Positions 1 through 64,000 of a stretch of DNA of 64,000 nucleotides are shown here, piece after piece. Each line of letters starts with the position of its first letter. The first letter of the stretch is position 1. The notes under the pieces are model-generated. The model did not search any database. It was given only the letters and a program-made list of their open reading frames with translations, and was not told the DNA's origin. Source of the stretch: Gloeobacter morelensis MG652769 (GTDB lineage Bacteria; Cyanobacteriota; Cyanobacteriia; Gloeobacterales; Gloeobacteraceae); the NCBI RefSeq assembly GCF_021018745.1, contig NZ_CP063845.1, positions 682,001-746,000 of the forward strand, given 5' to 3'. A program made the position numbers and the translations under genes.

Positions 1-1
1 C

Positions 2-526
2 GACGGCGGGGTCGAGGGCGATTCGGCCGTCCAAAAGATCGCCCTGAGCGCTCCGAGTCTCACCTGGAGCCTGGTACCCAACCGCGTCACGGCGGCAGGC
101 GGCGTCACCGTCCGCGATCTGGCCCGGCAAATCCGGCTGGTGGCACCGCGGGCGGTCTGGCAGGTCGATCAAAACCGCGTCGTCGCCACGGCTGAGGGCA
201 ACCGGCCGGTCACCGCCGAGCAACCGGCCAACGCCGCCCGCCTCCAGGCGCGTCAGATGATCTGGGATGTGCCCGGGCGAACCCTCACCGGCAATGGCCA
301 GGTGCAGGCTGAAATGGGCAGGCCCGTCCAGCTGTTCGACGCCGCCCGGGCCACCTACCGCATTGCCGACAACGTGCTGGTGGCCAGCGACGGGCGCTAC
401 CGCAAGCCGGGCGAGAATACCAGTGTCGAAGGCCCCGTGCTCGAGGCCGACTTCGGACGCAACACCGTGCGCGCCAGCGGCGGCCGGGTGGTGACACGCA
501 TCCTGCCCGCAGTGATTCAAAAGTGA
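2..526 (+). CDS. LptC/OstA-like LPS export protein, C-terminal fragment
   Basis: The reading frame is open from the window edge to a TGA at 524-526, so the N-terminus lies outside. The visible ~174 residues are built of short beta-rich repeats (patterns such as [20 protein letters not shown] and [18 protein letters not shown]) typical of the LptC/LptA/OstA periplasmic fold. In cyanobacteria this fold hands lipopolysaccharide from the inner-membrane LptBFG exporter towards the outer membrane. The stop overlaps the ATG of trpD (TGATG), suggesting translational coupling, although the two functions are unrelated. The assignment rests on repeat pattern only; other OstA-like periplasmic proteins are possible. 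Confidence 0.6.
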
Positions 527-1551
527 TGAACGAAAAACATTTGCAGTCGTTGCTAATTTCTCGCCTGGGCGGCGCGGCGCTCTCGGAGGAAGCGGCCCGG
601 GAACTGATGGAAGCGTGGCTGGCAGGGGAGGTGCCTGCCGCTCTCTCCGGTGCTCTGCTGGTGGCGATTGCGCCTTTGGCGATCACTGCAGGCGAACTGG
701 CGGCGATGGCCAAGACGCTGCAAGAAGCTGCGGGCGCTGCCCCCACCGGGCTGCCGGTGCTGCTCGACACCTGCGGTACCGGCGGGGATGGGCTGGGAAC
801 ATTTAATATCTCGACGGCGGTCGCCTTTGTAGCGGCGGCCTGTGGGGTACCGGTGGCCAAGCACGGTGCTCGCTCCGCCTCTAGCCGGGTCGGCTCCGCC
901 GATGTGCTGGAGCGCCTGGGAGTGCGCCTCAGCCAGGAGCGCGCGCGCGTGCGCGCCGCCCTCGACGCGGTGGGGATCACCTTTTTGTTCGCCCCGGGCT
1001 GGCACCCGGCCTTAAAAGCCGTGGCACCCGTGCGCCGCGAACTGGGCATCCGCACCGTGTTTAATTTGCTCGGTCCGCTGGTCAACCCGCTGGTGCCCAC
1101 CGCCCAGGTGCTCGGGGTCTACCATCCGCATCTGGTTGTACCGATGGCCGAAGCCCTGGAACAGTTGGGCCGCGAGCGTTTTCTAGTCGTCCACGGCAGC
1201 GGGGGGCTTGACGAGTGCTCGCTTGCGGGACCAACCACGGCAGCGGGAAATCTGAGTGGTCCCCTCTGCGAATCGCACCTGCACCCCGAAGAATTTGGCC
1301 TCGCCGCCGCCCCCCTAGAAGCGCTCGTCGGTGGGGACGTAGCGCAGAACGCCGACATCCTGCGCCGGGTGCTCCAGGGCAAAGGCAGCCGCGCCCAGCG
1401 CGACGTAGTCATCCTCAACACCGCCGCTGCCCTGGTGGCCGCCGGTGCAGTAGCAGGCTGGATGGCCGGGGTCACCCTGGCGCGCGACTGCCTGGCGGAC
1501 GGGGTTCCCTGGACCAAGTGCGAGGCGCTCATCCGCTTCGGCAATGCCTGA
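526..1551 (+). CDS. trpD: Anthranilate phosphoribosyltransferase
   Basis: Catalyses transfer of phosphoribose from PRPP to anthranilate, the second committed step of tryptophan synthesis, in the cytosol. The glycine-rich PRPP site [17 protein letters not shown] and the [18 protein letters not shown] segment are intact, and the length (about 341 residues) is normal for TrpD. A GTG three bases upstream (523) is in frame, but the ATG at 526 overlaps the stop of the upstream gene and is preferred. trpB lies 37 kb away on the other strand, so trp genes are dispersed here, as is common in cyanobacteria. Confidence 0.95.
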
Positions 1552-1604
1552 AGGCTCAGCCGGTGCGCCGCAAAATGACTCGCCCCTTGGTCAGCGCCAG
1601 CCCG

Positions 1605-2315
1605 TCAGGGTTGGTCCGGATCGACGCCGAGGGCGCGCAGGCGCTCCGTCAGGGCTGCTGCCCGCCGCTCCGCCAGCTCTGCCCGCCGTTCGGCTTGCTC
1701 GGCACGTAGTTGTTCTTGCTTCAGCCTGGCTGCGAGTTCTGCGGGGATAAGCAGTTTGTCTCCTGTGTCGAGGCGATAGAAGCCGATCAGGGCACCTTCG
1801 ACGACCAGCTGCAGGCCGAGCGGCTCGCTGGTGCCGTCAGCAATGGGTACGTAGCGACTGATTGTTTCACTCTCCTCTTCGAAGCTCCGCAGTCTGTAAC
1901 CCTGCAACTGCTCGGCTATCCACTCGCCCTTCGGGTCGAACAGCCAGTATTCTTGAACCCCCAGTCCGGCGTAGAGCGTTTTTTTCTCCCCCTGGTCTTT
2001 GCTCTGGGTGTGCTTGGAGGTGATTTCGAAGATGACAGAGGGTACCTGTCCTTCTTCCCAGGTCTTGTAATTGTCGCGTCCGCCGGGCTCGACACCGAAG
2101 ATGACCATGACATCGGGGGCAACGCGCAGGGTCGGAAAGTCCGGCGCGTAGTACAGGAACTGGTTGGCGAGGACGGTGGCCCGGGTGCCTTCGAGGTACT
2201 GCTTGAGGACTTCGAGGGTGATCAAGATGGCGTAGACATGGAGAAAGGTCTCAGCCACAGGCAGTCCATCTCCACTGGGGTAGGTGTGTGTTTTGAGAGT
2301 GCCTGTCATGGGCAA
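1605..2315 (-). CDS. Uma2 family (DUF820) putative nuclease with coiled-coil tail
   Basis: A 236-residue protein with the Uma2/DUF820 core: PDVMVIFGVEP, the acidic-lysine signature VIFEITSKHTQSKD, then GVQEYWLFDP. These match the PD-(D/E)XK restriction-like fold. The last ~40 residues are a charged heptad-like tail (EQLRAEQAERRAELAERRAA) that probably forms a coiled coil. The family is greatly expanded in cyanobacteria and its biological role is unsettled. Two more members occur in this window (12904-13452 and 26163-26972), the latter with a similar tail. It is a stand-alone gene facing trpD. Confidence 0.85.
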   Translation of the reverse strand: MPMTGTLKTHTYPSGDGLPVAETFLHVYAILITLEVLKQYLEGTRATVLANQFLYYAPDFPTLRVAPDVMVIFGVEPGGRDNYKTWEEGQVPSVIFEITSKHTQSKDQGEKKTLYAGLGVQEYWLFDPKGEWIAEQLQGYRLRSFEEESETISRYVPIADGTSEPLGLQLVVEGALIGFYRLDTGDKLLIPAELAARLKQEQLRAEQAERRAELAERRAAALTERLRALGVDPDQP

Positions 2316-2432
2316 GGCTTGGGTAGAATGACCTGTGTTGTCTATTGTCCTGTGTTGGACTTCAACCGGCTAGTTCGTGCGCTCCGGGTGTTCGGCCGGG
2401 ACTACGCGCTCGTCCTGTAGCGAAGGGCTTCT

Positions 2433-2473
2433 AAAAAAACAAAGAAAGAGGCTGCGCCGAAGCGGACGCAGCC
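2433..2473 (-). terminator. Intrinsic terminator reading on the minus strand
   Basis: GGCTGCG at 2450-2456 pairs with CGCAGCC at 2467-2473, and CCG/CGG inside extends the stem to ten base pairs with one bulged base and a short loop. On the minus strand it is followed by a T-rich run ending in seven Ts (2439-2433). No protein gene on the minus strand ends just upstream, so it most likely ends a non-coding transcript. Confidence 0.65.
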
Positions 2474-2720
2474 CGCTGGTATCCACACTGGTTGGATCGA
2501 CAGCCGCAGCCTTCGGGGGGTTCCTGGACCCGGCGCATCCCCAAGCCGGTGCCGGTATCGCCCGAAGGCTCATACCTGGACCCAAACCGCACCAAAGATA
2601 AGCAAAGCCTCGGGCAAAGTGATTGTCGATTCAGAAATTCTTTCGGCGCAGATCAAACCGTGGCGCGGCGCGCTGTCGGGGGACCGGGCTGGAAGTTGAG
2701 GGGAAGAGTCTAGTACCCTC
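2433..2720 (-). ncRNA. Candidate structured small RNA
   Basis: On the minus strand a perfect 10-bp inverted repeat (2508-2517 with 2561-2570, AGCCTTCGGG/CCCGAAGGCT) encloses a smaller 5-bp stem (2531-2535 with 2545-2549). Shorter complementary stretches lie outside it, and the intrinsic terminator at 2433-2473 follows. The 5' end is unknown; 2720 is only an outer guess. I looked for tmRNA, RNase P and SRP RNA signatures and did not find them. This is inference from structure plus a terminator without an associated gene. Confidence 0.35.
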
Positions 2721-2740
2721 TCAACGGCCGGAACGCTAAT

Positions 2741-3073
2741 ATGACCACAACCTTGAAGCGTAGGCGGAGGCAGTTCCAGATGGCCACAGCGACCCAAGCG
2801 ACCCGGGATCAGATCACGCAGTCGGTCGTCGTCGTTACCACCAAGGAGAGGCTAGATGTCAAAGCGGGGCCGGATGGTTTGCGGGTGAGCGTTGGCGGAC
2901 GCCAGGTGCGCAAAGGAGATCTGCTGGTGGCGGCGGATGGCCAGCTTCAGAAGATCGTCGGTTTTCGCCCGCGCAGCAGCAACGTGCGCGAGCTGTTCCA
3001 TACCCGCCGCGCCAACTCCTGGGATGTGGCCTGCTACTTACTCATCGAGCGGCGCTGGCCCATTGCCATCTAA
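2741..3073 (+). CDS. Small protein of unknown function
   Basis: A 110-residue frame; an internal ATG at 2780 (MATATQATRD...) gives a 97-residue alternative whose start fits better because the first 13 residues are simply basic. The middle reads like a small beta-rich domain (VDV-type strands, GGRQVRKGDLLVAADGQLQKIVGF), the end contains NSWDVACYLLIERRWPI. No family was recognised. It stands alone between a candidate non-coding RNA and a convergent DUF1995 gene, and its third-position GC resembles its neighbours, which supports it being real. Confidence 0.55.
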   Translation: MTTTLKRRRRQFQMATATQATRDQITQSVVVVTTKERLDVKAGPDGLRVSVGGRQVRKGDLLVAADGQLQKIVGFRPRSSNVRELFHTRRANSWDVACYLLIERRWPIAI

Positions 3074-3125
3074 GCCCCCACATATCTAGCGCCCTTGATT
3101 TTAAACGAGTATATCCATATCGCAT

Positions 3126-3803
3126 TTATTGGCCAAGGGCGCGCAGGAAGCGGCGCAGGCCGTCGAGCAGGGCCTCGCCTTTTTTGGGATAGAGGGCGCG
3201 GTCGATCTCTTCGCCCAGCGGGCGCGTGTCGAATTCAGCCACTTTGGTATAGTCACCTTCCTGGGTCTCGCGCCAGAGTTGCCACGGCTTCGGGTGCGCC
3301 CGGTAAAGGCTGCCCCCTTCAAAAGGCTGGATGGCATAGGCCATCTCAAAAGTCGACAAAAACCGTTCGCGCAGCTGCCTGCCCGCCAGGCCGATGCCCA
3401 CCGCCCCCGCCTCCTGCAGGCGCGAATTGAGCAAAATGAAAGGCTTGCCCGCCATGCGATCGGCGAGGGTTTCGACCGTCTCGACTTCGATAGCACTCGG
3501 CTCGACGACGAGCACGGCACGATGCTCGCCGCCGCGCAACTTCAGCTCGCTGAGACCCCGAAGGTCGTAGCCCACGCTTCCCAGGCGGCGGCGGGCCAGG
3601 GCCGCCGCGCCCGGATCGGGAAAGGCCGCCGCCCAACCGGATTCACCCAGGGCGGGAGCCAGTCCCTGTACCAGGGAGAGCACATCGAGGCCGGGCACTT
3701 TGATGTCGATTTGGGCGCGGGTTTTACCGCTTTCGAAGGTGGCTGCGAGTGCCTGGGAGCACTGCGCAAGGGTCTCATCGAGGGTGCGGGGCAGTTCGCT
3801 CAT
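3126..3803 (-). CDS. DUF1995 (LPA3-like) protein
   Basis: 225 residues from the ATG that overlaps the ispD stop (ATGA-type overlap at 3800-3803). A longer in-frame extension exists but would run back through ispD. It carries the DUF1995 pattern: an N-terminal helical part, LVVEPSAIEVETVE, KPFILLNSRLQ, RFLSTFEMAYAIQPFEGGSL and a closing VAEFDTRPLGEEIDRAL. DUF1995 proteins occur in cyanobacteria and plastids; the plant member LPA3 helps photosystem II assembly. It is third in the hpt-ispD-DUF1995 run. Confidence 0.8.
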   Translation of the reverse strand: MSELPRTLDETLAQCSQALAATFESGKTRAQIDIKVPGLDVLSLVQGLAPALGESGWAAAFPDPGAAALARRRLGSVGYDLRGLSELKLRGGEHRAVLVVEPSAIEVETVETLADRMAGKPFILLNSRLQEAGAVGIGLAGRQLRERFLSTFEMAYAIQPFEGGSLYRAHPKPWQLWRETQEGDYTKVAEFDTRPLGEEIDRALYPKKGEALLDGLRRFLRALGQ

Positions 3804-4501
3804 GGGCTGGGATCCTGGCGCAGCTGTGTTTTCAAGATAGCCTCGGCCACGAACAGATCTGCAGGCGTGGTGATCTTGAGATTGGTTTCCTCGCCGGGGA
3901 CGACCTGCACCGGCTCGCCGCGCAGTTCGCACAGCGCCGCGTCGTCGGTGACGGCGACCGCCTGGGCCGCGGCCCAGGCGTGGGCGACCTTCAGCGTCCC
4001 GACATTGCCGCCCTGGGGCGTCTGGGCCGCCCAGAGCCGCTCGCGGGCAATGGTCTTCTCTACCCGATGGCTGTGGGGATAGACCTGTTTGATGGTGTCC
4101 TTGACCGGCACAGCGGCGACGATGGCCGGAATTTCAGCGAGTGCGGCGCCACAGCGCTCAAAAAGGGCCGGGCTCGCCAGGCAGCGCGCCCCGTCGTGGA
4201 TGAGTACCTGCTGCGCGTCTGCAGGAAGCGCCAGCAGCCCCCGGTAGACCGACTGCTGACGGGTCTCGCCCCCTTCGATCCACTGCACGGGCACCCGCAG
4301 ACCCAGCTTCTCCACCAATAACCGGATCGCTTCTTCGTCTATCGGCTGGCCGATGATGCCTATCCAGCCGGTTGAAGGGGCTTTTGCCGCTGCTGCGAGC
4401 GTCCAGGCCAGAAGCGGCCGACCCAACAGCGGCAAGAGCAGCTTGTTGACGTCTGCGCCCATGCGGCTGCCGCGCCCGGCGGCGGGAATCAAAAGGTGCA
4501 T
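3800..4501 (-). CDS. ispD: 2-C-methyl-D-erythritol 4-phosphate cytidylyltransferase
   Basis: Forms CDP-methylerythritol from MEP and CTP in the non-mevalonate isoprenoid pathway. The nucleotide-binding opening LLIPAAGRGSRMGADVNKLL is present, followed by LIHDGARCLAS and VPVKDTIKQV, all diagnostic for IspD. The chosen ATG at 4501 starts right at the catalytic loop and gives 233 residues, the usual size; the frame's longer N-terminal extension would lie inside hpt. It overlaps hpt by 13 bases and the following DUF1995 gene by 4, so the three are probably co-transcribed. Confidence 0.92.
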   Translation of the reverse strand: MHLLIPAAGRGSRMGADVNKLLLPLLGRPLLAWTLAAAAKAPSTGWIGIIGQPIDEEAIRLLVEKLGLRVPVQWIEGGETRQQSVYRGLLALPADAQQVLIHDGARCLASPALFERCGAALAEIPAIVAAVPVKDTIKQVYPHSHRVEKTIARERLWAAQTPQGGNVGTLKVAHAWAAAQAVAVTDDAALCELRGEPVQVVPGEETNLKITTPADLFVAEAILKTQLRQDPSP

Positions 4502-5022
4502 TCTTCCAGTTCGCCTACGTAGGGCAACTCGCGGTAGCGCTCGGCCAGATCCATGCCGTAACCGATGACAAAGCGGTCCGCAATCGTAAAACCCCGAAAA
4601 TGGACCTCCACCGGCGCCACGCGGCGCGAAGGCTTGTCCAGCAGCGCGCAGATCTGCAGCGAGGCTGGGCCACAACCTTTGAGGGTGGCCAGGATCTGGC
4701 TTGCAGTCCTGCCGGTGTCGACAATATCTTCGAGCAACAGCAGATGATGACCGCTCAAAAAGGCCGTCTCCGGAATGTCCAGCTCCAGGCCGCCCGAAAC
4801 AGTCCCCTCGCGATAACTGCTTGCGCGCAAAAATTCGACCCGCAAAGGCACCGTCACCCGCCGCAACAGATCGGAACTGAAGACAAAGGCTCCCTTGAGC
4901 ACCGGCAAAACCACCAGCGGATACGAAATTGATACTAGAGGAGCGTAGTGGGCGCTGATCTGGCCCGCCAACAGCTGGACCTGTCTAGCTATCTCTTCTT
5001 CGGAGTACAAAATTTTGACCAC
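4489..5022 (-). CDS. hpt: Hypoxanthine phosphoribosyltransferase
   Basis: Purine salvage enzyme converting hypoxanthine or guanine plus PRPP to IMP or GMP. The PRPP-binding signature LLLEDIVDTGRTA is perfect, with LPVLKGAFVF upstream and IADRFVIGYGMDLAERYRELP at the purine-binding C-terminus. The length of 177 residues is standard. It is the first gene of a tight minus-strand run (hpt-ispD-DUF1995). Confidence 0.92.
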   Translation of the reverse strand: MVKILYSEEEIARQVQLLAGQISAHYAPLVSISYPLVVLPVLKGAFVFSSDLLRRVTVPLRVEFLRASSYREGTVSGGLELDIPETAFLSGHHLLLLEDIVDTGRTASQILATLKGCGPASLQICALLDKPSRRVAPVEVHFRGFTIADRFVIGYGMDLAERYRELPYVGELEECTF

Positions 5023-5177
5023 GGGGCGGCCTTGAGCGCAAGCCTTCTTACTTTACAGCAGCCCGTCCTTTGGCAGATCTGCCGTGTCTGAGAGAAGATC
5101 TGCGTCCCAGGATACGAAAAACTGGTCAACCCCATCGCAACTGAGGTAAAGTTTATTTAAGGAATGATGTGGAGAGT

Positions 5178-5210
5178 GCTGCGGGATCCTCCTGACCCCG
5201 CAGTTTTTTT
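5178..5210 (+). terminator. Intrinsic terminator reading on the plus strand
   Basis: CTGCGGG (5179-5185) pairs with CCCGCAG (5197-5203) and seven Ts follow (5204-5210). No plus-strand gene lies between the divergent hpt start (5022) and this hairpin, and the T run overlaps the last codons of the minus-strand gene that ends at 5209. It may end a short transcript starting near 5150 (a TAAAGT box lies at about 5148) or block antisense transcription into the next gene. Confidence 0.5.
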
Positions 5211-6477
5211 ATGCCCCGGTGCGCGGATCTTCGAGGGAGCGAAAGCGCGGATCGTCCAGTTCATAGTCGCGCTGCTCCAGGGTCGATTGCTCGGTAGTGT
5301 AAATGATGTCCTCTTTGCCGAGTACTTTTTGGGCGGCGAAACTTTGGGCGAACGCCAGTTTGCGGCGCAACTCGGCGTTCGCCTCGCGCAGGTGGCGAGC
5401 GAAGCCCGAGCGGCTGCGGTTGCGGCTTTCGACACCCCGGTTGAGCCAGGCAATGACGGCGGCGCGCACCGCCGGTACGAGCAAAAAGAGCGTGCCGTAG
5501 ACAACCAGCACCGGCGCCAAAGCGGCGAAGAAGCTCAGATCCGGCGGCAGATTGGTCGATTGCAAAAGAAAGTACAAAAACCAGGCACCCACAAAGTTGG
5601 CGACCCCGAGCGCACCGGCGAGCACCAGTTTACCGCCGGGCGCTTTGCTAAATTGCCAGCGCTTCTCCTGCAGAAAACCCGGCAACGTGGCGGCCGGCCG
5701 GCGCTCCTCGGCCTGCACCTGCAGCTGCGGAAAGCGGTAGACAATCTCGCCTTGCTCGCTCACCTCGGGCACGCCGTCGTACTTGACCAGGGCCGGCAAG
5801 ACAAAGTCTTCGCTGTCGACGCGGGCCGCTTCGAGATAGGGAGCCAACTGCTCGGCCACCACCACGCCCCGGTTGGCCTGGATAACCCCCGCCACCGTCC
5901 GCCACCGCCGCGACTCGAGATCCGCGTTCGGGTTGCCGTCGCCGAACAAAAACGAATAGACGCTCTCCAGAAAACCCATGTCCTTGGGATCTTTGAGTCG
6001 GCGCTCGTCGTAATAGCCGTAGGGGGGCCAGTAGAAGATGTAGAAAAAATCGCCCCAAAAGAAATTGGGCACGCCGCCACCGCCGCCCCGGCTTTCGCCC
6101 TCGCCGCCGCCGTCGCCGTCGCGGCTCGACAACACGACGTAGATGCCGATGGCAATGAGCACCAGCGACAAAACCAACAAGATCCCAAAAGAGATCCGCA
6201 CCAGATAGAAGGCCACCTGCCAGGCTTTTTTGAGCAGAGCTTTGAGTCTGGCGTTGCGATCCTTGCGCAGCAACCGGTCGCGCACGTCCGCTTCGAAAGC
6301 GTAAACAATCTCGCCGGTGTTGGAGACCTGCAGGTGCCCATCGCCATCCTGGGCGAGGCTGTTGAGTTCTTGCTGAACGGTAGTCAGTTCCAGGCCGCTG
6401 CGGGTCGCCACATCGCCGACGGTGGCCCGGTAGTTCAGCGTCTCAACCGCACCGAGAATCTGTTCGCGCCGCTCCAT
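5209..6477 (-). CDS. Conserved cyanobacterial/plastid membrane protein (At5g03900-like)
   Basis: 422 residues. The N-terminus (about 1-65) resembles a winged-helix-like module (VGDVATRSGLELTTVQQELNSL...GEIVYAFE), and a similar short motif recurs near the middle (VSEQGEIVYRFPQL). Between them are a transmembrane helix (GILLVLSLVLIAIGIYVVL) and an aromatic, glycine-rich linker containing FFYIFYWPPYGYYDE. Two further hydrophobic helices follow (about 285-335). This layout matches an uncharacterised membrane protein shared by cyanobacteria and chloroplasts; the function is unknown. Naming by memory of architecture, so moderate confidence in the family, high in the gene. Confidence 0.75.
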   Translation of the reverse strand: MERREQILGAVETLNYRATVGDVATRSGLELTTVQQELNSLAQDGDGHLQVSNTGEIVYAFEADVRDRLLRKDRNARLKALLKKAWQVAFYLVRISFGILLVLSLVLIAIGIYVVLSSRDGDGGGEGESRGGGGGVPNFFWGDFFYIFYWPPYGYYDERRLKDPKDMGFLESVYSFLFGDGNPNADLESRRWRTVAGVIQANRGVVVAEQLAPYLEAARVDSEDFVLPALVKYDGVPEVSEQGEIVYRFPQLQVQAEERRPAATLPGFLQEKRWQFSKAPGGKLVLAGALGVANFVGAWFLYFLLQSTNLPPDLSFFAALAPVLVVYGTLFLLVPAVRAAVIAWLNRGVESRNRSRSGFARHLREANAELRRKLAFAQSFAAQKVLGKEDIIYTTEQSTLEQRDYELDDPRFRSLEDPRTGA

Positions 6478-6542
6478 GAGAGGAATCCCCCAGGGTTTAC
6501 TTCCATGATAGGAGCGGCTCGGGCAAGTCGCCGGGCAGCAAT

Positions 6543-9056
6543 TTACGGGGATGGGAGCCGGCTTTCGAGCACTTCCAGACGGCTTTTCAGCGAGCGGTTC
6601 TCCTCCTGAAGGCTTTCGAGCGCTTCGCGCAGTTGTTTCAGTTCCCTGTCCTGGCCGACTTGCGAGCGGATCGATTCGACGCTCTCCAGGGCAGAGCGCC
6701 GGAGGCGGCCGTCGGGATCTTCGCGGGCGATTTGCTCCAGTAGCGGCAGGGCCTTGGGCGATTTGAGCGAACCCAAAGCGGCAATCACCGCCCGCCGAGT
6801 TGAAAACTGGGCTTCCTGGGCGACCTGGGCAAGGGCATCGAGAACCTTTTGATTTTCTCCCCCTTCGCCCGCGCTGCCCAGAGCACGGATCGCCGCCAGG
6901 CGCAGCGCCTGGGGAGTACCCCGGCGGGTGCGCTCCAGGATCGCTTCGAGGGCCGCGGGGTCGTCCTTCAGTTCGGCCAGGCCCGCGAGGGCGGCACTTC
7001 CCACCATGTCGTTCCAGGAGGGACGCGAGGCGAGTACCTGGGTGAGCAACGCCCGCGAATCGGCGTGTTTGGCTTTGCCTACGGCTCTGGCCGCCTCGGC
7101 ACTCACCGTGTAGCTCGGATCGGACAGGCAGGGACGAATAGCCGCGAAGGTTTCGGGCGATTTGTCCTCGGCCAGGGCCTTGATGGCGGCGGCGCGCACC
7201 CGCAGGTCGCCACCGCCTGCCGCTTCGCGCAGCACGGCGTAGGCGTAGTCTTTTTTGGTCGAACCGAGAGCCTTGGCCGCCTCGGCGCGCAGTCCCCAGA
7301 ACTGGTTTTCGTCGAGCAAGACAGTGCCAAGCGCCCGGGCGATATCCGGGGTGAGCTGCTTGGCGAGGGCTTGGGCGGCGAAGATGCGGCCCATTAACTC
7401 AGGATCGACGGCAAGCTGGTTTTTGAGTAGTTCCGCGGGCACTTCCAATTCGACGGTTTTGAGCACAGGGTTGCCGGGATCGAAACTAAAATAGAGCGGT
7501 TTTTGCTCGAACGGAAAACAGAAGGTCTGTTCTTTTTGCCGGATACGCACAGGAATGCACTTCGGCGGTACGTCCGTCGCCCAGCCGAAACCGAGAGAGA
7601 TCGCCAGATCAAAAAGTCCGGTCTTTTCATCGACGGTCTGGGTCTGGCTCACCTCGACTTTGGCAAGCGAAGCCTCGCTGTCCCACTCGAAGCGCACTTT
7701 AAATTGCGGATGGCCGGCTTTGAAGACGTACTGCTCAAAGAGCGGCAACATGTTGCGGCCGCTAGCCGCCTCGACAGCCTGCAGCAGGTCGACCGTCTCG
7801 ACGGTGCGGTGGGCGTTGGCGCTCAAAAACGTTTGCATAGCCCGAAAGAAAGCGGCCTCTCCCAGGTAATGGCGCAGCATATGGTAGACGGTCGAAGCTT
7901 TTTCGTAGAGGTGCCGGTCGTAAAGCTCTATCGGTTCTTTATAAACGTTGGTGACGATAGGTCGGCGGTAGCGCTCGCTGTCCTCTTCAAAATAGGCCTG
8001 GGCGGTCTGATAGCGGTAGTAGGCGGCGTCCTGCGACCCATGTTCGTGCTCGCGCCACAGCGACTCGAAGTAAGTGGCCGCCCCTTCTTTAATCCAGGCG
8101 TGGGACCAGTGGCGGATTACCACCAGATCGCCGAACCACTGGTGCACCAGTTCGTGACAGACGAGATCTTCGGGCCAGCGGATCTCGCGGGCCGCCTGTT
8201 CGTCCAGTAGACAGCGGTCGGTCTGGGTGGTGGCGCCGGTGTTCTCCATGCCGCCGAAGATAAAATCGACCGCGCAGACTTGCGCGTAGCGGGCAAACGG
8301 ATAGCGCACGCCGAAGCGCTCCGAGAAAAAAGCGACCATGCTCGGGGTCTTGGCAAAGGTGCGGCGCGCCTCCTCCTCGCGGCCCGGGGTGACGTAGTAG
8401 GGGGTCGGGATGTCCTCCCACCGGTCTTGAATCTCGCTCAATTCCGCCACCACCAGAGTGATGAGGTAGCACGGGTGCACCTGTGCCTGGTGCCAGTGAT
8501 AAATTTTTGAGCCGTTGTACTCTTCAATGCGCATGAGCACGCCGTTGGAGACCGTCTGGTAGCGGGCCGGCACCTGCACGCGCACCTCGGAGGTGGCCAG
8601 TTGACCGGGGTAATCGAAACAGGGAAACCAGAAGCGCGAGTCTTCGTCCTCCCCCTGGGTCCAGACCTGCACAGGCTTGTCGGGATAATCGGCGTCTGGC
8701 CCGACAAAGTAGATGCCGCGCCGGGGTTTCTCCACCCGATAGTCGATAGCCAATTCCACCACCTGCCCCGCCGCCGCGGGCACGGCGGGGCGCACCCGCA
8801 GCACCGCACCGTCGTGGTCGAAGCCCGCCGGGTTGCCGTTGGTGCGCACGGCCTCTATTTGCAGCTCGACCGCATCAAGGCTGAAGACGCGCGTCTCATC
8901 GGCAACACACCGCAGACGGATGCAGCAGGTGCCGCTCACGCACTGCTTTTCAAGATCAATTGCCAGATCGAGGGCGATGTGCTCGACATTTCCGGGTCGA
9001 TCGGGGTTGTAGTGGGGCCGGGCACCGGGTAGGGCAAACTCTCGTCGGGTGGACAC
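6543..9056 (-). CDS. M1 family zinc aminopeptidase with HEAT repeats
   Basis: 837 residues. The M1 exopeptidase motif FGGMENTGATT and the zinc motif HELVHQWFGD with its downstream glutamate (KEGAATYFESLW) are intact, so it should remove N-terminal residues from peptides. After the catalytic and beta domains (to about residue 530) comes a string of HEAT-like helical repeats (ALGTVLLDENQFWGLRAEAA..., VRAAAIKALAEDKSPETF...) instead of the usual ERAP-type C-terminus, and a short coiled coil closes the protein (LREALESLQEENRSLKSRLE). No signal peptide was seen. The Eis-like gene ends 37 bases upstream, so co-transcription is likely. Confidence 0.9.
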   Translation of the reverse strand: MSTRREFALPGARPHYNPDRPGNVEHIALDLAIDLEKQCVSGTCCIRLRCVADETRVFSLDAVELQIEAVRTNGNPAGFDHDGAVLRVRPAVPAAAGQVVELAIDYRVEKPRRGIYFVGPDADYPDKPVQVWTQGEDEDSRFWFPCFDYPGQLATSEVRVQVPARYQTVSNGVLMRIEEYNGSKIYHWHQAQVHPCYLITLVVAELSEIQDRWEDIPTPYYVTPGREEEARRTFAKTPSMVAFFSERFGVRYPFARYAQVCAVDFIFGGMENTGATTQTDRCLLDEQAAREIRWPEDLVCHELVHQWFGDLVVIRHWSHAWIKEGAATYFESLWREHEHGSQDAAYYRYQTAQAYFEEDSERYRRPIVTNVYKEPIELYDRHLYEKASTVYHMLRHYLGEAAFFRAMQTFLSANAHRTVETVDLLQAVEAASGRNMLPLFEQYVFKAGHPQFKVRFEWDSEASLAKVEVSQTQTVDEKTGLFDLAISLGFGWATDVPPKCIPVRIRQKEQTFCFPFEQKPLYFSFDPGNPVLKTVELEVPAELLKNQLAVDPELMGRIFAAQALAKQLTPDIARALGTVLLDENQFWGLRAEAAKALGSTKKDYAYAVLREAAGGGDLRVRAAAIKALAEDKSPETFAAIRPCLSDPSYTVSAEAARAVGKAKHADSRALLTQVLASRPSWNDMVGSAALAGLAELKDDPAALEAILERTRRGTPQALRLAAIRALGSAGEGGENQKVLDALAQVAQEAQFSTRRAVIAALGSLKSPKALPLLEQIAREDPDGRLRRSALESVESIRSQVGQDRELKQLREALESLQEENRSLKSRLEVLESRLPSP

Positions 9057-9093
9057 GCGGCAGGACTCCGAATGCGAAGTCTATAGCTTAGCC

Positions 9094-10329
9094 CTAAAAA
9101 AAGTCCCAGCAGAAGGGCGGCTCCACCTGCCAGGCGCGATCGAGCACTTCGAGCACCGCTTCGTTTCCTTCGACTTGCAGCTGCCCGGCCCAGTGGGCGG
9201 CGCGGGCGTTGCCGTAGCCGCTCCACAGCTGGGTGAGGGTGTCGATATCGAGCTTGAGGGTAGTGGCGGCGGGCTTGTCCGCCAGGTGTAGACGGCCGCC
9301 CTCGATTTCGACCGGTCGCAGGGTGGTCCCAAAAATCGGGTCGTGGACTTCGAAGTTGAAGGCAACATCCCCTGCCGGCCGCACGGGCCGCAAAGTCAAT
9401 GCCCGGTCGAGATCGACCAGGCGCCACATGAAGCTGCTATGAATGGCTCCGAAACCGACGGCGTTCAAAAAAGTCCGGATCGAGCGGTCCCCGGCGGCGC
9501 GCTGTTCGGTCAATAGCCGCGGCAGCGGGTCGGCGCGGTCGGTGTCCCAGACCACCGCATCGACTTGATCGCGCTGGGCGGCAAGAAATCCCAACAGCCC
9601 CCGGTAGGCGCGGGCGGAGGCCGCCACCCACTCGCGCACGGCGATATGGGCCACTTCGGCGCTGTTGGGGGAGACATTGACGTAGCGGCAGATCACGTAC
9701 CCTTCGAGGTCGCCGCTGAAGCGGCAGCCAAACATTTGCAAGGTGCTGTCGGGTTTGAAGTGCCCCTGCCAGTGCTCCGGTTCGCGCACTAACCAGCCGC
9801 TGTGACGGGGCGCCTCGCGCCCGTAAAGATCCTCGACGGCCGCGCGGTCGGTGGCAGGGTCGAGGGGCAACACATTGCGGGCTTCCGGGTAGCGGGGCAG
9901 ATCTTCGCTCGCCGCCCGGTAGCGGTAGACCTCCCCCACGCAGGCCCAACCGAAGCGGCGGTAGAAGCCGTGGCGGTAGGGGTAGAGCATTGATAGCGGA
10001 TAGCGGTGCTCCGCAAGCACCTCCAGGGCGTGGCGCATCAGGGCGCTTGCCACCCCGCGGCCGCGGCCCTCGGGGGCCACCGCCACCCCGCCCAATCCGC
10101 CCAGGGACATCTCGCAGCCGGCCACGTAGTTGCGGTAGGGCAGCAGTGCGTATTTGCCCAACAGGCGATCCGCCTCGCAGGCGACCACCGAGCGGGCAAT
10201 AATCGTGGCGTCGGACTCGTAACGCGCTTCGATATCGGCAAACGGCTGGGCGGGGGCAAAAGCCAGGTGCGACAATCGCGCCAGCGAACGGCGTTCTATC
10301 GGCTGGGCCGGGCGGATGATCCAGTTCAT
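9094..10329 (-). CDS. Eis-like GNAT acetyltransferase with SCP2-type C-terminal domain
   Basis: 411 residues from the ATG at 10329 (MNWIIRPA), the start that begins the GNAT fold; a longer frame adds 24 residues without support. The N-terminal GNAT domain has the acetyl-CoA loop VAVAPEGRGRGVASALM, followed by PYRHGFYRRFGWACVGEVYRY. A second GNAT-like region and a C-terminal sterol-carrier-like domain (FNFEVHDPIFG...) give the three-part layout of the Eis family, whose members acetylate amines, including some aminoglycosides. The substrate here is unknown. It precedes the M1 aminopeptidase on the same strand. Confidence 0.82.
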   Translation of the reverse strand: MNWIIRPAQPIERRSLARLSHLAFAPAQPFADIEARYESDATIIARSVVACEADRLLGKYALLPYRNYVAGCEMSLGGLGGVAVAPEGRGRGVASALMRHALEVLAEHRYPLSMLYPYRHGFYRRFGWACVGEVYRYRAASEDLPRYPEARNVLPLDPATDRAAVEDLYGREAPRHSGWLVREPEHWQGHFKPDSTLQMFGCRFSGDLEGYVICRYVNVSPNSAEVAHIAVREWVAASARAYRGLLGFLAAQRDQVDAVVWDTDRADPLPRLLTEQRAAGDRSIRTFLNAVGFGAIHSSFMWRLVDLDRALTLRPVRPAGDVAFNFEVHDPIFGTTLRPVEIEGGRLHLADKPAATTLKLDIDTLTQLWSGYGNARAAHWAGQLQVEGNEAVLEVLDRAWQVEPPFCWDFF

Positions 10330-10430
10330 CGCAGCGAATGTGACGGTGCGGATGTAGTTTCCAACACTATCCGGCTTCTGTAAACCGTGGCCATAATGCA
10401 CAGCCCGGCAAACAGGGGGATAATGTCGCC

Positions 10431-10826
10431 ATGCGTCGCCGGGTTGCTGTTGGCTTTTTGCTCGGAATGGTCTGGGCCTGGCCGCTCAGGGCAAACGAGC
10501 GCGAGCTTTTTGAAGTGACGATGCGGCGCGGGCAACCTTTTGTATCCCTGATGTCGGTGGCCCAGGCCTTTCAGGCCAATTTGCGGATTATCCCCGACGA
10601 GCGGGCGGTCAATTTGCAATTCGATAATCAAGAAGCTTCGATCACCGACGGCACGGTACTCACCCTCAACCGCCAGCTTGTGGTGCTGAGTGTCGCTCCC
10701 TACTGGCGCGGCGGCGAGCTGTTCGTGCCCCTCGATGCGGTGCAAAAGATTTTCTATGTCACGGTGCACTGGCGCATCCACACCCGGCAGGTGGCCTTCT
10801 CGCCGGCCCTGCCGCCGCGCCGCTAG
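10431..10826 (+). CDS. Secreted protein resembling a copper amine oxidase N-terminal (stalk) domain
   Basis: 131 residues with a signal peptide (basic MRRR, hydrophobic [15 protein letters not shown], cleavage probably after LRA). The mature part shows the stalk-domain pattern: [16 protein letters not shown], a repeated beta-alpha unit, then [21 protein letters not shown]. Such domains occur singly in periplasmic proteins and probably bind cell-wall or protein ligands. It lies just upstream of rpmI but the 90-bp gap suggests a separate transcript. Family call moderate. Confidence 0.65.
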
Positions 10827-10917
10827 CAAACCCGCCCCCCAACCTGTGGGCTTTTGCATTACTATAGATATTCGTGCCCAGGCGGGCACCGGTCTTTGCG
10901 ATGTGAGAGTAACACCC

Positions 10918-11115
10918 ATGCCCAAGATGAAGACGCGCCAGTCTGCGGCCAAGCGCTACGAAGTGACCGGTAGCGGCAAGCTCCGTCGCCGCCGCGCCGG
11001 CAAGAACCACCTGCTCCAACACAAGTCGGCCTCGCGCAAACGCAGCCTGTCGACCAAAGTCGAGGTCTCCGAGACCGATCTCTACAAGGTCACCCGCCAG
11101 TGCCCTTATCTGTAG
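10918..11115 (+). CDS. rpmI: 50S ribosomal protein L35
   Basis: 65 residues starting [14 protein letters not shown], with the [18 protein letters not shown] segment that identifies bL35, a small structural protein of the large subunit. The start is the ATG at 10918; a longer upstream frame is an artefact. It is followed 28 bases later by rplT, the standard rpmI-rplT pair. infC is not adjacent here. Confidence 0.97.
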
Positions 11116-11143
11116 CCCAAACTTTCACCGCTGGAGTTGAGTC

Positions 11144-11503
11144 ATGGTCCGTGTCAAGCGCGGCAACGTCGCCCGCAAACGCCGCAAAAAAATTCTGAAG
11201 CTGGCCAAGGGCTTTCGGGGCAGCCACTCGAAGCTCTTTACCGCCGCCAACCAGCAGGTGATGAAGGCGCTGCGCAACGCCTACCGTCACCGCCGCACCA
11301 AAAAGCGCGACTTCCGCTCACTGTGGATCGTGCGCATCAACGCCCAGGCGCGCACCGAGGGACTCTCCTACAGCCGTCTTATCGATGGTCTCCACAAGGC
11401 CGACGTCGCCCTCAACCGCAAGATGCTGGCACAACTAGCCGTCACCGACCCCGAGGCCTTTGCTGAGGTCGCCCGCGTCGCCAAATCCGCCCGCCCCGTC
11501 TAG
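11144..11503 (+). CDS. rplT: 50S ribosomal protein L20
   Basis: 119 residues beginning [20 protein letters not shown], ending with [18 protein letters not shown]; these are diagnostic of bL20, which binds 23S rRNA early in large-subunit assembly. In many bacteria L20 represses its own operon through an mRNA structure; I saw no clear rRNA mimic in the short leader. The next gene starts two bases after the stop. Confidence 0.97.
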
Positions 11504-11505
11504 AA

Positions 11506-12288
11506 GTGCCTGCAGCACTGCGCACGGCTGTCCTGACGGTGAGCTTGCTTGCTCTGCTGCAAACTATCGGCGGCGCCGCCTCGCTCGAAGCGATCCTGCA
11601 GCGCCGCTATTTAATAGTGGGAGTCAAGGACAACCTTTACCCGCTCGGTTTTCGCGACGAACGCGGCGAATTGGCGGGTTTTGAAATCGATCTGGCGCGC
11701 GGCCTAGCCGAAGCGCTTTTTGCCGATCGGATGGCAATCAAACTGGTGCCGGTGCGCAACCGGGATCGGCTGGAGGCGTTGGAGAAGCAGCACGTCGATC
11801 TGGTGATTGCTAATGTCAGCATCGGCGTACCGCGCGCCCGGGCCGTAGACTTTAGCTTTCCGTACCTGACGGTGAACCAGGCCGTGCTGCTCAAGCGCGA
11901 GAGCACCCTGCGCACCCTGTCGGATCTGGAGCGCGTCCGGCTTGCGGTGCTTTCCGGTTCGAGCAACGAGCGGGCCATCCGCGCTTTTCTGCCCGGTGCC
12001 GGGCTGGTGCCGGTGGCGTCCTACCAAGAAGGCGTGCAGGCTCTCGATACCGGCCGGGCCGACGGTTTTGCCGCCGACAGCACCGTTCTGGGCGGCTGGG
12101 TGCAGGACCGTTCTGCCTACCGGTTGCTTTCTACTGAGCTTGACACCAGCGGTCTGGCCGTCGCCATGCCCCGGGGTCTTCAGAACGACAGCCTGCGCCG
12201 CTGGGTCAACGGCCAGCTTGAGCGTTTGCTCAAGCAGGGTTGGCTCGCCGAACGGGCCAGGATCTGGGGCCTGACGGGAAGATCGTGA
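11506..12288 (+). CDS. Periplasmic amino-acid-type substrate-binding protein (SBP_bac_3)
   Basis: 260 residues from a GTG two bases after rplT. A signal peptide is evident (LRTAVLTVSLLALLQTIGGA). The core has the family-3 pattern: YLIVGVKDNLYPLGFRDERG, LAGFEIDLARGLAEAL, DLVIANVSIG, ARAVDFSFPYL, then a second-lobe segment VLSGSSNERAI. Such proteins bind polar amino acids or related small ligands. No permease or ATPase is adjacent, so it may serve a transporter elsewhere or act as a sensor. Position behind rplT suggests read-through from the ribosomal operon. Confidence 0.85.
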   Translation: MPAALRTAVLTVSLLALLQTIGGAASLEAILQRRYLIVGVKDNLYPLGFRDERGELAGFEIDLARGLAEALFADRMAIKLVPVRNRDRLEALEKQHVDLVIANVSIGVPRARAVDFSFPYLTVNQAVLLKRESTLRTLSDLERVRLAVLSGSSNERAIRAFLPGAGLVPVASYQEGVQALDTGRADGFAADSTVLGGWVQDRSAYRLLSTELDTSGLAVAMPRGLQNDSLRRWVNGQLERLLKQGWLAERARIWGLTGRS

Positions 12289-12365
12289 ATATCCAGGCGC
12301 GCCACGCTAAAAAGTGTAAACTTTGATATATAGACAAACAAGAATAGAAAGAGCGCTTAACACTC

Positions 12366-12725
12366 ATGGTCCGACTCTCGTGGAAAACCATGGCCATTCC
12401 CGGTCTTGCCCTGCTGGTGGTAGGTTTGATCGGCTTTGCCATCAACGCGATCGCCGAGGCCGGTCAGACTCCCTATGAGCGCTCGGTCCTTGCGTTCAAA
12501 GGCAATGTGAGCACCGGCCAGGATCTTTTTGAGGCAAACTGTTCGGCCTGCCACGGCACCGAGGCCAAAGGCTGGGTGGGGCCGAATCTCGAGGAAGTCA
12601 AAGAGCGCAAATCGGACCTGCAACTCATCCGGCAGGTGACCCGCGGCGAGACGCCCCCGATGCCCAAGTTCGAACTGAACGAAAAGCAGATGGCGGATTT
12701 GCTGAGTTATCTGAAGAGTATTTAA
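12366..12725 (+). CDS. Membrane-anchored small cytochrome c (CytM-like)
   Basis: 119 residues with an uncleaved-looking N-terminal helix (AIPGLALLVVGLIGFAI) and one class I haem site, CSACH, preceded by GQDLFEANC. The axial methionine is probably in TPPMPKFELNEKQMADLLSYL. The VGPNLEEV and RKSDLQLIRQVTRGETPPMP segments resemble cyanobacterial cytochrome cM. CytM modulates electron flow between photosynthetic and respiratory chains in cyanobacteria that have thylakoids. A generic cytochrome c6-like role cannot be excluded. Confidence 0.8.
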   Translation: MVRLSWKTMAIPGLALLVVGLIGFAINAIAEAGQTPYERSVLAFKGNVSTGQDLFEANCSACHGTEAKGWVGPNLEEVKERKSDLQLIRQVTRGETPPMPKFELNEKQMADLLSYLKSI

Positions 12726-12760
12726 CAGTCCCCGTCTCAGGCCGTGTTCCGGAGTCGAAT

Positions 12761-12898
12761 ATGTACCCACCTGGCTATCGACTGCGGAGTGTCCTACTTG
12801 CTCCGGTAATCTGGCTGACGCTGAATGGTGCGGCTGCGGCCCAGCCCCCGGCGCAGTGGTCAGGTTTTGCAGCAGCTGCGCAGCTGAGAACGGCTTGA
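12761..12898 (+). pseudogene. Short secreted-protein remnant (signal peptide only)
   Basis: An ATG at 12761 opens a 45-codon frame whose first ~27 residues look like a signal peptide (LRSVLLAPVIWLTLNGAAAA, then QPPAQW), ending at a TGA shortly after. It lies 35 bases after the cytochrome c gene and its 3' end nearly meets the convergent Uma2 gene stop. It may be the beginning of a lost secreted protein or a tiny secreted peptide. I found no continuation in another frame before the Uma2 gene. Confidence 0.35.
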
Positions 12899-12903
12899 AG
12901 TGC

Positions 12904-13452
12904 TCAATTATCGCCAAGGTCGATTGGCCAGAGCTCAGCCAGGTGCAACTGCCAGCCGGGCAGCAACTCAGGGAGTTCCAGGATACTGTTGCCGGAAAAC
13001 CCGACCGGCTGCACGCCGGAGCGATAAACCGTGGCGGTCTGTCCATCCGGATCGACCAGGACGCCCACCCTGGCACCCAGCTGCAGGTAGCTTTCGATTT
13101 TGTCTTCCAGGGACTTGAGCCGGTCGGTGCTGGATTTGATCTCCACGACCAGATCGGGGACCAGTGGACCATAAGAGCGCGGCAAGCGCGAAAGGCGAGC
13201 GCGCGAAACATAGGATACGTCAGGGGCAGTCAAATCCCCATTGGGTGCTTGAAATCCGGAGCTGGAATCGAAAACAAAGCCAAGCTTGCGCGGATCCACC
13301 CAGTTGCCCAAAAACCGCGAGAAGCGTGCGCCGATCATACCGGAGATAATGTCGGAGGGGCTCACGATGGCGATGGTGCCGTCGCGCAGTTCGATCTTGT
13401 GTTCCGGGTAAAGCTTTTGGAGTTTCTCGACATCCTTGAGCGTCAGTGCCAT
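12904..13452 (-). CDS. Uma2 family (DUF820) protein
   Basis: 182 residues with the Uma2 signature: MALTLKDVEKLQKLYPEHKIEL at the start, TAPDVSYVSRARL, the catalytic-type PDLVVEIKSSTD and GVLVDPDGQTATVY. The PD-(D/E)XK-like residues (D in PDL, E and K in VEIKS) are present. Unlike the other two copies in this window it lacks a coiled-coil tail. It is a single gene convergent with the cytochrome c region. Confidence 0.88.
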   Translation of the reverse strand: MALTLKDVEKLQKLYPEHKIELRDGTIAIVSPSDIISGMIGARFSRFLGNWVDPRKLGFVFDSSSGFQAPNGDLTAPDVSYVSRARLSRLPRSYGPLVPDLVVEIKSSTDRLKSLEDKIESYLQLGARVGVLVDPDGQTATVYRSGVQPVGFSGNSILELPELLPGWQLHLAELWPIDLGDN

Positions 13453-13522
13453 TAGCGATCTCCGCTTCGATCACCAATGTAGAACCCACAGGCGCATTTG
13501 CCGCTGAGAATCTGAGGCAGAT

Positions 13523-14803
13523 TTACCTGCGTGCAAGTAAGGCCCGCCAACCAATGTCACGGCGGTAATAAACATCTTTAAATGCAAGGCAATCGACAGC
13601 CTGGTAAGCGCTTGCGATGGCGCTTTCGAGGGCATCGCCCAATGCAGTTACTGCCAGGATGCGGCCCCCGGCAGTCAGGATTTTGTCTTCCTCGCGGCGG
13701 GTGCCGCTGTGGAAAACCAGTCCGCCCTGGGCACGGGCCTCCGCCAGGCCGGTAATCACATCGCCCTGGCGGTAGTCACCCGGGTAACCTGCCGCCGCGA
13801 GTACCACGCAGGCGGCAGCACCCGGTTTCCATTGAAGATCCACCCGATCGAGACTGCCCTGGGCGGTAGCCAGGAGCACTTCTTCTAAAGGGGTTTCCAG
13901 CAGCGGCAGGACCACCTGGGTCTCAGGATCGCCCAGGCGGCAATTAAATTCGACTACCCGTACCGAGCCGTCGGGACCAATCATCAGTCCGGCGTACAGT
14001 ACGCCCCGGTAGTCGATACCCCGCTTTTGCAAAGTGGTGAATGTAGGAGCAAGAATGCGTTCCTCGATTTGACGCATCAAAGCGGCGTCCACGAGCGGGG
14101 TGGGGGCGTAGGCACCCATGCCGCCGGTGTTGGGGCCGGTGTCGCCCTCACCCACGCGCTTGTGGTCCTGGGCGGGCACCATCGCCCGGATGGTCTTGCC
14201 GTCGGTGAAGGCGAGTACCGAAGCTTCCTCCCCGGCCATAAATTCTTCGATCAGCACGCTCGCCCCCGCTGCCCCGAAGCGCGGCAACTCGTCGAGGGCA
14301 GCCAGGGCCTCGGCGGTCTCCATCGCCACGCTCACCCCTTTGCCGGCGGCAAGACCGTCGGCTTTGACCACCAGAGGTGCCCCCAGTTCGCGCACGTAGG
14401 CGCGGGCCGCCTCGATATCGGTAAAACTTCTGGCGGCGGCGGTGGGTACCCCGGCTTCGTGCATCAGGTTTTTGGCCCAGGCTTTGCTCGCTTCGAGCTG
14501 TGCCCCTTCGCGCGTGGGGCCGAAAATAATCAGTCCCGCGGCCTGGAAGTGATCGACGATGCCTGCAGCCAGGGGCACCTCGGGGCCGACCACGGTCAGA
14601 TCGACGCGCTCGGAGCGGGCAAAATCCGCCAGGGCCGCAAAATCGAGCGGCGAGACGGCCAGATTGGCGCACTTGGGTTCATCGGCGGTGCCGCCGTTAC
14701 CCGGGGCGACCCAGATCCGGCCCACCCCCTCGGAGCGGGCGAGCGCCCAGGCCAGGCAGTGCTCCCGACCGCCATTGCCGACCACCAGTATCTTCAATGC
14801 CAT
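13523..14803 (-). CDS. purD: Phosphoribosylamine-glycine ligase
   Basis: Second step of purine synthesis: joins 5-phosphoribosylamine and glycine with ATP. The N-terminal KILVVGNGGREHCLAWAL, the ATP-grasp core (PLVVKADGLAAGKGV), GGMGAYAPTPL and VVEFNCRLGDPETQ are intact. The start at 14803 (MALKIL) is preferred over one five codons upstream. About 426 residues, the usual length. It is divergent from the methyltransferase-glycosyltransferase gene across 108 bp. Confidence 0.96.
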   Translation of the reverse strand: MALKILVVGNGGREHCLAWALARSEGVGRIWVAPGNGGTADEPKCANLAVSPLDFAALADFARSERVDLTVVGPEVPLAAGIVDHFQAAGLIIFGPTREGAQLEASKAWAKNLMHEAGVPTAAARSFTDIEAARAYVRELGAPLVVKADGLAAGKGVSVAMETAEALAALDELPRFGAAGASVLIEEFMAGEEASVLAFTDGKTIRAMVPAQDHKRVGEGDTGPNTGGMGAYAPTPLVDAALMRQIEERILAPTFTTLQKRGIDYRGVLYAGLMIGPDGSVRVVEFNCRLGDPETQVVLPLLETPLEEVLLATAQGSLDRVDLQWKPGAAACVVLAAAGYPGDYRQGDVITGLAEARAQGGLVFHSGTRREEDKILTAGGRILAVTALGDALESAIASAYQAVDCLAFKDVYYRRDIGWRALLARR

Positions 14804-14911
14804 CGAAACGGATTCCACCCAACAGACCAGTCACGATTATCGCAAGGGAGGGGGGCTTCGCGGCGGGGCCGTCCTGTTGCAACAATGTGGAAATACCGTC
14901 GCCGTACGCCC

Positions 14912-16372
14912 ATGCCCGATCGCCCCTTGCCCATCCCACCGAACCCGCCGGCCTACGCCTTCAAAGAAGAGATCCAGAAACACTTCGAAGCGGTGGCCTA
15001 CAGCCAGCAGCGCTGGCGGCGGCGCAACCGCTACTACTACGCGGACATCGAGGCGCTGTGCCGGTTTTTGATCCCCGCCCACAGCCGCGTGCTGCAAATT
15101 GGCTCGGGCAACGGTGATTTGCTCGCAAGCCTTGAGCCTGCGGTGGGATTGGGGATAGATTTCAGCCCCTCGATGGTGGCCCTCGCCCGCGAGCAGCACC
15201 CCGAATTGCAGTTTCTCTGCCAGGACGCCGAGCAACTGGATCTAGAAGGCCAGACGTTCGATTACATCCTGCTGGTGGGGGTGCTGGGCCATCTGGCTGA
15301 CATCCAGAGTGTCTTGGCAGGGCTCAGACCATGCTGCCACCGCCGCACCCGCGTCGTGGCGGTTTTTCACAATTACCTGTGGGAACCGCTGTTGCGCCTG
15401 GGAGAACGCCTGGGAGAACGGATGCCCCAGCCCGCCCAGAACTGGCTCTCGGACACCGACGTGCGCAATCTGTTTGCGATCAACGGCTACACCGTCGTCA
15501 AGCAGGGACGCCGCATGCTCCTGCCGCGCCGGGTGCCGCTGGTGGCTGAGTGGATCAACCGCTACGCCGCCCGTCTGCCCTTGATCGAGCACCTGTGCCT
15601 TACCCAGTACCTGGTCGCCCGGCCCGATTTTGGGCCGCAGCCGTCTGCCCTGCCCACCTGCTCGGTGATCGTGCCTGCGCGCAACGAAGCGGGCAATATC
15701 CGCGCGGCGGTCGAACGCCTGCCTGCCCTGGGCAGCCACACAGAACTTCTATTCGTCGAGGGCAACTCCCAGGACGACACCTGGCAGGTAATCGGCGAAG
15801 TGGCCCGTGAGTATGGCGACCACCTCGATATGCGCGTGTTCAAACAAAAAGGCAAGGGCAAGGGCGACGCGGTGCGCCTCGCCTTCGAGCAGGCCAAAGG
15901 CGATATTTTGATGATTCTGGACGCAGATCTGACCGTGCCCCCGGAGGATCTGCCCAAGTTCTATGCGGTGATCGCCAGCGGCCGGGGCGAATTTATCAAC
16001 GGTTCGCGCCTGATCTATCCGCGCTCGCGCGAGGCGATGCCCTGGCTCAATACCCTGGCCAACAAATTTTTTGGGGTCGTCTTCAGCTTCCTGCTCGATC
16101 AGCCCCTCAAAGACACCCTCTGCGGCACAAAAGTACTGTGGCGCGAGGACTACGAAAAAATCGCCGCCGGGCGCGCCTACTTTGGCGACTTCGATCCTTT
16201 TGGCGACTTTGATTTGCTCTTCGGGGCCGCCAAGCTCAACTTGCACATTGTCGAGGTACCCATCCGCTACCAGCCGCGCACCTACGGTCAGTCGAACATC
16301 GCTCACTTTCGCGAGGGGTTGGTGCTGCTGCGCATGTGCCTGTTCGCCTCGAAGCGCATCAAATTTAATTAG
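14912..16372 (+). CDS. Bifunctional SAM methyltransferase - family 2 glycosyltransferase fusion
   Basis: 486 residues. The first ~240 contain a class I methyltransferase fold (VLQIGSGNGDLLASL, FDYILLVGVLGHLAD). From about residue 250 a GT2 domain begins (CSVIVPARNEAGNIRAAVERL), with GNSQDDTW, KGKGKGDAVRLAFEQAKGD, the DxD motif ILDADLTV and the DPM-like LCGTKVLWRED and FGDFDLLFGA. It therefore probably both methylates and transfers a sugar, or a dolichyl/undecaprenyl-phosphate sugar, in envelope polysaccharide synthesis. The ATG at 14912 is chosen; another at 14885 adds nine residues. A frame extending far upstream is only antisense to purD. Confidence 0.85.
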   Translation: MPDRPLPIPPNPPAYAFKEEIQKHFEAVAYSQQRWRRRNRYYYADIEALCRFLIPAHSRVLQIGSGNGDLLASLEPAVGLGIDFSPSMVALAREQHPELQFLCQDAEQLDLEGQTFDYILLVGVLGHLADIQSVLAGLRPCCHRRTRVVAVFHNYLWEPLLRLGERLGERMPQPAQNWLSDTDVRNLFAINGYTVVKQGRRMLLPRRVPLVAEWINRYAARLPLIEHLCLTQYLVARPDFGPQPSALPTCSVIVPARNEAGNIRAAVERLPALGSHTELLFVEGNSQDDTWQVIGEVAREYGDHLDMRVFKQKGKGKGDAVRLAFEQAKGDILMILDADLTVPPEDLPKFYAVIASGRGEFINGSRLIYPRSREAMPWLNTLANKFFGVVFSFLLDQPLKDTLCGTKVLWREDYEKIAAGRAYFGDFDPFGDFDLLFGAAKLNLHIVEVPIRYQPRTYGQSNIAHFREGLVLLRMCLFASKRIKFN

Positions 16373-16373
16373 T

Positions 16374-17132
16374 TCAGCGCTCGGCGAAAAGTTTGCGCTG
16401 CTGCCAGGCGAGGAGCGCGAGGGCCAGGACACCGAGGGCAATCAGACCGATAAGCGGCAGGTTGGGAACGATGAAACTCGCCTCCAGATGGTTCACTTCC
16501 CCCGGCCGGATGCGCCACAGAAGTGTTTGGCCCTGCTGCTCGTCGCTATTGGAGCGAAAGGCCGGCAGCGGCGTGGTGAGGGCAAATTCTAGTTGGATCA
16601 GCCCTGAGACCCAGTTGCCCACGCGCACCGTACCGAAGGGAGAGCGCAAATCGAGATCGGCGCTCACATCGTACTCGCTCCACAACCAGTGATCGCGCTG
16701 CAACAGCTGCAGCGGGCCGGAGGTAGACGCAGAAGGCGGATCTTTAGCAAGCACCGCAGGCAAGGGCGCGGTGCTGCTCAAGACGGCTGGTACCGCCAGG
16801 GCGGTGGGACGGGCGGCAGTTTCGAGGGGACGGCCGAGAAAACGGTTGAGTTTGCTCTCGAGCTCGGCACCGTCCTCGAAGGGAATGCGCAGGCGCAGCC
16901 GCTCCGCTGTGCGCTCGCTGGTACCCCCCAATTCCGCTGTGCGGCGCTCCAGGCCCGCGACCAGGGTGTCGAGCTGTTCGCCACCCGCCTCAACTAGATT
17001 GCGATCGACCGCAAGAATCTGCTCGACGGTGCCTCCGCCCAACCAGTTAAAAGTGACCCCCAGGCGGTAGGAGACGCAACCGGACAGCAGCAGGGCGCTG
17101 AGAAGACAAGTCAGGAGCGCTCGCGCGGACAT
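16374..17132 (-). CDS. DUF3153 lipoprotein
   Basis: 252 residues with a clear lipoprotein signal (TCLLSALLLSGC; the cysteine would be lipidated) and a C-terminal transmembrane helix (LIGLIALGVLALALLAW) followed by a short basic tail. The periplasmic body (YRLGVTFNWLGGGTVEQIL..., LQRDHWLWSEYDVSADLDLR) fits DUF3153, a cyanobacterial family of unknown function. The C-terminal helix beside a lipid anchor would tether both ends to the membrane. It is convergent with the methyltransferase-glycosyltransferase (one base between stops). Confidence 0.8.
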   Translation of the reverse strand: MSARALLTCLLSALLLSGCVSYRLGVTFNWLGGGTVEQILAVDRNLVEAGGEQLDTLVAGLERRTAELGGTSERTAERLRLRIPFEDGAELESKLNRFLGRPLETAARPTALAVPAVLSSTAPLPAVLAKDPPSASTSGPLQLLQRDHWLWSEYDVSADLDLRSPFGTVRVGNWVSGLIQLEFALTTPLPAFRSNSDEQQGQTLLWRIRPGEVNHLEASFIVPNLPLIGLIALGVLALALLAWQQRKLFAER

Positions 17133-17224
17133 GGGGAACGGCCGAAGTGAGAGTACTACTCAATGTACTGCCTCAATCGCAGGCGCAGGTGCGAAAAAAG
17201 AAAGTGAGTCGGGAGCAACGCGGT

Positions 17225-17911
17225 ATGCGCACGGTGATGATCATCCACGGGACGGCGGACTGTGCGGCCAACTGGCGGCCCTGGGCCGAATCGCTCGAAA
17301 AATGCGGCTGGCGGGCTGTCGCCGTCGATTTGCCGGGCTACGGCCCGCAGGCCCTCCCGGAGGCCGACTGTTCGGTGGGAGCCTGCGCCGAGCACCTGAT
17401 CGAGGCCGTGGAGCGTTACCGGCCGACGGCTCTACTTGGCCATTCCCTGGGAGCCAATGTCGCCATCGAACTGGCGCTGCGCCGCATCGCACCGCTTGCG
17501 CGGTTGTTGCTTGTCTGCCCGGCGGTGGACATTCCGCCCCTCACCCGTCACTTCTACGATTGGTTCGTCGAAGCGCCCCTCGAAGCACTGTACCGGCAGC
17601 GCGACTGGCTCAATCCCTGGCTGGCGTCCTACCCGCGTCTGGCCACCGCCAACCGCACCGCCCCCGCGAGCATCCGCCGCACCTGGCAGTCGCTCAAAAC
17701 CTGGCCGACACCCGACTGGCGGCAACTGACCCTGCCCACGGCGATCGTGGGTGGGCTGTGGGACCCGATCGCTCCCCCCCTCGCCCTCGAAGCGCTCCGG
17801 CGCCGATTGCCCGCTGCGCAGCTGACGTTGTTGCCCTGCCGCCACCTGCCGATGGATGACACTCCCGTCGCCTTCGGGCGCTGGCTGGTGCGCAGCTTGC
17901 AAGATGAATAA
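17225..17911 (+). CDS. Alpha/beta hydrolase
   Basis: 228 residues from the ATG at 17225 (MRTVMIIHGTADCAANW), the natural beginning of the fold; a frame from 17147 adds 26 residues. The nucleophile elbow GHSLG lies in TALLGHSLGANVAIE, the acid is probably the Asp of GLWDPIAPP, and the histidine is in LLPCRHLPMDD, so the triad appears complete. The substrate cannot be told. Divergent from the DUF3153 lipoprotein gene. Confidence 0.85.
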   Translation: MRTVMIIHGTADCAANWRPWAESLEKCGWRAVAVDLPGYGPQALPEADCSVGACAEHLIEAVERYRPTALLGHSLGANVAIELALRRIAPLARLLLVCPAVDIPPLTRHFYDWFVEAPLEALYRQRDWLNPWLASYPRLATANRTAPASIRRTWQSLKTWPTPDWRQLTLPTAIVGGLWDPIAPPLALEALRRRLPAAQLTLLPCRHLPMDDTPVAFGRWLVRSLQDE

Positions 17912-18091
17912 TGATAATTTTTAAAGCAAGTCTGGGAGTGGTCCCGCGAGCAATCCGTTCAAACTGAAACATTTTGCAAACAATCAAGGGCCGCGTCTGC
18001 GACGGTGCTATAACGATTGGGAATGCAAAACCGGCCGTCCTGCAAGTTTTTGCGGTTCGGGTAGACATCCTTTAACAACAAAGAGGGACTG

Positions 18092-18298
18092 ATGGAATAC
18101 GTGATTGTAGACGCCCGCCAGCGTTTGATCGGCACGCTCAGGCAGGTTGTACCGCTCACGGTCGGCGCTACTTTTACCACGGATGCGAAAGATACCTACG
18201 CAGTGCTGAACATTGACAGGGCAAGCCGGGGCCGCAACGATGTCCAGACGCTGACGGTGGTCAGGATTCAAAATCGGATGCACCAGGCGGCCGAGTAA
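18092..18298 (+). CDS. Small protein of unknown function
   Basis: 68 residues beginning MEYVIVDARQRLIGTLRQVV, with an ACTAAAGAGG-like purine-rich ribosome site (AAAGAGGGACTG, 18080-18091) just before the ATG. A TATAAC box lies about 80 bases upstream (near 18009). The sequence looks beta-rich (VPLTVGATFTT, DTYAVLNIDRAS, VQTLTVVRIQNRM) and no family was recognised. Its last 38 bases overlap the end of the convergent radical SAM gene. Confidence 0.6.
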   Translation: MEYVIVDARQRLIGTLRQVVPLTVGATFTTDAKDTYAVLNIDRASRGRNDVQTLTVVRIQNRMHQAAE

Positions 18299-19616
18299 GC
18301 GCATCGACCAGCGCCCCGGCCCCGCCCGCCACTACCCGGACCGCAACACCGAGGCGAGCGGCCAGTTCCTCCACGCTCAGATCATCAAGAAACACCCGGC
18401 CGTCCTTGAGCATCAGGCCGGGTAATATCAGCGCGTCGCCCAGATCTTTGTGCGCCAGGCCGGCGAGCAGATCGCCGCCGGTCAGCAGGCCGGTGACGGT
18501 GACCTGCTCGCCCCAAAAGGCGCTCGACAGGGCGTGCACCGTCAGTTTCAGGCCGTCGATGCGGTTGAGGCGTTCTGCAACGGGTGCAAAACAGTCAGCT
18601 ACGGCCGTACCCACCACCCAGCTATAGCGGCGGGCAGGGGTGATCGATGCAGGCAAGCGGCGTTCGAGGCGGCCGAATTCGTCTAGAAAGCGCCTGAGCG
18701 ACCCCACGCCGTTGCCCAGTTGCGGATAGCCTTCGTAGTGGGCGCGGCTCGGGATTTTCTGTTCGGCCAACAAGTACCACTCGTCGGCGAGCCACGCGAA
18801 GCGGCTGCCGAGGCGGCGACGGCAGTCTTTTTGCAATCGGTGCACCTGACGGATAATCCGGCGGGCCACCTCCGGGGTGACCGCGGTGAGTTCGTCGCCC
18901 TCCGGCCGGAAGCGGGTCAGCCCGACCGGCACCACGGCGGCGGAGAGCACCGTCGGCGATTGGGGATCGTGGAAGCGGGCCAGGTCGGTGAGGGTGCGCT
19001 CCAGGTGCTCCCCGTCGTTGAGTCCCGGGCAGAGTACCACCTGGGCATGCAGTTGCAACCTGTGGGTTTTGAACCAGGCGAGTTGCTCCAGGATGCATCC
19101 GGCGCGCGGGTTTTTGAGCAGGCGCGCGCGCAGGTCCGGCTCGGTGGCGTGCACCGAGACGAACAAAGGCGACAGCCGCAGCCGGGCGATGCGCTCCCAC
19201 TCGGCGGGGGGCAAATTGGTGAGGGTCAGGTACGAGCCGTACAAAAAACTCAACCGATAATCGTCGTCTTTGAGGCGCAGCGTGTCGCGCATGAAGTCGG
19301 GCTGCTGGTCGATAAAGCAAAAGGCGCAGCCGTTGTTGCACTGGATGAGGTTGTCAAACAGTGCCGTTGCAAATTCAAGACCCAGATCTTCGTCGAGCTC
19401 TTTTTCGACTTCGAGGCTGTGGCTGTGCCCTTCGCGGTCGACGACGGTGAGGGCAAGATTCTCCTCGGCGCACAAAAACTGGTAGTCAATCAGGTCGCGC
19501 GGAGCGGTACCGTTGATGCTCACCAGGCGATCCCCCGGCTCGAAGCCGAGTTCTGCGGCGATCGATCCGGGCCTGACGGCACTGACGACGGCGGGTTTGA
19601 CGCGGGCATTTTCCAT
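18261..19616 (-). CDS. TIGR03279-type (DUF512) radical SAM protein with PDZ-like domain
   Basis: 451 residues from MENARVKPAV. Residues 1-70 form a PDZ-like module (PGSIAAELGFEPGDRLVSINGT). The radical SAM cluster site follows, with CNNGCAFCFIDQQ providing the CxxxCxxC, then LRLKDDDYRLSFLYGSYLTLTNL. The C-terminal part is the DUF512 domain (FVSVHATEP, VVLCPGLNDGEHL, VVPVGLTRFRP). Cyanobacteria carry this family widely; the reaction is not established. A much longer upstream extension of the frame is antisense to the carotenoid oxygenase gene and is rejected. Confidence 0.85.
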   Translation of the reverse strand: MENARVKPAVVSAVRPGSIAAELGFEPGDRLVSINGTAPRDLIDYQFLCAEENLALTVVDREGHSHSLEVEKELDEDLGLEFATALFDNLIQCNNGCAFCFIDQQPDFMRDTLRLKDDDYRLSFLYGSYLTLTNLPPAEWERIARLRLSPLFVSVHATEPDLRARLLKNPRAGCILEQLAWFKTHRLQLHAQVVLCPGLNDGEHLERTLTDLARFHDPQSPTVLSAAVVPVGLTRFRPEGDELTAVTPEVARRIIRQVHRLQKDCRRRLGSRFAWLADEWYLLAEQKIPSRAHYEGYPQLGNGVGSLRRFLDEFGRLERRLPASITPARRYSWVVGTAVADCFAPVAERLNRIDGLKLTVHALSSAFWGEQVTVTGLLTGGDLLAGLAHKDLGDALILPGLMLKDGRVFLDDLSVEELAARLGVAVRVVAGGAGALVDALTRPPGASDFES

Positions 19617-19679
19617 CGCATCCAGGCTAACCCAGGCTTCGGAGGCTAGGGTGGAAGGCAGGCGGCACAGGGAGCAGGC

Positions 19680-21107
19680 ATGGAAGTCAAAGAGCGCACC
19701 AACCCGGCTTGGGCGGGGGCAATCGCCCAACCCGGCCGCGAATTTGCCCTCGCACCGCTGGCGGTGCTCGAAGGGAGCTTGCCCGTAGGCTTGCGCGGCT
19801 CGCTCTACCGCAACGGGCCGGGGCGTCTGGAGCGCGGCGGTGTGCGGGTCGGCCACTGGTTCGACGGCGACGGCGCCATCCTGGCGGTGCACTTTGGCGG
19901 GGGCGAAGCGCAGGGCGTCTATCGCTACGTGCAGACTGTGGGCCTGCAGGCTGAGGAGCGCGCGGGCCGCTATCTGTACCCCAACTACGGCATGAGTGCC
20001 CCTGGAGCGCTCTGGGAGCGCTGGGGCAAACCGGTCAAAAACGCCGCCAACACCAGCGTCCTGGCCCTGCCGGATCGCCTGCTCGCTCTCTGGGAAGGGG
20101 GGCTTCCCCACGCCCTCGACCTGCACACACTCCAGACGCGCGCACTCGATGCGCTGGGCGGCCTCAGCCCGGGCGGCAGCTACTCCGCCCACCCCAAGCG
20201 CGACCCGGGCACGGGCGAAATCTACAACTTCGGCGTCGGCATCGGGCCTGCCGCCGTGCTGCACCTCTACCGCAGCGACGCCACCGGCCGGGTGATCCAG
20301 AGGGGCAAAATTGCCCTGGAGGGCATCCCGCTGGTGCACGATTTTGTGCTCGCGGGCCGCTATCTGGTCTTTTGCGTGCCGCCGGTGCGCATCAACCCGC
20401 TGCCGGTGCTGTTGGGTCTTGCCAGTTTCAGCGAGGCGATGGCCTGGCAACCCGACAAGGGCACCGCCATCTATGTCGTCGATCGCGAGACGCTCCAGTT
20501 GGTCGGCCGCGCCGAAGCGGCCGCCTGGTTCCAGTGGCACTTTGCCAACGGCCACGAGGCCGGGGGTGAACTGGTGATCGCATTGTGCCGGTACGCAGAT
20601 TTTGCCACCAATCGCTATCTGCAAGAATTTGCCCGCGGCCGGACCCAGACCGCTTCGCCCTCGCAGTTGTGGCAGCTGCGCCTGGATGCGGCAACCGGCA
20701 GAGTGCGAGGATTTGAACCACTGCTGGAAAGGCCCTGCGAATTTCCGACCGTCGACCCGCGCAGTGTCGGCCTGCAAAGCCGGCACATTTATCTGGGCCT
20801 GCACCGTGTCGGTTCTCAGGTGGGCAGCGACTTCTTCCAGGTGCTTGCCAGATTCGATTGCGACAGCGGCCAGGCGGTGGAAACCCAGTTGGGCGACGGG
20901 CGCTATCCGTCTGAGCCGCTATTTGCAGCGGACGCCGACGAACCGGGGCGCGGCTGGGTATTGAGCGTCATCTACGACGCGGGTCTCCACCGCAGCGAAC
21001 TGTGGATCTTCGATGCGGACGCCCTCGATGCGCTGCCGGTCTGTCGCCTCGCCCTGCCGGAGGTGATTCCCCACAGCTTCCACGGCACCTGGCGATCGGC
21101 ACCTTGA
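19680..21107 (+). CDS. Carotenoid cleavage oxygenase family protein
   Basis: 475 residues of the RPE65/carotenoid oxygenase family, non-haem Fe(II) enzymes that split carotenoids or apocarotenoids. The N-terminus has LPVGLRGSLYRNGPGRLERGG and HWFDGDGAILAV; the iron-binding histidines are expected in YSAHPKRDP, PLVHDFVLAGRY, WFQWHFANGHEAGG and near the end in IPHSFHGTW. Length and spacing match apocarotenoid-15,15'-oxygenase-type enzymes, making retinal formation plausible, though the substrate is inference. Divergent from the radical SAM gene with a 63-bp gap. Confidence 0.9.
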   Translation: MEVKERTNPAWAGAIAQPGREFALAPLAVLEGSLPVGLRGSLYRNGPGRLERGGVRVGHWFDGDGAILAVHFGGGEAQGVYRYVQTVGLQAEERAGRYLYPNYGMSAPGALWERWGKPVKNAANTSVLALPDRLLALWEGGLPHALDLHTLQTRALDALGGLSPGGSYSAHPKRDPGTGEIYNFGVGIGPAAVLHLYRSDATGRVIQRGKIALEGIPLVHDFVLAGRYLVFCVPPVRINPLPVLLGLASFSEAMAWQPDKGTAIYVVDRETLQLVGRAEAAAWFQWHFANGHEAGGELVIALCRYADFATNRYLQEFARGRTQTASPSQLWQLRLDAATGRVRGFEPLLERPCEFPTVDPRSVGLQSRHIYLGLHRVGSQVGSDFFQVLARFDCDSGQAVETQLGDGRYPSEPLFAADADEPGRGWVLSVIYDAGLHRSELWIFDADALDALPVCRLALPEVIPHSFHGTWRSAP

Positions 21108-21116
21108 AGTGTGCCG

Positions 21117-21557
21117 CTACTTGTACTGTCTAAGCACGGCTGCAACCTGCTCGGCCTGCTCGTCCGCCCCTTTCTGGCGGAAGATTTCGAGCGCCTTTTG
21201 CCAGTCGGCGCGCGCGCCCTTGCGATCGCCCAGGCGATAGCGGGAGGTGCCCCGGTTGGTGTACGCTTCGGCGCTGTCCGGCTTGAGGCGCAACGCCGTG
21301 GTTTGATCCTCGACGGCCCCTTTGTAATCTTTGACCATCGAGCGGGCGTAACCGCGCTGGACATAGACCTGATAGGCTTTGGGCTCCAGGCGCAGGGCCT
21401 GTTCAAAATTTTCGTTCATGCCGCGTATGTCGTTGCGACTGGCGCGATCGATGCCGCGCTGGATAAATTCGCCGGCTGTGATGGCGGGTTGGGCAAAAGC
21501 ACCGGGGCCGATCCCAACCAGCAAGCTCAAAACAAGTAGCAGCAAGTAAAGACGCAT
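21117..21557 (-). CDS. Secreted TPR repeat protein
   Basis: 146 residues with a signal peptide (YLLLLVLSLLVGIGPGAFA) followed by about three tetratricopeptide repeats (EFIQRGIDRASRNDIRGMNE, PKAYQVYVQRGYARSMVKD, AEAYTNRGTSRYRLGDRKGA). TPR units bind peptides, so a periplasmic scaffold role is likely. It is convergent with the carotenoid oxygenase and has the Nudix gene 50 bases upstream on the same strand. Confidence 0.8.
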   Translation of the reverse strand: MRLYLLLLVLSLLVGIGPGAFAQPAITAGEFIQRGIDRASRNDIRGMNENFEQALRLEPKAYQVYVQRGYARSMVKDYKGAVEDQTTALRLKPDSAEAYTNRGTSRYRLGDRKGARADWQKALEIFRQKGADEQAEQVAAVLRQYK

Positions 21558-21607
21558 CGAGAGGCCGAAGGCATGCTTCCCACATTATGCGGCGCGGTGG
21601 GGCTATT

Positions 21608-22063
21608 TCAGCGCAACCCGATGGCGCGCACCCGCCGCAGCGCCTTAAATCCCAGTTGGGCGACGTTGAGCGGCGTGTGGTTCCCATCGCGCAACCCGAC
21701 AAGCTCGTCGAGATTCACCCAGCGAAACTCGTCAAACTCGTGGTTGGGCCGGATAATCGCCCCGTCGTGCAAAAAGGCGACAAATGCAAAATTGAGGTGC
21801 ACGCCCTTGCTGCCGGCGTGGTGCTCCTCGTAACCGAGCAAACCCGGCGGTGCGCCGTCGATATCGTTATCATCACCCAGGTGCACAAACAGCGCTTCTA
21901 TCCCGGTCTCCTCGCGCACCTCGCGGCCGGCCGCCTCCAGGGGTGTTTCACCCAGGATCATCTCGCCGCCCACCGGCAGCCAGGAACCCAGACGCTTGTG
22001 GCGAATGAGCAGTAGACGATAATCACGGCACAAAAACACACTCACCGAAAATGCCCGTCGCAT
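21608..22063 (-). CDS. Nudix hydrolase
   Basis: 151 residues with a Nudix box (GGEMILGETPLEAAGREVREETGIE, containing the metal-binding REVREETG core). These enzymes hydrolyse nucleoside diphosphates linked to other groups; the specific substrate is not visible. The start at 22063 gives a normal length. It may share a transcript with the TPR gene (50-bp gap). Confidence 0.88.
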   Translation of the reverse strand: MRRAFSVSVFLCRDYRLLLIRHKRLGSWLPVGGEMILGETPLEAAGREVREETGIEALFVHLGDDNDIDGAPPGLLGYEEHHAGSKGVHLNFAFVAFLHDGAIIRPNHEFDEFRWVNLDELVGLRDGNHTPLNVAQLGFKALRRVRAIGLR

Positions 22064-24766
<2,703 letters not shown>

Positions 24767-24772
24767 GGAGAC

Positions 24773-24933
24773 GAGGCTACCAATTTCCGGGGGGTCTTGC
24801 TGCATCTGAGTTGCTGAGCGCCTTTCAGCCCGCGCTAGTTGGATACACCTCCTGAGCTGTCTGGAGTCGTGGGTCAGGGGCGCATAGTCCTGCCCCCTTA
24901 AAATCGCCCCACCCCCCGGAAATTGGTAGCCTC
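24773..24933. mobile_element. MITE-like element with perfect 23-bp terminal inverted repeats
   Basis: Positions 24773-24795 and 24911-24933 are exact reverse complements over 23 bases (core CTACCAATTTCCGGGGG), enclosing 115 bp with no coding frame. The element sits between katG and the VOC gene. The inside has a short hairpin that could help end katG transcription. No obvious target duplication was seen. Size and ends fit a non-autonomous transposon. Confidence 0.6.
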
Positions 24934-24961
24934 GCCCGAACTGACATTTAAGGAGAACAAG

Positions 24962-25654
24962 ATGAGCAGCAATCACGTAAACAGCCAAAATATGAAGCTC
25001 GAAGTCGTGGTGTTCGGCGTTTCCGACGTTGACCGCGCGAAGGCGTTCTACGAGAATCTCAGCTGGCGGCTCGACATTGACGTCGCAGAGGGCGGCGACT
25101 TCCGCGGCGTGCAGATGACGCCGCACAACTCGGAAGCCTCGATCATCTTCGGCAAGGGAGTCACACCGGCCGAGCCCGGCTCGGCGTACAGTCTGGTCCT
25201 CGCCGTGGGCGACCTCGACGCCGCCCGCGACGACTTGATCGCCCGCGGCGTCGAGGTGAGCGAGGTCTTCCACTACGCCGCCGGCCCCTTCAACAACGCC
25301 GTGGAGAACCCGCGCGTCGGCGGGCGCGACCCACAAGGTCGTTCCTACTTCTCGTTTGCCTCGTTCGAGGATCCGGACGGGAACAGCTGGCTGCTCCAGG
25401 AGATCCAGACGCGGCTTCCCGGCCGCGAGTGGCAGCTGACGCGGGCACGAGCCACAGACGTTCCAACCCTGGCAGATCTCCTCCGGGAGACGGCGGAGCA
25501 CCACGACCACTACGAGAAGAAGCACGCCGAGCACCACTGGTGGGACTGGTACGCGCCCTACCTGAGCGCGCGCCAGAATGGCGGCAGTCCAGAGGAGGCC
25601 GCCGCCGCCGCTGACCGTTACATGGAAGTGGTTTTTCATGTTCTTTCCAGATGA
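24962..25654 (+). CDS. Glyoxalase/VOC superfamily protein
   Basis: 230 residues from the ATG at 24962, preceded by a good ribosome site (AAGGAG at 24951-24956 region). The first ~130 residues form a VOC domain: LEVVVFGVSDVDRAKAFYEN, SLVLAVGDLDAARDDLIARG, FASFEDPDGNSWLLQEIQTR. The C-terminal ~80 residues (TLADLLRETAEHHDHYEKKH, WDWYAPYLSARQNG) are helical and histidine-rich, as in some VOC proteins of environmental bacteria. The specific reaction is not known. Codon use (AAG, GAG, CGC) resembles katG rather than the native genes. Confidence 0.85.
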   Translation: MSSNHVNSQNMKLEVVVFGVSDVDRAKAFYENLSWRLDIDVAEGGDFRGVQMTPHNSEASIIFGKGVTPAEPGSAYSLVLAVGDLDAARDDLIARGVEVSEVFHYAAGPFNNAVENPRVGGRDPQGRSYFSFASFEDPDGNSWLLQEIQTRLPGREWQLTRARATDVPTLADLLRETAEHHDHYEKKHAEHHWWDWYAPYLSARQNGGSPEEAAAAADRYMEVVFHVLSR

Positions 25655-25682
25655 TGCGCTCAGAGTTGCCACACTCGCCGAG

Positions 25683-25778
25683 GGTTCTGTTGCAAAAATA
25701 TCGGGGTTTGGATTAATGGCTTAGGAGCTACGAATCGCAGGGGGTGCTCTGTCTGTTCTCACCTCTTGCGACAGAACC
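25683..25778. mobile_element. IS6-like mini-element (IS ends without a transposase)
   Basis: GGTTCTGTTGCAA at 25683-25695 and its near-complement TTGCGACAGAACC at 25766-25778 (one mismatch in 13) have the typical sequence of IS6/IS26-family termini, but only 70 bp lies between them and no transposase remains. It is either an internally deleted copy or a MITE mobilised by a full IS6 copy elsewhere. Confidence 0.55.
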
Positions 25779-25789
25779 TTTATTGCGAC

Positions 25790-25966
25790 CTAGCGAAGAA
25801 TTGCTTCGGGGGTTAGTTTTGCGTACTGCTCCGGTGTGAGCGTCGCCTGCCGGATGTCGACCCGTTTGGGGAGCAAACCCAGTTGACAGTACAAGTCGGC
25901 AATCTGCTGCTGGGTTGCAATCACTTCGTTGTCGATCGCCCGCAGGCCGTAGCGCCGCCTTTTGAC
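25790..25966 (-). pseudogene. C-terminal remnant of an SsuA-like sulfonate-binding protein
   Basis: The last ~57 codons of a substrate-binding protein survive: RRRYGLRAIDNEVIATQQQI, ADLYCQLGLLPKRVDIRQA, then a stop at 25790-25792. The QQxxADLxYxxGLxPKxxDxRxA pattern is the usual end of SsuA-type aliphatic sulfonate-binding proteins. Homology stops at the boundary of the MITE-like element at 25967, so the rest was removed by, or together with, that insertion. The likely partners, ssuCB remnants and ssuE, lie at 29.5-30.8 kb. Confidence 0.65.
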
Positions 25967-26150
25967 AACGTCAATTCGGGATAAGGAAGCGCCAAAAGCC
26001 TCACTGGCCAAGGAACCTGCTGAATGCAGTTCCCAAAACTACTACTGGGTAACCCGCGTACCAGGGTTTCAGGGCGTAACTCCTTGCCCCCAATCGGAGG
26101 AAAGCTGACCAGGCAAGGATTTCAGCCTGAGCTTATCCCGAACTGACGTT
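25967..26150. mobile_element. MITE-like element with 19-bp inverted ends
   Basis: AACGTCAATTCGGGATAAG at 25967-25985 and its complement at 26132-26150 differ by one base in 19. The 146 bp between them has no coding frame of its own. The left end is exactly where the ssuA homology breaks off, and the right end lies 27 bp before the ATG of the Uma2 gene. The repeat is unlike those of the element at 24773, so a different mobiliser is implied. Confidence 0.6.
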
Positions 26151-26177
26151 AAGATAGGTCCATTGCGAGGTTTTGCC

Positions 26178-26972
26178 ATGATCAACCAATCGCATTCCCG
26201 ATTGCCCACCGCCGACGAATTGCCCGATTCGGACGATACCCCTGTGGACAATGAACTGCAAGATCTGATTCCTGGCCTGCTGAAATTGCTTTTGTCGACG
26301 ATTTGGGCCGAGCGGCAGGATTGGTTTTGGGGAACAGACATGGCCCTTTATTTCGATCCTGAAGACGAGCCGATCGTCCCCGACGGCTTCCTCGCCCTGG
26401 GGGTGCCCCGCATCAAAGACGAGAACCTGCGAAGGAGCTACGTGCTCTGGGAAGAAAAAGTAGTCCCGGTTCTGACATTAGAAGTGGTTTCACGCAAGCG
26501 ACGGAACGAATATCGCCAGAAGAAGCTGGACTATGCTGCGCTGGGCGTCCGTTACTACGTGATCTACAACGCTTTGCGGCAGGTCAAAGAAAGCCTCGAA
26601 GTCTACCGCCTTGAACAAGGAGAGTATATTCCCATGTCCGGGAACCCGGTCTGGCTGCCCGATGTCGGCCTGGCCATCGGCCGCGAACGGAACGTGTATC
26701 AGGGCGTCGAGCGGGAATGGCTATACTGGTACGATCAGGTGGGCGAGCGCTACCTGACCCCGGAAGAGCGGGCCACAGAGGCTGCACGACAGGCTGCAGA
26801 GGCTGCACGACAGGCTGCAGAGGCCGAGCGGCGGGCTGCAGAGGCCGAGCGGCGGGCTGCAGAGGCCGAGCAGCGGGCTCTAGAAGAAGCATCGGCCCGC
26901 AAAAAAGCGGAAGTGCAACTGGAGTTGCTCCGCCGACACCTGCGGGATCAAGGGCCCGAGCCCGGTGCGTGA
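26178..26972 (+). CDS. Uma2 family (DUF820) protein with heptad-repeat tail
   Basis: About 264 residues from the ATG at 26178 (MINQSHSRL); a frame from 26163 adds five. The Uma2 core shows ALGVPRIKDENLRRSYVLWE, the signature VLTLEVVSRKRRNEYRQKK and ALGVRYYVIYNALR. From about residue 205 the protein is alanine/glutamate/arginine heptads, encoded by five 21-bp tandem units at 26778-26882, giving a coiled coil. The MITE-like element ends 27 bp upstream and might supply its promoter. Confidence 0.85.
   Translation: MINQSHSRLPTADELPDSDDTPVDNELQDLIPGLLKLLLSTIWAERQDWFWGTDMALYFDPEDEPIVPDGFLALGVPRIKDENLRRSYVLWEEKVVPVLTLEVVSRKRRNEYRQKKLDYAALGVRYYVIYNALRQVKESLEVYRLEQGEYIPMSGNPVWLPDVGLAIGRERNVYQGVEREWLYWYDQVGERYLTPEERATEAARQAAEAARQAAEAERRAAEAERRAAEAEQRALEEASARKKAEVQLELLRRHLRDQGPEPGA
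26778..26882 (+). repeat. Five tandem 21-bp units inside the Uma2 gene
   Basis: Units start at 26778, 26799, 26820, 26841 and 26862; two read GAGGCTGCACGACAGGCTGCA-like, two GAGGCCGAGCGGCGGGCTGC-like and the last is diverged. Each codes one heptad (EAARQAA or EAERRAA), so copy-number change would lengthen or shorten the coiled coil without a frameshift. Confidence 0.85.
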
Positions 26973-26981
26973 GTTTCTATT

Positions 26982-27142
26982 TCAGTTGGCGGCTTGACCA
27001 TTTTTGGTAGCTTCGGGAACCTCGATCAGTTTTCCCAACGTGACGTCGTCAATGTAACCGTAAATGGGAATACCAGGTGGCACCAGGGGATGGTTAGTGA
27101 GCCCCAGCTCTTAGTCAAGGAGGACTCGATTATTTCCAGCTA
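26982..27142 (-). pseudogene. C-terminal fragment of a beta-carbonic anhydrase
   Basis: On the minus strand a decayed frame reads NRVLLD, an in-frame TAA, then [20 protein letters not shown] and [19 protein letters not shown], ending with TGA at 26982-26984. The NHPLVP...IPIYGYxxDVxxGKLIEV pattern is the usual end of small beta-class carbonic anhydrases. The fragment stops at the IS630 insertion end at 27143, and no N-terminal half was found beyond the insertion. Too short to be functional. Confidence 0.5.
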
Positions 27143-28254
27143 AGTAGGGAGATAGGGAAAAACTGAATATACTGAGGATGCCGCATCTTTCAGACTATGC
27201 CTCATAAGATCCATCTCTCTGCCGATGAAGACCTGGCCTTGCTCGCACTTTCTCAGAACAGTACGGTACCGTCTCGGGTTCGACAGCGGGCTGAAGCCCT
27301 CAGATTGTCCGCAAGAGATTGGACGGTACCTCGCATCGCAGAATTCTTCCATTGCCATCAGCAGACGATACGTGAGACGTTTCAGCGTTGGTGGGATGGT
27401 GGCATTGAAGGTCTTTATGAAGCTCCCGGTCGTGGCGGGAAATCAAGATGCACGCAAGAGGACTTGGCCTGTCTTGAGAAGCGCATTCTCGAAGACGAGC
27501 AAACGTACAACGCTCGGCAGTTGTCCGAGTTGCTTTTGGCGGAGCGCGGGGTCAGTATGTCCGCGGTGCCGCTGCGCAGGGCGCTAAAAAAAATGGCTAC
27601 GTCTGGAAACGCACACGCAAAAGTCCTGGTGGAGCGGATCCAAAGCTCCGGCAGGAGAGGCAAAAACAGCTCGACGAGCTCAAAGCGTCGGCAGAAGATG
27701 GTTTCATCCGATTAAAGTATCTGGATGAGACGGGAAAAGACGGGGAAAGCACAGTCAACTACACCTGGATGAAGATTGGCCGGCAAAAGCACATTAAGCA
27801 ACCCAAAGAAGCGGCGAAACGTCAGAGCATCTTGGGTATTTGGGAACCGAGCAAAGATTTCAAATATGCCCTGATCAAGAAGAACTTTACGAGTGAGGAA
27901 TATCTGAAGATTATGGAGCAGGAGGCACGGGAAGCCTGGAGACATTTTCTGGCGACGGGCCAGCCGACCGTGATCGTTCAGGACAATGCATCGATTCACA
28001 AAAGCAAGAAAATCCAGAAGCACTGGAGGTTGTGGCATAGGCAAGGGTTGCACATGTTTTTTATCGCACCGTACAGCCCCCAGCAGAACCTTATTGAGGG
28101 CGAGTGGCTACATTTGAAGTACGATGAACTGAGAGGAAAAAGCTTTACTGAAGAATCTGCTCTAGAAAAAGCACTCGTGGAGGCGATAGAGAACCGCTTC
28201 GCAAAGAAAGGGCACTCAGTCAAGCGATATTTGCTTTAATCCAGTAAGCCTACT
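27143..28254. mobile_element. IS630-type insertion sequence flanked by TA
   Basis: The ends AGTAGG (27143) and CCTACT (to 28254) are inverted and each is bordered by TA (27141-27142 and 28255-28256), the target duplication expected of IS630/Tc1 elements. The 1112-bp element carries one transposase in two overlapping frames. It cuts a carbonic anhydrase fragment on the left and lies 20 bp before the HipA-like gene on the right. The inverted match beyond the first bases is weak, so the exact ends are approximate. Confidence 0.75.
27197..28239 (+). CDS. IS630-type transposase made by -1 frameshift
   Basis: Frame one (27197-27715) begins MPHKIHLSADEDLALLALSQ and carries the helix-turn-helix (WTVPRIAEFFHCHQQTIRET). 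Frame two continues with GYVWKRTRKSPGGADPKLRQ, YLDETG, QDNASIHKSKKIQKHW and YSPQQNLIEGEWLHLK, giving the DDE catalytic residues. The two join at eight As (27586-27593): slipping back one base changes KKMATSG to KKNGYVWK, restoring the family sequence. This is a typical programmed frameshift site, so the element may still be active. Confidence 0.8.
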
Positions 28255-28274
28255 TATGGAGCACCCGGTAGACG

Positions 28275-29057
28275 ATGGGCATCAGAACGGTAAACGCCAC
28301 GCGGTACGTGACGCCCCTGCGCGAGGGCGGTTCGCTGCCGGCCATTGTCGAAGCGGACGACGACGGCATGTACGTGCTCAAATTCCGCGGCGCCGGCCAG
28401 GGACCCAAAGCCCTGGTTGCCGAGCTGGTGGCAGGCGAAATCGCCCGCGCCTGCGGTTTGCCTGTGCCTGAGATCGTTTTTGTCGAACTCGACCCCGAAC
28501 TTGCCCGCACCGAGCCCGACCCGGAAATCCAACACCTTATCAGCGCCAGTGCCGGCCTCAACCTCGCCCTCGACTACCTGCCCGGGTCGGTCACCTTCGA
28601 CCCGGTGGCGGTCCAACCCGACGCGGATCTCGCCTCTGCAATCGTCTGGTTCGACGCCTACGTGACCAACGTCGACCGCACCCCCCGCAACACGAACATG
28701 CTGATGTGGCACCGGCGGCTCTGGCTTATCGATCACGGCGCGGCCCTCTACTTTCACCACACCTGGAAGAACTACCTGGAGCGCAGCCGGGAGCCTTTTG
28801 CCATGATCAAAGACCACGTCTTGCTCCGGTTTGCCGACACTTTGGGCGAGGCGGACTTGCAGATGACCGGGCGGGTTACACCGGAGGTTATCGACGGCGT
28901 GATCAGATGCATTCCCGACGCCTGGTTGACCGGGGACTCTCCCTTTGTCAATGGCGAACAGCATCGAGAAGCCTATCGAGGGTATCTGCGCAGACGATTG
29001 GAGTTGCCGCGCCCATTTTTGGAGGAGGCGATCCGTGCACGGACCGGTTGCCTATGA
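28275..29057 (+). CDS. HipA-like kinase
   Basis: 260 residues. The N-terminus MGIRTVNATRYVTPLREGGS leads to a kinase-like body: GMYVLKFRGAGQGPKALVAE (ATP lysine region), LPVPEIVFVELDP, AIVWFDAYVTNVDRTPRNTN (catalytic loop with the D and N residues) and LWLIDHGAALYFHH (metal-binding D). These are HipA-family features, though the protein is shorter than classical HipA (about 440). It overlaps the next gene by 23 bases, and the IS630 end lies 20 bases before the ATG, so the native promoter is probably lost or replaced. Function may be a toxin or a regulatory kinase; not known. Confidence 0.75.
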   Translation: MGIRTVNATRYVTPLREGGSLPAIVEADDDGMYVLKFRGAGQGPKALVAELVAGEIARACGLPVPEIVFVELDPELARTEPDPEIQHLISASAGLNLALDYLPGSVTFDPVAVQPDADLASAIVWFDAYVTNVDRTPRNTNMLMWHRRLWLIDHGAALYFHHTWKNYLERSREPFAMIKDHVLLRFADTLGEADLQMTGRVTPEVIDGVIRCIPDAWLTGDSPFVNGEQHREAYRGYLRRRLELPRPFLEEAIRARTGCL

Positions 29058-29439
29058 TTACGCGACGATTCGCCTCGTACCCAGAGTCGATCGCGAAGAA
29101 TTCATCAACGTCGGGGTAATCGTTTCATGCCCGGCCAGGGCGTTTTTGCAAGCGTACATCGCGCTGGACGAAAAGCGAGCTCTGGCCCTCGATCCCACCC
29201 TCGATCTCGAAGCGATCCGGATGCACCTTGGGACTATACCGGCCGTCTGTGCCGGTGGCGAACAGGCAGGACCGCTCGGCTGCCTGTCGCAGAGAGAACG
29301 CTTTTACTGGCTGATTGCCCCCCGCAGCACCGTCATCCAGATTTCTCCTTCCCACCGTGGCCTTTGCCATGATCCGGCCGCTGTGCTGGAGCACCTGCTT
29401 GAGACTATGGTGCAATCCCCACCCAAAGAAACTCTCTAG
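29035..29439 (+). CDS. DUF3037 protein, partner of the HipA-like kinase
   Basis: 134 residues from a GTG at 29035, preceded by a strong ribosome site (GGAGGAGG, 29021-29028), inside the 3' end of the kinase gene. The sequence YDYATIRLVPRVDREEFINVGVIV is the DUF3037 opening. The 23-base overlap and shared strand imply strict co-expression with the HipA-like kinase, a pairing found in other genomes. The role is unknown; antitoxin or cofactor is inference. Confidence 0.78.
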   Translation: MHGPVAYDYATIRLVPRVDREEFINVGVIVSCPARAFLQAYIALDEKRALALDPTLDLEAIRMHLGTIPAVCAGGEQAGPLGCLSQRERFYWLIAPRSTVIQISPSHRGLCHDPAAVLEHLLETMVQSPPKETL

Positions 29440-29462
29440 TGGGGTACAGGCGACTCACCCTA

Positions 29463-30188
29463 GCCCATCACCCGCTCAAGAATCCCGCCCACCAGGGCGG
29501 CAAACGGTGGGCTGCTGCGCAATCGCGGCCGGGGCAAGGGCACCGGCACATCCAGCGCCGGCCGTCCCTGCTCGCTGAGCACCACCCGGTCGCACAGGGC
29601 GACGGCTTCCTGCACGTCGTGGGTGACCAGCAGCGCCGTGAACCCGCTCGCCTGCCAGAGCCGCTCGATCAGCTGCTGCATCTCCGGACGGTTCATCGAG
29701 CAGCAACAGCCGCCTTCAGGTTCACCCCGCCCAGCACCGTGCATCCGAGGCGATCGTCTCAGCGACGATGAGCGTCAACCACATCACCCCCAGCGCGAAG
29801 CGCACGCCGATCAAAATCGAAGGCAGCGCTCCAGGAAGCAAAATCTGCCAGAACAGCGCCGCCGGACCGAGGCCGTAGACTCTGCCTATCTCGATCACGC
29901 CCGGATCGACGGAGCACATGCCGTGGTAGGTATTGATATAAATTGAAAAAATACTCCGAGGGCGACCAGGAACACCAGCCAGGCCATTCCGGGCCACCTG
30001 CGCCAATCACTCGCCAGTTTGATCACGGACTGTACCCCCTCGATAGACACCGCCTGTCGGTCGAACCGCCCCCTGGCGCAACGCCACCCAATATGTGCCA
30101 GCGATAAGTACGAAACCGACCCATAACCCGTGCGAAGTACGAAGGTCGGAGCTGATCCACGCGCAAGCCATCGGCTGCTAAGTCTCAT
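29463..30188 (-). pseudogene. Decayed ssuC-ssuB (sulfonate ABC permease and ATPase) remnants
   Basis: In order on the minus strand: a scrambled 5' part ending ARPGMAWLVFLVALGVFF, a frameshift in a T run, then IYINTYHGMCSVDPGVIEIG, PAALFWQILLPGALPSILIG and VRFALGVMWLTLIVAETIA, which is the centre of an SsuC-type permease. The sequence then jumps to the end of the ATPase: LLLDEP, a frameshift and small deletion, then MQQLIERLWQASGFTALLVT and HDVQEAVALCDRVVLSEQG. The Walker A half is gone. Several frameshifts and deletions make it non-functional. Orientation is opposite to ssuE. Confidence 0.75.
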
Positions 30189-30305
30189 TAATCTACCAAT
30201 TTGCCGGAGTATGTCAAGGTAGGTTCAGCGGCCGGCCCGGGTAGACGTAGAATACCTACGCTCATGCGCGTCCGCATCCACCCTGTTTTTGAAGGAGACC
30301 TTGCT

Positions 30306-30833
30306 GTGGCTCGTATCCTGGCTATTTCCGGCAGCCCCTCGCACCCTTCGCGGACCTATTCTTTGATCGAGCACGCCATCGGGCTGCTGCCGTCGGGTAT
30401 CGAGGCGGAGGTGATTGCCGTGCGCGATCTGCCGCCCGAGGTGCTGGTCTTTGCCCGCTTCGACAGTCCTGCTCTTGACGGGCCGAAGGCGCTGCTTGAG
30501 CAGGCGGATGGGCTGATTGTCGCGACTCCCATCTACAAGGCGGCCTACACCGGATTGCTCAAGAGTTTTTTGGACCTGCTGCCGCAAAAAGCCCTCTTGG
30601 GCAAAGCCGTACTGCCCATCGCCACCGGCGGTACGCTCGCCCATCTGCTCGCCATCGACTACGCCCTCAAACCAGTGCTGTCCGAACTGGGAGCGGGCCA
30701 CCTGTTGAAGGGGGTGTACGCCGTGGACAAGCAGATCCAGCGCCAGGCCGACGGCAGCACCGTACTCGACGAAGAAATCGACCAGCGCCTGAGGCAATCG
30801 GTGGTCGATCTGCTCAAAGCGATTGGGGGATAG
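30306..30833 (+). CDS. ssuE: NADPH-dependent FMN reductase
   Basis: 175 residues from a GTG at 30306 with AAGGAGACC just upstream. The flavodoxin-like core reads ARILAISGSPSHPSRTYSLI, GLIVATPIYKAAYTGLLKSF and LPIATGGTLAHLLAIDYALK; this is the SsuE signature. SsuE supplies reduced FMN to the sulfonate monooxygenase SsuD. No ssuD is seen here, and the transporter genes are remnants, so the pathway is probably broken unless other copies exist. Confidence 0.88.
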   Translation: MARILAISGSPSHPSRTYSLIEHAIGLLPSGIEAEVIAVRDLPPEVLVFARFDSPALDGPKALLEQADGLIVATPIYKAAYTGLLKSFLDLLPQKALLGKAVLPIATGGTLAHLLAIDYALKPVLSELGAGHLLKGVYAVDKQIQRQADGSTVLDEEIDQRLRQSVVDLLKAIGG

Positions 30834-31142
30834 AGCGCGCCTCAGCTCGACGATCGTGTGGGCGCTAAGTACCGCATTTTCACGGGCGCCCAGAAGTACA
30901 AACCATAGACCGCTGGATAAGAGCACCAGGCATGGCGGCCTGTCAACCGACAACACGCCGGAATCTCCCACGCGGACAGCCCAATCATTGGGGTCGATGC
31001 AGTGGTTCTAGAAAGCGGACGGGCGGCAATTGCGTGCAACTGCCTAGGTGGTTCGCTCGATTCACAATTTTGCATTTTCATGTCAGGCTCGAAGGTGGCT
31101 GTACATTCAGTAAACCAAGTCGGCGAGCAGGTCGTATTCTCC
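30834..31142. other. 309-bp gap before the SGNH hydrolase
   Basis: No gene supported. Frames on both strands are short and lack family motifs; the SGNH hydrolase frame stays open back to 31002, but those residues look non-coding. Confidence 0.5.
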
Positions 31143-32681
31143 ATGCATTCCTATAAGATAAACCCCTCAAAAACTGGAAGATTCTACAGGGAAGGCACTG
31201 GCTATTCAAGGCTGAGTTGCTACATCAAAACTTCGCTCCGAACTTGGATTTGTGGTGTGCTACTTGCCGGAACGGGCTTCGGTGCACCTGCATTTGCGCA
31301 GGTTCTGCCGGGAAATCCGGCAAAAGTTATGCCCTTGGGAGATTCGATTACCGAGGGTTATACCGTTTCGGGAGGCTACCGCAGCGATCTGTGGGACAGT
31401 CTGGTTTCTGAGGGTAGCGATGTCGATTTTATCGGTTCTCAAACGAGTGGTCCATCCAGCCTCGGCGACAAAAACCACGAGGGCCATCCCGGCTATTTTA
31501 TTGATCAAATCGCGGACAATATCGGCAACTGGCTGCCAAAGTACAAGCCGGAGACGGTGCTCTTGCTCATCGGTACCAATGACATCGAAAAAAATAACGA
31601 TCCCAGCGGCGCGCCGGGCCGGCTCAGTGCTCTGATCGACCAGATTTTCGCGCTGCGCCCCACGACGAAACTCTACGTCGCTTCCATCCCGCCGGCTGCC
31701 GACACTACCATCAACCAGCGGGCGCTCGATTACAACGCTGCGATTCCCGGCCTCGTGAACGGCAAAGTCACCCAGGGCAAAAAAATCGTCTACGTGGACA
31801 TCTACAGCGCCCTGACCACCGCCGATCTGGCGGATGTGGTGCACCCCGACGCCGAGGGCTACGCTAAGATTGCCGATCGCTGGTTCGAGGCGCTGCGGGT
31901 TGCAAGCCTTGCAGGCAAACCCAAAAGCGATTTCAGCGACGACGGCCAATGGGACATTCTCTGGCGCAACGGTGCCAACGGCAGGAATACCGTCTGGCTG
32001 ATGAACGGTTCGGCCCGCTCCGTAGTCGTGGAACTACCCGCCGTTTCAGATCCCAACTGGCGGTCGGCCGGGACGGCCGATTTCGACTTCGACGGCAAAC
32101 CCGACATCCTCTGGCGCAACACCAAAACGGGAGCCAATTCTGTTTGGTTGATGAACGGGACGCAGTACCGCGCGGCTATTTCCCTGCCCACGGTGGGCGA
32201 TCCGAAGTGGCAGATTGCCGGGGCTGCGGACTTCAACTTCGACGGCAAACCGGATATCCTCTGGCGCAATCAAGCCACTGGTGCCAATTCCGTCTGGTTG
32301 ATGGACGGAGCAGTCTACCGGGCGGCCGTCACTTTACAGGCGGTCGCCGATCTGGGCTGGCAAATCGGTGGCACGGGCGACTTCGATGCCAACGGCACCC
32401 CGGACATCCTCTGGCGCAACACCGCCACTGGTGCCAACGCCCTCTGGAAGATGAACGGCCTCGCTTTTTTGGGCAGCGTTTCTGTGGCGTCGGTGAGCGA
32501 TCTGGCCTGGCAAATCGCCGGGGCGGGTGATTTTAGCGGCGATGGCAAACCCGACATCCTCTGGCGCAACACCGCCACCGGCAGCAACGCCCTGTGGCAG
32601 ATGGATGGCAACGCCTTCGTCCAATCCTTCCCGCTCGAAGCGGTGGGCGATCTAGCCTGGCAGATCGGAGGACCGCGCTGA
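31143..32681 (+). CDS. Secreted SGNH hydrolase with five FG-GAP/VCBS-like repeats
   Basis: 512 residues from the ATG at 31143, with a signal segment ending near AFA-QVLPG (cleavage around residue 52). The hydrolase domain has block I PLGDSITEGY, the central GTND (LLIGTNDIE) and block V DVVHPDAEGY, so the Ser, Gly, Asn and His residues of SGNH esterases are present. Residues from about 263 to 512 are five repeats of exactly 50 residues, each with DxxxDGKPDILWRN and a closing W-x-GGT/AGA, which match FG-GAP-like beta-propeller blades that bind calcium or surface glycans. It is probably exported. Confidence 0.85.
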   Translation: MHSYKINPSKTGRFYREGTGYSRLSCYIKTSLRTWICGVLLAGTGFGAPAFAQVLPGNPAKVMPLGDSITEGYTVSGGYRSDLWDSLVSEGSDVDFIGSQTSGPSSLGDKNHEGHPGYFIDQIADNIGNWLPKYKPETVLLLIGTNDIEKNNDPSGAPGRLSALIDQIFALRPTTKLYVASIPPAADTTINQRALDYNAAIPGLVNGKVTQGKKIVYVDIYSALTTADLADVVHPDAEGYAKIADRWFEALRVASLAGKPKSDFSDDGQWDILWRNGANGRNTVWLMNGSARSVVVELPAVSDPNWRSAGTADFDFDGKPDILWRNTKTGANSVWLMNGTQYRAAISLPTVGDPKWQIAGAADFNFDGKPDILWRNQATGANSVWLMDGAVYRAAVTLQAVADLGWQIGGTGDFDANGTPDILWRNTATGANALWKMNGLAFLGSVSVASVSDLAWQIAGAGDFSGDGKPDILWRNTATGSNALWQMDGNAFVQSFPLEAVGDLAWQIGGPR

Positions 32682-32725
32682 GAACGTTTTGCCTGCCCAA
32701 TCGGCCATACTCTAATGTAGAGCTC

Positions 32726-33112
32726 TTACCAAAGACGCCGGACTCCGTATTCGTCCAGAGTTGCATCTGTAGTCACCAATGCCGCGTCTTCGAGCAAGGA
32801 TTGGGCTACCAACATCCGGTCGAAAGGATCTCGATGAAATAAGGGCAATGTCGCAATCGCATGCACAGGCTCTGTTTTGATAGGCAGAAGCTCGATTGCA
32901 TTGGCGTCCAATTGCTTGGGAATCAGCTCTACGAACGGGACATGCAGGGTCAGTTTTCCAAAGCTCACTTTGATGGCTAGTTCCCACGCGCTCGCCACGC
33001 TCAAGAGCCGTGTGTTTGCCAGATCTTTGATCGCCATTCGGGCACGGTCGCTCAGGCGGGGATCCCCACCCACAAACCACAAAAATGCATGCGTATCCAA
33101 AAGCAACTTCAC
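32726..33112 (-). CDS. PIN-domain toxin (VapC type)
   Basis: 128 residues beginning MKLLLDTHAFLWFVGGDPRL, with later ELAIK and DPFDRMLVAQSLLEDA, giving the acidic residues of a PIN ribonuclease site. Together with the Phd-like gene directly upstream this is a type II toxin-antitoxin module. The target RNA is unknown. The start codon follows the antitoxin stop without a gap. Confidence 0.9.
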   Translation of the reverse strand: MKLLLDTHAFLWFVGGDPRLSDRARMAIKDLANTRLLSVASAWELAIKVSFGKLTLHVPFVELIPKQLDANAIELLPIKTEPVHAIATLPLFHRDPFDRMLVAQSLLEDAALVTTDATLDEYGVRRLW

Positions 33113-33343
33113 TTACTGGTAGGCCGCAAAATCATCAAGCGGCTTGTCAAAGTCATCGGCCATCGTAAACAACTCGCGGGCACTGCCGAACCTTGGTTGC
33201 CCCTTGGGCTCGACCGGGACCAGGCGGACTGCCGTTCCGTCCGGATGGACAATGACCACCTCCTGTCCGGCGGCGGCCTGGTGCAGAAGTTCATCGAGCT
33301 GCAGCAGAGCCTCAGAGATTTGCACAGTATACATAAACTTCAA
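33113..33343 (-). CDS. Phd/YefM family antitoxin
   Basis: 76 residues with the Phd pattern: YTVQISEALLQLDELLHQAA (N-terminal DNA-binding part), GQEVVIVHPDGTAVRLVPVE and a short C-terminal acidic tail that should bind the toxin. The first in-frame start is at 33343; MYTVQIS, three codons later, is also possible. Antitoxins of this group repress their own operon together with the toxin. The stop abuts the vapC start. Confidence 0.88.
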   Translation of the reverse strand: MKFMYTVQISEALLQLDELLHQAAAGQEVVIVHPDGTAVRLVPVEPKGQPRFGSARELFTMADDFDKPLDDFAAYQ

Positions 33344-33406
33344 CCTACCGCCAGTTGACCACTGGCAGGCATCTTCATAAATAGGCTTGGCAAACCACTG
33401 GCAGCT

Positions 33407-35215
33407 TCAGCCTTCGAGCTTAAGCACCGCCATGAACGCTTCTTGTGGCACGTCCACCGAGCCGATGGATTTCATGCGCTTTTTGCCTTTTTTCTGCTTT
33501 TCGAGCAGCTTTTTTTTGCGACTGATGTCGCCGCCGTAGCACTTGGCGAGCACGTTCTTGCGCAAAGGGGCGATGTTTTCGCGCGCCACCACCTTCGAGC
33601 CGATGGCCGCCTGGATGGGCACCTGGAACTGCTGGCGGGGGATCAGTTCTTTGAGTTTGGCGGTCAGTTGCCGGCCGACCTCGGGGGCTTTGTCGGCGTG
33701 GGTGATGCAGGAGAGCGAGTCGACCGGCTCGCCGTTGAGCACGATGTCGAGGCGCACCAGGTTGCCCTCGCGGTAGCCGATGAGCTGGTATTCCATCGAG
33801 GCGTAACCGCGCGAGCGCGACTTCATCTGGTCGAAAAAGTCGGTGATCACCTCGGCCAGGGGAATCTCGTAGATGAGCGTGGTGCGCGTCGGGGTGAGAT
33901 AGCGCATGTCCTTAAAAATTCCCCGCCGCCCCTGGCATAGCTCCATCAGCGTGCCCACGAACTCCTGGGGGGCGATCAGTTCGACTTTGACGTAGGGTTC
34001 CTCGATCGAAGTGCGCAGTTGGGCTGGGGGCAAGTCGGCGGGGTTCTGGACATCCAGTACCGTGCCGTCGGTCTTGTTGACCCGGTAGACGACCGAGGGG
34101 GCGGTGGTGACCAAGTCCAGGTCGTACTCCCGCTCCAGCCGCTCCTGGACCACTTCCATGTGCAGCAATCCCAAAAAGCCGCAGCGAAAGCCAAATCCCA
34201 GCGCGCCCGAACTCTCGGGTTCAAAGTGCAATGCCGCGTCGTTGAGGCTGAGTTTGTCGAGCGCCTCGCGCAGGTCTTCGAACTGGTCGGAGTCGGTGGG
34301 ATAGAGCCCGCAGAAGACCACCGGCATCGCCTCCTGATAGCCCGGCAAAGGCGTGGCGGCGGGGTTGGCGACCAGGGTGATCGTGTCGCCCACGCGGGCA
34401 TCCTGCACCAGCTTGATGGCCGCAGCAATGTACCCCACTTCTCCCGCGTGCAGCTCATCTACCGGCACCTGAAAGGGCTTCAGCACACCGATTTCGTCGA
34501 TTTCAAATTCTTTAGCGGAGGCCATAAAACGAATTTTGTCGCCCTTTTTGACCGAGCCGCTCATCACCCGAAAGTAAACGATCACCCCCCGGTAGGCGTC
34601 GTAGTAGCTGTCGAAGATCAGAGCCTGCAAAGGCTCGGCCACCGTGTCTGCGGGCGGCGGAATGCGGTGGACGATGGCCTCCAGGATGTCGTGGATGCCG
34701 ATCCCTTCTTTGGCCGAAGCGCGAATCGCCCCGGTGCGGTCAAGACCGATAATTTCTTGGATCTCGTCGAGGACGCGCTCCGGCTCTGCCCCCGGCAAGT
34801 CGATCTTGTTGAGCACCGGGATAATTTCGAGGTTGTTCTCAAGCGCCAGATAGACGTTGGCAAGCGTCTGCGCTTCGACGCCCTGGCTCGCGTCCACCAC
34901 CAGCAAAGCCCCTTCGCAGGCGGCGAGCGAGCGCGAGACCTCGTAGGTAAAATCGACGTGGCCCGGGGTGTCGATGAGGTTGAGGATGTACTTCTGGCCG
35001 TTGTCGGCGACGTACTCCATGCGGGCCGCCTGCAGCTTGATCGTGATGCCCCGCTCGCGCTCCAGGTCCATGTTGTCGAGGTACTGGGCGGTCATGTCCC
35101 GGTCGCTCACGGTGCCGGTCACCTGCAACAGCCGGTCGGCCAGGGTGGACTTGCCGTGGTCGATGTGGGCGATGATGCTGAAATTGCGAATCTGCGGAAC
35201 GGGGACTGCGGTCAT
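33407..35215 (-). CDS. lepA: Elongation factor 4
   Basis: 602 residues of the translational GTPase LepA, which acts on ribosomes stalled in translocation. G1 [14 protein letters not shown]3 DTPGHVDF and G4 NKIDLP are intact, and the family-specific C-terminal domain ends [19 protein letters not shown]. The ATG at 35215 fits the conserved N-terminus ([15 protein letters not shown]). It stands alone after the toxin-antitoxin pair and marks the return to core sequence. Confidence 0.98.
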
Positions 35216-35292
35216 GGCAGGTCACAAAAGTTTAAATTCGTCTCAGGTTCAATCGTAGCTTCTGTTGCCCAACTGTAGGAGCAGGCATACCT

Positions 35293-35604
35293 GTGCAGCC
35301 AGAAGAGTGCATCTTCCACATTACCAGCCGCTCCGGGTGGGAGGCGGCCCGAAAAGCAGGCATCTACCGCCATCGGAGCCTGCACAGCGAAGGCTTCATC
35401 CACTGCTGCCGGGCTGAGCAACTGGCCGGGGTGCGCGAGCGCTACTTTGGGGGCCAGGCAGATCTGGTGGTACTCACCATCGACCCCGCCCGCCTCACCA
35501 CCACTGTGCGCGAAGAAGACACCCACGGCCGCGGCGAGACGTTTCCACATCTTTACGGGCCGCTCAACCTCAACGCCGTCGTGGCGGCGGAAGCTGACAG
35601 CTAA
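35293..35604 (+). CDS. DUF952 protein
   Basis: 103 residues from a GTG at 35293. The DUF952 features are IFHITSRSGWEAARKAGIYR, GFIHCCRAEQLAGVRERYF, DLVVLTIDPARL and FPHLYGPLNLNAV. The family is small and of unknown function, with a fold related to ADP-ribosyl-type proteins. It is divergent from lepA and ends five bases before the convergent MarR gene. Confidence 0.85.
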   Translation: MQPEECIFHITSRSGWEAARKAGIYRHRSLHSEGFIHCCRAEQLAGVRERYFGGQADLVVLTIDPARLTTTVREEDTHGRGETFPHLYGPLNLNAVVAAEADS

Positions 35605-35608
35605 GCAA

Positions 35609-36064
35609 TCACGCGAACAAAGTGCGCAGCATTTGGAGGGCTGCAAACAGTTGAGCGCGCTGCGCTTCGCCGACCCCCGCGAAGCGCACCCCGAGATGGG
35701 CGACGTGGGCCGGAAATACCTGCTCGAAAAGCTGTTCTCCCTCCGGGGTGAGGGCAACGGTAAAGCTGCGGCGATTGCCCTCGGCAACGGCGCGCTTGAC
35801 CAGCCCTTTCTCTTCGAGCCGGTCGATGATTCCTGTGAGTGTACCTTTGGTGATGAGCGTCTTTGCTCCCAATTTGCTCATACTCATACCGTCGGTGTTG
35901 CCGAGGGTGCTGATGACATCGAACTGGGGCGGTGTGAGACCCACCGAGCGCACTTGCCGGGCCGAATAATTGGAAAACGTCTGGTAGGCGCGGGCCAGCT
36001 CGTACACGATGGGCAGGAAGCTTTCTTGAGCAGCTCGAATCGTCCTGGCGGAGGAGGGGGGCAT
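35609..36064 (-). CDS. MarR family transcriptional regulator
   Basis: 151 residues from the ATG at 36064, which has AAGGAG ten bases upstream; a frame start at 36100 adds 12. Winged helix: LTPPQFDVISTLGNTDGMSM, SKLGAKTLITKGTLTGIIDR (recognition helix), LVKRAVAEGNRRSFTVALT (wing). Such regulators repress efflux or stress genes and are released by small phenolic ligands. No neighbour is an obvious target; a short inverted sequence TGTTGGGAACA lies just upstream and could be its operator. Confidence 0.9.
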   Translation of the reverse strand: MPPSSARTIRAAQESFLPIVYELARAYQTFSNYSARQVRSVGLTPPQFDVISTLGNTDGMSMSKLGAKTLITKGTLTGIIDRLEEKGLVKRAVAEGNRRSFTVALTPEGEQLFEQVFPAHVAHLGVRFAGVGEAQRAQLFAALQMLRTLFA

Positions 36065-36132
36065 GGCGATCACTCTCCTTACCCGTTCTGTTGGGAACAA
36101 TCCTACCGGGATGGGGGACTTTCTAGCAGAAA

Positions 36133-36585
36133 ATGCTCGAAGCAGGCACTATGGGAACACCAGCCCGCGATGCGGCCATGTCACAGCAAAAGATCGAGGC
36201 CCTTGAGCAAGAAATCGCCCAGCTGCAGGCCGAGGCCCGTACCCAGGCAGCTGCCGAACAATACCTCAGAAGCCAGCTCGCCCAGGCCCTCAGGGCGGTG
36301 GAGCTGGCAAAAAAGCAGCTGATGCTTCTGGAGATGCAGCAGCTGGAGATCCAGTCGCTTCGCAATCAGTTAAGTACTCTTGGCCATCAAGTCGAGTTTG
36401 CGCACGAGCGCGAAGCGCGGTTGGAGCAGCGTCTGCAGGCTGCCGAGGAGGCACTCGCCCTGGCGCGTCGGCAGCGCACTGCCGCTGAGAGCCAGCCGAC
36501 CCGCTACGGCGGCAACCCGAGCCTGCCGGCCTTTTTGCTCAAGCCGGTAGCGGCGGTGGGCGGCGATCAACCCAGTGCCGACTAA
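36133..36585 (+). CDS. Coiled-coil protein of unknown function
   Basis: 150 residues dominated by a long coiled coil (KIEALEQEIAQLQAEARTQA, LAQALRAVELAKKQLMLLEM, QQLEIQSLRNQLSTL), with a proline-rich C-terminus. No family was recognised. The start may be MGTPARD or MSQQKIE rather than MLEAG. The stop overlaps that of the convergent AI-2E gene by four bases. Confidence 0.6.
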   Translation: MLEAGTMGTPARDAAMSQQKIEALEQEIAQLQAEARTQAAAEQYLRSQLAQALRAVELAKKQLMLLEMQQLEIQSLRNQLSTLGHQVEFAHEREARLEQRLQAAEEALALARRQRTAAESQPTRYGGNPSLPAFLLKPVAAVGGDQPSAD

Positions 36586-37712
36586 GTTTGTTTTTCTTGG
36601 ATTGTCGGCAGCGGCGCCTGCCCGGCGGCCTGGGGCACGGGTTGCGGCGGTGCGGTCCAGCGCCGCCAGAGTACCAACAGCAGCGCCAGGCTCACCGGTC
36701 CGACGACAATACCGATGGTACCGAAGGCAAGCAGGCCGCCCAGGACTCCAAAGAACACCAGCAAGATGGGGATGCCGGTACCCTGGCTGATAAACAGCGG
36801 CTTGAGGAAGTTATCGATGGTGCCCACCACCAGTGCACCCCAGAAAAACAGGGCGACGGCCTGCCAGATCTGGCCATTCGCCGCCAACCAGATGACGCAG
36901 GGGAACCAGACCACCGGAGTGGGAATCTGCAAAATTGACAACAGCGCCGCAAGCACACCCAAGATCAAGGCAATTTCGATCCCTGCCACCCAGAGCCCAA
37001 GCCCGGCCAGCAATCCCTGGGCTGCCCCGGTGAGCACCAGCCCGAGGACCACCGCCCGCACAGTCGCCCCCAGCGGCTCGAGCAGCGAGACGAGCGGTTC
37101 ACCGCCAAGCTTCTCGAGCGCTTCTCGCGCCTGACGGACCAGGTCCAGACCGCTCAGGTATAGAAAAAACAGCGTAAAAATGGTCAGGCCCAGGGTGACC
37201 AGAGCACCGCTAATTGCCTGACCGAACCCCGCCAGCCAGGTGAGGATACGCCCGGCCCCGGAGCGCAACCACTGCTGAACTTGCAGCAGATCGACCTCGC
37301 GCAGCCAATTTTGCAGTTGGCCGCCCACCACAGGTACCTGGGCGACCGTCCGGCCGAGGGCGGCGTAGCTCTCCTTGAGGGCCGCGAGACTCATCGAGCC
37401 GTCGGCCTGCACGGTCCGATACAGTTCAATAGCGTCGCTGGCCAGGCTCGCAGCGATCAGCACGACCGGCAGGATCACCGACAGCGACACCAGCAGCGTC
37501 ATCGCGAGCGCGGCGTAGATGCTGCGCTTATCGAGGATTTCGTAGACTTTCTGATACAGCGGCCAGCTCACCAAAGTCAGGATCGCCGCCCAGGCGACGG
37601 CCGGCAAAAACGGACCCAGCACCAGGTATGCCACCCAGGCAAGTGCGCCCGTAACCACCAGCATGGCCCACTGCTGCCTTGTCACCACCGCCTCGCGCTT
37701 GTGTTGTCCCAT
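36582..37712 (-). CDS. AI-2E family transporter (YdiK/PerM type)
   Basis: 376 residues with the family's eight or so helices, for instance LVVTGALAWVAYLVLGPFLP, AAILTLVSWPLYQKV and GTIGIVVGPVSLALLLVLWR; the conserved PxxxP-like loop and IxxKxLxP-type motif occur in the last third (GTIDNFLKPLFISQGTGIPI). Members export autoinducer-2 or related small molecules, or act as permeases of unknown cargo. A proline-rich cytoplasmic tail closes the protein. Single gene upstream of trpB on the same strand. Confidence 0.9.
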   Translation of the reverse strand: MGQHKREAVVTRQQWAMLVVTGALAWVAYLVLGPFLPAVAWAAILTLVSWPLYQKVYEILDKRSIYAALAMTLLVSLSVILPVVLIAASLASDAIELYRTVQADGSMSLAALKESYAALGRTVAQVPVVGGQLQNWLREVDLLQVQQWLRSGAGRILTWLAGFGQAISGALVTLGLTIFTLFFLYLSGLDLVRQAREALEKLGGEPLVSLLEPLGATVRAVVLGLVLTGAAQGLLAGLGLWVAGIEIALILGVLAALLSILQIPTPVVWFPCVIWLAANGQIWQAVALFFWGALVVGTIDNFLKPLFISQGTGIPILLVFFGVLGGLLAFGTIGIVVGPVSLALLLVLWRRWTAPPQPVPQAAGQAPLPTIQEKQT

Positions 37713-37811
37713 CAGCTTAAGGATGCCCGCTGCAGTTTGCTTGTACCCGTAGAACGAGACCAGCCGCCTAATGGCGCGTCTGCAGAAGGAATCATCGGAC
37801 TTTCGCCGATT

Positions 37812-39056
37812 TTACTCCGCCTCCCCCCAGCCCATGGCGCGGGCGACGGTGCCCATGTCCTTGTCGCCGCGCCCCGAGCAGTTGAGCACGACGATCTGCC
37901 GCGCATTCAGTGGGGGGACGAGGGTACCCAGATAAGCGAAGGCATGGGCCGTCTCCAGAGCAGGGATGATCCCCTCGGTGGAGCACACCAGCGCGAGGGC
38001 CGCGAGGGCTGCATTGTCGGTGACGCTGTAATATTCGGCGCGGCCGATATCTTTGAGATGGCTGTGCTCGGGGCCGACACCGGGATAATCGAGCCCGGCG
38101 CTGAGCGAATGGGCTGCTTGCACCTGGCCCTGCTCGTCTTGCAGCACATAGCTCATCGCCCCGTGCAGCACCCCGGCCCGGCCGGCGGTGAGGGTGGCGG
38201 CGTGTTTGTCGGTGTCGATCCCTTCGCCGGCTGCCTCGATGCCCACCAGGCGCACCGCCCGTTCGTCCACAAAATCGTGAAACAGGCCGATGGCGTTGGA
38301 GCCGCCACCCACGCAGGCCACCAGCACATCCGGCAGACGGCCGAAGCGCTCCAGACACTGGGCGCGGGTCTCGCGGCCAATCACCGCCTGAAATTCGCGC
38401 ACCATCAAAGGGTACGGATGGGGACCGGCGGCGGAACCGAGGATGTAGTGGGTGGTTTCGACGTGGGTCACCCAGTCGCGGATCGCCTCGGAGGTGGCGT
38501 CTTTGAGGGTGCCCGTGCCTGCGGCCACCGGGCGCACCTCAGCTCCCAACAGCTTCATGCGGTAGACGTTGAGCTTCTGACGCTCGATGTCGTGCACACC
38601 CATGTAGATGATGCACTCCAGGCCAAAGCGGGCACAGACTGTGGCTGTCGCCACCCCATGCTGGCCGGCGCCGGTCTCGGCGATGATCCGACGCTTGCCC
38701 ATGCGCAACGCCAACAGCGCCTGCCCCAGGGCATTGTTAATTTTGTGGGCGCCGGTGTGGTTGAGATCTTCGCGCTTGAGGAAAATGCGCGCCCCGCCCC
38801 AGTGGGTCGTGAGGCGCTCCGCAAAATACAGCGGCGTCGGTCGGCCGACAAAGTCGCGCAGATGGCCCGCGAACTCAGCGAGAAATTGCGGATCGTGCCT
38901 ATACTGATTGAACGCGGCTTCCAGTTGGGCCAGGGCGCTCATGAGCGTCTCGGGGACGTACTGGCCGCCGAAGCGGCCGAAGCGGCCCCGGCTGTCCGGC
39001 AGGGCACCCAGGGGTTGAGGGGCAGTAAAAGTCACGATCTGCGTTGTAAAGGACAC
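37812..39056 (-). CDS. trpB: Tryptophan synthase beta chain
   Basis: Condenses indole with serine in the last step of tryptophan synthesis, using [20 protein letters not shown] contains the PLP lysine, followed by [20 protein letters not shown] and the GGGSNAIG phosphate loop. The start is uncertain: GTGs at 39056 and 39035 both precede the conserved [20 protein letters not shown]; a longer frame from 39110 seems too long. trpA is not adjacent. Confidence 0.95.
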
Positions 39057-39190
39057 ATTTAGAATATCGCAGAGTTTAGACTGCCGACCCATGCACCCGA
39101 CCGACCGCAACGATAGGATGTGCAGTGCAAGACGGTATCTATCCCTAGCTGCCGGACATAGCTGTCGAGCCGTGCCCAGAGAGCCTCTTT

Positions 39191-41329
39191 ATGTACTACC
39201 TCGCCATCGGTAACCCGCAGAAGCTGGCCACGCCTCTGGCCGAGCGCTACCAGCAGGTTCCCGCCGGTTTGCTGCCGGTGGTGCGAGATCTCTCGCCGCA
39301 CCAACCGCATCCGAGCCGCGAGGAGCTGCCCGCAGCGGGCCGCCCTTACCAGCGGCTCAACGACTGGCGCTGGGCGGTGCCGGAGGTGTTTACCTTTTTG
39401 GAAGGTGCCGGGGAGCCCTGCCTACTGTTGAGCAACGCACCCCTCGACGATGACGGGGTGCCCTGGGGCCATCTAGCCGAGCACTGGCCGCAGGCGAGTG
39501 CTCTGCAGCAGTTAGGTTGGCTCTCACAGATTGCCAAACTCTGGGATCCGTGTGTCGAGCAAAAGGTGGCATCGTCGCTGCTGTTGCCCGCCAACATCGG
39601 GGTGCAGGGCTGGCAAATGCGGCTATTTTACCTCAAGGCCGACGCCGCTTCTCCTACCCTGCGGGATCTGGCCGCTTGCTGGCGGACCCTCTCCCCCTTG
39701 AGTGCGCCACTCGCCTCCCTCGTCGGTGCGGTCGAGGCGGGCCAGGTGAACCGGGCAGCGGATCTCGTCGAAGCGCTCGAATCGATGGCGCTCCTCATGG
39801 CCACCGGCCGGGTGATCCAGACGAGCGCCGCCACCGATGTCGGTCGGCGCCGCAAGAACAATGAAGATTGCTTTGCCCACGATCCTGCCGGGCGCTACGC
39901 GGTGGTCTGCGACGGCATGGGTGGCCACGAGGGTGGTGAGGTGGCAAGCCGCATGGCCACCGAGAGCCTCGAAAGAGACCTGGGTGCGCTGGCCGGTCAG
40001 GGTTTGACGCCCCGCGAGGTCCGCTCCCGCCTGGCGGAGGCGCTCGGCAAAGCCAACGCCCAGCTCTGGGAAACCAACCAGCAGCAGCGGCGCAACGGTA
40101 CCGGCCGCATGGGCACCACGGTGGTGGCTTGCTACCAGGACGGTGCACTGCTGCATGTCGCCCACGTGGGCGACAGCCGCATCTATCTGGTCAATCGCAA
40201 GCACTGTCAGCAGATCACCGTCGATCACGACCTCACCCAAAAAGAAATTTCCCGCGCCCGCACCACCAGCGCCGCCGCCGCCCTCATCCCGACAGGTGGC
40301 ACCCTCACCCAGGCCCTCGGTTTGATGCCGGAAGGAACACTCCAACCGATGGTCCAGAGCTTTATCCTGCCTGAGGAGTGCCTGGTGCTGCTCTGCAGCG
40401 ACGGCCTGTGCGACGGTGATCTGGTGGAGCGCTCCTGGAAGAGCGCCCTCAGGCCCCTACTCGATCGCGATCTGGCTCCGGCGGCCCCGGCCCTCATCGA
40501 TCTGGCTCTGCGCGAATTGGGGCACGACAACATCACTTTTGTGCTTTTGCGCTACATGCCGGGGGCCGCCCGCGCCACCGATTCGCCGCCCACCATTCCC
40601 CAGCGGCCCCGGCCCCAGACCCAGGAGATCCCCGCCGCCGTGGTCGAGGCCGCGGCGACCACAGCGGCCCCAGCCAGAGCGATGCCGGCGGCCCGTCCCA
40701 CTGCGCCCACCGGACGCAACCCCTGGCTTCCCATCGCTACTGTGGCCGGGGTTGTCGCGGTGGCCGCAGGCGCCTACCTGTTGCTTCCCCAGCCCTCCGT
40801 CCGCCGCGAAGCACCCACCTCCACCACAGAAAATTCCGCCCTCCGCCCGGTGCCCGTACCCGAGACGGGTACGTCCCCACCGACACTCCCTGCCGCAAGC
40901 GTTCCTATCAAAACGCAGGCTGCGGCCGTCGGCCCGGCGCCCAAACCTGCAAATCCAAACCTCGCCACGCCCCAACTGCCTCCAGCAGCCAACTTCGAGA
41001 CTAAAGTTCCTGAAAAAATCCAGGAGCAAACCCTGCTGCCGCCCGATGCCAATAAATCTGGTGGCGTCGAGGAAGCTGACGGGCAGCCGGAGACCAAAGA
41101 GCCGGCGCGCAAGCAGCGACGGGCGCGCAAACTTCAGCAGCAGACCAACGCCGGCGGTCTGGTGTTGCCCAAAGCTTCGATCGGTGCGCAACCGGAGGCG
41201 GCGACTGTAGCCGACAAGATTGCCCCCCAACCGCCTATCCTGGAGCGCTCCCTAATCGCCCCCCCCGTGCAACCGACGCGCAGCGAACCGCCGGTTCTGC
41301 CCCCGTCCAACACCTCGAGCACGCCCTAG
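39191..41329 (+). CDS. PP2C-type serine/threonine phosphatase with N-terminal extension and membrane anchor
   Basis: 712 residues. An N-terminal ~200-residue domain of unknown fold (PLAERYQQVPAGLLPVVRDL, a pattern also found in cyanobacterial serine/threonine phosphatases) precedes the PP2C core: TDVGRRRKNNEDCF, VVCDGMGGHEGGEVAS, HVGDSRIYLV, LCSDGLCDGD and ELGHDNITFVLLR supply the metal-binding aspartates. After about residue 460 comes a proline/alanine linker, one transmembrane helix (PIATVAGVVAVAAGAYLLL) and a ~180-residue disordered tail. It should dephosphorylate proteins phosphorylated by Hanks-type kinases; substrates are unknown. Confidence 0.9.
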   Translation: MYYLAIGNPQKLATPLAERYQQVPAGLLPVVRDLSPHQPHPSREELPAAGRPYQRLNDWRWAVPEVFTFLEGAGEPCLLLSNAPLDDDGVPWGHLAEHWPQASALQQLGWLSQIAKLWDPCVEQKVASSLLLPANIGVQGWQMRLFYLKADAASPTLRDLAACWRTLSPLSAPLASLVGAVEAGQVNRAADLVEALESMALLMATGRVIQTSAATDVGRRRKNNEDCFAHDPAGRYAVVCDGMGGHEGGEVASRMATESLERDLGALAGQGLTPREVRSRLAEALGKANAQLWETNQQQRRNGTGRMGTTVVACYQDGALLHVAHVGDSRIYLVNRKHCQQITVDHDLTQKEISRARTTSAAAALIPTGGTLTQALGLMPEGTLQPMVQSFILPEECLVLLCSDGLCDGDLVERSWKSALRPLLDRDLAPAAPALIDLALRELGHDNITFVLLRYMPGAARATDSPPTIPQRPRPQTQEIPAAVVEAAATTAAPARAMPAARPTAPTGRNPWLPIATVAGVVAVAAGAYLLLPQPSVRREAPTSTTENSALRPVPVPETGTSPPTLPAASVPIKTQAAAVGPAPKPANPNLATPQLPPAANFETKVPEKIQEQTLLPPDANKSGGVEEADGQPETKEPARKQRRARKLQQQTNAGGLVLPKASIGAQPEAATVADKIAPQPPILERSLIAPPVQPTRSEPPVLPPSNTSSTP

Positions 41330-41450
41330 GCCGGGTGTCCGTTGCAGCGGTGCCACGCGGCAGAGGACGATGGGCCATGCACTACACTGGTAGATACGAG
41401 AATTCTTGACAAAATGCTCGTAGACTTGATCGCTACAAAACAAGGTCAGT

Positions 41451-41759
41451 GTGATTCACCACATAGACGATACAACTGCCGACGGCCAGGAACTATCCTC
41501 CTGCCAAGCGACCTATGGAGTGAGCAACCTTTCCAAGCCAGGTAGGGTCACCCTGCCCAGCGGCGACTGTCCGATCGGCAGTTTGCTTGTCGTCTCCAAC
41601 GTTCAAGGAGAAATGTGTTCCATCACCGTTTTGCCGGCGCAAAATGAATCCCTCGATTTCAATGGCTTGAAAATTAACGAAATAGAAATACAACCGGGCA
41701 TAATAGCCACCTTTTGCAGACGCTACCAGCGATGGCAGGCCACCATTTCATCTCGCTGA
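41451..41759 (+). CDS. AT-rich orphan protein, possible beta-sandwich
   Basis: 102 residues from a GTG at 41451. The body alternates short strands (GRVTLPSGDCPIGSLLVVSN, SITVLPAQNESLDFNG, KINEIEIQPGIIATF) and recalls small beta-sandwich or tail-fibre-like segments; no family is recognised. The gene and the next one are more AT-rich than the surroundings, with more TTG and ATA codons, which suggests acquired DNA. A TTGACA box occurs at 41406-41411. Confidence 0.5.
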   Translation: MIHHIDDTTADGQELSSCQATYGVSNLSKPGRVTLPSGDCPIGSLLVVSNVQGEMCSITVLPAQNESLDFNGLKINEIEIQPGIIATFCRRYQRWQATISSR

Positions 41760-41904
41760 GCACAGCCTGAAGCTTTGCTCTCTTCCGTAGCCTGCTGGCT
41801 GTGTGCGGGGTGCATCAATCGAGCCTGCGGAAATGCCGGCAGGTGGGCTCGCTGTTGGCCCGCATCAATATGAATTAGAATAGCGGCAATACTGGTGTTC
41901 GATT

Positions 41905-42285
41905 GTGACAAAACAAACATACAAGATCTCCCTCGTTTCTCCCTTGAGGATGAGCAACTCCTCCGTGGAGAATGCTCAGCACATGCTCGGCTTCGGCTAT
42001 TCAACAGATGACGGCTATTCCTGCCTGATTCTTGCCGAACTGGACGAAGATCCAGGCTTTCATACCGACGACACAATCGTCATAGACAATTTCAAAATCG
42101 AGGAACAAAGCTACAGAATCAGAGGGCGCGTCACCAAAAGGCAGAAGTGGTTACTGATGGGCAACAATCCTGAGGAGGTACCTGTTATCAGTACCCATAT
42201 CCTTATGGAAGCGGAAGATAGAGACATCGCTGTCAAAATCGCCAGACTTTTCCGAGAAAAGCATCCTGGCATATTTGTCAACTGA
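41905..42285 (+). CDS. AT-rich orphan protein of unknown function
   Basis: 126 residues from a GTG at 41905. Contains YKISLVSPLRMSNSSVENAQ, DGYSCLILAELDEDPGFHTD, DDTIVIDNFKIEEQSYRIRG and a C-terminal helix (AEDRDIAVKIARLFREKHPG). No family recognised. Base composition and codon use match the orphan gene upstream (146 bp away) and differ from the putA and PP2C neighbours. Confidence 0.55.
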   Translation: MTKQTYKISLVSPLRMSNSSVENAQHMLGFGYSTDDGYSCLILAELDEDPGFHTDDTIVIDNFKIEEQSYRIRGRVTKRQKWLLMGNNPEEVPVISTHILMEAEDRDIAVKIARLFREKHPGIFVN

Positions 42286-42375
42286 TGCGACTTGAGCCTG
42301 CGACTGGGCGCTTTGCCCAGTCTGGAGCGCCCTCAGTCCGCTCCCCTAGGGCTGCCTTTGACTTTTCTTGCGCCT

Positions 42376-45366
42376 CTACAGCTCGCCCGGCAGAGGTGCG
42401 AAGCCCTGGCGCTGGATGTTTTCTGTCACCGTCACCGGCTCGACAAATTGCAGCAGGTAGTCCGGCCCCCCCGCCTTGGAACCGATGCCCGAAAGGCGGA
42501 AGCCCCCGAAGGGCTGCCGGTCCACCAGGGCTGCTGTAATCTTGCGGTTGATATAGAGATTACCTGCTTCAAAGCGCGCGCGCGCCTCGGCAATGTGCTT
42601 CGGGCTGCGCGAGAACAGGCCGCCGGTCAAAGCAAAGTTGGTGCCGTTGGCAATCTCGATGGCGTGCTCGAAGTCGCGGGCTTTGAGGACGGCGAGCACC
42701 GGACCGAAGATTTCTTCCTGGGCCAGGGACGATTGCGGATCGACGTCCGCGAAGATGGTCGGCCCGATGAAGTACCCCTCGCCCAGGTGAGAGACATCCA
42801 CCTCCAACACCAGGCGATGGCGACCCTTGGCCTGTTCGATGACGCCGCGGATGCGCTCGCAGGCGTCGCGGGCAATCACCGGGCCGGTGTAGGTGGCGGG
42901 CTGTGCGGGATCGCCCACGATCAGCGAGCGGGTGGCCTGGACGAGCCGTTCGATAAACGCCTCGTAAATCCCCTCGAGCACGATCAGCCGCGAACAGGCC
43001 GAGCACTTCTGGCCGCTGTAGCTGAACGCCGATTGCACCACCCCCACCACCGCCTGGTCGAGATCCGCGTCGCTGTCCACAATGATCGCGTTCTTGCCCC
43101 CCAACTCCGCGATCACCCGCTTGAGGTGGCGCTGACCCGGGCGCACCACGCTCGCCTCGGCCAAAATCCGCTGCCCGACGGCCAGCGAACCGGTAAAAGC
43201 AATCAAATGCACCCGCGGGTGCGCCACCAGTTTCGCTCCGACTACCTCGCCCTTGCCCGGTAGGTAGTTGACCACCCCGGCAGCAAAACCGGCTTGCTCG
43301 CACAGCCGCATCAGTTGAGCGGCCACAATCGATGCCTGTTCTGCCGGTTTCATGATCACGGTATTGCCGGCGGCAAGCGCTGCAGTGCTCATGCCGGTGA
43401 GGATGGCGAGCGGAAAATTCCAGGGGGCGATCACCGCCGCCACCCCCCGGCTGCGGTAGTGATAGCCGTTCGTCTCGCCTGGCAGATCGCGCTGTTGGGC
43501 TTGGGAAGTAAGTTTGAGGATTTGCAGGGCGTAGTAGCGGCAAAAGTCGATGGCTTCTGAGACATCGGCGTCCGATTCGCGCCAGGGTTTGCCGGTCTCG
43601 TAGACGATCCAGGCGGTGAGGGTGGGGCGCTGTTGTTCCATCAGTTCGCCGAGGCGCTCCAGCAGGCGGGCGCGCGCTTGGGGGGGAGTTTTGCTCCAAC
43701 TTTCCCAGGCGGTGTGGGCGATTTTGACTGCTTCGTCGGCCAGTTCGGCGTCGGCAAGACCGATCGCGCCCAGGACAGTCCCAGGTTCAGCCGGGTTGGC
43801 AACTGGGAGTGTGGGCAAACCTGTGCGCGCTTTGCCTCCTACCATCGGCCAGTACGTCTGGCCAAAACGGGTGCGCACCTCGGCCAGCGCCGCCGCCAGC
43901 TGCTCGCGCTCCGCTGCCACCGCGAAGTCTCGATCCGGTGAATTGACAAATTCGCTGCCCAGCAGGTTCGGCGCCGCCTCGCCGCTCGCCGCGGGGGGGG
44001 CCAGCAACCGCACCACGTCGCTGTCCGGACGCACACTCTGGCGCAAAAACGACGTGTTCGCCGTATTTTCCAACAACCGGCGAATCAAATACGCCATCCC
44101 GGGCAACAACTCTCCGTAGGGCGCGTACACCCGCAGTCGCTCTCCCTGCTGCGCCACTCCCGCCTTGAGCGCATCCGCCATCCCGTAGAGCATCTGCACT
44201 TCAAAGGCCCGGCGCGGTACCCGGTGCTGGCGGGCCAGGGCAATCGCCAGAGCCACCGTGCGTGCGTTGTGGCTGCCCACGGCGATGTGCACACTGTGAT
44301 GATTCTCCATCAACAGGCGCAGGACTTTTTCGTACTGCGCGTCGGTGTCGGCCTTGCGGGTAAAAACCGGCACAGGCCAGCGCTGCTGGGCTGCGCGGAT
44401 GACTTCGCCGTCCCAGTAGGCACCTTTGACCAGGCGCACGGTGACCGGATAGCCGCGTTCTTTTGACCAGGCGATGACATGGGCCGCGTCAAGTTCGGCG
44501 GAGCGCAGATACGCCTGCAAACAGATGCCCGTGTCGAGCCAGTCGCGAAAATCCGGTTCGACCATGACCTCTTTAAAAATCTGCAAGATGAGGTCTTTGT
44601 GTTGGGATTGCTCCATGTCGATGTGTACGAAGGCGCCCAACTCCCGCGCCTTGAGCAAGATCGGCCGCAGGCGCGCCTTGACGCTGCGGCCGGTGGTGGC
44701 GGGGTCGATGGCGTCGAACTGGCTGTAGAGCGAAGTGAGCTTCAGGGCAAAATGCACCCGGGGCAGCAATTGCCCGTCCGCCCGGTCGATTTGGTCGATC
44801 ACCGGCCAGCGCGATTGGGCGACGTGCAGATCGCTCAACAACTCCAGGTAGCGCTGCTGATACACCTCAGCCTCCGCCTCCGAGACCACCGCCTCACCGA
44901 GCAAGTCCAGCGAGACGGCCATGTTCTGAGAACGCAACTTCTCGATCGTCTTGACGGCGGTTTTGAGGTTCTCACCGCAGATAAAACGGCGGGCCATCTG
45001 GCTGATGCCCTGGCGCAATCCCAGCGTCGCCACCGCCGCCGCGGGCGATCCCGGGTCGGCAAAATCGAGCGCCTTGGCCAGCGGTCCGGGCAGCTTCACC
45101 GATCCCAGGTACTCCTGCAGGTGGGAGGAGACCTCGCGGCTGGTCTTGAGGGCCGGCAGGCAGTCGATGAAGCGAAACAGCTGCACGCGCAGCTCGTCGT
45201 CCGCCATCGCCCACTCCAGCAGCTTCTCGTCCCAAAAAGAGCGCTCAAAAAACGAAAATCGACTCTGCTGAGGGGCAGCGAGCAGCGATTGGCCGATGCG
45301 CTGGGTTTCGGATTCGATCGGATCGACGGTGAGCACGCGAGTTTCCCGAAATGGCGGCAATTCCAT
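42376..45366 (-). CDS. putA: Bifunctional proline dehydrogenase / 1-pyrroline-5-carboxylate dehydrogenase
   Basis: 996 residues from the ATG at 45366; the frame continues upstream but a ribosome-type start here fits the known N-terminus. The first half is the FAD-linked proline dehydrogenase barrel (VTVRLVKGAYWDGEVIRAAQ, YEVQMLYGMAD-like FEVQMLYGMADAL). The second half is an aldehyde dehydrogenase: PWNFPLAILTGMSTAALAAG, ELGGKNAIIVDSDADLDQAV and GQKCSACSRLIVLEG with the catalytic Glu and Cys. There is no N-terminal ribbon-helix-helix domain, so it is enzyme only. It converts proline to glutamate and could feed carbon and electrons. Confidence 0.96.
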   Translation of the reverse strand: MELPPFRETRVLTVDPIESETQRIGQSLLAAPQQSRFSFFERSFWDEKLLEWAMADDELRVQLFRFIDCLPALKTSREVSSHLQEYLGSVKLPGPLAKALDFADPGSPAAAVATLGLRQGISQMARRFICGENLKTAVKTIEKLRSQNMAVSLDLLGEAVVSEAEAEVYQQRYLELLSDLHVAQSRWPVIDQIDRADGQLLPRVHFALKLTSLYSQFDAIDPATTGRSVKARLRPILLKARELGAFVHIDMEQSQHKDLILQIFKEVMVEPDFRDWLDTGICLQAYLRSAELDAAHVIAWSKERGYPVTVRLVKGAYWDGEVIRAAQQRWPVPVFTRKADTDAQYEKVLRLLMENHHSVHIAVGSHNARTVALAIALARQHRVPRRAFEVQMLYGMADALKAGVAQQGERLRVYAPYGELLPGMAYLIRRLLENTANTSFLRQSVRPDSDVVRLLAPPAASGEAAPNLLGSEFVNSPDRDFAVAAEREQLAAALAEVRTRFGQTYWPMVGGKARTGLPTLPVANPAEPGTVLGAIGLADAELADEAVKIAHTAWESWSKTPPQARARLLERLGELMEQQRPTLTAWIVYETGKPWRESDADVSEAIDFCRYYALQILKLTSQAQQRDLPGETNGYHYRSRGVAAVIAPWNFPLAILTGMSTAALAAGNTVIMKPAEQASIVAAQLMRLCEQAGFAAGVVNYLPGKGEVVGAKLVAHPRVHLIAFTGSLAVGQRILAEASVVRPGQRHLKRVIAELGGKNAIIVDSDADLDQAVVGVVQSAFSYSGQKCSACSRLIVLEGIYEAFIERLVQATRSLIVGDPAQPATYTGPVIARDACERIRGVIEQAKGRHRLVLEVDVSHLGEGYFIGPTIFADVDPQSSLAQEEIFGPVLAVLKARDFEHAIEIANGTNFALTGGLFSRSPKHIAEARARFEAGNLYINRKITAALVDRQPFGGFRLSGIGSKAGGPDYLLQFVEPVTVTENIQRQGFAPLPGEL

Positions 45367-45453
45367 GGTAATCAAGAAAAAAACTGATTCTAAATGCCCC
45401 GCCGCGCTTAAGATAGTTCCATCATTCGCAGTTGGTTGGCCTGGAGGAACCCG

Positions 45454-45549
45454 ATGAACACGCTCATCAGCCTGCTTTTGCTCACTTTGATCATGTTGGC
45501 CGGTCCGGCGGTGATCGCCCTGTGGTACTTCCGGGGGCGGCAGGTTTAA
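45454..45549 (+). CDS. psb30: Photosystem II protein Psb30 (Ycf12)-like peptide
   Basis: A 31-residue single-helix peptide from the ATG at 45454, with GGAGG seven bases upstream (45443-45447). It reads MNTLISLLLLTLIMLAGPAV and ends ALWYFRGRQV. The LAGPAVI-xx-Leu/Tyr-x-RG pattern is the recognised end of Ycf12/Psb30, a small subunit at the edge of photosystem II. A clear terminator (45575-45608) follows, so it has its own transcript, divergent from putA. Confidence 0.78.
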   Translation: MNTLISLLLLTLIMLAGPAVIALWYFRGRQV

Positions 45550-45574
45550 GCCAACCGGTTGCAAGCGGTTCACC

Positions 45575-45608
45575 AGGGGCGGTACCACCGGTACCGCCCC
45601 TAATTTTT
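45575..45608 (+). terminator. Intrinsic terminator of psb30
   Basis: GGGGCGGTACC (45576-45586) pairs with GGTACCGCCCC (45590-45600) around a short loop, followed by TAATTTTT. It lies 26 bases after the psb30 stop. Confidence 0.9.
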
Positions 45609-45769
45609 GGGGCTGACCACAGGCTACCGGGAGGATCCGGGGGGCTGCCCTCTCCCTAGTGCCCAGGGGCAGGCTGCTCCTTCGGGTAGATCCGTCACGA
45701 CAAGCGCACCTGCACAGTGGGTATAGTTGACGCTAGAGCCAGGTTGGCACTCAGGCAGGACGGCTTTCT

Positions 45770-46567
<798 letters not shown>

Positions 46568-46603
46568 GCCATCGCCCTGCCGGGCGCTTGCCGTCCCTGC
46601 CGT

Positions 46604-46678
46604 CTAAATCAAGATCGACCGGACAGTGCGTGCTTTAGGCCGTTCCGGCTGCTTGGTGTGCGCTTTCGGTGGCGTCAT
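46604..46678 (-). CDS. Possible 24-residue peptide after panB
   Basis: An ATG at 46678, with GAGGAG about seven bases upstream inside the end of panB, opens a 24-codon basic frame (MTPPKAHTKQPERPKARTV, ending RSILI, stop TAG). Close spacing would allow translational coupling. It may equally be chance; no homolog is recognised. Confidence 0.25.
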   Translation of the reverse strand: MTPPKAHTKQPERPKARTVRSILI

Positions 46679-46680
46679 TA

Positions 46681-47463
46681 CTACTCCTCAAAGGAGCGAT
46701 GGGCACGAACGTCGGCACCGTAGCGGCCGACCGCTTCGGCGATCAGCGCGCGCAAGTCGGCATAGGGTTTGACAAAGGGCGGCGGTTTCTCGGTGAGGCC
46801 CAATAGATCGTGGGTGACGAGGATCTGGCCGTCGCAGTGGGGACCGGCGCCGATGCCGATAGTCGGGATGAGCAGTTTGGCGCTCATCTCCCCCGCCAGA
46901 TCGTGGGGGATGTGCTCCAGCACGACCGCGAACGCCCCCGCCCCCGCCAGGGCAAGCGCTTGATCAATCAGCCGTTCGGCCGCCTGGGCGGTCTTGCCCT
47001 GGACGCGGTAGCCGCCTAGCTGGTGGACCGCCTGGGGGGTGAGGCCAAGATGCCCGAGCACCGGGATGCCGCTCTCGGTCAAAAAAGCGACCGTCTCGAC
47101 CATGCGCGGGTAACCGCCTTCGAGCTTGACCGCCTGAACTCCCGTCTCCTTGAGGAACCGGGCTGCGGTGGAAAAAGCCTGCTGGGGGCTTTGCTCGTAG
47201 GAGCCGAAGGGCAAATCGGCCACCAGCAAAGCGCGCTCGACCCCCCGGCGTACCGCGCGGCAGTGGTGCAACAACTCGTCCACCGTCACCGGCAGGGTGC
47301 TCGTGTAGCCCAAAGCGACCATCGAGAGCGAGTCGCCCACCAGCAGCAAATCGACCCCCGCCTGATCGAGAATGTGGGCAATCGCGTACTCCGTGGCGGT
47401 GAGGGCCACGATCGGTTGGGCGCGCTCTTTAAGCTTTCTGAGACTGTGTATGGATAACCCCAT
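46681..47463 (-). CDS. panB: 3-methyl-2-oxobutanoate hydroxymethyltransferase
   Basis: Transfers a hydroxymethyl group to ketoisovalerate, the first committed step of pantothenate (CoA) synthesis. Conserved: [35 protein letters not shown] with the metal Asp, VKLEGG, and [20 protein letters not shown]. Start at ATG 47463 is chosen over a GTG two codons earlier; about 260 residues, as expected. It is followed by a possible tiny peptide frame. Confidence 0.95.
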
Positions 47464-47495
47464 GTCCACAGTGTGCCACAGCCGTTGCGGTGCCT

Positions 47496-48545
47496 TTAGC
47501 GGGCCGGGCGCAGCAGCTTGAAACCGGGCGCGGCGTACAGACCGATATCTTCGACTTTGGGCCAGTCGAACTCGGGCATCACCCCGTTGGCCACCAGGTC
47601 CGCCGCGAGCATCAGCCGCACCAACCCGTCGAAGCGCACCCGCGGCTGCCAGCCCAACTGCTCGCGGGCCTTGGCCGGGTTGCCGATCAATTCGTCCACC
47701 TCCGCCGGGCGGAAGTAGCGCGGGTCGGTGCGCACGTACTGGCGCCAGTCGAGGCCCGCCAGTTCAAAAGCGCGCTCGACAAATTGCTGCACGCTCCACT
47801 GTTCGTTGGTGGCCACCACGTAGTCGTCGGGCGTCTCCTGCTGGAGCATCCGCCACATCAGTTCGACGTAATCGCCCGCGTAACCCCAGTCGCGCCGCGC
47901 CTCGGTGTTGCCCAGCACCAGTTCGCGCTGCTTGCCTGCTGCGATACGCGCTACCGCACAGGTGATCTTGCGCGTCACAAAATCCTCACCGCGTCTTGGT
48001 GATTCGTGGTTGAACAGGATACCGTTGCAGGCGAACAGGTTGTGGGCTTCGCGGTAGTTGACCGTCGCCCAATAGCCGTAAACTTTGGCCACCGCATAGG
48101 GCGAGCGTGGATGGAAAGGCGTCAATTCGGTCTGGGGCACCTCACGCACTTTGCCGAACATCTCGGAGGAAGATGCCTGGTAGAAGCGCGCCTCCGGCAC
48201 GATCATCCGCACAGCTTCCAGTAGCCTGGTCACCCCGAGAGCGGTCGCATCGCCGGTGTAGATGGGCTGGTCGAAGGAAACTTTGACGTGCGACTGGGCG
48301 GCCAGGTTATAGACTTCGTGCGGTTCGCACAGCTGCAGGACACGCTGCAAACTCATCGAATCGGTCAAATCCGAATAGTGCAACTGGATGCGCTCCTGCA
48401 GGTGCGAGACCCGACCGACGTTGAGGGTGCTGCTGCGCCGCAGCAGGCCGTGCACTTCGTAGCCGCGGCCAAGCAGATATTCGGCCAGGTAGGATCCGTC
48501 CTGGCCGGTGATCCCGGTGATCAAGGCGCGCTTGGATTCGCTCAT
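47496..48545 (-). CDS. gmd: GDP-mannose 4,6-dehydratase
   Basis: 349 residues of the SDR-type GDP-D-mannose 4,6-dehydratase. NADP site [19 protein letters not shown]; catalytic residues in SSSEMFGKV (Ser and Glu) and [10 protein letters not shown] (Tyr and Lys); [15 protein letters not shown] and the substrate loop [19 protein letters not shown] are typical. It makes GDP-4-keto-6-deoxy-mannose, the precursor of GDP-fucose, GDP-rhamnose and related sugars. A paralogue lies immediately upstream on the same strand, ten bases away. Confidence 0.95.
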
Positions 48546-48555
48546 GTTTCTCCTG

Positions 48556-49548
48556 TCAGTGTTCTCTGGAAGCGGCGGCGCTCAAGGTGGCGGCCTTCAC
48601 CTGTTCAATGGCCGAGTCTACCATCAATCGCACCAGCGCTTGAAATCCCAGGCGCGGCTGCCATCCGAGCCGCTCGCGGGCGCGCCCGGCGTTGCCCAAT
48701 AGCAGGTGCGCCTCGCTCACCCGCAACAGTTGCGCGTCGATAACGACGTGTTTGCGCCAATCGAGACGGGCGTAGCCGAAGGCTTCCTCGACGAATTCGC
48801 CGACGCTGTGCACCTCGCCTGAGGCAATCACATAATCCTCCGGCTCCGCCTGGGCCATCATTGCCACCATCGCCTCGACGTAATCGCCCGCGAAGCCCCA
48901 ATCGCGCCGCGCTTTAAGATTGCCCAGCGCCAGCGTCTGCTGCTGGCCCACCAGAATGCGGGCTAGGGAGCGCACGACTTTGCCCGACAAAAAACTCTCG
49001 TCGCGCAGGGGCGACTCGTGGTTGTAGAGAATGGCGCTGCAGGCAAATAGACCGCTGGAGCGCCGGTAACTGTTCACCAGCCAGTAGGCGCTCGCTTTGG
49101 CAATCGCGTAGGGGCTCACCGGCGCAAAAGGCGTCGATTCGTCCTGGGGCGATCGGGGGCATTCGCCGAACACCTCGGCGGAACAGGCCTGGAAAAAGCG
49201 AATGCGCGGGTTGCGTTCGCGGATGATTTCAAGCAGGTACAGCGGCGCCAGGGCGTTGACCTCGAAGGTGCGCTCGGCCATCGCAAAACTCTGGCCCACC
49301 CGGCTCTGGGCTGCCAGATTGTAAATCTGCTCGGGTGCCACTTCCTCCACCACCCGCCGCAAAAAAGCGCGGTCGGTGACATCTCCAGTGAGTAGCTGCA
49401 AATCCCCACCGGCAGGCACCAGCGTTGCCAGCGGCTCACCTGGGGGATCGTGGCGGTGAATCCCAAAGACACAGTGGCCCCGGCGCAACAGCGCCAGGCT
49501 CAGGTAAAACCCGTCCTGCCCGCCGATTCCCGTGATCAAGACGCGCAC
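48556..49548 (-). CDS. GDP-mannose 4,6-dehydratase paralogue
   Basis: About 330 residues from a GTG at 49548 ([20 protein letters not shown]); another GTG at 49581 adds 11. It keeps the GMD features: [34 protein letters not shown] and [19 protein letters not shown], so Tyr, Lys and Glu are present. It differs from its neighbour in the NADP loop (GGQDG instead of TGQDG) and in substrate loops. It may be a dehydratase, a reductase such as RMD, or a divergent enzyme forming another GDP-6-deoxy sugar. Being paired with a full GMD suggests they work in sequence. Confidence 0.85.
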
Positions 49549-49671
49549 TTGCTGCCCCCCCGGCGCCGACAAAGCTCCCACACGACCGCCAGGGACGGTC
49601 GCTTCCCGGTGCGGTGGATAGGCACCCTTATCTTCGGCGCTTGGAAGCTGGGGGTCAACGCTTCGGGCGGC

Positions 49672-50631
49672 TTAGAGATTCGGGTCGTCCCAAAAGCGCT
49701 CAGAAAGGTACTTGTCGGCACTGTCGCACAAGATGGTGACCACCACGCCGCGGTCGAGTTCGCGCGCCAGGCGCAACGCCGCCGCCACGTTGCCCCCTGC
49801 GGAGATGCCCACCAGCATGCCCTCCTCGCGCGCCAGACGCTTGACGGTGCGCTGGGCTTCCTCGGTGGACACTTCGAGCTGCCGGTCGGGCAATGCAGGA
49901 TTGTAAATCGCCGGGACGATCGCTGTTTCCATGTGTTTGAGCCCTTCGAGTCCATGAAAAGGCGAATCGGGCTGCATGGCGACCACTCGGACGGTCGGGT
50001 CGAACTCCTTGAGGCGCCGTCCCACCCCCATGCAGGTGCCCGAGGTGCCGAGCCCCGCCACAAAATGGGTGACCCGCCCACCGGTCTGCTGGTAGATTTC
50101 GACGCCCGTCGTCAGATAGTGCGCCTGCCAGTTGGCGTTGTTGCTGTACTGATCGGGATAGAAGTACCGTTCGGGATCGGCTGCGTAGAGTCGGCGCGCC
50201 TCCTGGATGGCGCCGTCGGAACCGAGGGTCGGATCGGTGAGGATGAGCTCGACGCCGTAGGCTTTGAGGATGCGCTTGCGCTCTTCGCTCGCGTTGAGGG
50301 GCAGGGCCAGTTTGACGCGATAGCCCCGGCGGGCGGCGATCCAGGCGTAGGCGATGCCGGTGTTGCCGGAGGTGGCATCGAGAATAATCTTCTCGCGGGT
50401 CAGCCGGCCGCTGCGCTCCCCTTCGAGGATCATATTGAGCGCCGGGCGATCTTTGACCGAGCCGCCCGGGTTGAACCACTCCGCCTTGCCGTACACTTCG
50501 ACCCCCGGGGAAAGCCCCGCCGTCACCCGCTCCAGGCGCAGCAAAGGGGTGTTGCCCACCCACTGCAGCAGGTCCGTCTTGGCGGGAGGCTGGACGCTTC
50601 CCAGGGCGCTCGGGCCAATTTCGGTGCTCAC
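49672..50631 (-). CDS. cysM: Cysteine synthase B-type O-acetylserine sulfhydrylase
   Basis: 319 residues from the GTG at 50631; a longer frame starts at 50802 but its first 57 residues look non-coding. PLP site NPGGSVKDRPALNMI, TSGNTGIAYAWIAARRGYRV, GLGTSGTCMGVGRRLKEF. It matches the CysM group more than CysK in the EWFNPGGS opening. It makes cysteine from O-acetylserine or related acceptors and sulfide or thiosulfate; ssuE, which also serves sulfur metabolism, is 19 kb away. Confidence 0.9.
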   Translation of the reverse strand: MSTEIGPSALGSVQPPAKTDLLQWVGNTPLLRLERVTAGLSPGVEVYGKAEWFNPGGSVKDRPALNMILEGERSGRLTREKIILDATSGNTGIAYAWIAARRGYRVKLALPLNASEERKRILKAYGVELILTDPTLGSDGAIQEARRLYAADPERYFYPDQYSNNANWQAHYLTTGVEIYQQTGGRVTHFVAGLGTSGTCMGVGRRLKEFDPTVRVVAMQPDSPFHGLEGLKHMETAIVPAIYNPALPDRQLEVSTEEAQRTVKRLAREEGMLVGISAGGNVAAALRLARELDRGVVVTILCDSADKYLSERFWDDPNL

Positions 50632-50734
50632 CACAGCACAGATCCTCGCAACGGACGGTCTTTCTCCGATTCTATCGCCGTTGCTTCGGTAAAACCCAAC
50701 TATGCCGGTCGGAATTGAGGGGTAAGCGATTCTG

Positions 50735-50763
50735 TTGACATCTATTCTCAATTGCCCTAGAGT
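50735..50763 (+). promoter_or_regulatory. Candidate sigma70-type promoter for a small RNA
   Basis: TTGACA at 50735-50740, a 17-base spacer and TAGAGT at 50758-50763. The first half is a perfect -35 box; the -10 is a partial match. No protein gene follows on the plus strand. Confidence 0.45.
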
Positions 50764-50769
50764 ATTTCC

Positions 50770-50920
50770 AGTGGATAGCAAAAGTTTGGCATTGTCATCC
50801 ACAGGTCGGGCCGGCGGGTTGTTCTCTCTTACGTCTCGCGGAAGACTCTGGCTGGCTCGACTTTTTCTTCATTTGTCCCAAGGCTCTGCGCAGCGAACCG
50901 CTGCGCAGAGCCTTGATTTT
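50770..50920 (+). ncRNA. Candidate small RNA between cysM and the M56 gene
   Basis: The promoter-like pair at 50735-50763 would start a transcript near 50770. It has a 5' hairpin (GTGGAT at 50771-50776 with ATCCAC at 50797-50802) and ends at a 16-bp terminator (50880-50914). The ~150-nt span has no convincing open frame (the one longer frame, 63 codons, has no recognisable family). This is inference from promoter, structure and terminator. Confidence 0.4.
50880..50920 (+). terminator. Strong intrinsic terminator
   Basis: A perfect 16-bp stem (50880-50895 with 50899-50914), a 3-base loop AAC and a GATTTTA tail on the plus strand. The minus strand has no T run after the hairpin, so it works mainly for plus-strand transcripts. 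Confidence 0.8.
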
Positions 50921-50947
50921 AGTTGATATGCAGTTTCAATAAGCTTC

Positions 50948-51808
50948 TCAGGGGCACAGGTGTTGGGCGAGGCCGTGCAGGGGCCAGGTGAGCAGGGGCA
51001 GCAAGCCCACCGGCAGCCATCCCCACACTCCCCCTCTTTGTGCCTGCCGCTCATCTTCGGGGGCGATCAGGGCTTCGACCCGTTCGCTCAACCGTTCGCC
51101 TCTGGAGTAGACGGCCGCCGCAAACGCCGTGGCGGCGGGGAGCCGACCGGCTCCCGCCAGGGCGACGAGCGCTTCGGCGAGCAATAGACCATCGACGCTG
51201 CGGGCGGCATGGCGATCGGCGCGCAGTTCGCGCAGGGCCAGCAATTCTTGCCAGAGCGCCTCGGAGTGGGGCAAAAAGGCGGTGGCCCGGTGCGTCCATC
51301 CCAGCCAGAAAAACCAGAACGTGTCGCGGTAGTGGCGATGGGCCTGCTCGTGGGCCAGCACCGCGCCAAGCTGCGCCCCACCCATCGATGCGACAAGGCC
51401 GCTGGTGCAGACCAGTTGCGGCTGCCAGAAACCCACCAGGGCAATGTACGGTGTCCCTTCATCCAGCAGCCGGGCGCGATGACCGGCCACAGAAGCGACG
51501 GGCAGCGCGCGAGCGGCGCGAACGGCGCGGGCGCACGACCAGCTGTGCCCGGCACCGACCGCCAGGGCGTACACCCACCAGGCGGCGCTCAACCAGTAAG
51601 CCGCTACCCCATCCCAACGCCAGGCGGCTACCCCCGGCGTTCCCATCCAGAGGATGGTCGCTGCGGTGGTGGCAAACAGCAGACCCGGCACCAGCAGCTG
51701 CACCAGGGCCGCATTCCAGCGCCCGCACCACCCCCCGTCGGGCCGGGGACGTCCCCGCAGCCCGCCGCCCACGAGTACCGCCAGCAGCACCAGAGCCAGA
51801 TGGATCAT
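50948..51808 (-). CDS. M56 family metallopeptidase (BlaR1/MecR1-like, without sensor domain)
   Basis: 286 residues with several helices (MIHLALVLLAVLVGGG..., LLVPGLLFATTAATILW) and the zinc motif HEQAH in LGAVLAHEQAHRHYRDTFWF. It is the membrane protease part of the BlaR1/MecR1 family but ends soon after, with no penicillin-binding sensor. It overlaps the upstream BlaI-type repressor gene (51805-51808), so the pair is one operon. It may cleave the repressor in response to an envelope signal. Confidence 0.85.
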   Translation of the reverse strand: MIHLALVLLAVLVGGGLRGRPRPDGGWCGRWNAALVQLLVPGLLFATTAATILWMGTPGVAAWRWDGVAAYWLSAAWWVYALAVGAGHSWSCARAVRAARALPVASVAGHRARLLDEGTPYIALVGFWQPQLVCTSGLVASMGGAQLGAVLAHEQAHRHYRDTFWFFWLGWTHRATAFLPHSEALWQELLALRELRADRHAARSVDGLLLAEALVALAGAGRLPAATAFAAAVYSRGERLSERVEALIAPEDERQAQRGGVWGWLPVGLLPLLTWPLHGLAQHLCP

Positions 51809-52215
51809 CGCTCCCCCCGCGCCTGGCGGATGCGCTCGGCAATCGCACCCAGTTGTTCGACGCTCGCTTCATCGAGGCTGTCGGCGAAGGCCGCCACCAC
51901 CTCCGGTGTGCCCACCGACAAAAACGCCTGCAGACGGCTGTGGGCGGTGAGGGTGCGCGCCTGCTCGCGGCTGATCCGGGGGGTAAAGCAAAAGGCCCGC
52001 TGGCTGGTGTCGCAGCTGAGCCAGCCTTTTTGCACCAGACGGCGCAGGACGGTGGTCACCGAAGCGTAAGCAAGTTCGCGGTCCGGATCGCTGAGCAGCT
52101 CGTCGTGCACGTCTTTGACCGCGAGCGCTCCGCGTTTCCAAACAATGTCCATAATTTCCGCTTCGAGCGGGCCGAGTGAAAGACGTTCAGGACGGTAGTC
52201 CGGTAGTGGGGGCAT
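51805..52215 (-). CDS. BlaI/MecI/CopY family transcriptional repressor
   Basis: 136 residues with the family's winged helix: LSLGPLEAEIMDIVWKRGAL, VKDVHDELLSDPDRELAYAS, VTTVLRRLVQKGWLSCDTSQ, RAFCFTPRISREQARTLTAH; C-terminal part forms the dimer. It probably represses its own operon through the palindrome at 52273-52291 and is relieved by the M56 protease encoded next. Target genes beyond the pair are unknown. Confidence 0.92.
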   Translation of the reverse strand: MPPLPDYRPERLSLGPLEAEIMDIVWKRGALAVKDVHDELLSDPDRELAYASVTTVLRRLVQKGWLSCDTSQRAFCFTPRISREQARTLTAHSRLQAFLSVGTPEVVAAFADSLDEASVEQLGAIAERIRQARGER

Positions 52216-52272
52216 CTTCGTTGGGGCGCAGAGGGGACAGGCGCTATCCTATCCAAAAATGCCCCGCAGTCG

Positions 52273-52291
52273 GTTTGACAGCCTGTCAAAC
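52273..52291. promoter_or_regulatory. 19-bp palindrome, candidate BlaI-type operator
   Basis: GTTTGACAGCCTGTCAAAC is a perfect 9-1-9 palindrome centred at 52282, 67 bases upstream of the BlaI-type start codon. It includes a TTGACA box, so repressor binding would block a promoter. Classical BlaI sites have TACA...TGTA; here TGACA...TGTCA plays the same pattern. Confidence 0.6.
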
Positions 52292-52328
52292 TTGCACGCC
52301 CGCCGGGGGTCAGCCTCCAAGCGATAGA

Positions 52329-52758
52329 TCACCCGTTCTCGATGGAAAGGAGCTCGTTGCTCAGCATCTGTTCCAGGCTATGAGGGCAGACAACCGGAAA
52401 CACTGTATAAGCCAAGTTCGTTTCCTGCACGGCCAGGTTCAAACCTTTTCGGTAGGCTTTGGGTACGACCTCTTCGAGATAGGGCTGCAAACTGGGGTTC
52501 TCCAGCAGGAGTTCTTCAATTTCGTTGCGCTGATCCCGGATGGTGGCGACCCAGCTGTTGCTGTTGATATTGCCACTTGAGCAAACGAGCGATCAGGACA
52601 CCCAGACGATTGCGAAGTTCCTGGCGCTCTTTCCTGCCCAAAGCTTCGATTTGCTCGATCAGGTGCGCAGTATCCAGGTGTTCCCAACGCTTTTGCGCCA
52701 GCAGCTCGGCCTGTTGCTGCGTCCAGGCGTAAAAGTCCGTCTCGTAGAGGGTTCCCAT
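52329..52758 (-). pseudogene. DUF29 family gene with one frameshift
   Basis: The first frame (from the ATG at 52758) codes MGTLYETDFYAWTQQQAELL, WEHLDTAHLIEQIEALGRKE and RLLKWQYQQQQ, then runs out of frame. Skipping one base in the CAACAGCAACAG stretch (52552-52566) restores SWVATIRDQRNEIEELLLEN, YLEEVVPKAYRKGLNLAVQE and HSLEQMLSNELLSIENG, stop at 52329-52331. The sum is about 143 residues, the normal DUF29 length. One base too many in a repetitive stretch may be a real recent mutation or a sequencing slip. DUF29 is common in cyanobacteria, function unknown. Confidence 0.85.
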
Positions 52759-52761
52759 CGA

Positions 52762-53355
52762 CTAGAGCGCCCCCTTGCTGCTGGGTAGGCTGTCGGCGCG
52801 GCGGGGATCAATCTCGACCGCCAGGCGCAAAGCGCGGGCAAAGGCCTTGAAAGACGCCTCGATGATGTGGTGGGAGTTGATCCCGGCCAACTGGCGCAGG
52901 TGCAGGGTCATCGAGCTGTTGTTGACCACCGCCTGGTAAAACTCGCGCACCAGTTGGGTATCGTAGCTGCCGACGCGCTGGGTGGGGATCTCCAGGCCGT
53001 AGCTCAGGTGCGGGCGGCCGGAAAGATCGAGCACCACCTGCACGAGCGCTTCGTCGAGGGGGGCGGCAAAATGCCCAAAGCGCGAGATGCCCCGCTTGTC
53101 GCCCAGGGCCTTGGCCAGGCACTGCCCAAAGGCGATGCCGACATCCTCGTTGGTATGGTGATCGTCGATGTGCAAGTCCCCCTGGGCGCTCACGTCGATG
53201 TCGATCAGGCCATGGGTGGCAATCTGGGCGAGCATGTGGTCGAGAAAAGGGACGCCCGTCTCAGCCTGGACCCGGCCGCTGCCGTCGAGGTCGAGGCGAA
53301 TCTGGATGTCGGTTTCGCGCGTCGTGCGTACTGTTGAAGCAATGCGTGGTTCCAT
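52762..53355 (-). CDS. hisB: Imidazoleglycerol-phosphate dehydratase
   Basis: 197 residues of the sixth step of histidine synthesis. The manganese-binding pattern includes [29 protein letters not shown] and the [18 protein letters not shown]-terminus. The start [20 protein letters not shown] is standard. It is a monofunctional enzyme with no HisB phosphatase domain. The DUF29 gene follows after three bases. Confidence 0.95.
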
Positions 53356-53456
53356 GCCTTTTAGTCTAGCGAGCGCCGCTCAATTCCGTTCGGTTAAGCG
53401 CCCGCTCCCCCCGGCCCGCTCACCCTCGCGGGCCGGGTGTAATGGCTTGTCCTGCC

Positions 53457-53491
53457 GGGGCGTGGACGATAATCGAGACGGTCCACGCCCC
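53457..53491. promoter_or_regulatory. 11-bp inverted repeat upstream of a membrane protein gene
   Basis: GGGGCGTGGAC at 53457-53467 and GTCCACGCCCC at 53481-53491 are exact complements separated by 13 bases, ending 13 bases before the ATG of the following gene. It could form an RNA hairpin at the 5' end of the mRNA or be a protein site. Confidence 0.45.
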
Positions 53492-53504
53492 CGTAGGATC
53501 GCCT

Positions 53505-54218
53505 ATGGCACCCGAACGCTTGTCCAACGAAAGCCTGTACCAGCTGTTGCGCGAGCAGGTCAAGTACGAATCGGAAACCGTCAACCAGCGCATCAACTGG
53601 CTTCTGGCCACCCACGCCTTTTTTATCGCCGGGTTTACCGCGACGTACACCAACGTTCAAATCGGCTGGGTGAAGTACTATTTGCTCGCTTTGATCTGCG
53701 GAGTCGGTACCTTTCTTTGCTATATTCTGCTGCTCGATATCCGCCGCAGCGCCAGCTCGGTGTGTGAATTGGCCAGGCACTGGCGCGATCAGGCAGGGGA
53801 AGATAGCGATACTTTTCCGCCGCTTTTCTATCGATCGGACTCGGCGGCTGCGGGTGAGCGGGAGGCTCGCAATGTCTTTTCTCCTTCGCGCACGATCCCT
53901 GTGATGTTTGGGATCAGCTGGTTGATTTTGCTGATGTTCACCATCGGGACGGCCCTTGCCTTTCCGGACGGTCTGCCCCTCAAATCCGGGTCTGTGGAGC
54001 CTCCTCGGGAGTGGATCGTCGGGCAAACCCGGTTTCGTTACTTGCCGGCACCGGAGGCGGAGGCGGTCTCGCCGGGACGGGTCGGCGAGAGTTTGCGCGC
54101 TTTGAGAATGGCCGCCATCAAAAAGGCAAAGGCGAGCACCCCGGCGATGGCCAGCACCGGCTCCCCCAACACGCCGGCGGCGTTCCAGAGGGCGTGGATG
54201 GAGGCAGCACTCAAGTAG
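53505..54218 (+). CDS. Membrane protein of unknown function
   Basis: About 237 residues from the ATG at 53505 (MAPERLSNESLYQLLREQVK); a frame from 53442 adds 21. Two helices are close together (WLLATHAFFIAGFTATYT and YYLLALICGVGTFLCYILL), and a third lies further on (IPVMFGISWLILLMFTIGTA). The N-terminal part is charged and helical, reminiscent of small bacterial membrane proteins that gather kinases, but no family is recognised. Its 3' end runs 181 bases into the convergent FHA-PrsW gene. Confidence 0.65.
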   Translation: MAPERLSNESLYQLLREQVKYESETVNQRINWLLATHAFFIAGFTATYTNVQIGWVKYYLLALICGVGTFLCYILLLDIRRSASSVCELARHWRDQAGEDSDTFPPLFYRSDSAAAGEREARNVFSPSRTIPVMFGISWLILLMFTIGTALAFPDGLPLKSGSVEPPREWIVGQTRFRYLPAPEAEAVSPGRVGESLRALRMAAIKKAKASTPAMASTGSPNTPAAFQRAWMEAALK

Positions 54219-55381
54219 CCGATCAAAAATATCCACCAGCGCCGGGCGGGGGTGCGCTTGAGGGCTCCGAGGCCGATGAAGTAGCCCAGATAGCCGCTAT
54301 AGGCCATGTGGCCCGAGACGTTGCCGATAATCCGGGGAATCAACAGCTGCAACCCGGCGGCCTCGCCGATGCCGAGTGCCCCGGCCTGCACGGTGAACTG
54401 CTCGACTGTGGCAGGCAGGTAGTGCGAAAAGGTCTCAAACAAGGTGAAGCCGACCCCGCAGGCGGCCCCCAGCAAGATGCCGTCGAGCGGCTCAAGCACG
54501 CCCAGGCGGGAGCGCCAGGGCTGGCTGAGGCGGCGGCCGATCAGGTAGGCGGCGAGTACTGGCAGGGCTTTGACCAGTTCTTCGAGCAACCCCGCCCCAA
54601 AAAAGAAGGTCACCAGGCGCTCGACGAAACCCACCGTCTCCCCCTGGGCGGCGCGCAGGAGCATGGCGTCGGTGTCGCCGGGCAACCACTGGCGAAAGAC
54701 CACGAAAAACCCGGCCATCAGGGGGCTGGCCAGCAGCAAAGCCGTCGCCAGGGCGGCGCCGATGAGCACCCACCAGGGTTTGGATTTGCCGCACAGCCGG
54801 TAGACAAAAAAGTAACCCGCCCCCGCCAGGTACAGCGCCAGGATCGAGTTGAACAGCAGGGCGTTGCCGATGCTGCTGAACAGGGCGACCACGAACAGCA
54901 CCGTGCTCACCCCCGGAATCAAGAAGTCCCGCTCGAGCAAGTCGCTCACCGTCGAGGTGATCGGCAACAACTGCGTGATGCTGACGGTGTCGGCCTGGGA
55001 ATCGGCGATATTGAGCGGCTCGGGTGGCGGGGCAAAGGCACGCTCGCACTCGAAGCAAAATTCCGGTCCGTTGGAACCTAGCAAAATCCGGTCGCCCGGC
55101 TGCAGGATGTGGCTGCCTTCGAGGCGGGTGCCGTTGATGAAGGTGCCGTTGGCACTATTGAGGTCATAAATTTGCCAGCCCGTGCCCCCCGGCAAGGGCA
55201 GCACCTGAGCATGGTTGCGCGAGACACCGCTGTAGCGGCCCGCGTCCAGGACGATTTCGCAGTTGGCGGCGCGGCCCAGGGTGATCGCCTCGGACTCGGA
55301 GAGGGGATGGCGCTCGGCGGCGGGCTGATCGCCTACCGCCACGCGCTTGAGAAATCCTTTGCTGCGCCGGTTGAGCACCAT
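54038..55381 (-). CDS. FHA domain fused to PrsW family intramembrane metalloprotease
   Basis: 446 residues from the ATG at 55381 (a GTG at 55411 adds 10). Residues ~15-105 are an FHA domain: ITLGRAANCEIVL, YSGVSRNHAQVLPLPGG and DLNSANGTFINGTRL, which bind phosphothreonine. The remainder is PrsW-like with many helices and the protease motifs LEELVKALPVLAAYLIGRRL, GFTLFETFSHYL, and SIHALWNAAG. In Bacillus, PrsW cleaves an anti-sigma factor; here the FHA domain suggests control by protein phosphorylation, possibly by the Hanks-kinase/PP2C system. Confidence 0.85.
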   Translation of the reverse strand: MVLNRRSKGFLKRVAVGDQPAAERHPLSESEAITLGRAANCEIVLDAGRYSGVSRNHAQVLPLPGGTGWQIYDLNSANGTFINGTRLEGSHILQPGDRILLGSNGPEFCFECERAFAPPPEPLNIADSQADTVSITQLLPITSTVSDLLERDFLIPGVSTVLFVVALFSSIGNALLFNSILALYLAGAGYFFVYRLCGKSKPWWVLIGAALATALLLASPLMAGFFVVFRQWLPGDTDAMLLRAAQGETVGFVERLVTFFFGAGLLEELVKALPVLAAYLIGRRLSQPWRSRLGVLEPLDGILLGAACGVGFTLFETFSHYLPATVEQFTVQAGALGIGEAAGLQLLIPRIIGNVSGHMAYSGYLGYFIGLGALKRTPARRWWIFLIGYLSAASIHALWNAAGVLGEPVLAIAGVLAFAFLMAAILKARKLSPTRPGETASASGAGK

Positions 55382-55504
55382 CCTTCGGATCCCTGGCCAC
55401 CTGCTTTTCACCTTTACGCCCGAGGGCTGCGGATAGCACCGTTCGGTTCCACCCGTTTCTTAATTGTCCCTTACAAACCGAAGCGCCCCACCGACGATTA
55501 AAGC

Positions 55505-56788
55505 CTAGAGCGCTCCGGCGGCGGTGCAGTCGAACACCCCGCCCAGGTGGGAGGTGATATTGACAGCACTCAATTGGGGGCGACCCTCGGGACCGTCCGG
55601 GTAGTCGATCACCGTCACCGAACCGTTGCCCTGCTTGAAGCGCCAAAAATCCTCCGGACCGGCCCCGACCGCCGCCGCGACGATCGCCTTGTTGATGGCG
55701 TCGTGGGCCACCACCAGCGCTACACCGCTATCCACCCCGCGGACGATCCCGCTCCAGGCGGCGGTGGCGCGCTCCCAAACCTGGGTAAGATTTTCGCCCT
55801 CCGGCATCTGCACGCTGTGGGGTTCGCGCTGCCAGCGGTCGAGTTCACCCGGAAAGAGCAAGTCGATCTCCTCGCGGAATTTGCCCTCCCACTGGCCGTG
55901 GCAGATTTCCTGCAGCGCCGGGATGAGTTCGAGCGCCACCCCCGGGTGAAAGCGCAGGATAGCTTCGGCGGTGGTCTTTGGCCGCAAAAGCGGGCTGCTG
56001 AAGGCGCGGGTAATGGGCATCTCCTTGAGAAAGGTCGCCGCCTGCTCGGCCTGGGCGCGACCCTGGTTGTTGAGGGGAACGTCGATCTGCCCCTGGAAGC
56101 GCTCCATCCGGTTCCATTCGGTCTCACCGTGGCGCACCAGCAACAGCCGGGTGCCCTGCTTGTACTTGGGCAGAGCCGCACCGGTGTGGGCGGTCAGGTT
56201 CAACGATTCGAGCTGGGCGTAACCGGCGGCGTCAAAATTGAGCACGCTGATGCCGGTGTTCGACTGCAGCAGGCGGGCGTAGGCGCTCGGGGGCAGGCCG
56301 AGGGCGGTCGAGACCAGGGCTTTGTTGATCGCGTTGTGGGCCACCACCAGCACCGTTGCGGTCGCAGGGCGCGCGAGCAGCATGCGCCAGAAGTCATGGG
56401 CCTGCTCCCACAAAGCGGCAAGCGGCACAAAGCCGTCCAAATCGAGCTTCTCGGGTGCTCGGCGCCAGAGGGCATGCTCCTCGGGAAAGCGCTCGGCCAG
56501 TTGGGTGTGATTGAGCCCTTCCCAACCCGGCAGGTCAATTTCCATCAACGACTCGCAATATTCGACCGCCACCGGCGCGTGCCCCGCAAGCAACAGATCC
56601 GCCGTCTGGCGGGCACGCTGCAGGGGACTGCAGAAGACCGCCCCAAACCCGATCTTTTCGAAAACGGCGGCGGTGGCGCGCGCCTGGGCGACACCGGCTT
56701 CGGTCAGCACCGACTGATCCGTGCGCCCCTGGACAAGACCCTGGGCATTCCAGGTACTCTGGCCATGGCGAACCAGCACAACGCGCAT
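55505..56788 (-). CDS. Tandem histidine phosphatase (phosphoglycerate mutase-like)
   Basis: 427 residues containing two copies of the histidine phosphatase domain. The first starts [20 protein letters not shown], the second [20 protein letters not shown]; each has the second histidine ([10 protein letters not shown] and [10 protein letters not shown]). Cyanobacterial proteins of this layout are described as phosphoglycerate-mutase-like phosphatases, including the group related to 2-carboxy-arabinitol 1-phosphate phosphatase; the substrate here is not proven. The start codon lies 17 bases from the next gene, which is divergent. Confidence 0.88.
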
Positions 56789-56805
56789 CCGGGTCTTACT
56801 CCTCT

Positions 56806-57507
56806 ATGGGTGCAAACGCAACCATACTATCTTTGCCACGAAACGCAAAACCGGCCCAGACGGCCCTCGGCCGCTCCCTGTCGGCCGGACTGGCGCTTTT
56901 GTTGTTGGCCCTGCCCGCCGCCGCCCAGAGCCTGGCGGAGCGCGGGCGCAACTGCGCCGTCCAGAAGCAAGGGCTCGCCGCCGGGCGCAACCGCCACCTC
57001 AACGCCTGCACCAACTACGGCTGGACATTGCATCTGGCGGGGCGCGAGGGCGAGGCGATCGCGGTACTCGCCGAGACCGCCCGCCTGGTGCCCGACGACG
57101 AGAAACCCCTCAACGCCCTGGGCGTGGTTTATCTGTTTACCGAAGACTATCCCCAGGCGGTAGCGGTCAACCGCCAGGCCATCCGGCTAAAAGCCGACAA
57201 CGAAATCGCTTACTACAACCTCAGCCTCGGCCTCTGGGAACTGGGGCGCTACGAGGAGGCCGCCCGCGCCGCCCGCGAAGCCGCCCGCCTCGATCCGCAA
57301 AATCCCCATCCAAAAGTGGCCGTTGCCATCGCCGAGGCGCGGGCCGGCCGCTTCGAGCTCGCCCGGCAAGCCTACCGCGAAGCGATCGGCCTCGACCGCC
57401 GCTACCGCAGCCGCGCCTACCTTGAGCAGCTCAGGCGCTCGGACTTTAGCGTCCGGCAGGTGACAGCGGCCCGCGCCGTTCTCAAGTCCCTTGGCAATTC
57501 CGGTTAG
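56806..57507 (+). CDS. Secreted TPR protein
   Basis: 233 residues. A signal peptide follows a basic N-region (LSAGLALLLLALPAAAQSLA). Then three to four TPR units: NACTNYGWTLHLAGREGEAI, NALGVVYLFTEDYPQAVAVN, AYYNLSLGLWELGRYEEAAR and PHPKVAVAIAEARAGRFELA. The frame's start lies 17 bases from the divergent phosphatase start; a later start would give a shorter signal peptide. Likely a periplasmic assembly or peptide-binding protein. Confidence 0.82.
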   Translation: MGANATILSLPRNAKPAQTALGRSLSAGLALLLLALPAAAQSLAERGRNCAVQKQGLAAGRNRHLNACTNYGWTLHLAGREGEAIAVLAETARLVPDDEKPLNALGVVYLFTEDYPQAVAVNRQAIRLKADNEIAYYNLSLGLWELGRYEEAARAAREAARLDPQNPHPKVAVAIAEARAGRFELARQAYREAIGLDRRYRSRAYLEQLRRSDFSVRQVTAARAVLKSLGNSG

Positions 57508-58105
57508 CAAAGTTGGGCAGTACGCTGCGTTTGCAACAATAGAATGTATCAAATGTATCAACGGAAAAGTATGAGTGGCCAAGGCCCCTGACTTTCGCAG
57601 AAGTGAGTCCGACGATGTACGTAATTTTACGGGACATTGATTGATGCTTGCGTAGGTGCACCCAAGAAAAGCAGTGAAACACCGCTTCTTCAACCATCCT
57701 GTTTGTCCGCAATTTGGTACTTTTCACTATTGCCTCATCTTCCAGGCAGCAGCATACTGTTAGCAAGAACAAGCTAATAAACTGCATATTTGATTGACGA
57801 CAGGAGAAGCACAAGGTGTTTCAGTCCTGATCAGGCAGGTACTACCTAGCGATTATCCCCGATTTTTCCTGGGGACGTTTTCTCTCTGTACAGGTGCATT
57901 CTGGAGCCAGTCAGAAGTCTGTGTTGGTTGTGCGTTAGTCGCCATCGCGCCGCAAAGCGGCGGCCCACACCGGGTTGTCACTCCTCCCAAGTCAATACCC
58001 TTCCGTCGTTACGTGGTTTTTATACCGCCGCCGTTGCGGAGATGCGGTGCCGATCGGGCATTCGAATCTTGCTGAGCGGCCGTCAAAACCGAGGTCAGGT
58101 GCACA
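57508..58105. other. 598-bp AT-rich non-coding gap
   Basis: No gene supported: frames are short and without motifs. The first part (57508-57800) is clearly more AT-rich than the flanks. It ends at the GTG of a response regulator. A TTCGAAT sequence near 58058 looked like a tRNA T-loop but lacks the arms. Confidence 0.5.
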
Positions 58106-58801
58106 GTGACAAACAACACATCAGTTCAGACCCGCATTCTGGTCGTCGACGACCAGGCTGTGATGCGCCGGGGCTTTTGCAGCATGCTGCGTCTGGCGGA
58201 TCACCCGTTTGCCATCGAGGAAGCGGCCGACGGCATCCAGGCGTTGCAGCTGTTCGAGCAGCTGCGACCCGACCTGGTGCTGCTGGACGTCGGATTGCCT
58301 GAGGTGAGCGGCATCGAGGTGGCGCGCCGCATCCACAGCCTCGAGCCGCTAGCCAAAATTTTGATGGTGGCCGAACTGGAGGAGGATTTCCTGCAGGCTT
58401 TTCGGGTCGATGCCCGCGGTTGTCTGCTCAAGAGCGTCGAGGCGCAGGAACTGCTCAATGCCGTAGGTCTGGTGCTCTGCGGGTACCTGGTCTTTGGCAA
58501 GGCGATTGTGCGGCTGATCTTTGAGCACGCCTACCTGCCCGAAGAGCCGAGCAAACCGGGAAAACTCGCCATCAGCCTCACCAAGCGGGAGCAGGAGATC
58601 CTGGGTCTGATTGCCCAGGAGTACACCAACTCCGAAATTGCCAAGCACCTCTACATCAGCCCCCGCACGGTCGATTCCCATCGCGCCCGCTTGATGCAGA
58701 AGTTGGGCACGCGCAACACCGCGGGCCTGGTGCGCATCGCCGTTCAGCAGGGATTGCTGCAGGAGCCGGCTGCGGCGTTGCGGGCCTACTACGGCACTTA
58801 A
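58106..58801 (+). CDS. NarL/LuxR-type response regulator with atypical receiver
   Basis: 231 residues from a GTG at 58106. Receiver: ILVVDDQAVMRRGF with acidic pair, phosphorylation site LVLLDVGLPEV (Asp 61) and GCLLKSVEA with the lysine. At the usual Thr/Ser position the sequence is ILMVAELEED, so Ala replaces it. The LuxR-type helix-turn-helix is complete: LTKREQEILGLIAQEYTNSE, YISPRTVDSHRARLMQKLGT. No kinase is nearby. Its end overlaps the convergent permease gene by four bases. Confidence 0.9.
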   Translation: MTNNTSVQTRILVVDDQAVMRRGFCSMLRLADHPFAIEEAADGIQALQLFEQLRPDLVLLDVGLPEVSGIEVARRIHSLEPLAKILMVAELEEDFLQAFRVDARGCLLKSVEAQELLNAVGLVLCGYLVFGKAIVRLIFEHAYLPEEPSKPGKLAISLTKREQEILGLIAQEYTNSEIAKHLYISPRTVDSHRARLMQKLGTRNTAGLVRIAVQQGLLQEPAAALRAYYGT

Positions 58802-60111
58802 TCGGCGCGCAGGGCGGCGATCGGGTCGAGCCGGGCCGCCTGCCGGGCCGGGTAGACCCCAAAAAAGACGCCGATGGCCACGCACACCCCGAGCGAGAGC
58901 GCGATCGACTCGGCGGCGACGCTCGTCTGCCAGCCGAGCGTGGCGCTCACCGCCCAGGCGGCGGCTACTCCAAGGCCGATCCCCAGCAGGCCGCCGCTCG
59001 CCGCGAGCACCACCGCTTCGATCAAAAACTGCCGGAGAATATCGCCCGAGCGCGCGCCGATCGCCTTGCGGATGCCGATTTCGCGGGTGCGCTCGCTGAC
59101 TGAGACAAGCATGATGTTCATGATCCCGATGCCGCCCACCACCAGCGAGATGGCCGCCGTTACCCCCAGCAAGATCGTGAAGATGCCGGTGACGCTGTTG
59201 GAGGCTTCGACCAGGTCGGCCTGGGTGCGGATGAAAAAGTCGTCCACCCGTGGCGGCACGATCTTGTGGCGCAGTCGCAGCAAGTTGGTGATCTGGAACT
59301 GGGCGGCGTCGATCTGATCGCCGCCTTTGGCCGAGACGGCCACGTTATTCAGCGCTATGCCACCTAGGGAGTTGACCCCGACGATGCGGCTGGCCATGGT
59401 CGTCAGCGGCAGCACGATCTGATCGTCTTGATCGCGAAACTGGGTGGCGCCCTTGTATTCGAGGGTGCCAATCACCAAAAAATCTTCGCCGCGGATGCGG
59501 ATGCTCTTGCCCAGGGCACTCTGGGGATCGAGGCCCAACTCGTCGACGACCGTCTGGCCGAGGACGGCCACTTTTGCCGATTGATCCAGTTCGATCTGGT
59601 TAAAGAAGCGGCCGGTGAGCGGCAGAAAGTCGCGGACTTTGACGTAGGAAGGTGTAGTGCCCACCAGGTTGGTGTTGGTGTTGGCCCCGGCGAAGGTAGC
59701 CTGGGCGCGGCCGTTGAGCTGGGGTGCCACATCCTCGACCGCCTGGGCGGTGGCGGCGATCGCTTTGGCGTCATCCCAGGTGAGGGTGGTGGCCGTGCCT
59801 GCCCCCTGGGAGGCGCCGGGGGTACCGCCGAAGGTGGCCGCACCGTTCTGGACGAAGATCAAGTTGGAGCCCAGGGATTTGAGCTGGGCCTCCGTCTGGG
59901 CCTGGGCACCCCGGCCGATGGCCACCATCGCGATCACCGCCGCGATGCCGATAATCACCCCGAGCATCGTGAGGGCCGAGCGCAATTTGTTGGCCAATAG
60001 CGATCCCCAGGCCAGCTGGACGGTCTCGATGAGGTCGAGACCGCCCCGGCGGGTGGGGGGCGGACCGTTGCCCAAAGACAGGGTGATGGGCGTTTGCTCT
60101 TTGAGTTCCAT
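58798..60111 (-). CDS. MacB-like ABC transporter permease
   Basis: 437 residues with one N-terminal helix, a large periplasmic domain and three C-terminal helices: the MacB layout, but without an ATPase domain. Conserved: WGSLLANKLRSALTMLGVII, GIAAVIAMVAIGRGAQAQTE and the C-terminal LVSVSERTREIGIRKAIGAR, ARQAARLDPIAALRA. It should work with the membrane-fusion protein upstream and a separate ATPase; none is adjacent. Together they probably export a drug, lipid or peptide. Confidence 0.9.
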   Translation of the reverse strand: MELKEQTPITLSLGNGPPPTRRGGLDLIETVQLAWGSLLANKLRSALTMLGVIIGIAAVIAMVAIGRGAQAQTEAQLKSLGSNLIFVQNGAATFGGTPGASQGAGTATTLTWDDAKAIAATAQAVEDVAPQLNGRAQATFAGANTNTNLVGTTPSYVKVRDFLPLTGRFFNQIELDQSAKVAVLGQTVVDELGLDPQSALGKSIRIRGEDFLVIGTLEYKGATQFRDQDDQIVLPLTTMASRIVGVNSLGGIALNNVAVSAKGGDQIDAAQFQITNLLRLRHKIVPPRVDDFFIRTQADLVEASNSVTGIFTILLGVTAAISLVVGGIGIMNIMLVSVSERTREIGIRKAIGARSGDILRQFLIEAVVLAASGGLLGIGLGVAAAWAVSATLGWQTSVAAESIALSLGVCVAIGVFFGVYPARQAARLDPIAALRAD

Positions 60112-60124
60112 AGCAGGCTCGGTC

Positions 60125-61471
60125 CTATCGGGGGGCGCGGGTAGAACGGCCGGCGCCGGGGCCGCCCAGGGGGGAGCTGTTGCTCACCGGCCGGTCGTTG
60201 GGTTTGCGGCCGCCCGGGAAGGTGATGTAGACCCGGTCGCCCTCGGCAAGACCGCCGATCACCTGGGTCTGGCTGCCGACGGTGGCGCCGATTTCGATGG
60301 GCTTGAAGCGCGGCTTCGCACCCCCCGGCAGGTAGACGCCGTTGCGCCCCGCCTCGCTGACCACCGCCGTGGTCGGGATGAGCAGGGCGTCCTTGCGCTC
60401 GCCGACTCGAAAGACCGCCGTCAGGTTCATGCCCGACTTGAGCAGGCGGCGGTCGGGATCGGTGATGCGCACGCGCACTTCGAAGCTGGTGACGTTCTGG
60501 ACGACGACCGCTTCGGGGGCTACCAGGCGGACCTGGCCTTTGAAGCTACGTCCCGGATAAGCGTCCACCCGCAGCGCCACGGACTGGCCGGGGTAGATAT
60601 TGCGCACGTCCGATTCGGCGACGCTCGCCACCGCCTCCAGCTCGCCCGCCATCGCCAGAATCGACGAGGAGGTGGCGGAGGAAGTGGCGCTCGCCGAGGT
60701 GGTCGGGGTGACAAACGAGCCGGGGTTGGCAAATTTTTGGGTGATCACGCCGGCAAAGGGTGCCCGGATAGCCGTGTCGTTCACCTGGGTCTGGATCGTT
60801 TTGAGGGCGCCCTCGGCCTGGAGCACCTGGGCGCGGGCGGTGTCGATATCCTCCGGGCGAAAGCCTGCCTTCGATAGATCCGCCTGCTGGCGCAGCGCAC
60901 CGATGCGCGCCTGGAGCGATTCGTATTGCGAGCGGCTGACGTCGAGGGCGTTGCGGCTCACCGCGCCGGAGGCGAATAGCTGTGCGTTGCTCTCGTAGGT
61001 GGAGCGGGCGCCAATCAGTTGCGCCTCGGCGTCGCGCAGGTTCTGCTCGGCCTGGCGAATTTCCTGGGTGCGGTTGCCTGCCTGCAACTTGCGCAAATTG
61101 GCCTGGGCGGCGGCGAGGGTGCCCTTCGCCTGCAACAGCTGCCCCTGCAGGTCGGTATTGTCCATGCGGGCGAGGATCTGGCCTTTTTTGACCACCTGGC
61201 CCTGATCGACGTACAGCGCCGCGAGCCGGCCCGGTTGCTTGGGGGAGATGTTGACTGGGGTGAGGGGCTTGACGATCCCTGCCGCCGAGACCGAGAGGAT
61301 GACGTCTTCGCGCACCACCGGAGCGGTCTGGCGGGCGAGTTCCTGGGCGCGCTCAGCGGGTTGTTCGGCGCGGCCGAAGAGGAACCAGCCGGTCGCCAGG
61401 GCCGCAAGGACCACCCCGGCGATAATCAGCCAGTTGAGGCGCCGGTCGCGTTTTTTGGAGATGACTGCCAT
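60125..61471 (-). CDS. MacA/HlyD-type periplasmic adaptor subunit
   Basis: 448 residues beginning with one membrane helix (LNWLIIAGVVLAALATGWFLF), then the barrel-sandwich hybrid (VSPAG-like SVSAAGIVKPLTPVNISPKQ), a long helical hairpin (LQGQLLQAKGTLAAAQANLR, ARIGALRQQADLSKAGFRPE) and a beta-barrel end (VAVNVTS-like VVQNVTSFEVRVRITDPDRR). It links the inner-membrane permease to an outer-membrane channel. The stop lies 13 bases before the permease gene start, so they are one transcript. No ATPase gene follows. Confidence 0.9.
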   Translation of the reverse strand: MAVISKKRDRRLNWLIIAGVVLAALATGWFLFGRAEQPAERAQELARQTAPVVREDVILSVSAAGIVKPLTPVNISPKQPGRLAALYVDQGQVVKKGQILARMDNTDLQGQLLQAKGTLAAAQANLRKLQAGNRTQEIRQAEQNLRDAEAQLIGARSTYESNAQLFASGAVSRNALDVSRSQYESLQARIGALRQQADLSKAGFRPEDIDTARAQVLQAEGALKTIQTQVNDTAIRAPFAGVITQKFANPGSFVTPTTSASATSSATSSSILAMAGELEAVASVAESDVRNIYPGQSVALRVDAYPGRSFKGQVRLVAPEAVVVQNVTSFEVRVRITDPDRRLLKSGMNLTAVFRVGERKDALLIPTTAVVSEAGRNGVYLPGGAKPRFKPIEIGATVGSQTQVIGGLAEGDRVYITFPGGRKPNDRPVSNSSPLGGPGAGRSTRAPR

Positions 61472-61481
61472 GCAATGCGCT

Positions 61482-61511
61482 GGGGAAGTGAATTTTGGGG
61501 AAGTGAATTTT
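61482..61511 (-). repeat. Two tandem 15-bp repeats upstream of the adaptor gene
   Basis: GGGGAAGTGAATTTT occurs at 61482-61496 and again at 61497-61511, directly adjoining, just before the adaptor start codon. It resembles a regulator-binding half-site pair at the promoter of the export operon. Confidence 0.6.
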
Positions 61512-61630
61512 AAAGATCAAGACGCCCCGAGCCCTCCGGGGGTTCGTCCGACGATCCCATCTTGGCAGTTTTCGCCCGGCCACCGCTGCTCGCCCGTAAC
61601 ATGGTTTTGATCCGCCTTCGCTTGAGATTT

Positions 61631-62800
61631 ATGCGCGATTGGAAACGGTTGCCCGCCACCCTCGATGCTGCCCGGGAAGGCCGGGAGATGACGGTGCCCG
61701 AGGCGGCTTTCTTGCTCAGCCAGACCGACCCGGCGGCCCGCGAGCTTGTCCGCTCGGCCGCCGACCGCCTGCGCGCCGATCTAGTGGGTGAGCGGGTGAG
61801 CTACGTGATCAACCGCAACATCAACTTCTCGAACATCTGCATTCAGCACTGTTCGTTTTGCGCCTTCCGGCGCGACGCGCCGGAAGCGGGAGCCTACAGC
61901 CTTGACTTTGCCCACATCCTGCAGAAGACTGCCGAAGCGGTCGCCTCGGGCGCCACCGAGATCTGCATGCAGGGCGGTCTCAACCCGGCGGTGCGCGCTG
62001 CGGGCGGCCGGGTGCTCGACTATTATCTGCAGTTAGTAGCTGCGATCAAAGCGCATTTTCCCCGTATTCACCTGCACGCCTTTTCGCCGCAGGAGTCGTT
62101 TTTTATCGCCCGCGAGGACCAGCTGTCCATCGAGACGGTGCTTGGCGAACTGCGCGCCGCTGGGGTCGATTCGATGCCCGGCACGGCGGCGGAGGTGCTC
62201 CACGAGCCGGTGCGCCGCCGCCTCTGCCCCGAAAAGCTCAGTACCCTCGCCTGGGTGCGCACGGTCGAAGCCGCCCACCGCACCGGTTTACCGATGACCA
62301 GCACGATGCTGTCAGGTCACATCGAGACGGCTATGCATCGGGCTATTCACCTCGGCGTGCTGCGCACCATCCAGAAGCGCACCGGTGGGTTCACCGAATT
62401 TGTGCTCCTGCCCTACGTCGGACTTGCCGCTCCGCGCGCCCTGCGCGCCCGCGTCGGGCGCGATCAGCCGGAACTGGCGGACGCGCTGCTCACCCAGGCG
62501 GTGGCGCGTCTATTTTTTGGGCGCTCACTGGTCAATCACCAACCCAGTTGGGTAAAGCTCGGCCTGGAGGGGGCGGGCGAAGCCTTGCGCTGGGGGTGCA
62601 ACGACATCGGCGGCACCCTGATGGAGGAGCACATCACCGCGATGGCCGGAGCCCAGGGCGGCACCTGTCAGACGCCCGAGGCTCTGCGCGCCGCCGTCTT
62701 TCAGGCCGGACGCACCGCGTACCAGCGGGACACGCTCTACCGGGAAGTGGCCGCAGAAAGTATCCAGCCGGCTGCATCGGCCAAGTCCGCCGCCAGATAA
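61631..62800 (+). CDS. cofH: FO synthase subunit 2 (CofH)
   Basis: About 389 residues from the ATG at 61631; another at 61601 adds ten. Radical SAM: CIQHCSFCAF provides CxxxCxxC, with QGGLNPAVRAAGGRVLDYYL and GTAAEVLHEPVRRRLCPEKL. CofH couples 5-amino-6-ribitylaminouracil to tyrosine, making the 5-deazaflavin precursor FO with CofG. cofG is not present in the window. FO serves as the photolyase antenna in cyanobacteria. The last 64 bases overlap the convergent GmhB-like gene. Confidence 0.92.
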   Translation: MRDWKRLPATLDAAREGREMTVPEAAFLLSQTDPAARELVRSAADRLRADLVGERVSYVINRNINFSNICIQHCSFCAFRRDAPEAGAYSLDFAHILQKTAEAVASGATEICMQGGLNPAVRAAGGRVLDYYLQLVAAIKAHFPRIHLHAFSPQESFFIAREDQLSIETVLGELRAAGVDSMPGTAAEVLHEPVRRRLCPEKLSTLAWVRTVEAAHRTGLPMTSTMLSGHIETAMHRAIHLGVLRTIQKRTGGFTEFVLLPYVGLAAPRALRARVGRDQPELADALLTQAVARLFFGRSLVNHQPSWVKLGLEGAGEALRWGCNDIGGTLMEEHITAMAGAQGGTCQTPEALRAAVFQAGRTAYQRDTLYREVAAESIQPAASAKSAAR

Positions 62801-63327
62801 TCCGGCTCGACGGCGTACTGATAGCTGCCCGAATGCACTTGCTTCCCGAAGCCTGTCTGCACCAGAATGCCCCGGCAACCGGCATTGCGGGCTAGATCGA
62901 TATCGGTAGCTTTATCGCCGACCATGAAACTGGCCGAAAGATCCAGACCGAACCGCCAGGCCGCCGCCACGAGCATGCCCGTATTTGGCTTGCGCCAGGT
63001 GGACCAGTGGCTGTACCCCGCGTGGGTGCCACCCTCGGTTGGGCTGAGGGTCGGCGCGTAGAGCATCCGATCGAGATCGGCCCCTGCCTCCGCCGCAAGC
63101 AACGTTGCAAGCCGCTGGTGCAGGGCATCGACGTGGCTTTGGGGATAGTACCCGCGCGCCGGTCCCGACTGATTGGAGGCCAGCACCGTGAACCAACCCG
63201 CGTCATTGAGCCTGCGCACCGCCTTTGCCGCGCCGGGGATCAACTCCAGATCGCAGAGCCGGTGCAGATAGCCCCGCTCCTGGTTAAGCACACCGTCGCG
63301 ATCGAGAAAAACCGCCCGCCTAAGCAC
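62737..63327 (-). CDS. gmhB: GmhB-like D,D-heptose 1,7-bisphosphate phosphatase
   Basis: 196 residues from the GTG at 63327 (VLRRAVFLDRDGVLNQERGY). HAD motif I is LDRDGV, motif II LASNQSG, motif III KPN (WRKPNTGMLV) and motif IV VGDKATDIDLARNAG; these are the HAD-IIIA pattern of GmhB/HisB-type phosphatases. It dephosphorylates heptose bisphosphate in LPS core-sugar synthesis. Substrate could also be histidinol phosphate, but the context (GDP-heptose-like enzymes not adjacent) does not decide. Overlaps cofH by 64 bases and the next gene by eight. Confidence 0.82.
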   Translation of the reverse strand: MLRRAVFLDRDGVLNQERGYLHRLCDLELIPGAAKAVRRLNDAGWFTVLASNQSGPARGYYPQSHVDALHQRLATLLAAEAGADLDRMLYAPTLSPTEGGTHAGYSHWSTWRKPNTGMLVAAAWRFGLDLSASFMVGDKATDIDLARNAGCRGILVQTGFGKQVHSGSYQYAVEPDYLAADLADAAGWILSAATSR

Positions 63328-64000
63328 CCGGCCATCTCTCCCGCAGCCAACCGGCAATCTCGCCCGTCACCTCGGCACTGCGCCGCTCGTGCAACAGATC
63401 GTGCAGTTGATCGTCGTACCAGTGGATGGTTCGATCGCCCGGGAGGCGGTCGTAAAAAGTCTGTGCCCCCCGCGCATCGACGATGCGATCAAAAGGCGTC
63501 GCAAGAATGAGCGCTGGGATAGCCAACTGAGGAGCCAGGCGCAAGCATTGTGCCCCCGCTTTATGCAATTCCACCACCAGACGGGGCCGGGTGGTACCGT
63601 CGATCAGCGGATCGGCGGCAATCCGCTGTTGCTCCAGGGGGCAGTTGGTCACCGCGGTCGGATTGTAGCCCGATGCGACAATGCTCTGCGCGAAAAGCCA
63701 GCTTCCCAGGTACGCAAAAACCTTTGCAAGGCCCCGCAGGCGATTGTCGATGACAAAAGCCGGTGAGACGCAGATGAGTCCCTGGACACGGTCGGGCCAC
63801 CGCAGCGCTGCCAGCACTCCCGTCACCGCCCCCATACTGTATCCGAGTACAACCACGGGTCGGCCGGGGCACTCCCGTCCAAGGGCTTCCAGAGCCGTTC
63901 CGGTATCGGCCAAAAACTCATCATAGGACTCGATCTGGGAGCGCGGTCCGTCGGAAAGGCCCTGGCCGCGCGGGTCCAATCCCCAGGTCCGCCAGCCACA
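63320..64000 (-). CDS. Alpha/beta hydrolase (lysophospholipase-like), N-terminus beyond the window
   Basis: The frame is open to the window edge; about 227 residues are visible. Conserved: GLDPRGQGLSDGP, nucleophile elbow GYSMG in VVVLGYSMGAVTGVLAALRW, acid in LILATPFDRIVDARGAQTFY, and His in DDQLHDLLHERR. The overall pattern is that of monoacylglycerol lipase/lysophospholipase. It overlaps the GmhB-like gene by eight bases and probably shares its transcript. Confidence 0.82.
   Translation of the reverse strand, partial: CGWRTWGLDPRGQGLSDGPRSQIESYDEFLADTGTALEALGRECPGRPVVVLGYSMGAVTGVLAALRWPDRVQGLICVSPAFVIDNRLRGLAKVFAYLGSWLFAQSIVASGYNPTAVTNCPLEQQRIAADPLIDGTTRPRLVVELHKAGAQCLRLAPQLAIPALILATPFDRIVDARGAQTFYDRLPGDRTIHWYDDQLHDLLHERRSAEVTGEIAGWLRERWPGA

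Follow-up and report, generated by a model that had tools for sequence, protein, structure and literature searches.

Gloeobacter is a basal branch of the cyanobacteria. Among the described systems closest to the locus considered here is Yfr1, an RNA of 54–69 nt with the invariant sequence ACUCCUCACAC; in G. violaceus its gene lies between trpE and trxA (PMC2190773). A second likeness is to Yfr2 (Cyano-1), which is reported to be a cyanobacterial small RNA that ends in a terminator and carries two very conserved unpaired motifs (PMC2662882). 6S RNA (RF00013), at ~190 nt, falls in the same size class as the RNA proposed below.

We analysed a spacer within a stretch of 64,000 nt, here called the window (C1:682001–746000 of G000, a genome of 5,102,396 bp in three contigs). 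An earlier note on this DNA had placed a candidate structured non-coding RNA, with its own terminator, at 2433–2720. The spacer is flanked by a Uma2-family gene on the minus strand (1605–2309; PF05685, E 3.8e-19) and a plus-strand orphan gene (2741–3073). As the earlier note had remarked, no protein gene lies upstream: there is no same-strand gene directly upstream and the neighbour at 2741–3073 runs in the opposite direction. The relatives most used for comparison were G001, a close relative (4,659,019-bp contig) with 93.2% identity to the window over 12 kb, and G003, a distant congener (4,724,791-bp contig).

Our preferred reading, to which we assign a probability of about 0.58, is a stand-alone gene for a small non-coding RNA. 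It would be read from the minus strand, it is found only in the genus Gloeobacter, and the segment before its terminator would act by pairing or by binding protein. Like Yfr1, the proposed product is a small intergenic RNA with an invariant segment just before a G+C-rich Rho-independent terminator (PMC2190773). Unlike Yfr1, it was found in one genus only and is without ACUCCUCACAC.

Comparison with known RNA families

The earlier note had found no fit to tmRNA, RNase P or SRP, and our searches agree. No tRNA, tmRNA or Rfam model reaches its cut-off in the window: Rfam 15 gave 0 matches at the gathering cut-off in 64 kb, and ARAGORN gave 0 tRNA or tmRNA genes. At the locus itself, with E up to 10 allowed, the best Rfam hit, RT-13, reached 15.9 bits where the cut-off is 69.1. 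Two RNase P strings were also sought; one occurs three times in the window and none occurs in the candidate region. We attribute these occurrences to chance.

The candidate belongs to none of Yfr1, Yfr2 and 6S. Neither strand of the window contains the Yfr1 11-mer ACUCCUCACAC. The Yfr2 motifs GTGAGGAGT and GAGTCGAAACA, as read in the copies of G008 and G007, are likewise absent from the window. With E up to 10 allowed, scoring of 150 of the 205 candidates in G000 and 150 of the 185 in G001 gave no match to the Yfr2 model RF01701. Across the order, it was found in none of G000, G001, G002, G004 and G005 and only at chance level in G003, with 150 candidates scored in each except G002. Yfr2/Cyano-1-like RNAs do occur in other Gloeobacterales (L062 1501–1579, L064 1501–1578), above the cut-off in G008 and below it in G006 and G007. 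For 6S RNA, RF00013 has no match at the candidate locus; the single match in G000 (C1:4414700–4414893, 81.6 bits) lies elsewhere.

Among the matches listed in the literature on Gloeobacter small RNAs and transcription, we recognised no description of this RNA and no Gloeobacter transcriptome. The element is of an ordinary kind, and this RNA is a credible and modest addition that we did not find described. A small RNA confined to the genus would join the few Gloeobacter RNAs met here, namely 6S and, in print, Yfr1. If real, it would add a further lineage-specific regulator, which helps annotation but is no surprise.

Terminator and folding of the region

A strong minus-strand terminator was among the features first reported, and its presence is confirmed. 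The intrinsic-terminator hairpin, GGGCTGCGTCCGCTTCGGCGCAGCCT, runs from 2474 to 2449 on the minus strand, with a stem of 10 bp (including 7 G-C pairs) and a loop of 6 nt. A T-rich tail, CTTTCTTTGTTTTTTT, follows at 2433–2448. With both strands of the 64 kb counted, there are 26 candidates, among which the hairpin ranks joint 5th–6th by energy. In six random 64-kb Markov sequences, scanned on one strand each, there were between 1 and 11 candidates, with 0 or 1 at −18 kcal/mol or below. Within 1500–4000, terminator-like sites are not rare (1 observed, 2.2 expected from shuffles). The strongest of the 26 terminator-like sites in the window is on the plus strand at ~50877–50912, where a hairpin of −32 kcal/mol precedes a T-rich tail.

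The stems described earlier were also located. A perfect 10-bp inverted repeat, AGCCTTCGGG/CCCGAAGGCT, is formed by 2508–2517 and 2561–2570 as part of repeat I1, and the predicted fold nests a CCGGC/GCCGG stem inside it. Outer complementary stretches are found at 2452–2461/2642–2651 and at 2493–2502/2624–2633. To find two such perfect 10-bp repeats within 288 nt is unusual: the Markov mean is 0.064, and at least one was obtained in 4.5%, and at least two in 1.3%, of 2000 simulations. Folding energy, measured against dinucleotide shuffles, reveals no excess stability, with z of −0.14 for 2433–2720 and −0.49 for 2480–2640. The description of the RNA as structured is not borne out by these values.

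In one predicted fold, part of the conserved pre-terminator segment is paired. Pairing of 2452–2461 with 2642–2651 would be in competition with the terminator; G003 lacks the upstream half of this outer pair. An antiterminator, in which 2642–2651 pairs with the 3′ arm of the terminator, was considered and dropped because this stretch is missing in G003 and may precede the start site. Since folding is ordinary and terminator patterns are common, inverted repeats and a terminator prove little by themselves. Hence, conservation decides.

Conservation of the locus

In the three genomes that have them, no part of the spacer is more conserved than the terminator and the segment preceding it. A 49-nt core on the minus strand (2442–2490) is 96% identical to G003 (E 1.1e-15), while matched coding DNA nearby is only 71–80% identical between the window and G003. 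In G003, the core spans CAGTGTGGATACCAGC, the entire hairpin and the beginning of the T tract. The hairpin has the same 10-bp stem and 6-nt loop in the window, G001 and G003. Its pairing is kept throughout, with one C-G to U-G change in G003, and the first 7 nt of the tail are kept in G003 except for one C to T. A short putative GCUG/CAGC helix ahead of the terminator is invariant across the three sequences. Only two distinct core sequences exist among the three genomes, and these show 1 one-sided and 0 two-sided changes.

Within the core, a 24-nt segment, CAGTGTGGATACCAGCGGGCTGCG (2467–2490, minus strand), is invariant and comprises the pre-terminator part and the start of the hairpin. An exact copy is present in 3 of the 9 Gloeobacterales genomes; in the other 6 it was not found, even with up to 3 mismatches allowed. 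The segment is a candidate pairing (seed) or protein-binding site. It also offers a precise probe for detection of the RNA. The same three genomes score 94–99 bits with a covariance model of the 3′ part (R1). In a search of 59 genomes, the next best score is 24.2 bits (E 0.0036); it heads weak matches at E ≤ 1 in 34 other genomes, which we took as chance. The exact 22-nt pattern has 0 matches in the genome-contig and viral-contig collections, from which near relatives may be missing.

The proposed RNA body (2505–2640, minus strand), which includes the 10-bp stem, is variable and only weakly similar to G003. For 2491–2640, 61 of 500 shuffles scored as high, and for 2491–2600 the value was a borderline 16 of 500. 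The earlier note had suggested that conserved pairing in 2508–2570 be looked for in relatives. The 10-bp stem stays unchanged in G001, but nothing in G003 corresponds to it, where different 6-bp repeats are found. On this test the stem is unsupported; the pairing that is kept is that of the terminator. A non-coding RNA with its own terminator therefore stands as the best reading, with the terminator and preceding segment conserved, but the emphasis first placed on structure is unsupported.

Comparison with G001 gives a similar picture for part of the spacer. In 2433–2625, 4 of 192 aligned sites differ, plus 1 gap. The adjacent spacer, 2310–2432, differs at 21 of 123 sites (82.9% identity, 19 gap columns; Fisher p 2e-6). 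Against the same 2433–2625 interval, the spacer at 5023–5208 (32 of 186 sites differing) and the fourfold sites of eight genes (180 of 1385) give Fisher p values of 2e-7 and 5e-7, respectively. A third spacer, 3074–3125, differs at 5 of 52 sites. Taken as a whole, 2433–2740 is unexceptional, as 17% of all 308-nt intervals in the 12 kb, coding and spacer DNA taken together, have as few differences; 2.2% of 113-nt intervals are without any difference.

Upstream block and predicted start of transcription

A further conserved block, with the motif GGTTTGA.CTG, lies upstream at 2649–2723 on the minus strand. It scores 144 against G003, and 0 of 500 shuffles scored as high. The block is probably the promoter and control region of the RNA, of the divergent gene, or of both. 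In G003, the TTGA of GGTTTGA.CTG is part of a −35-like hexamer, and a scan of 401 nt found a single promoter-like site, TTGACT-16-TAAAGT, on the RNA strand. This sigma-70-like site ends 110 nt ahead of the terminator hairpin. The GGTTTGA block is kept in the window and G001. No promoter-like site was found in the 401 nt scanned in G001, and a scan of 1500–4000 in the window found no sigma-70-like site near the RNA.

In the window, the most likely start of transcription would be at ~2625–2610, past the conserved GGTTTGA block; a start near 2725 is less likely. This placement relies on position because no hexamer pair passes the scan near the block. The presumed transcript would then cross the sequence-variable body and end at the intrinsic terminator (2474–2433). 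The resulting RNA would be ~180–190 nt long in the window and ~130–140 nt long in G003.

The only minus-strand sigma-70-like sites in 1500–4000 of the window are two that overlap at 3136–3108, beyond the divergent gene. A transcript from these sites would first run antisense through the divergent orphan gene. The sites fit a different explanation, in which the terminator is an insulator that merely stops stray transcription toward Uma2 or radC, for example from 3136–3108, and the RNA has no function. Such a role would also suit an element that in each of the three genomes is divergent to the same neighbouring gene and whose RNA body is not clearly conserved. However, G003 also shows no change in the 16 nt before the hairpin, and a bare terminator needs a stem and a U tract, not sequence identity. 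Hence, we consider an insulating role unlikely, although it fares best among the alternatives.

The upstream block could instead belong to the 110-aa gene, as a control region that works at the DNA level or on the plus strand. Here, the conserved blocks and a palindrome within them would be an operator or a 5′ leader. The palindrome, TTGAG...CTCAA at 2696–2724, was read by eye and may be an operator or a 5′ hairpin. By eye, it shows a two-sided change in G003, where the outer U-A becomes C-G (CTGAG...CTCAG), and one broken pair in G001 (CCCAA). The block that carries it is conserved and adjoins the orphan gene, and the RNA and the orphan gene are both not found in G002, all of which is in keeping with a control region. 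Yet the best conserved piece of the spacer lies at a distance of ~250 nt and, read on the minus strand, is a terminator. In addition, a likely Shine–Dalgarno GGAGG before ATG 2780 and a TAATAT near 2737, both noted by eye, suggest a short leader downstream of the block. A control region alone is thus somewhat more doubtful than an insulating terminator, and we retain the stand-alone RNA.

Neighbouring genes

The orphan gene is the syntenic partner of the RNA element, which is divergent to it in the window, G001 and G003 (3 of 3). Its frame encodes 110 aa; the likely start, ATG 2780 after GGAGG, gives 97 aa. The gene is present in 4 of 291 genomes of the class searched, all from one family (genus g1 and one other genus). 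Searches of Pfam and NCBIfam with the protein gave no match above cut-off. The AlphaFold model of the 97-aa protein has a mean pLDDT of 67.3, and structural comparison of the model was uninformative, with a best Z of only 3.1. In a collection of genome contigs, the protein search found two contigs of one MAG, ES-bin-141.

The orphan gene and the RNA do not coincide everywhere. The close relative G002 is 94% identical to 3125–6284 of the window; similarity then breaks off and a carotenoid-desaturase-like gene, named from its sequence, comes next. The junction, on contig C40 of G002 (L079 ~3160), coincides with the stop codon of a gene that ends at 3126, and the RNA and orphan gene are missing beyond it. 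In the G002 draft as a whole, neither the RNA motif (up to 3 mismatches) nor the orphan gene was found. G005 has the orphan gene in two copies; a search of this genome for the 24-nt motif, allowing up to 3 mismatches, found nothing, and no similar element is visible upstream of either copy. Both genomes are drafts, 94% and 93% complete, respectively, and an assembly gap could explain the absences.

The RNA and the divergent 97-aa protein might form a two-part unit, either an RNA regulator with a dedicated binding protein or an RNA that controls its partner gene. We hold this to be quite improbable. If true, it would give an early-branching cyanobacterial lineage a regulatory system of its own, with a new conserved 24-nt motif.

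On the other side of the locus, the Uma2 gene begins ~125–145 nt past the terminator on the same strand in the window and G001. The spacer could accordingly be an attenuator leader of Uma2, riboswitch-like or with another form of conditional termination. In G003, however, the core precedes a convergent radC gene (PF04002) and no same-strand gene directly follows. Nor was any Rfam riboswitch matched. A stand-alone RNA is favoured over a leader because the gene 3′ of the terminator differs in this way, being Uma2 in two genomes and convergent radC in G003. By the same reasoning, no gene would be served in cis in G003. A leader function hence seems to us very improbable. The Uma2 gene itself is unusually close to that of G001: 2 of 123 fourfold sites differ, against 8–39% in seven other nearby genes. 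Such low divergence may reflect either recent exchange between species or strong constraint at the nucleotide level.

A small protein gene (frame ...SVDTSGLR(P/S)LRRSLFL...) is the least probable explanation, and hardly to be expected: the window, G001 and G003 all have one minus-strand frame that crosses the 49-nt core without a stop, but no start codon is common to them, loss of 1 nt near 2558 puts the upstream part out of frame in G001, the tails after the hairpin are unrelated between genomes, and the 2 core differences from G003 (P to S and one silent), although too few to judge, show no third-position bias. The earlier statement that the region has no coding frame needs qualification, as open frames of 54–75 aa cross it; none is conserved with its start and end.

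Proposed action and search for targets

In the stand-alone RNA, the conserved 3′ part would present CAGUGUGGAUACCAGC in front of the terminator hairpin, where the segment may be accessible. From there, CAGUGUGGAUACCAGC could act in trans by base pairing with mRNAs, or could bind a protein. By analogy to Yfr1, a trans-acting small RNA with its pre-terminator segment under selection is probably the simplest mode.

The 16-nt complement, with up to 3 mismatches, occurs at 31, 30 and 31 places in G000, G001 and G003, respectively, the RNA gene included. Its reversed control occurs at 12, 9 and 16 places. This excess might be real or might be an effect of composition. Gene context was checked for 30 of the 92 complement sites, and none of these 30 is a gene-start site shared by all three genomes. 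One site in G003 is 37 nt before the start of a 493-aa RND-transporter-like frame and has no equivalent in G000 or G001 among the matches listed. Core duplex energies with four neighbouring mRNAs are no better than those of shuffles (57 to 219 of 300 as low).

A site with 3 mismatches is shared by G000 and G001 (L114 and L112, ~1501–1516), 58 and 57 nt, respectively, before a 110-aa frame that by eye is of Rieske type. It has no G003 equivalent among the matches listed, and as a putative target of the RNA it is a weak lead.

A second orphan terminator was seen elsewhere in the window. It consists of GCTGCGGGATCCTCCTGACCCCGCAG followed by T7 and lies on the plus strand of 5023–5210, between the minus-strand genes 4489–5022 and 5209–6477. 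Another small RNA is possible there.
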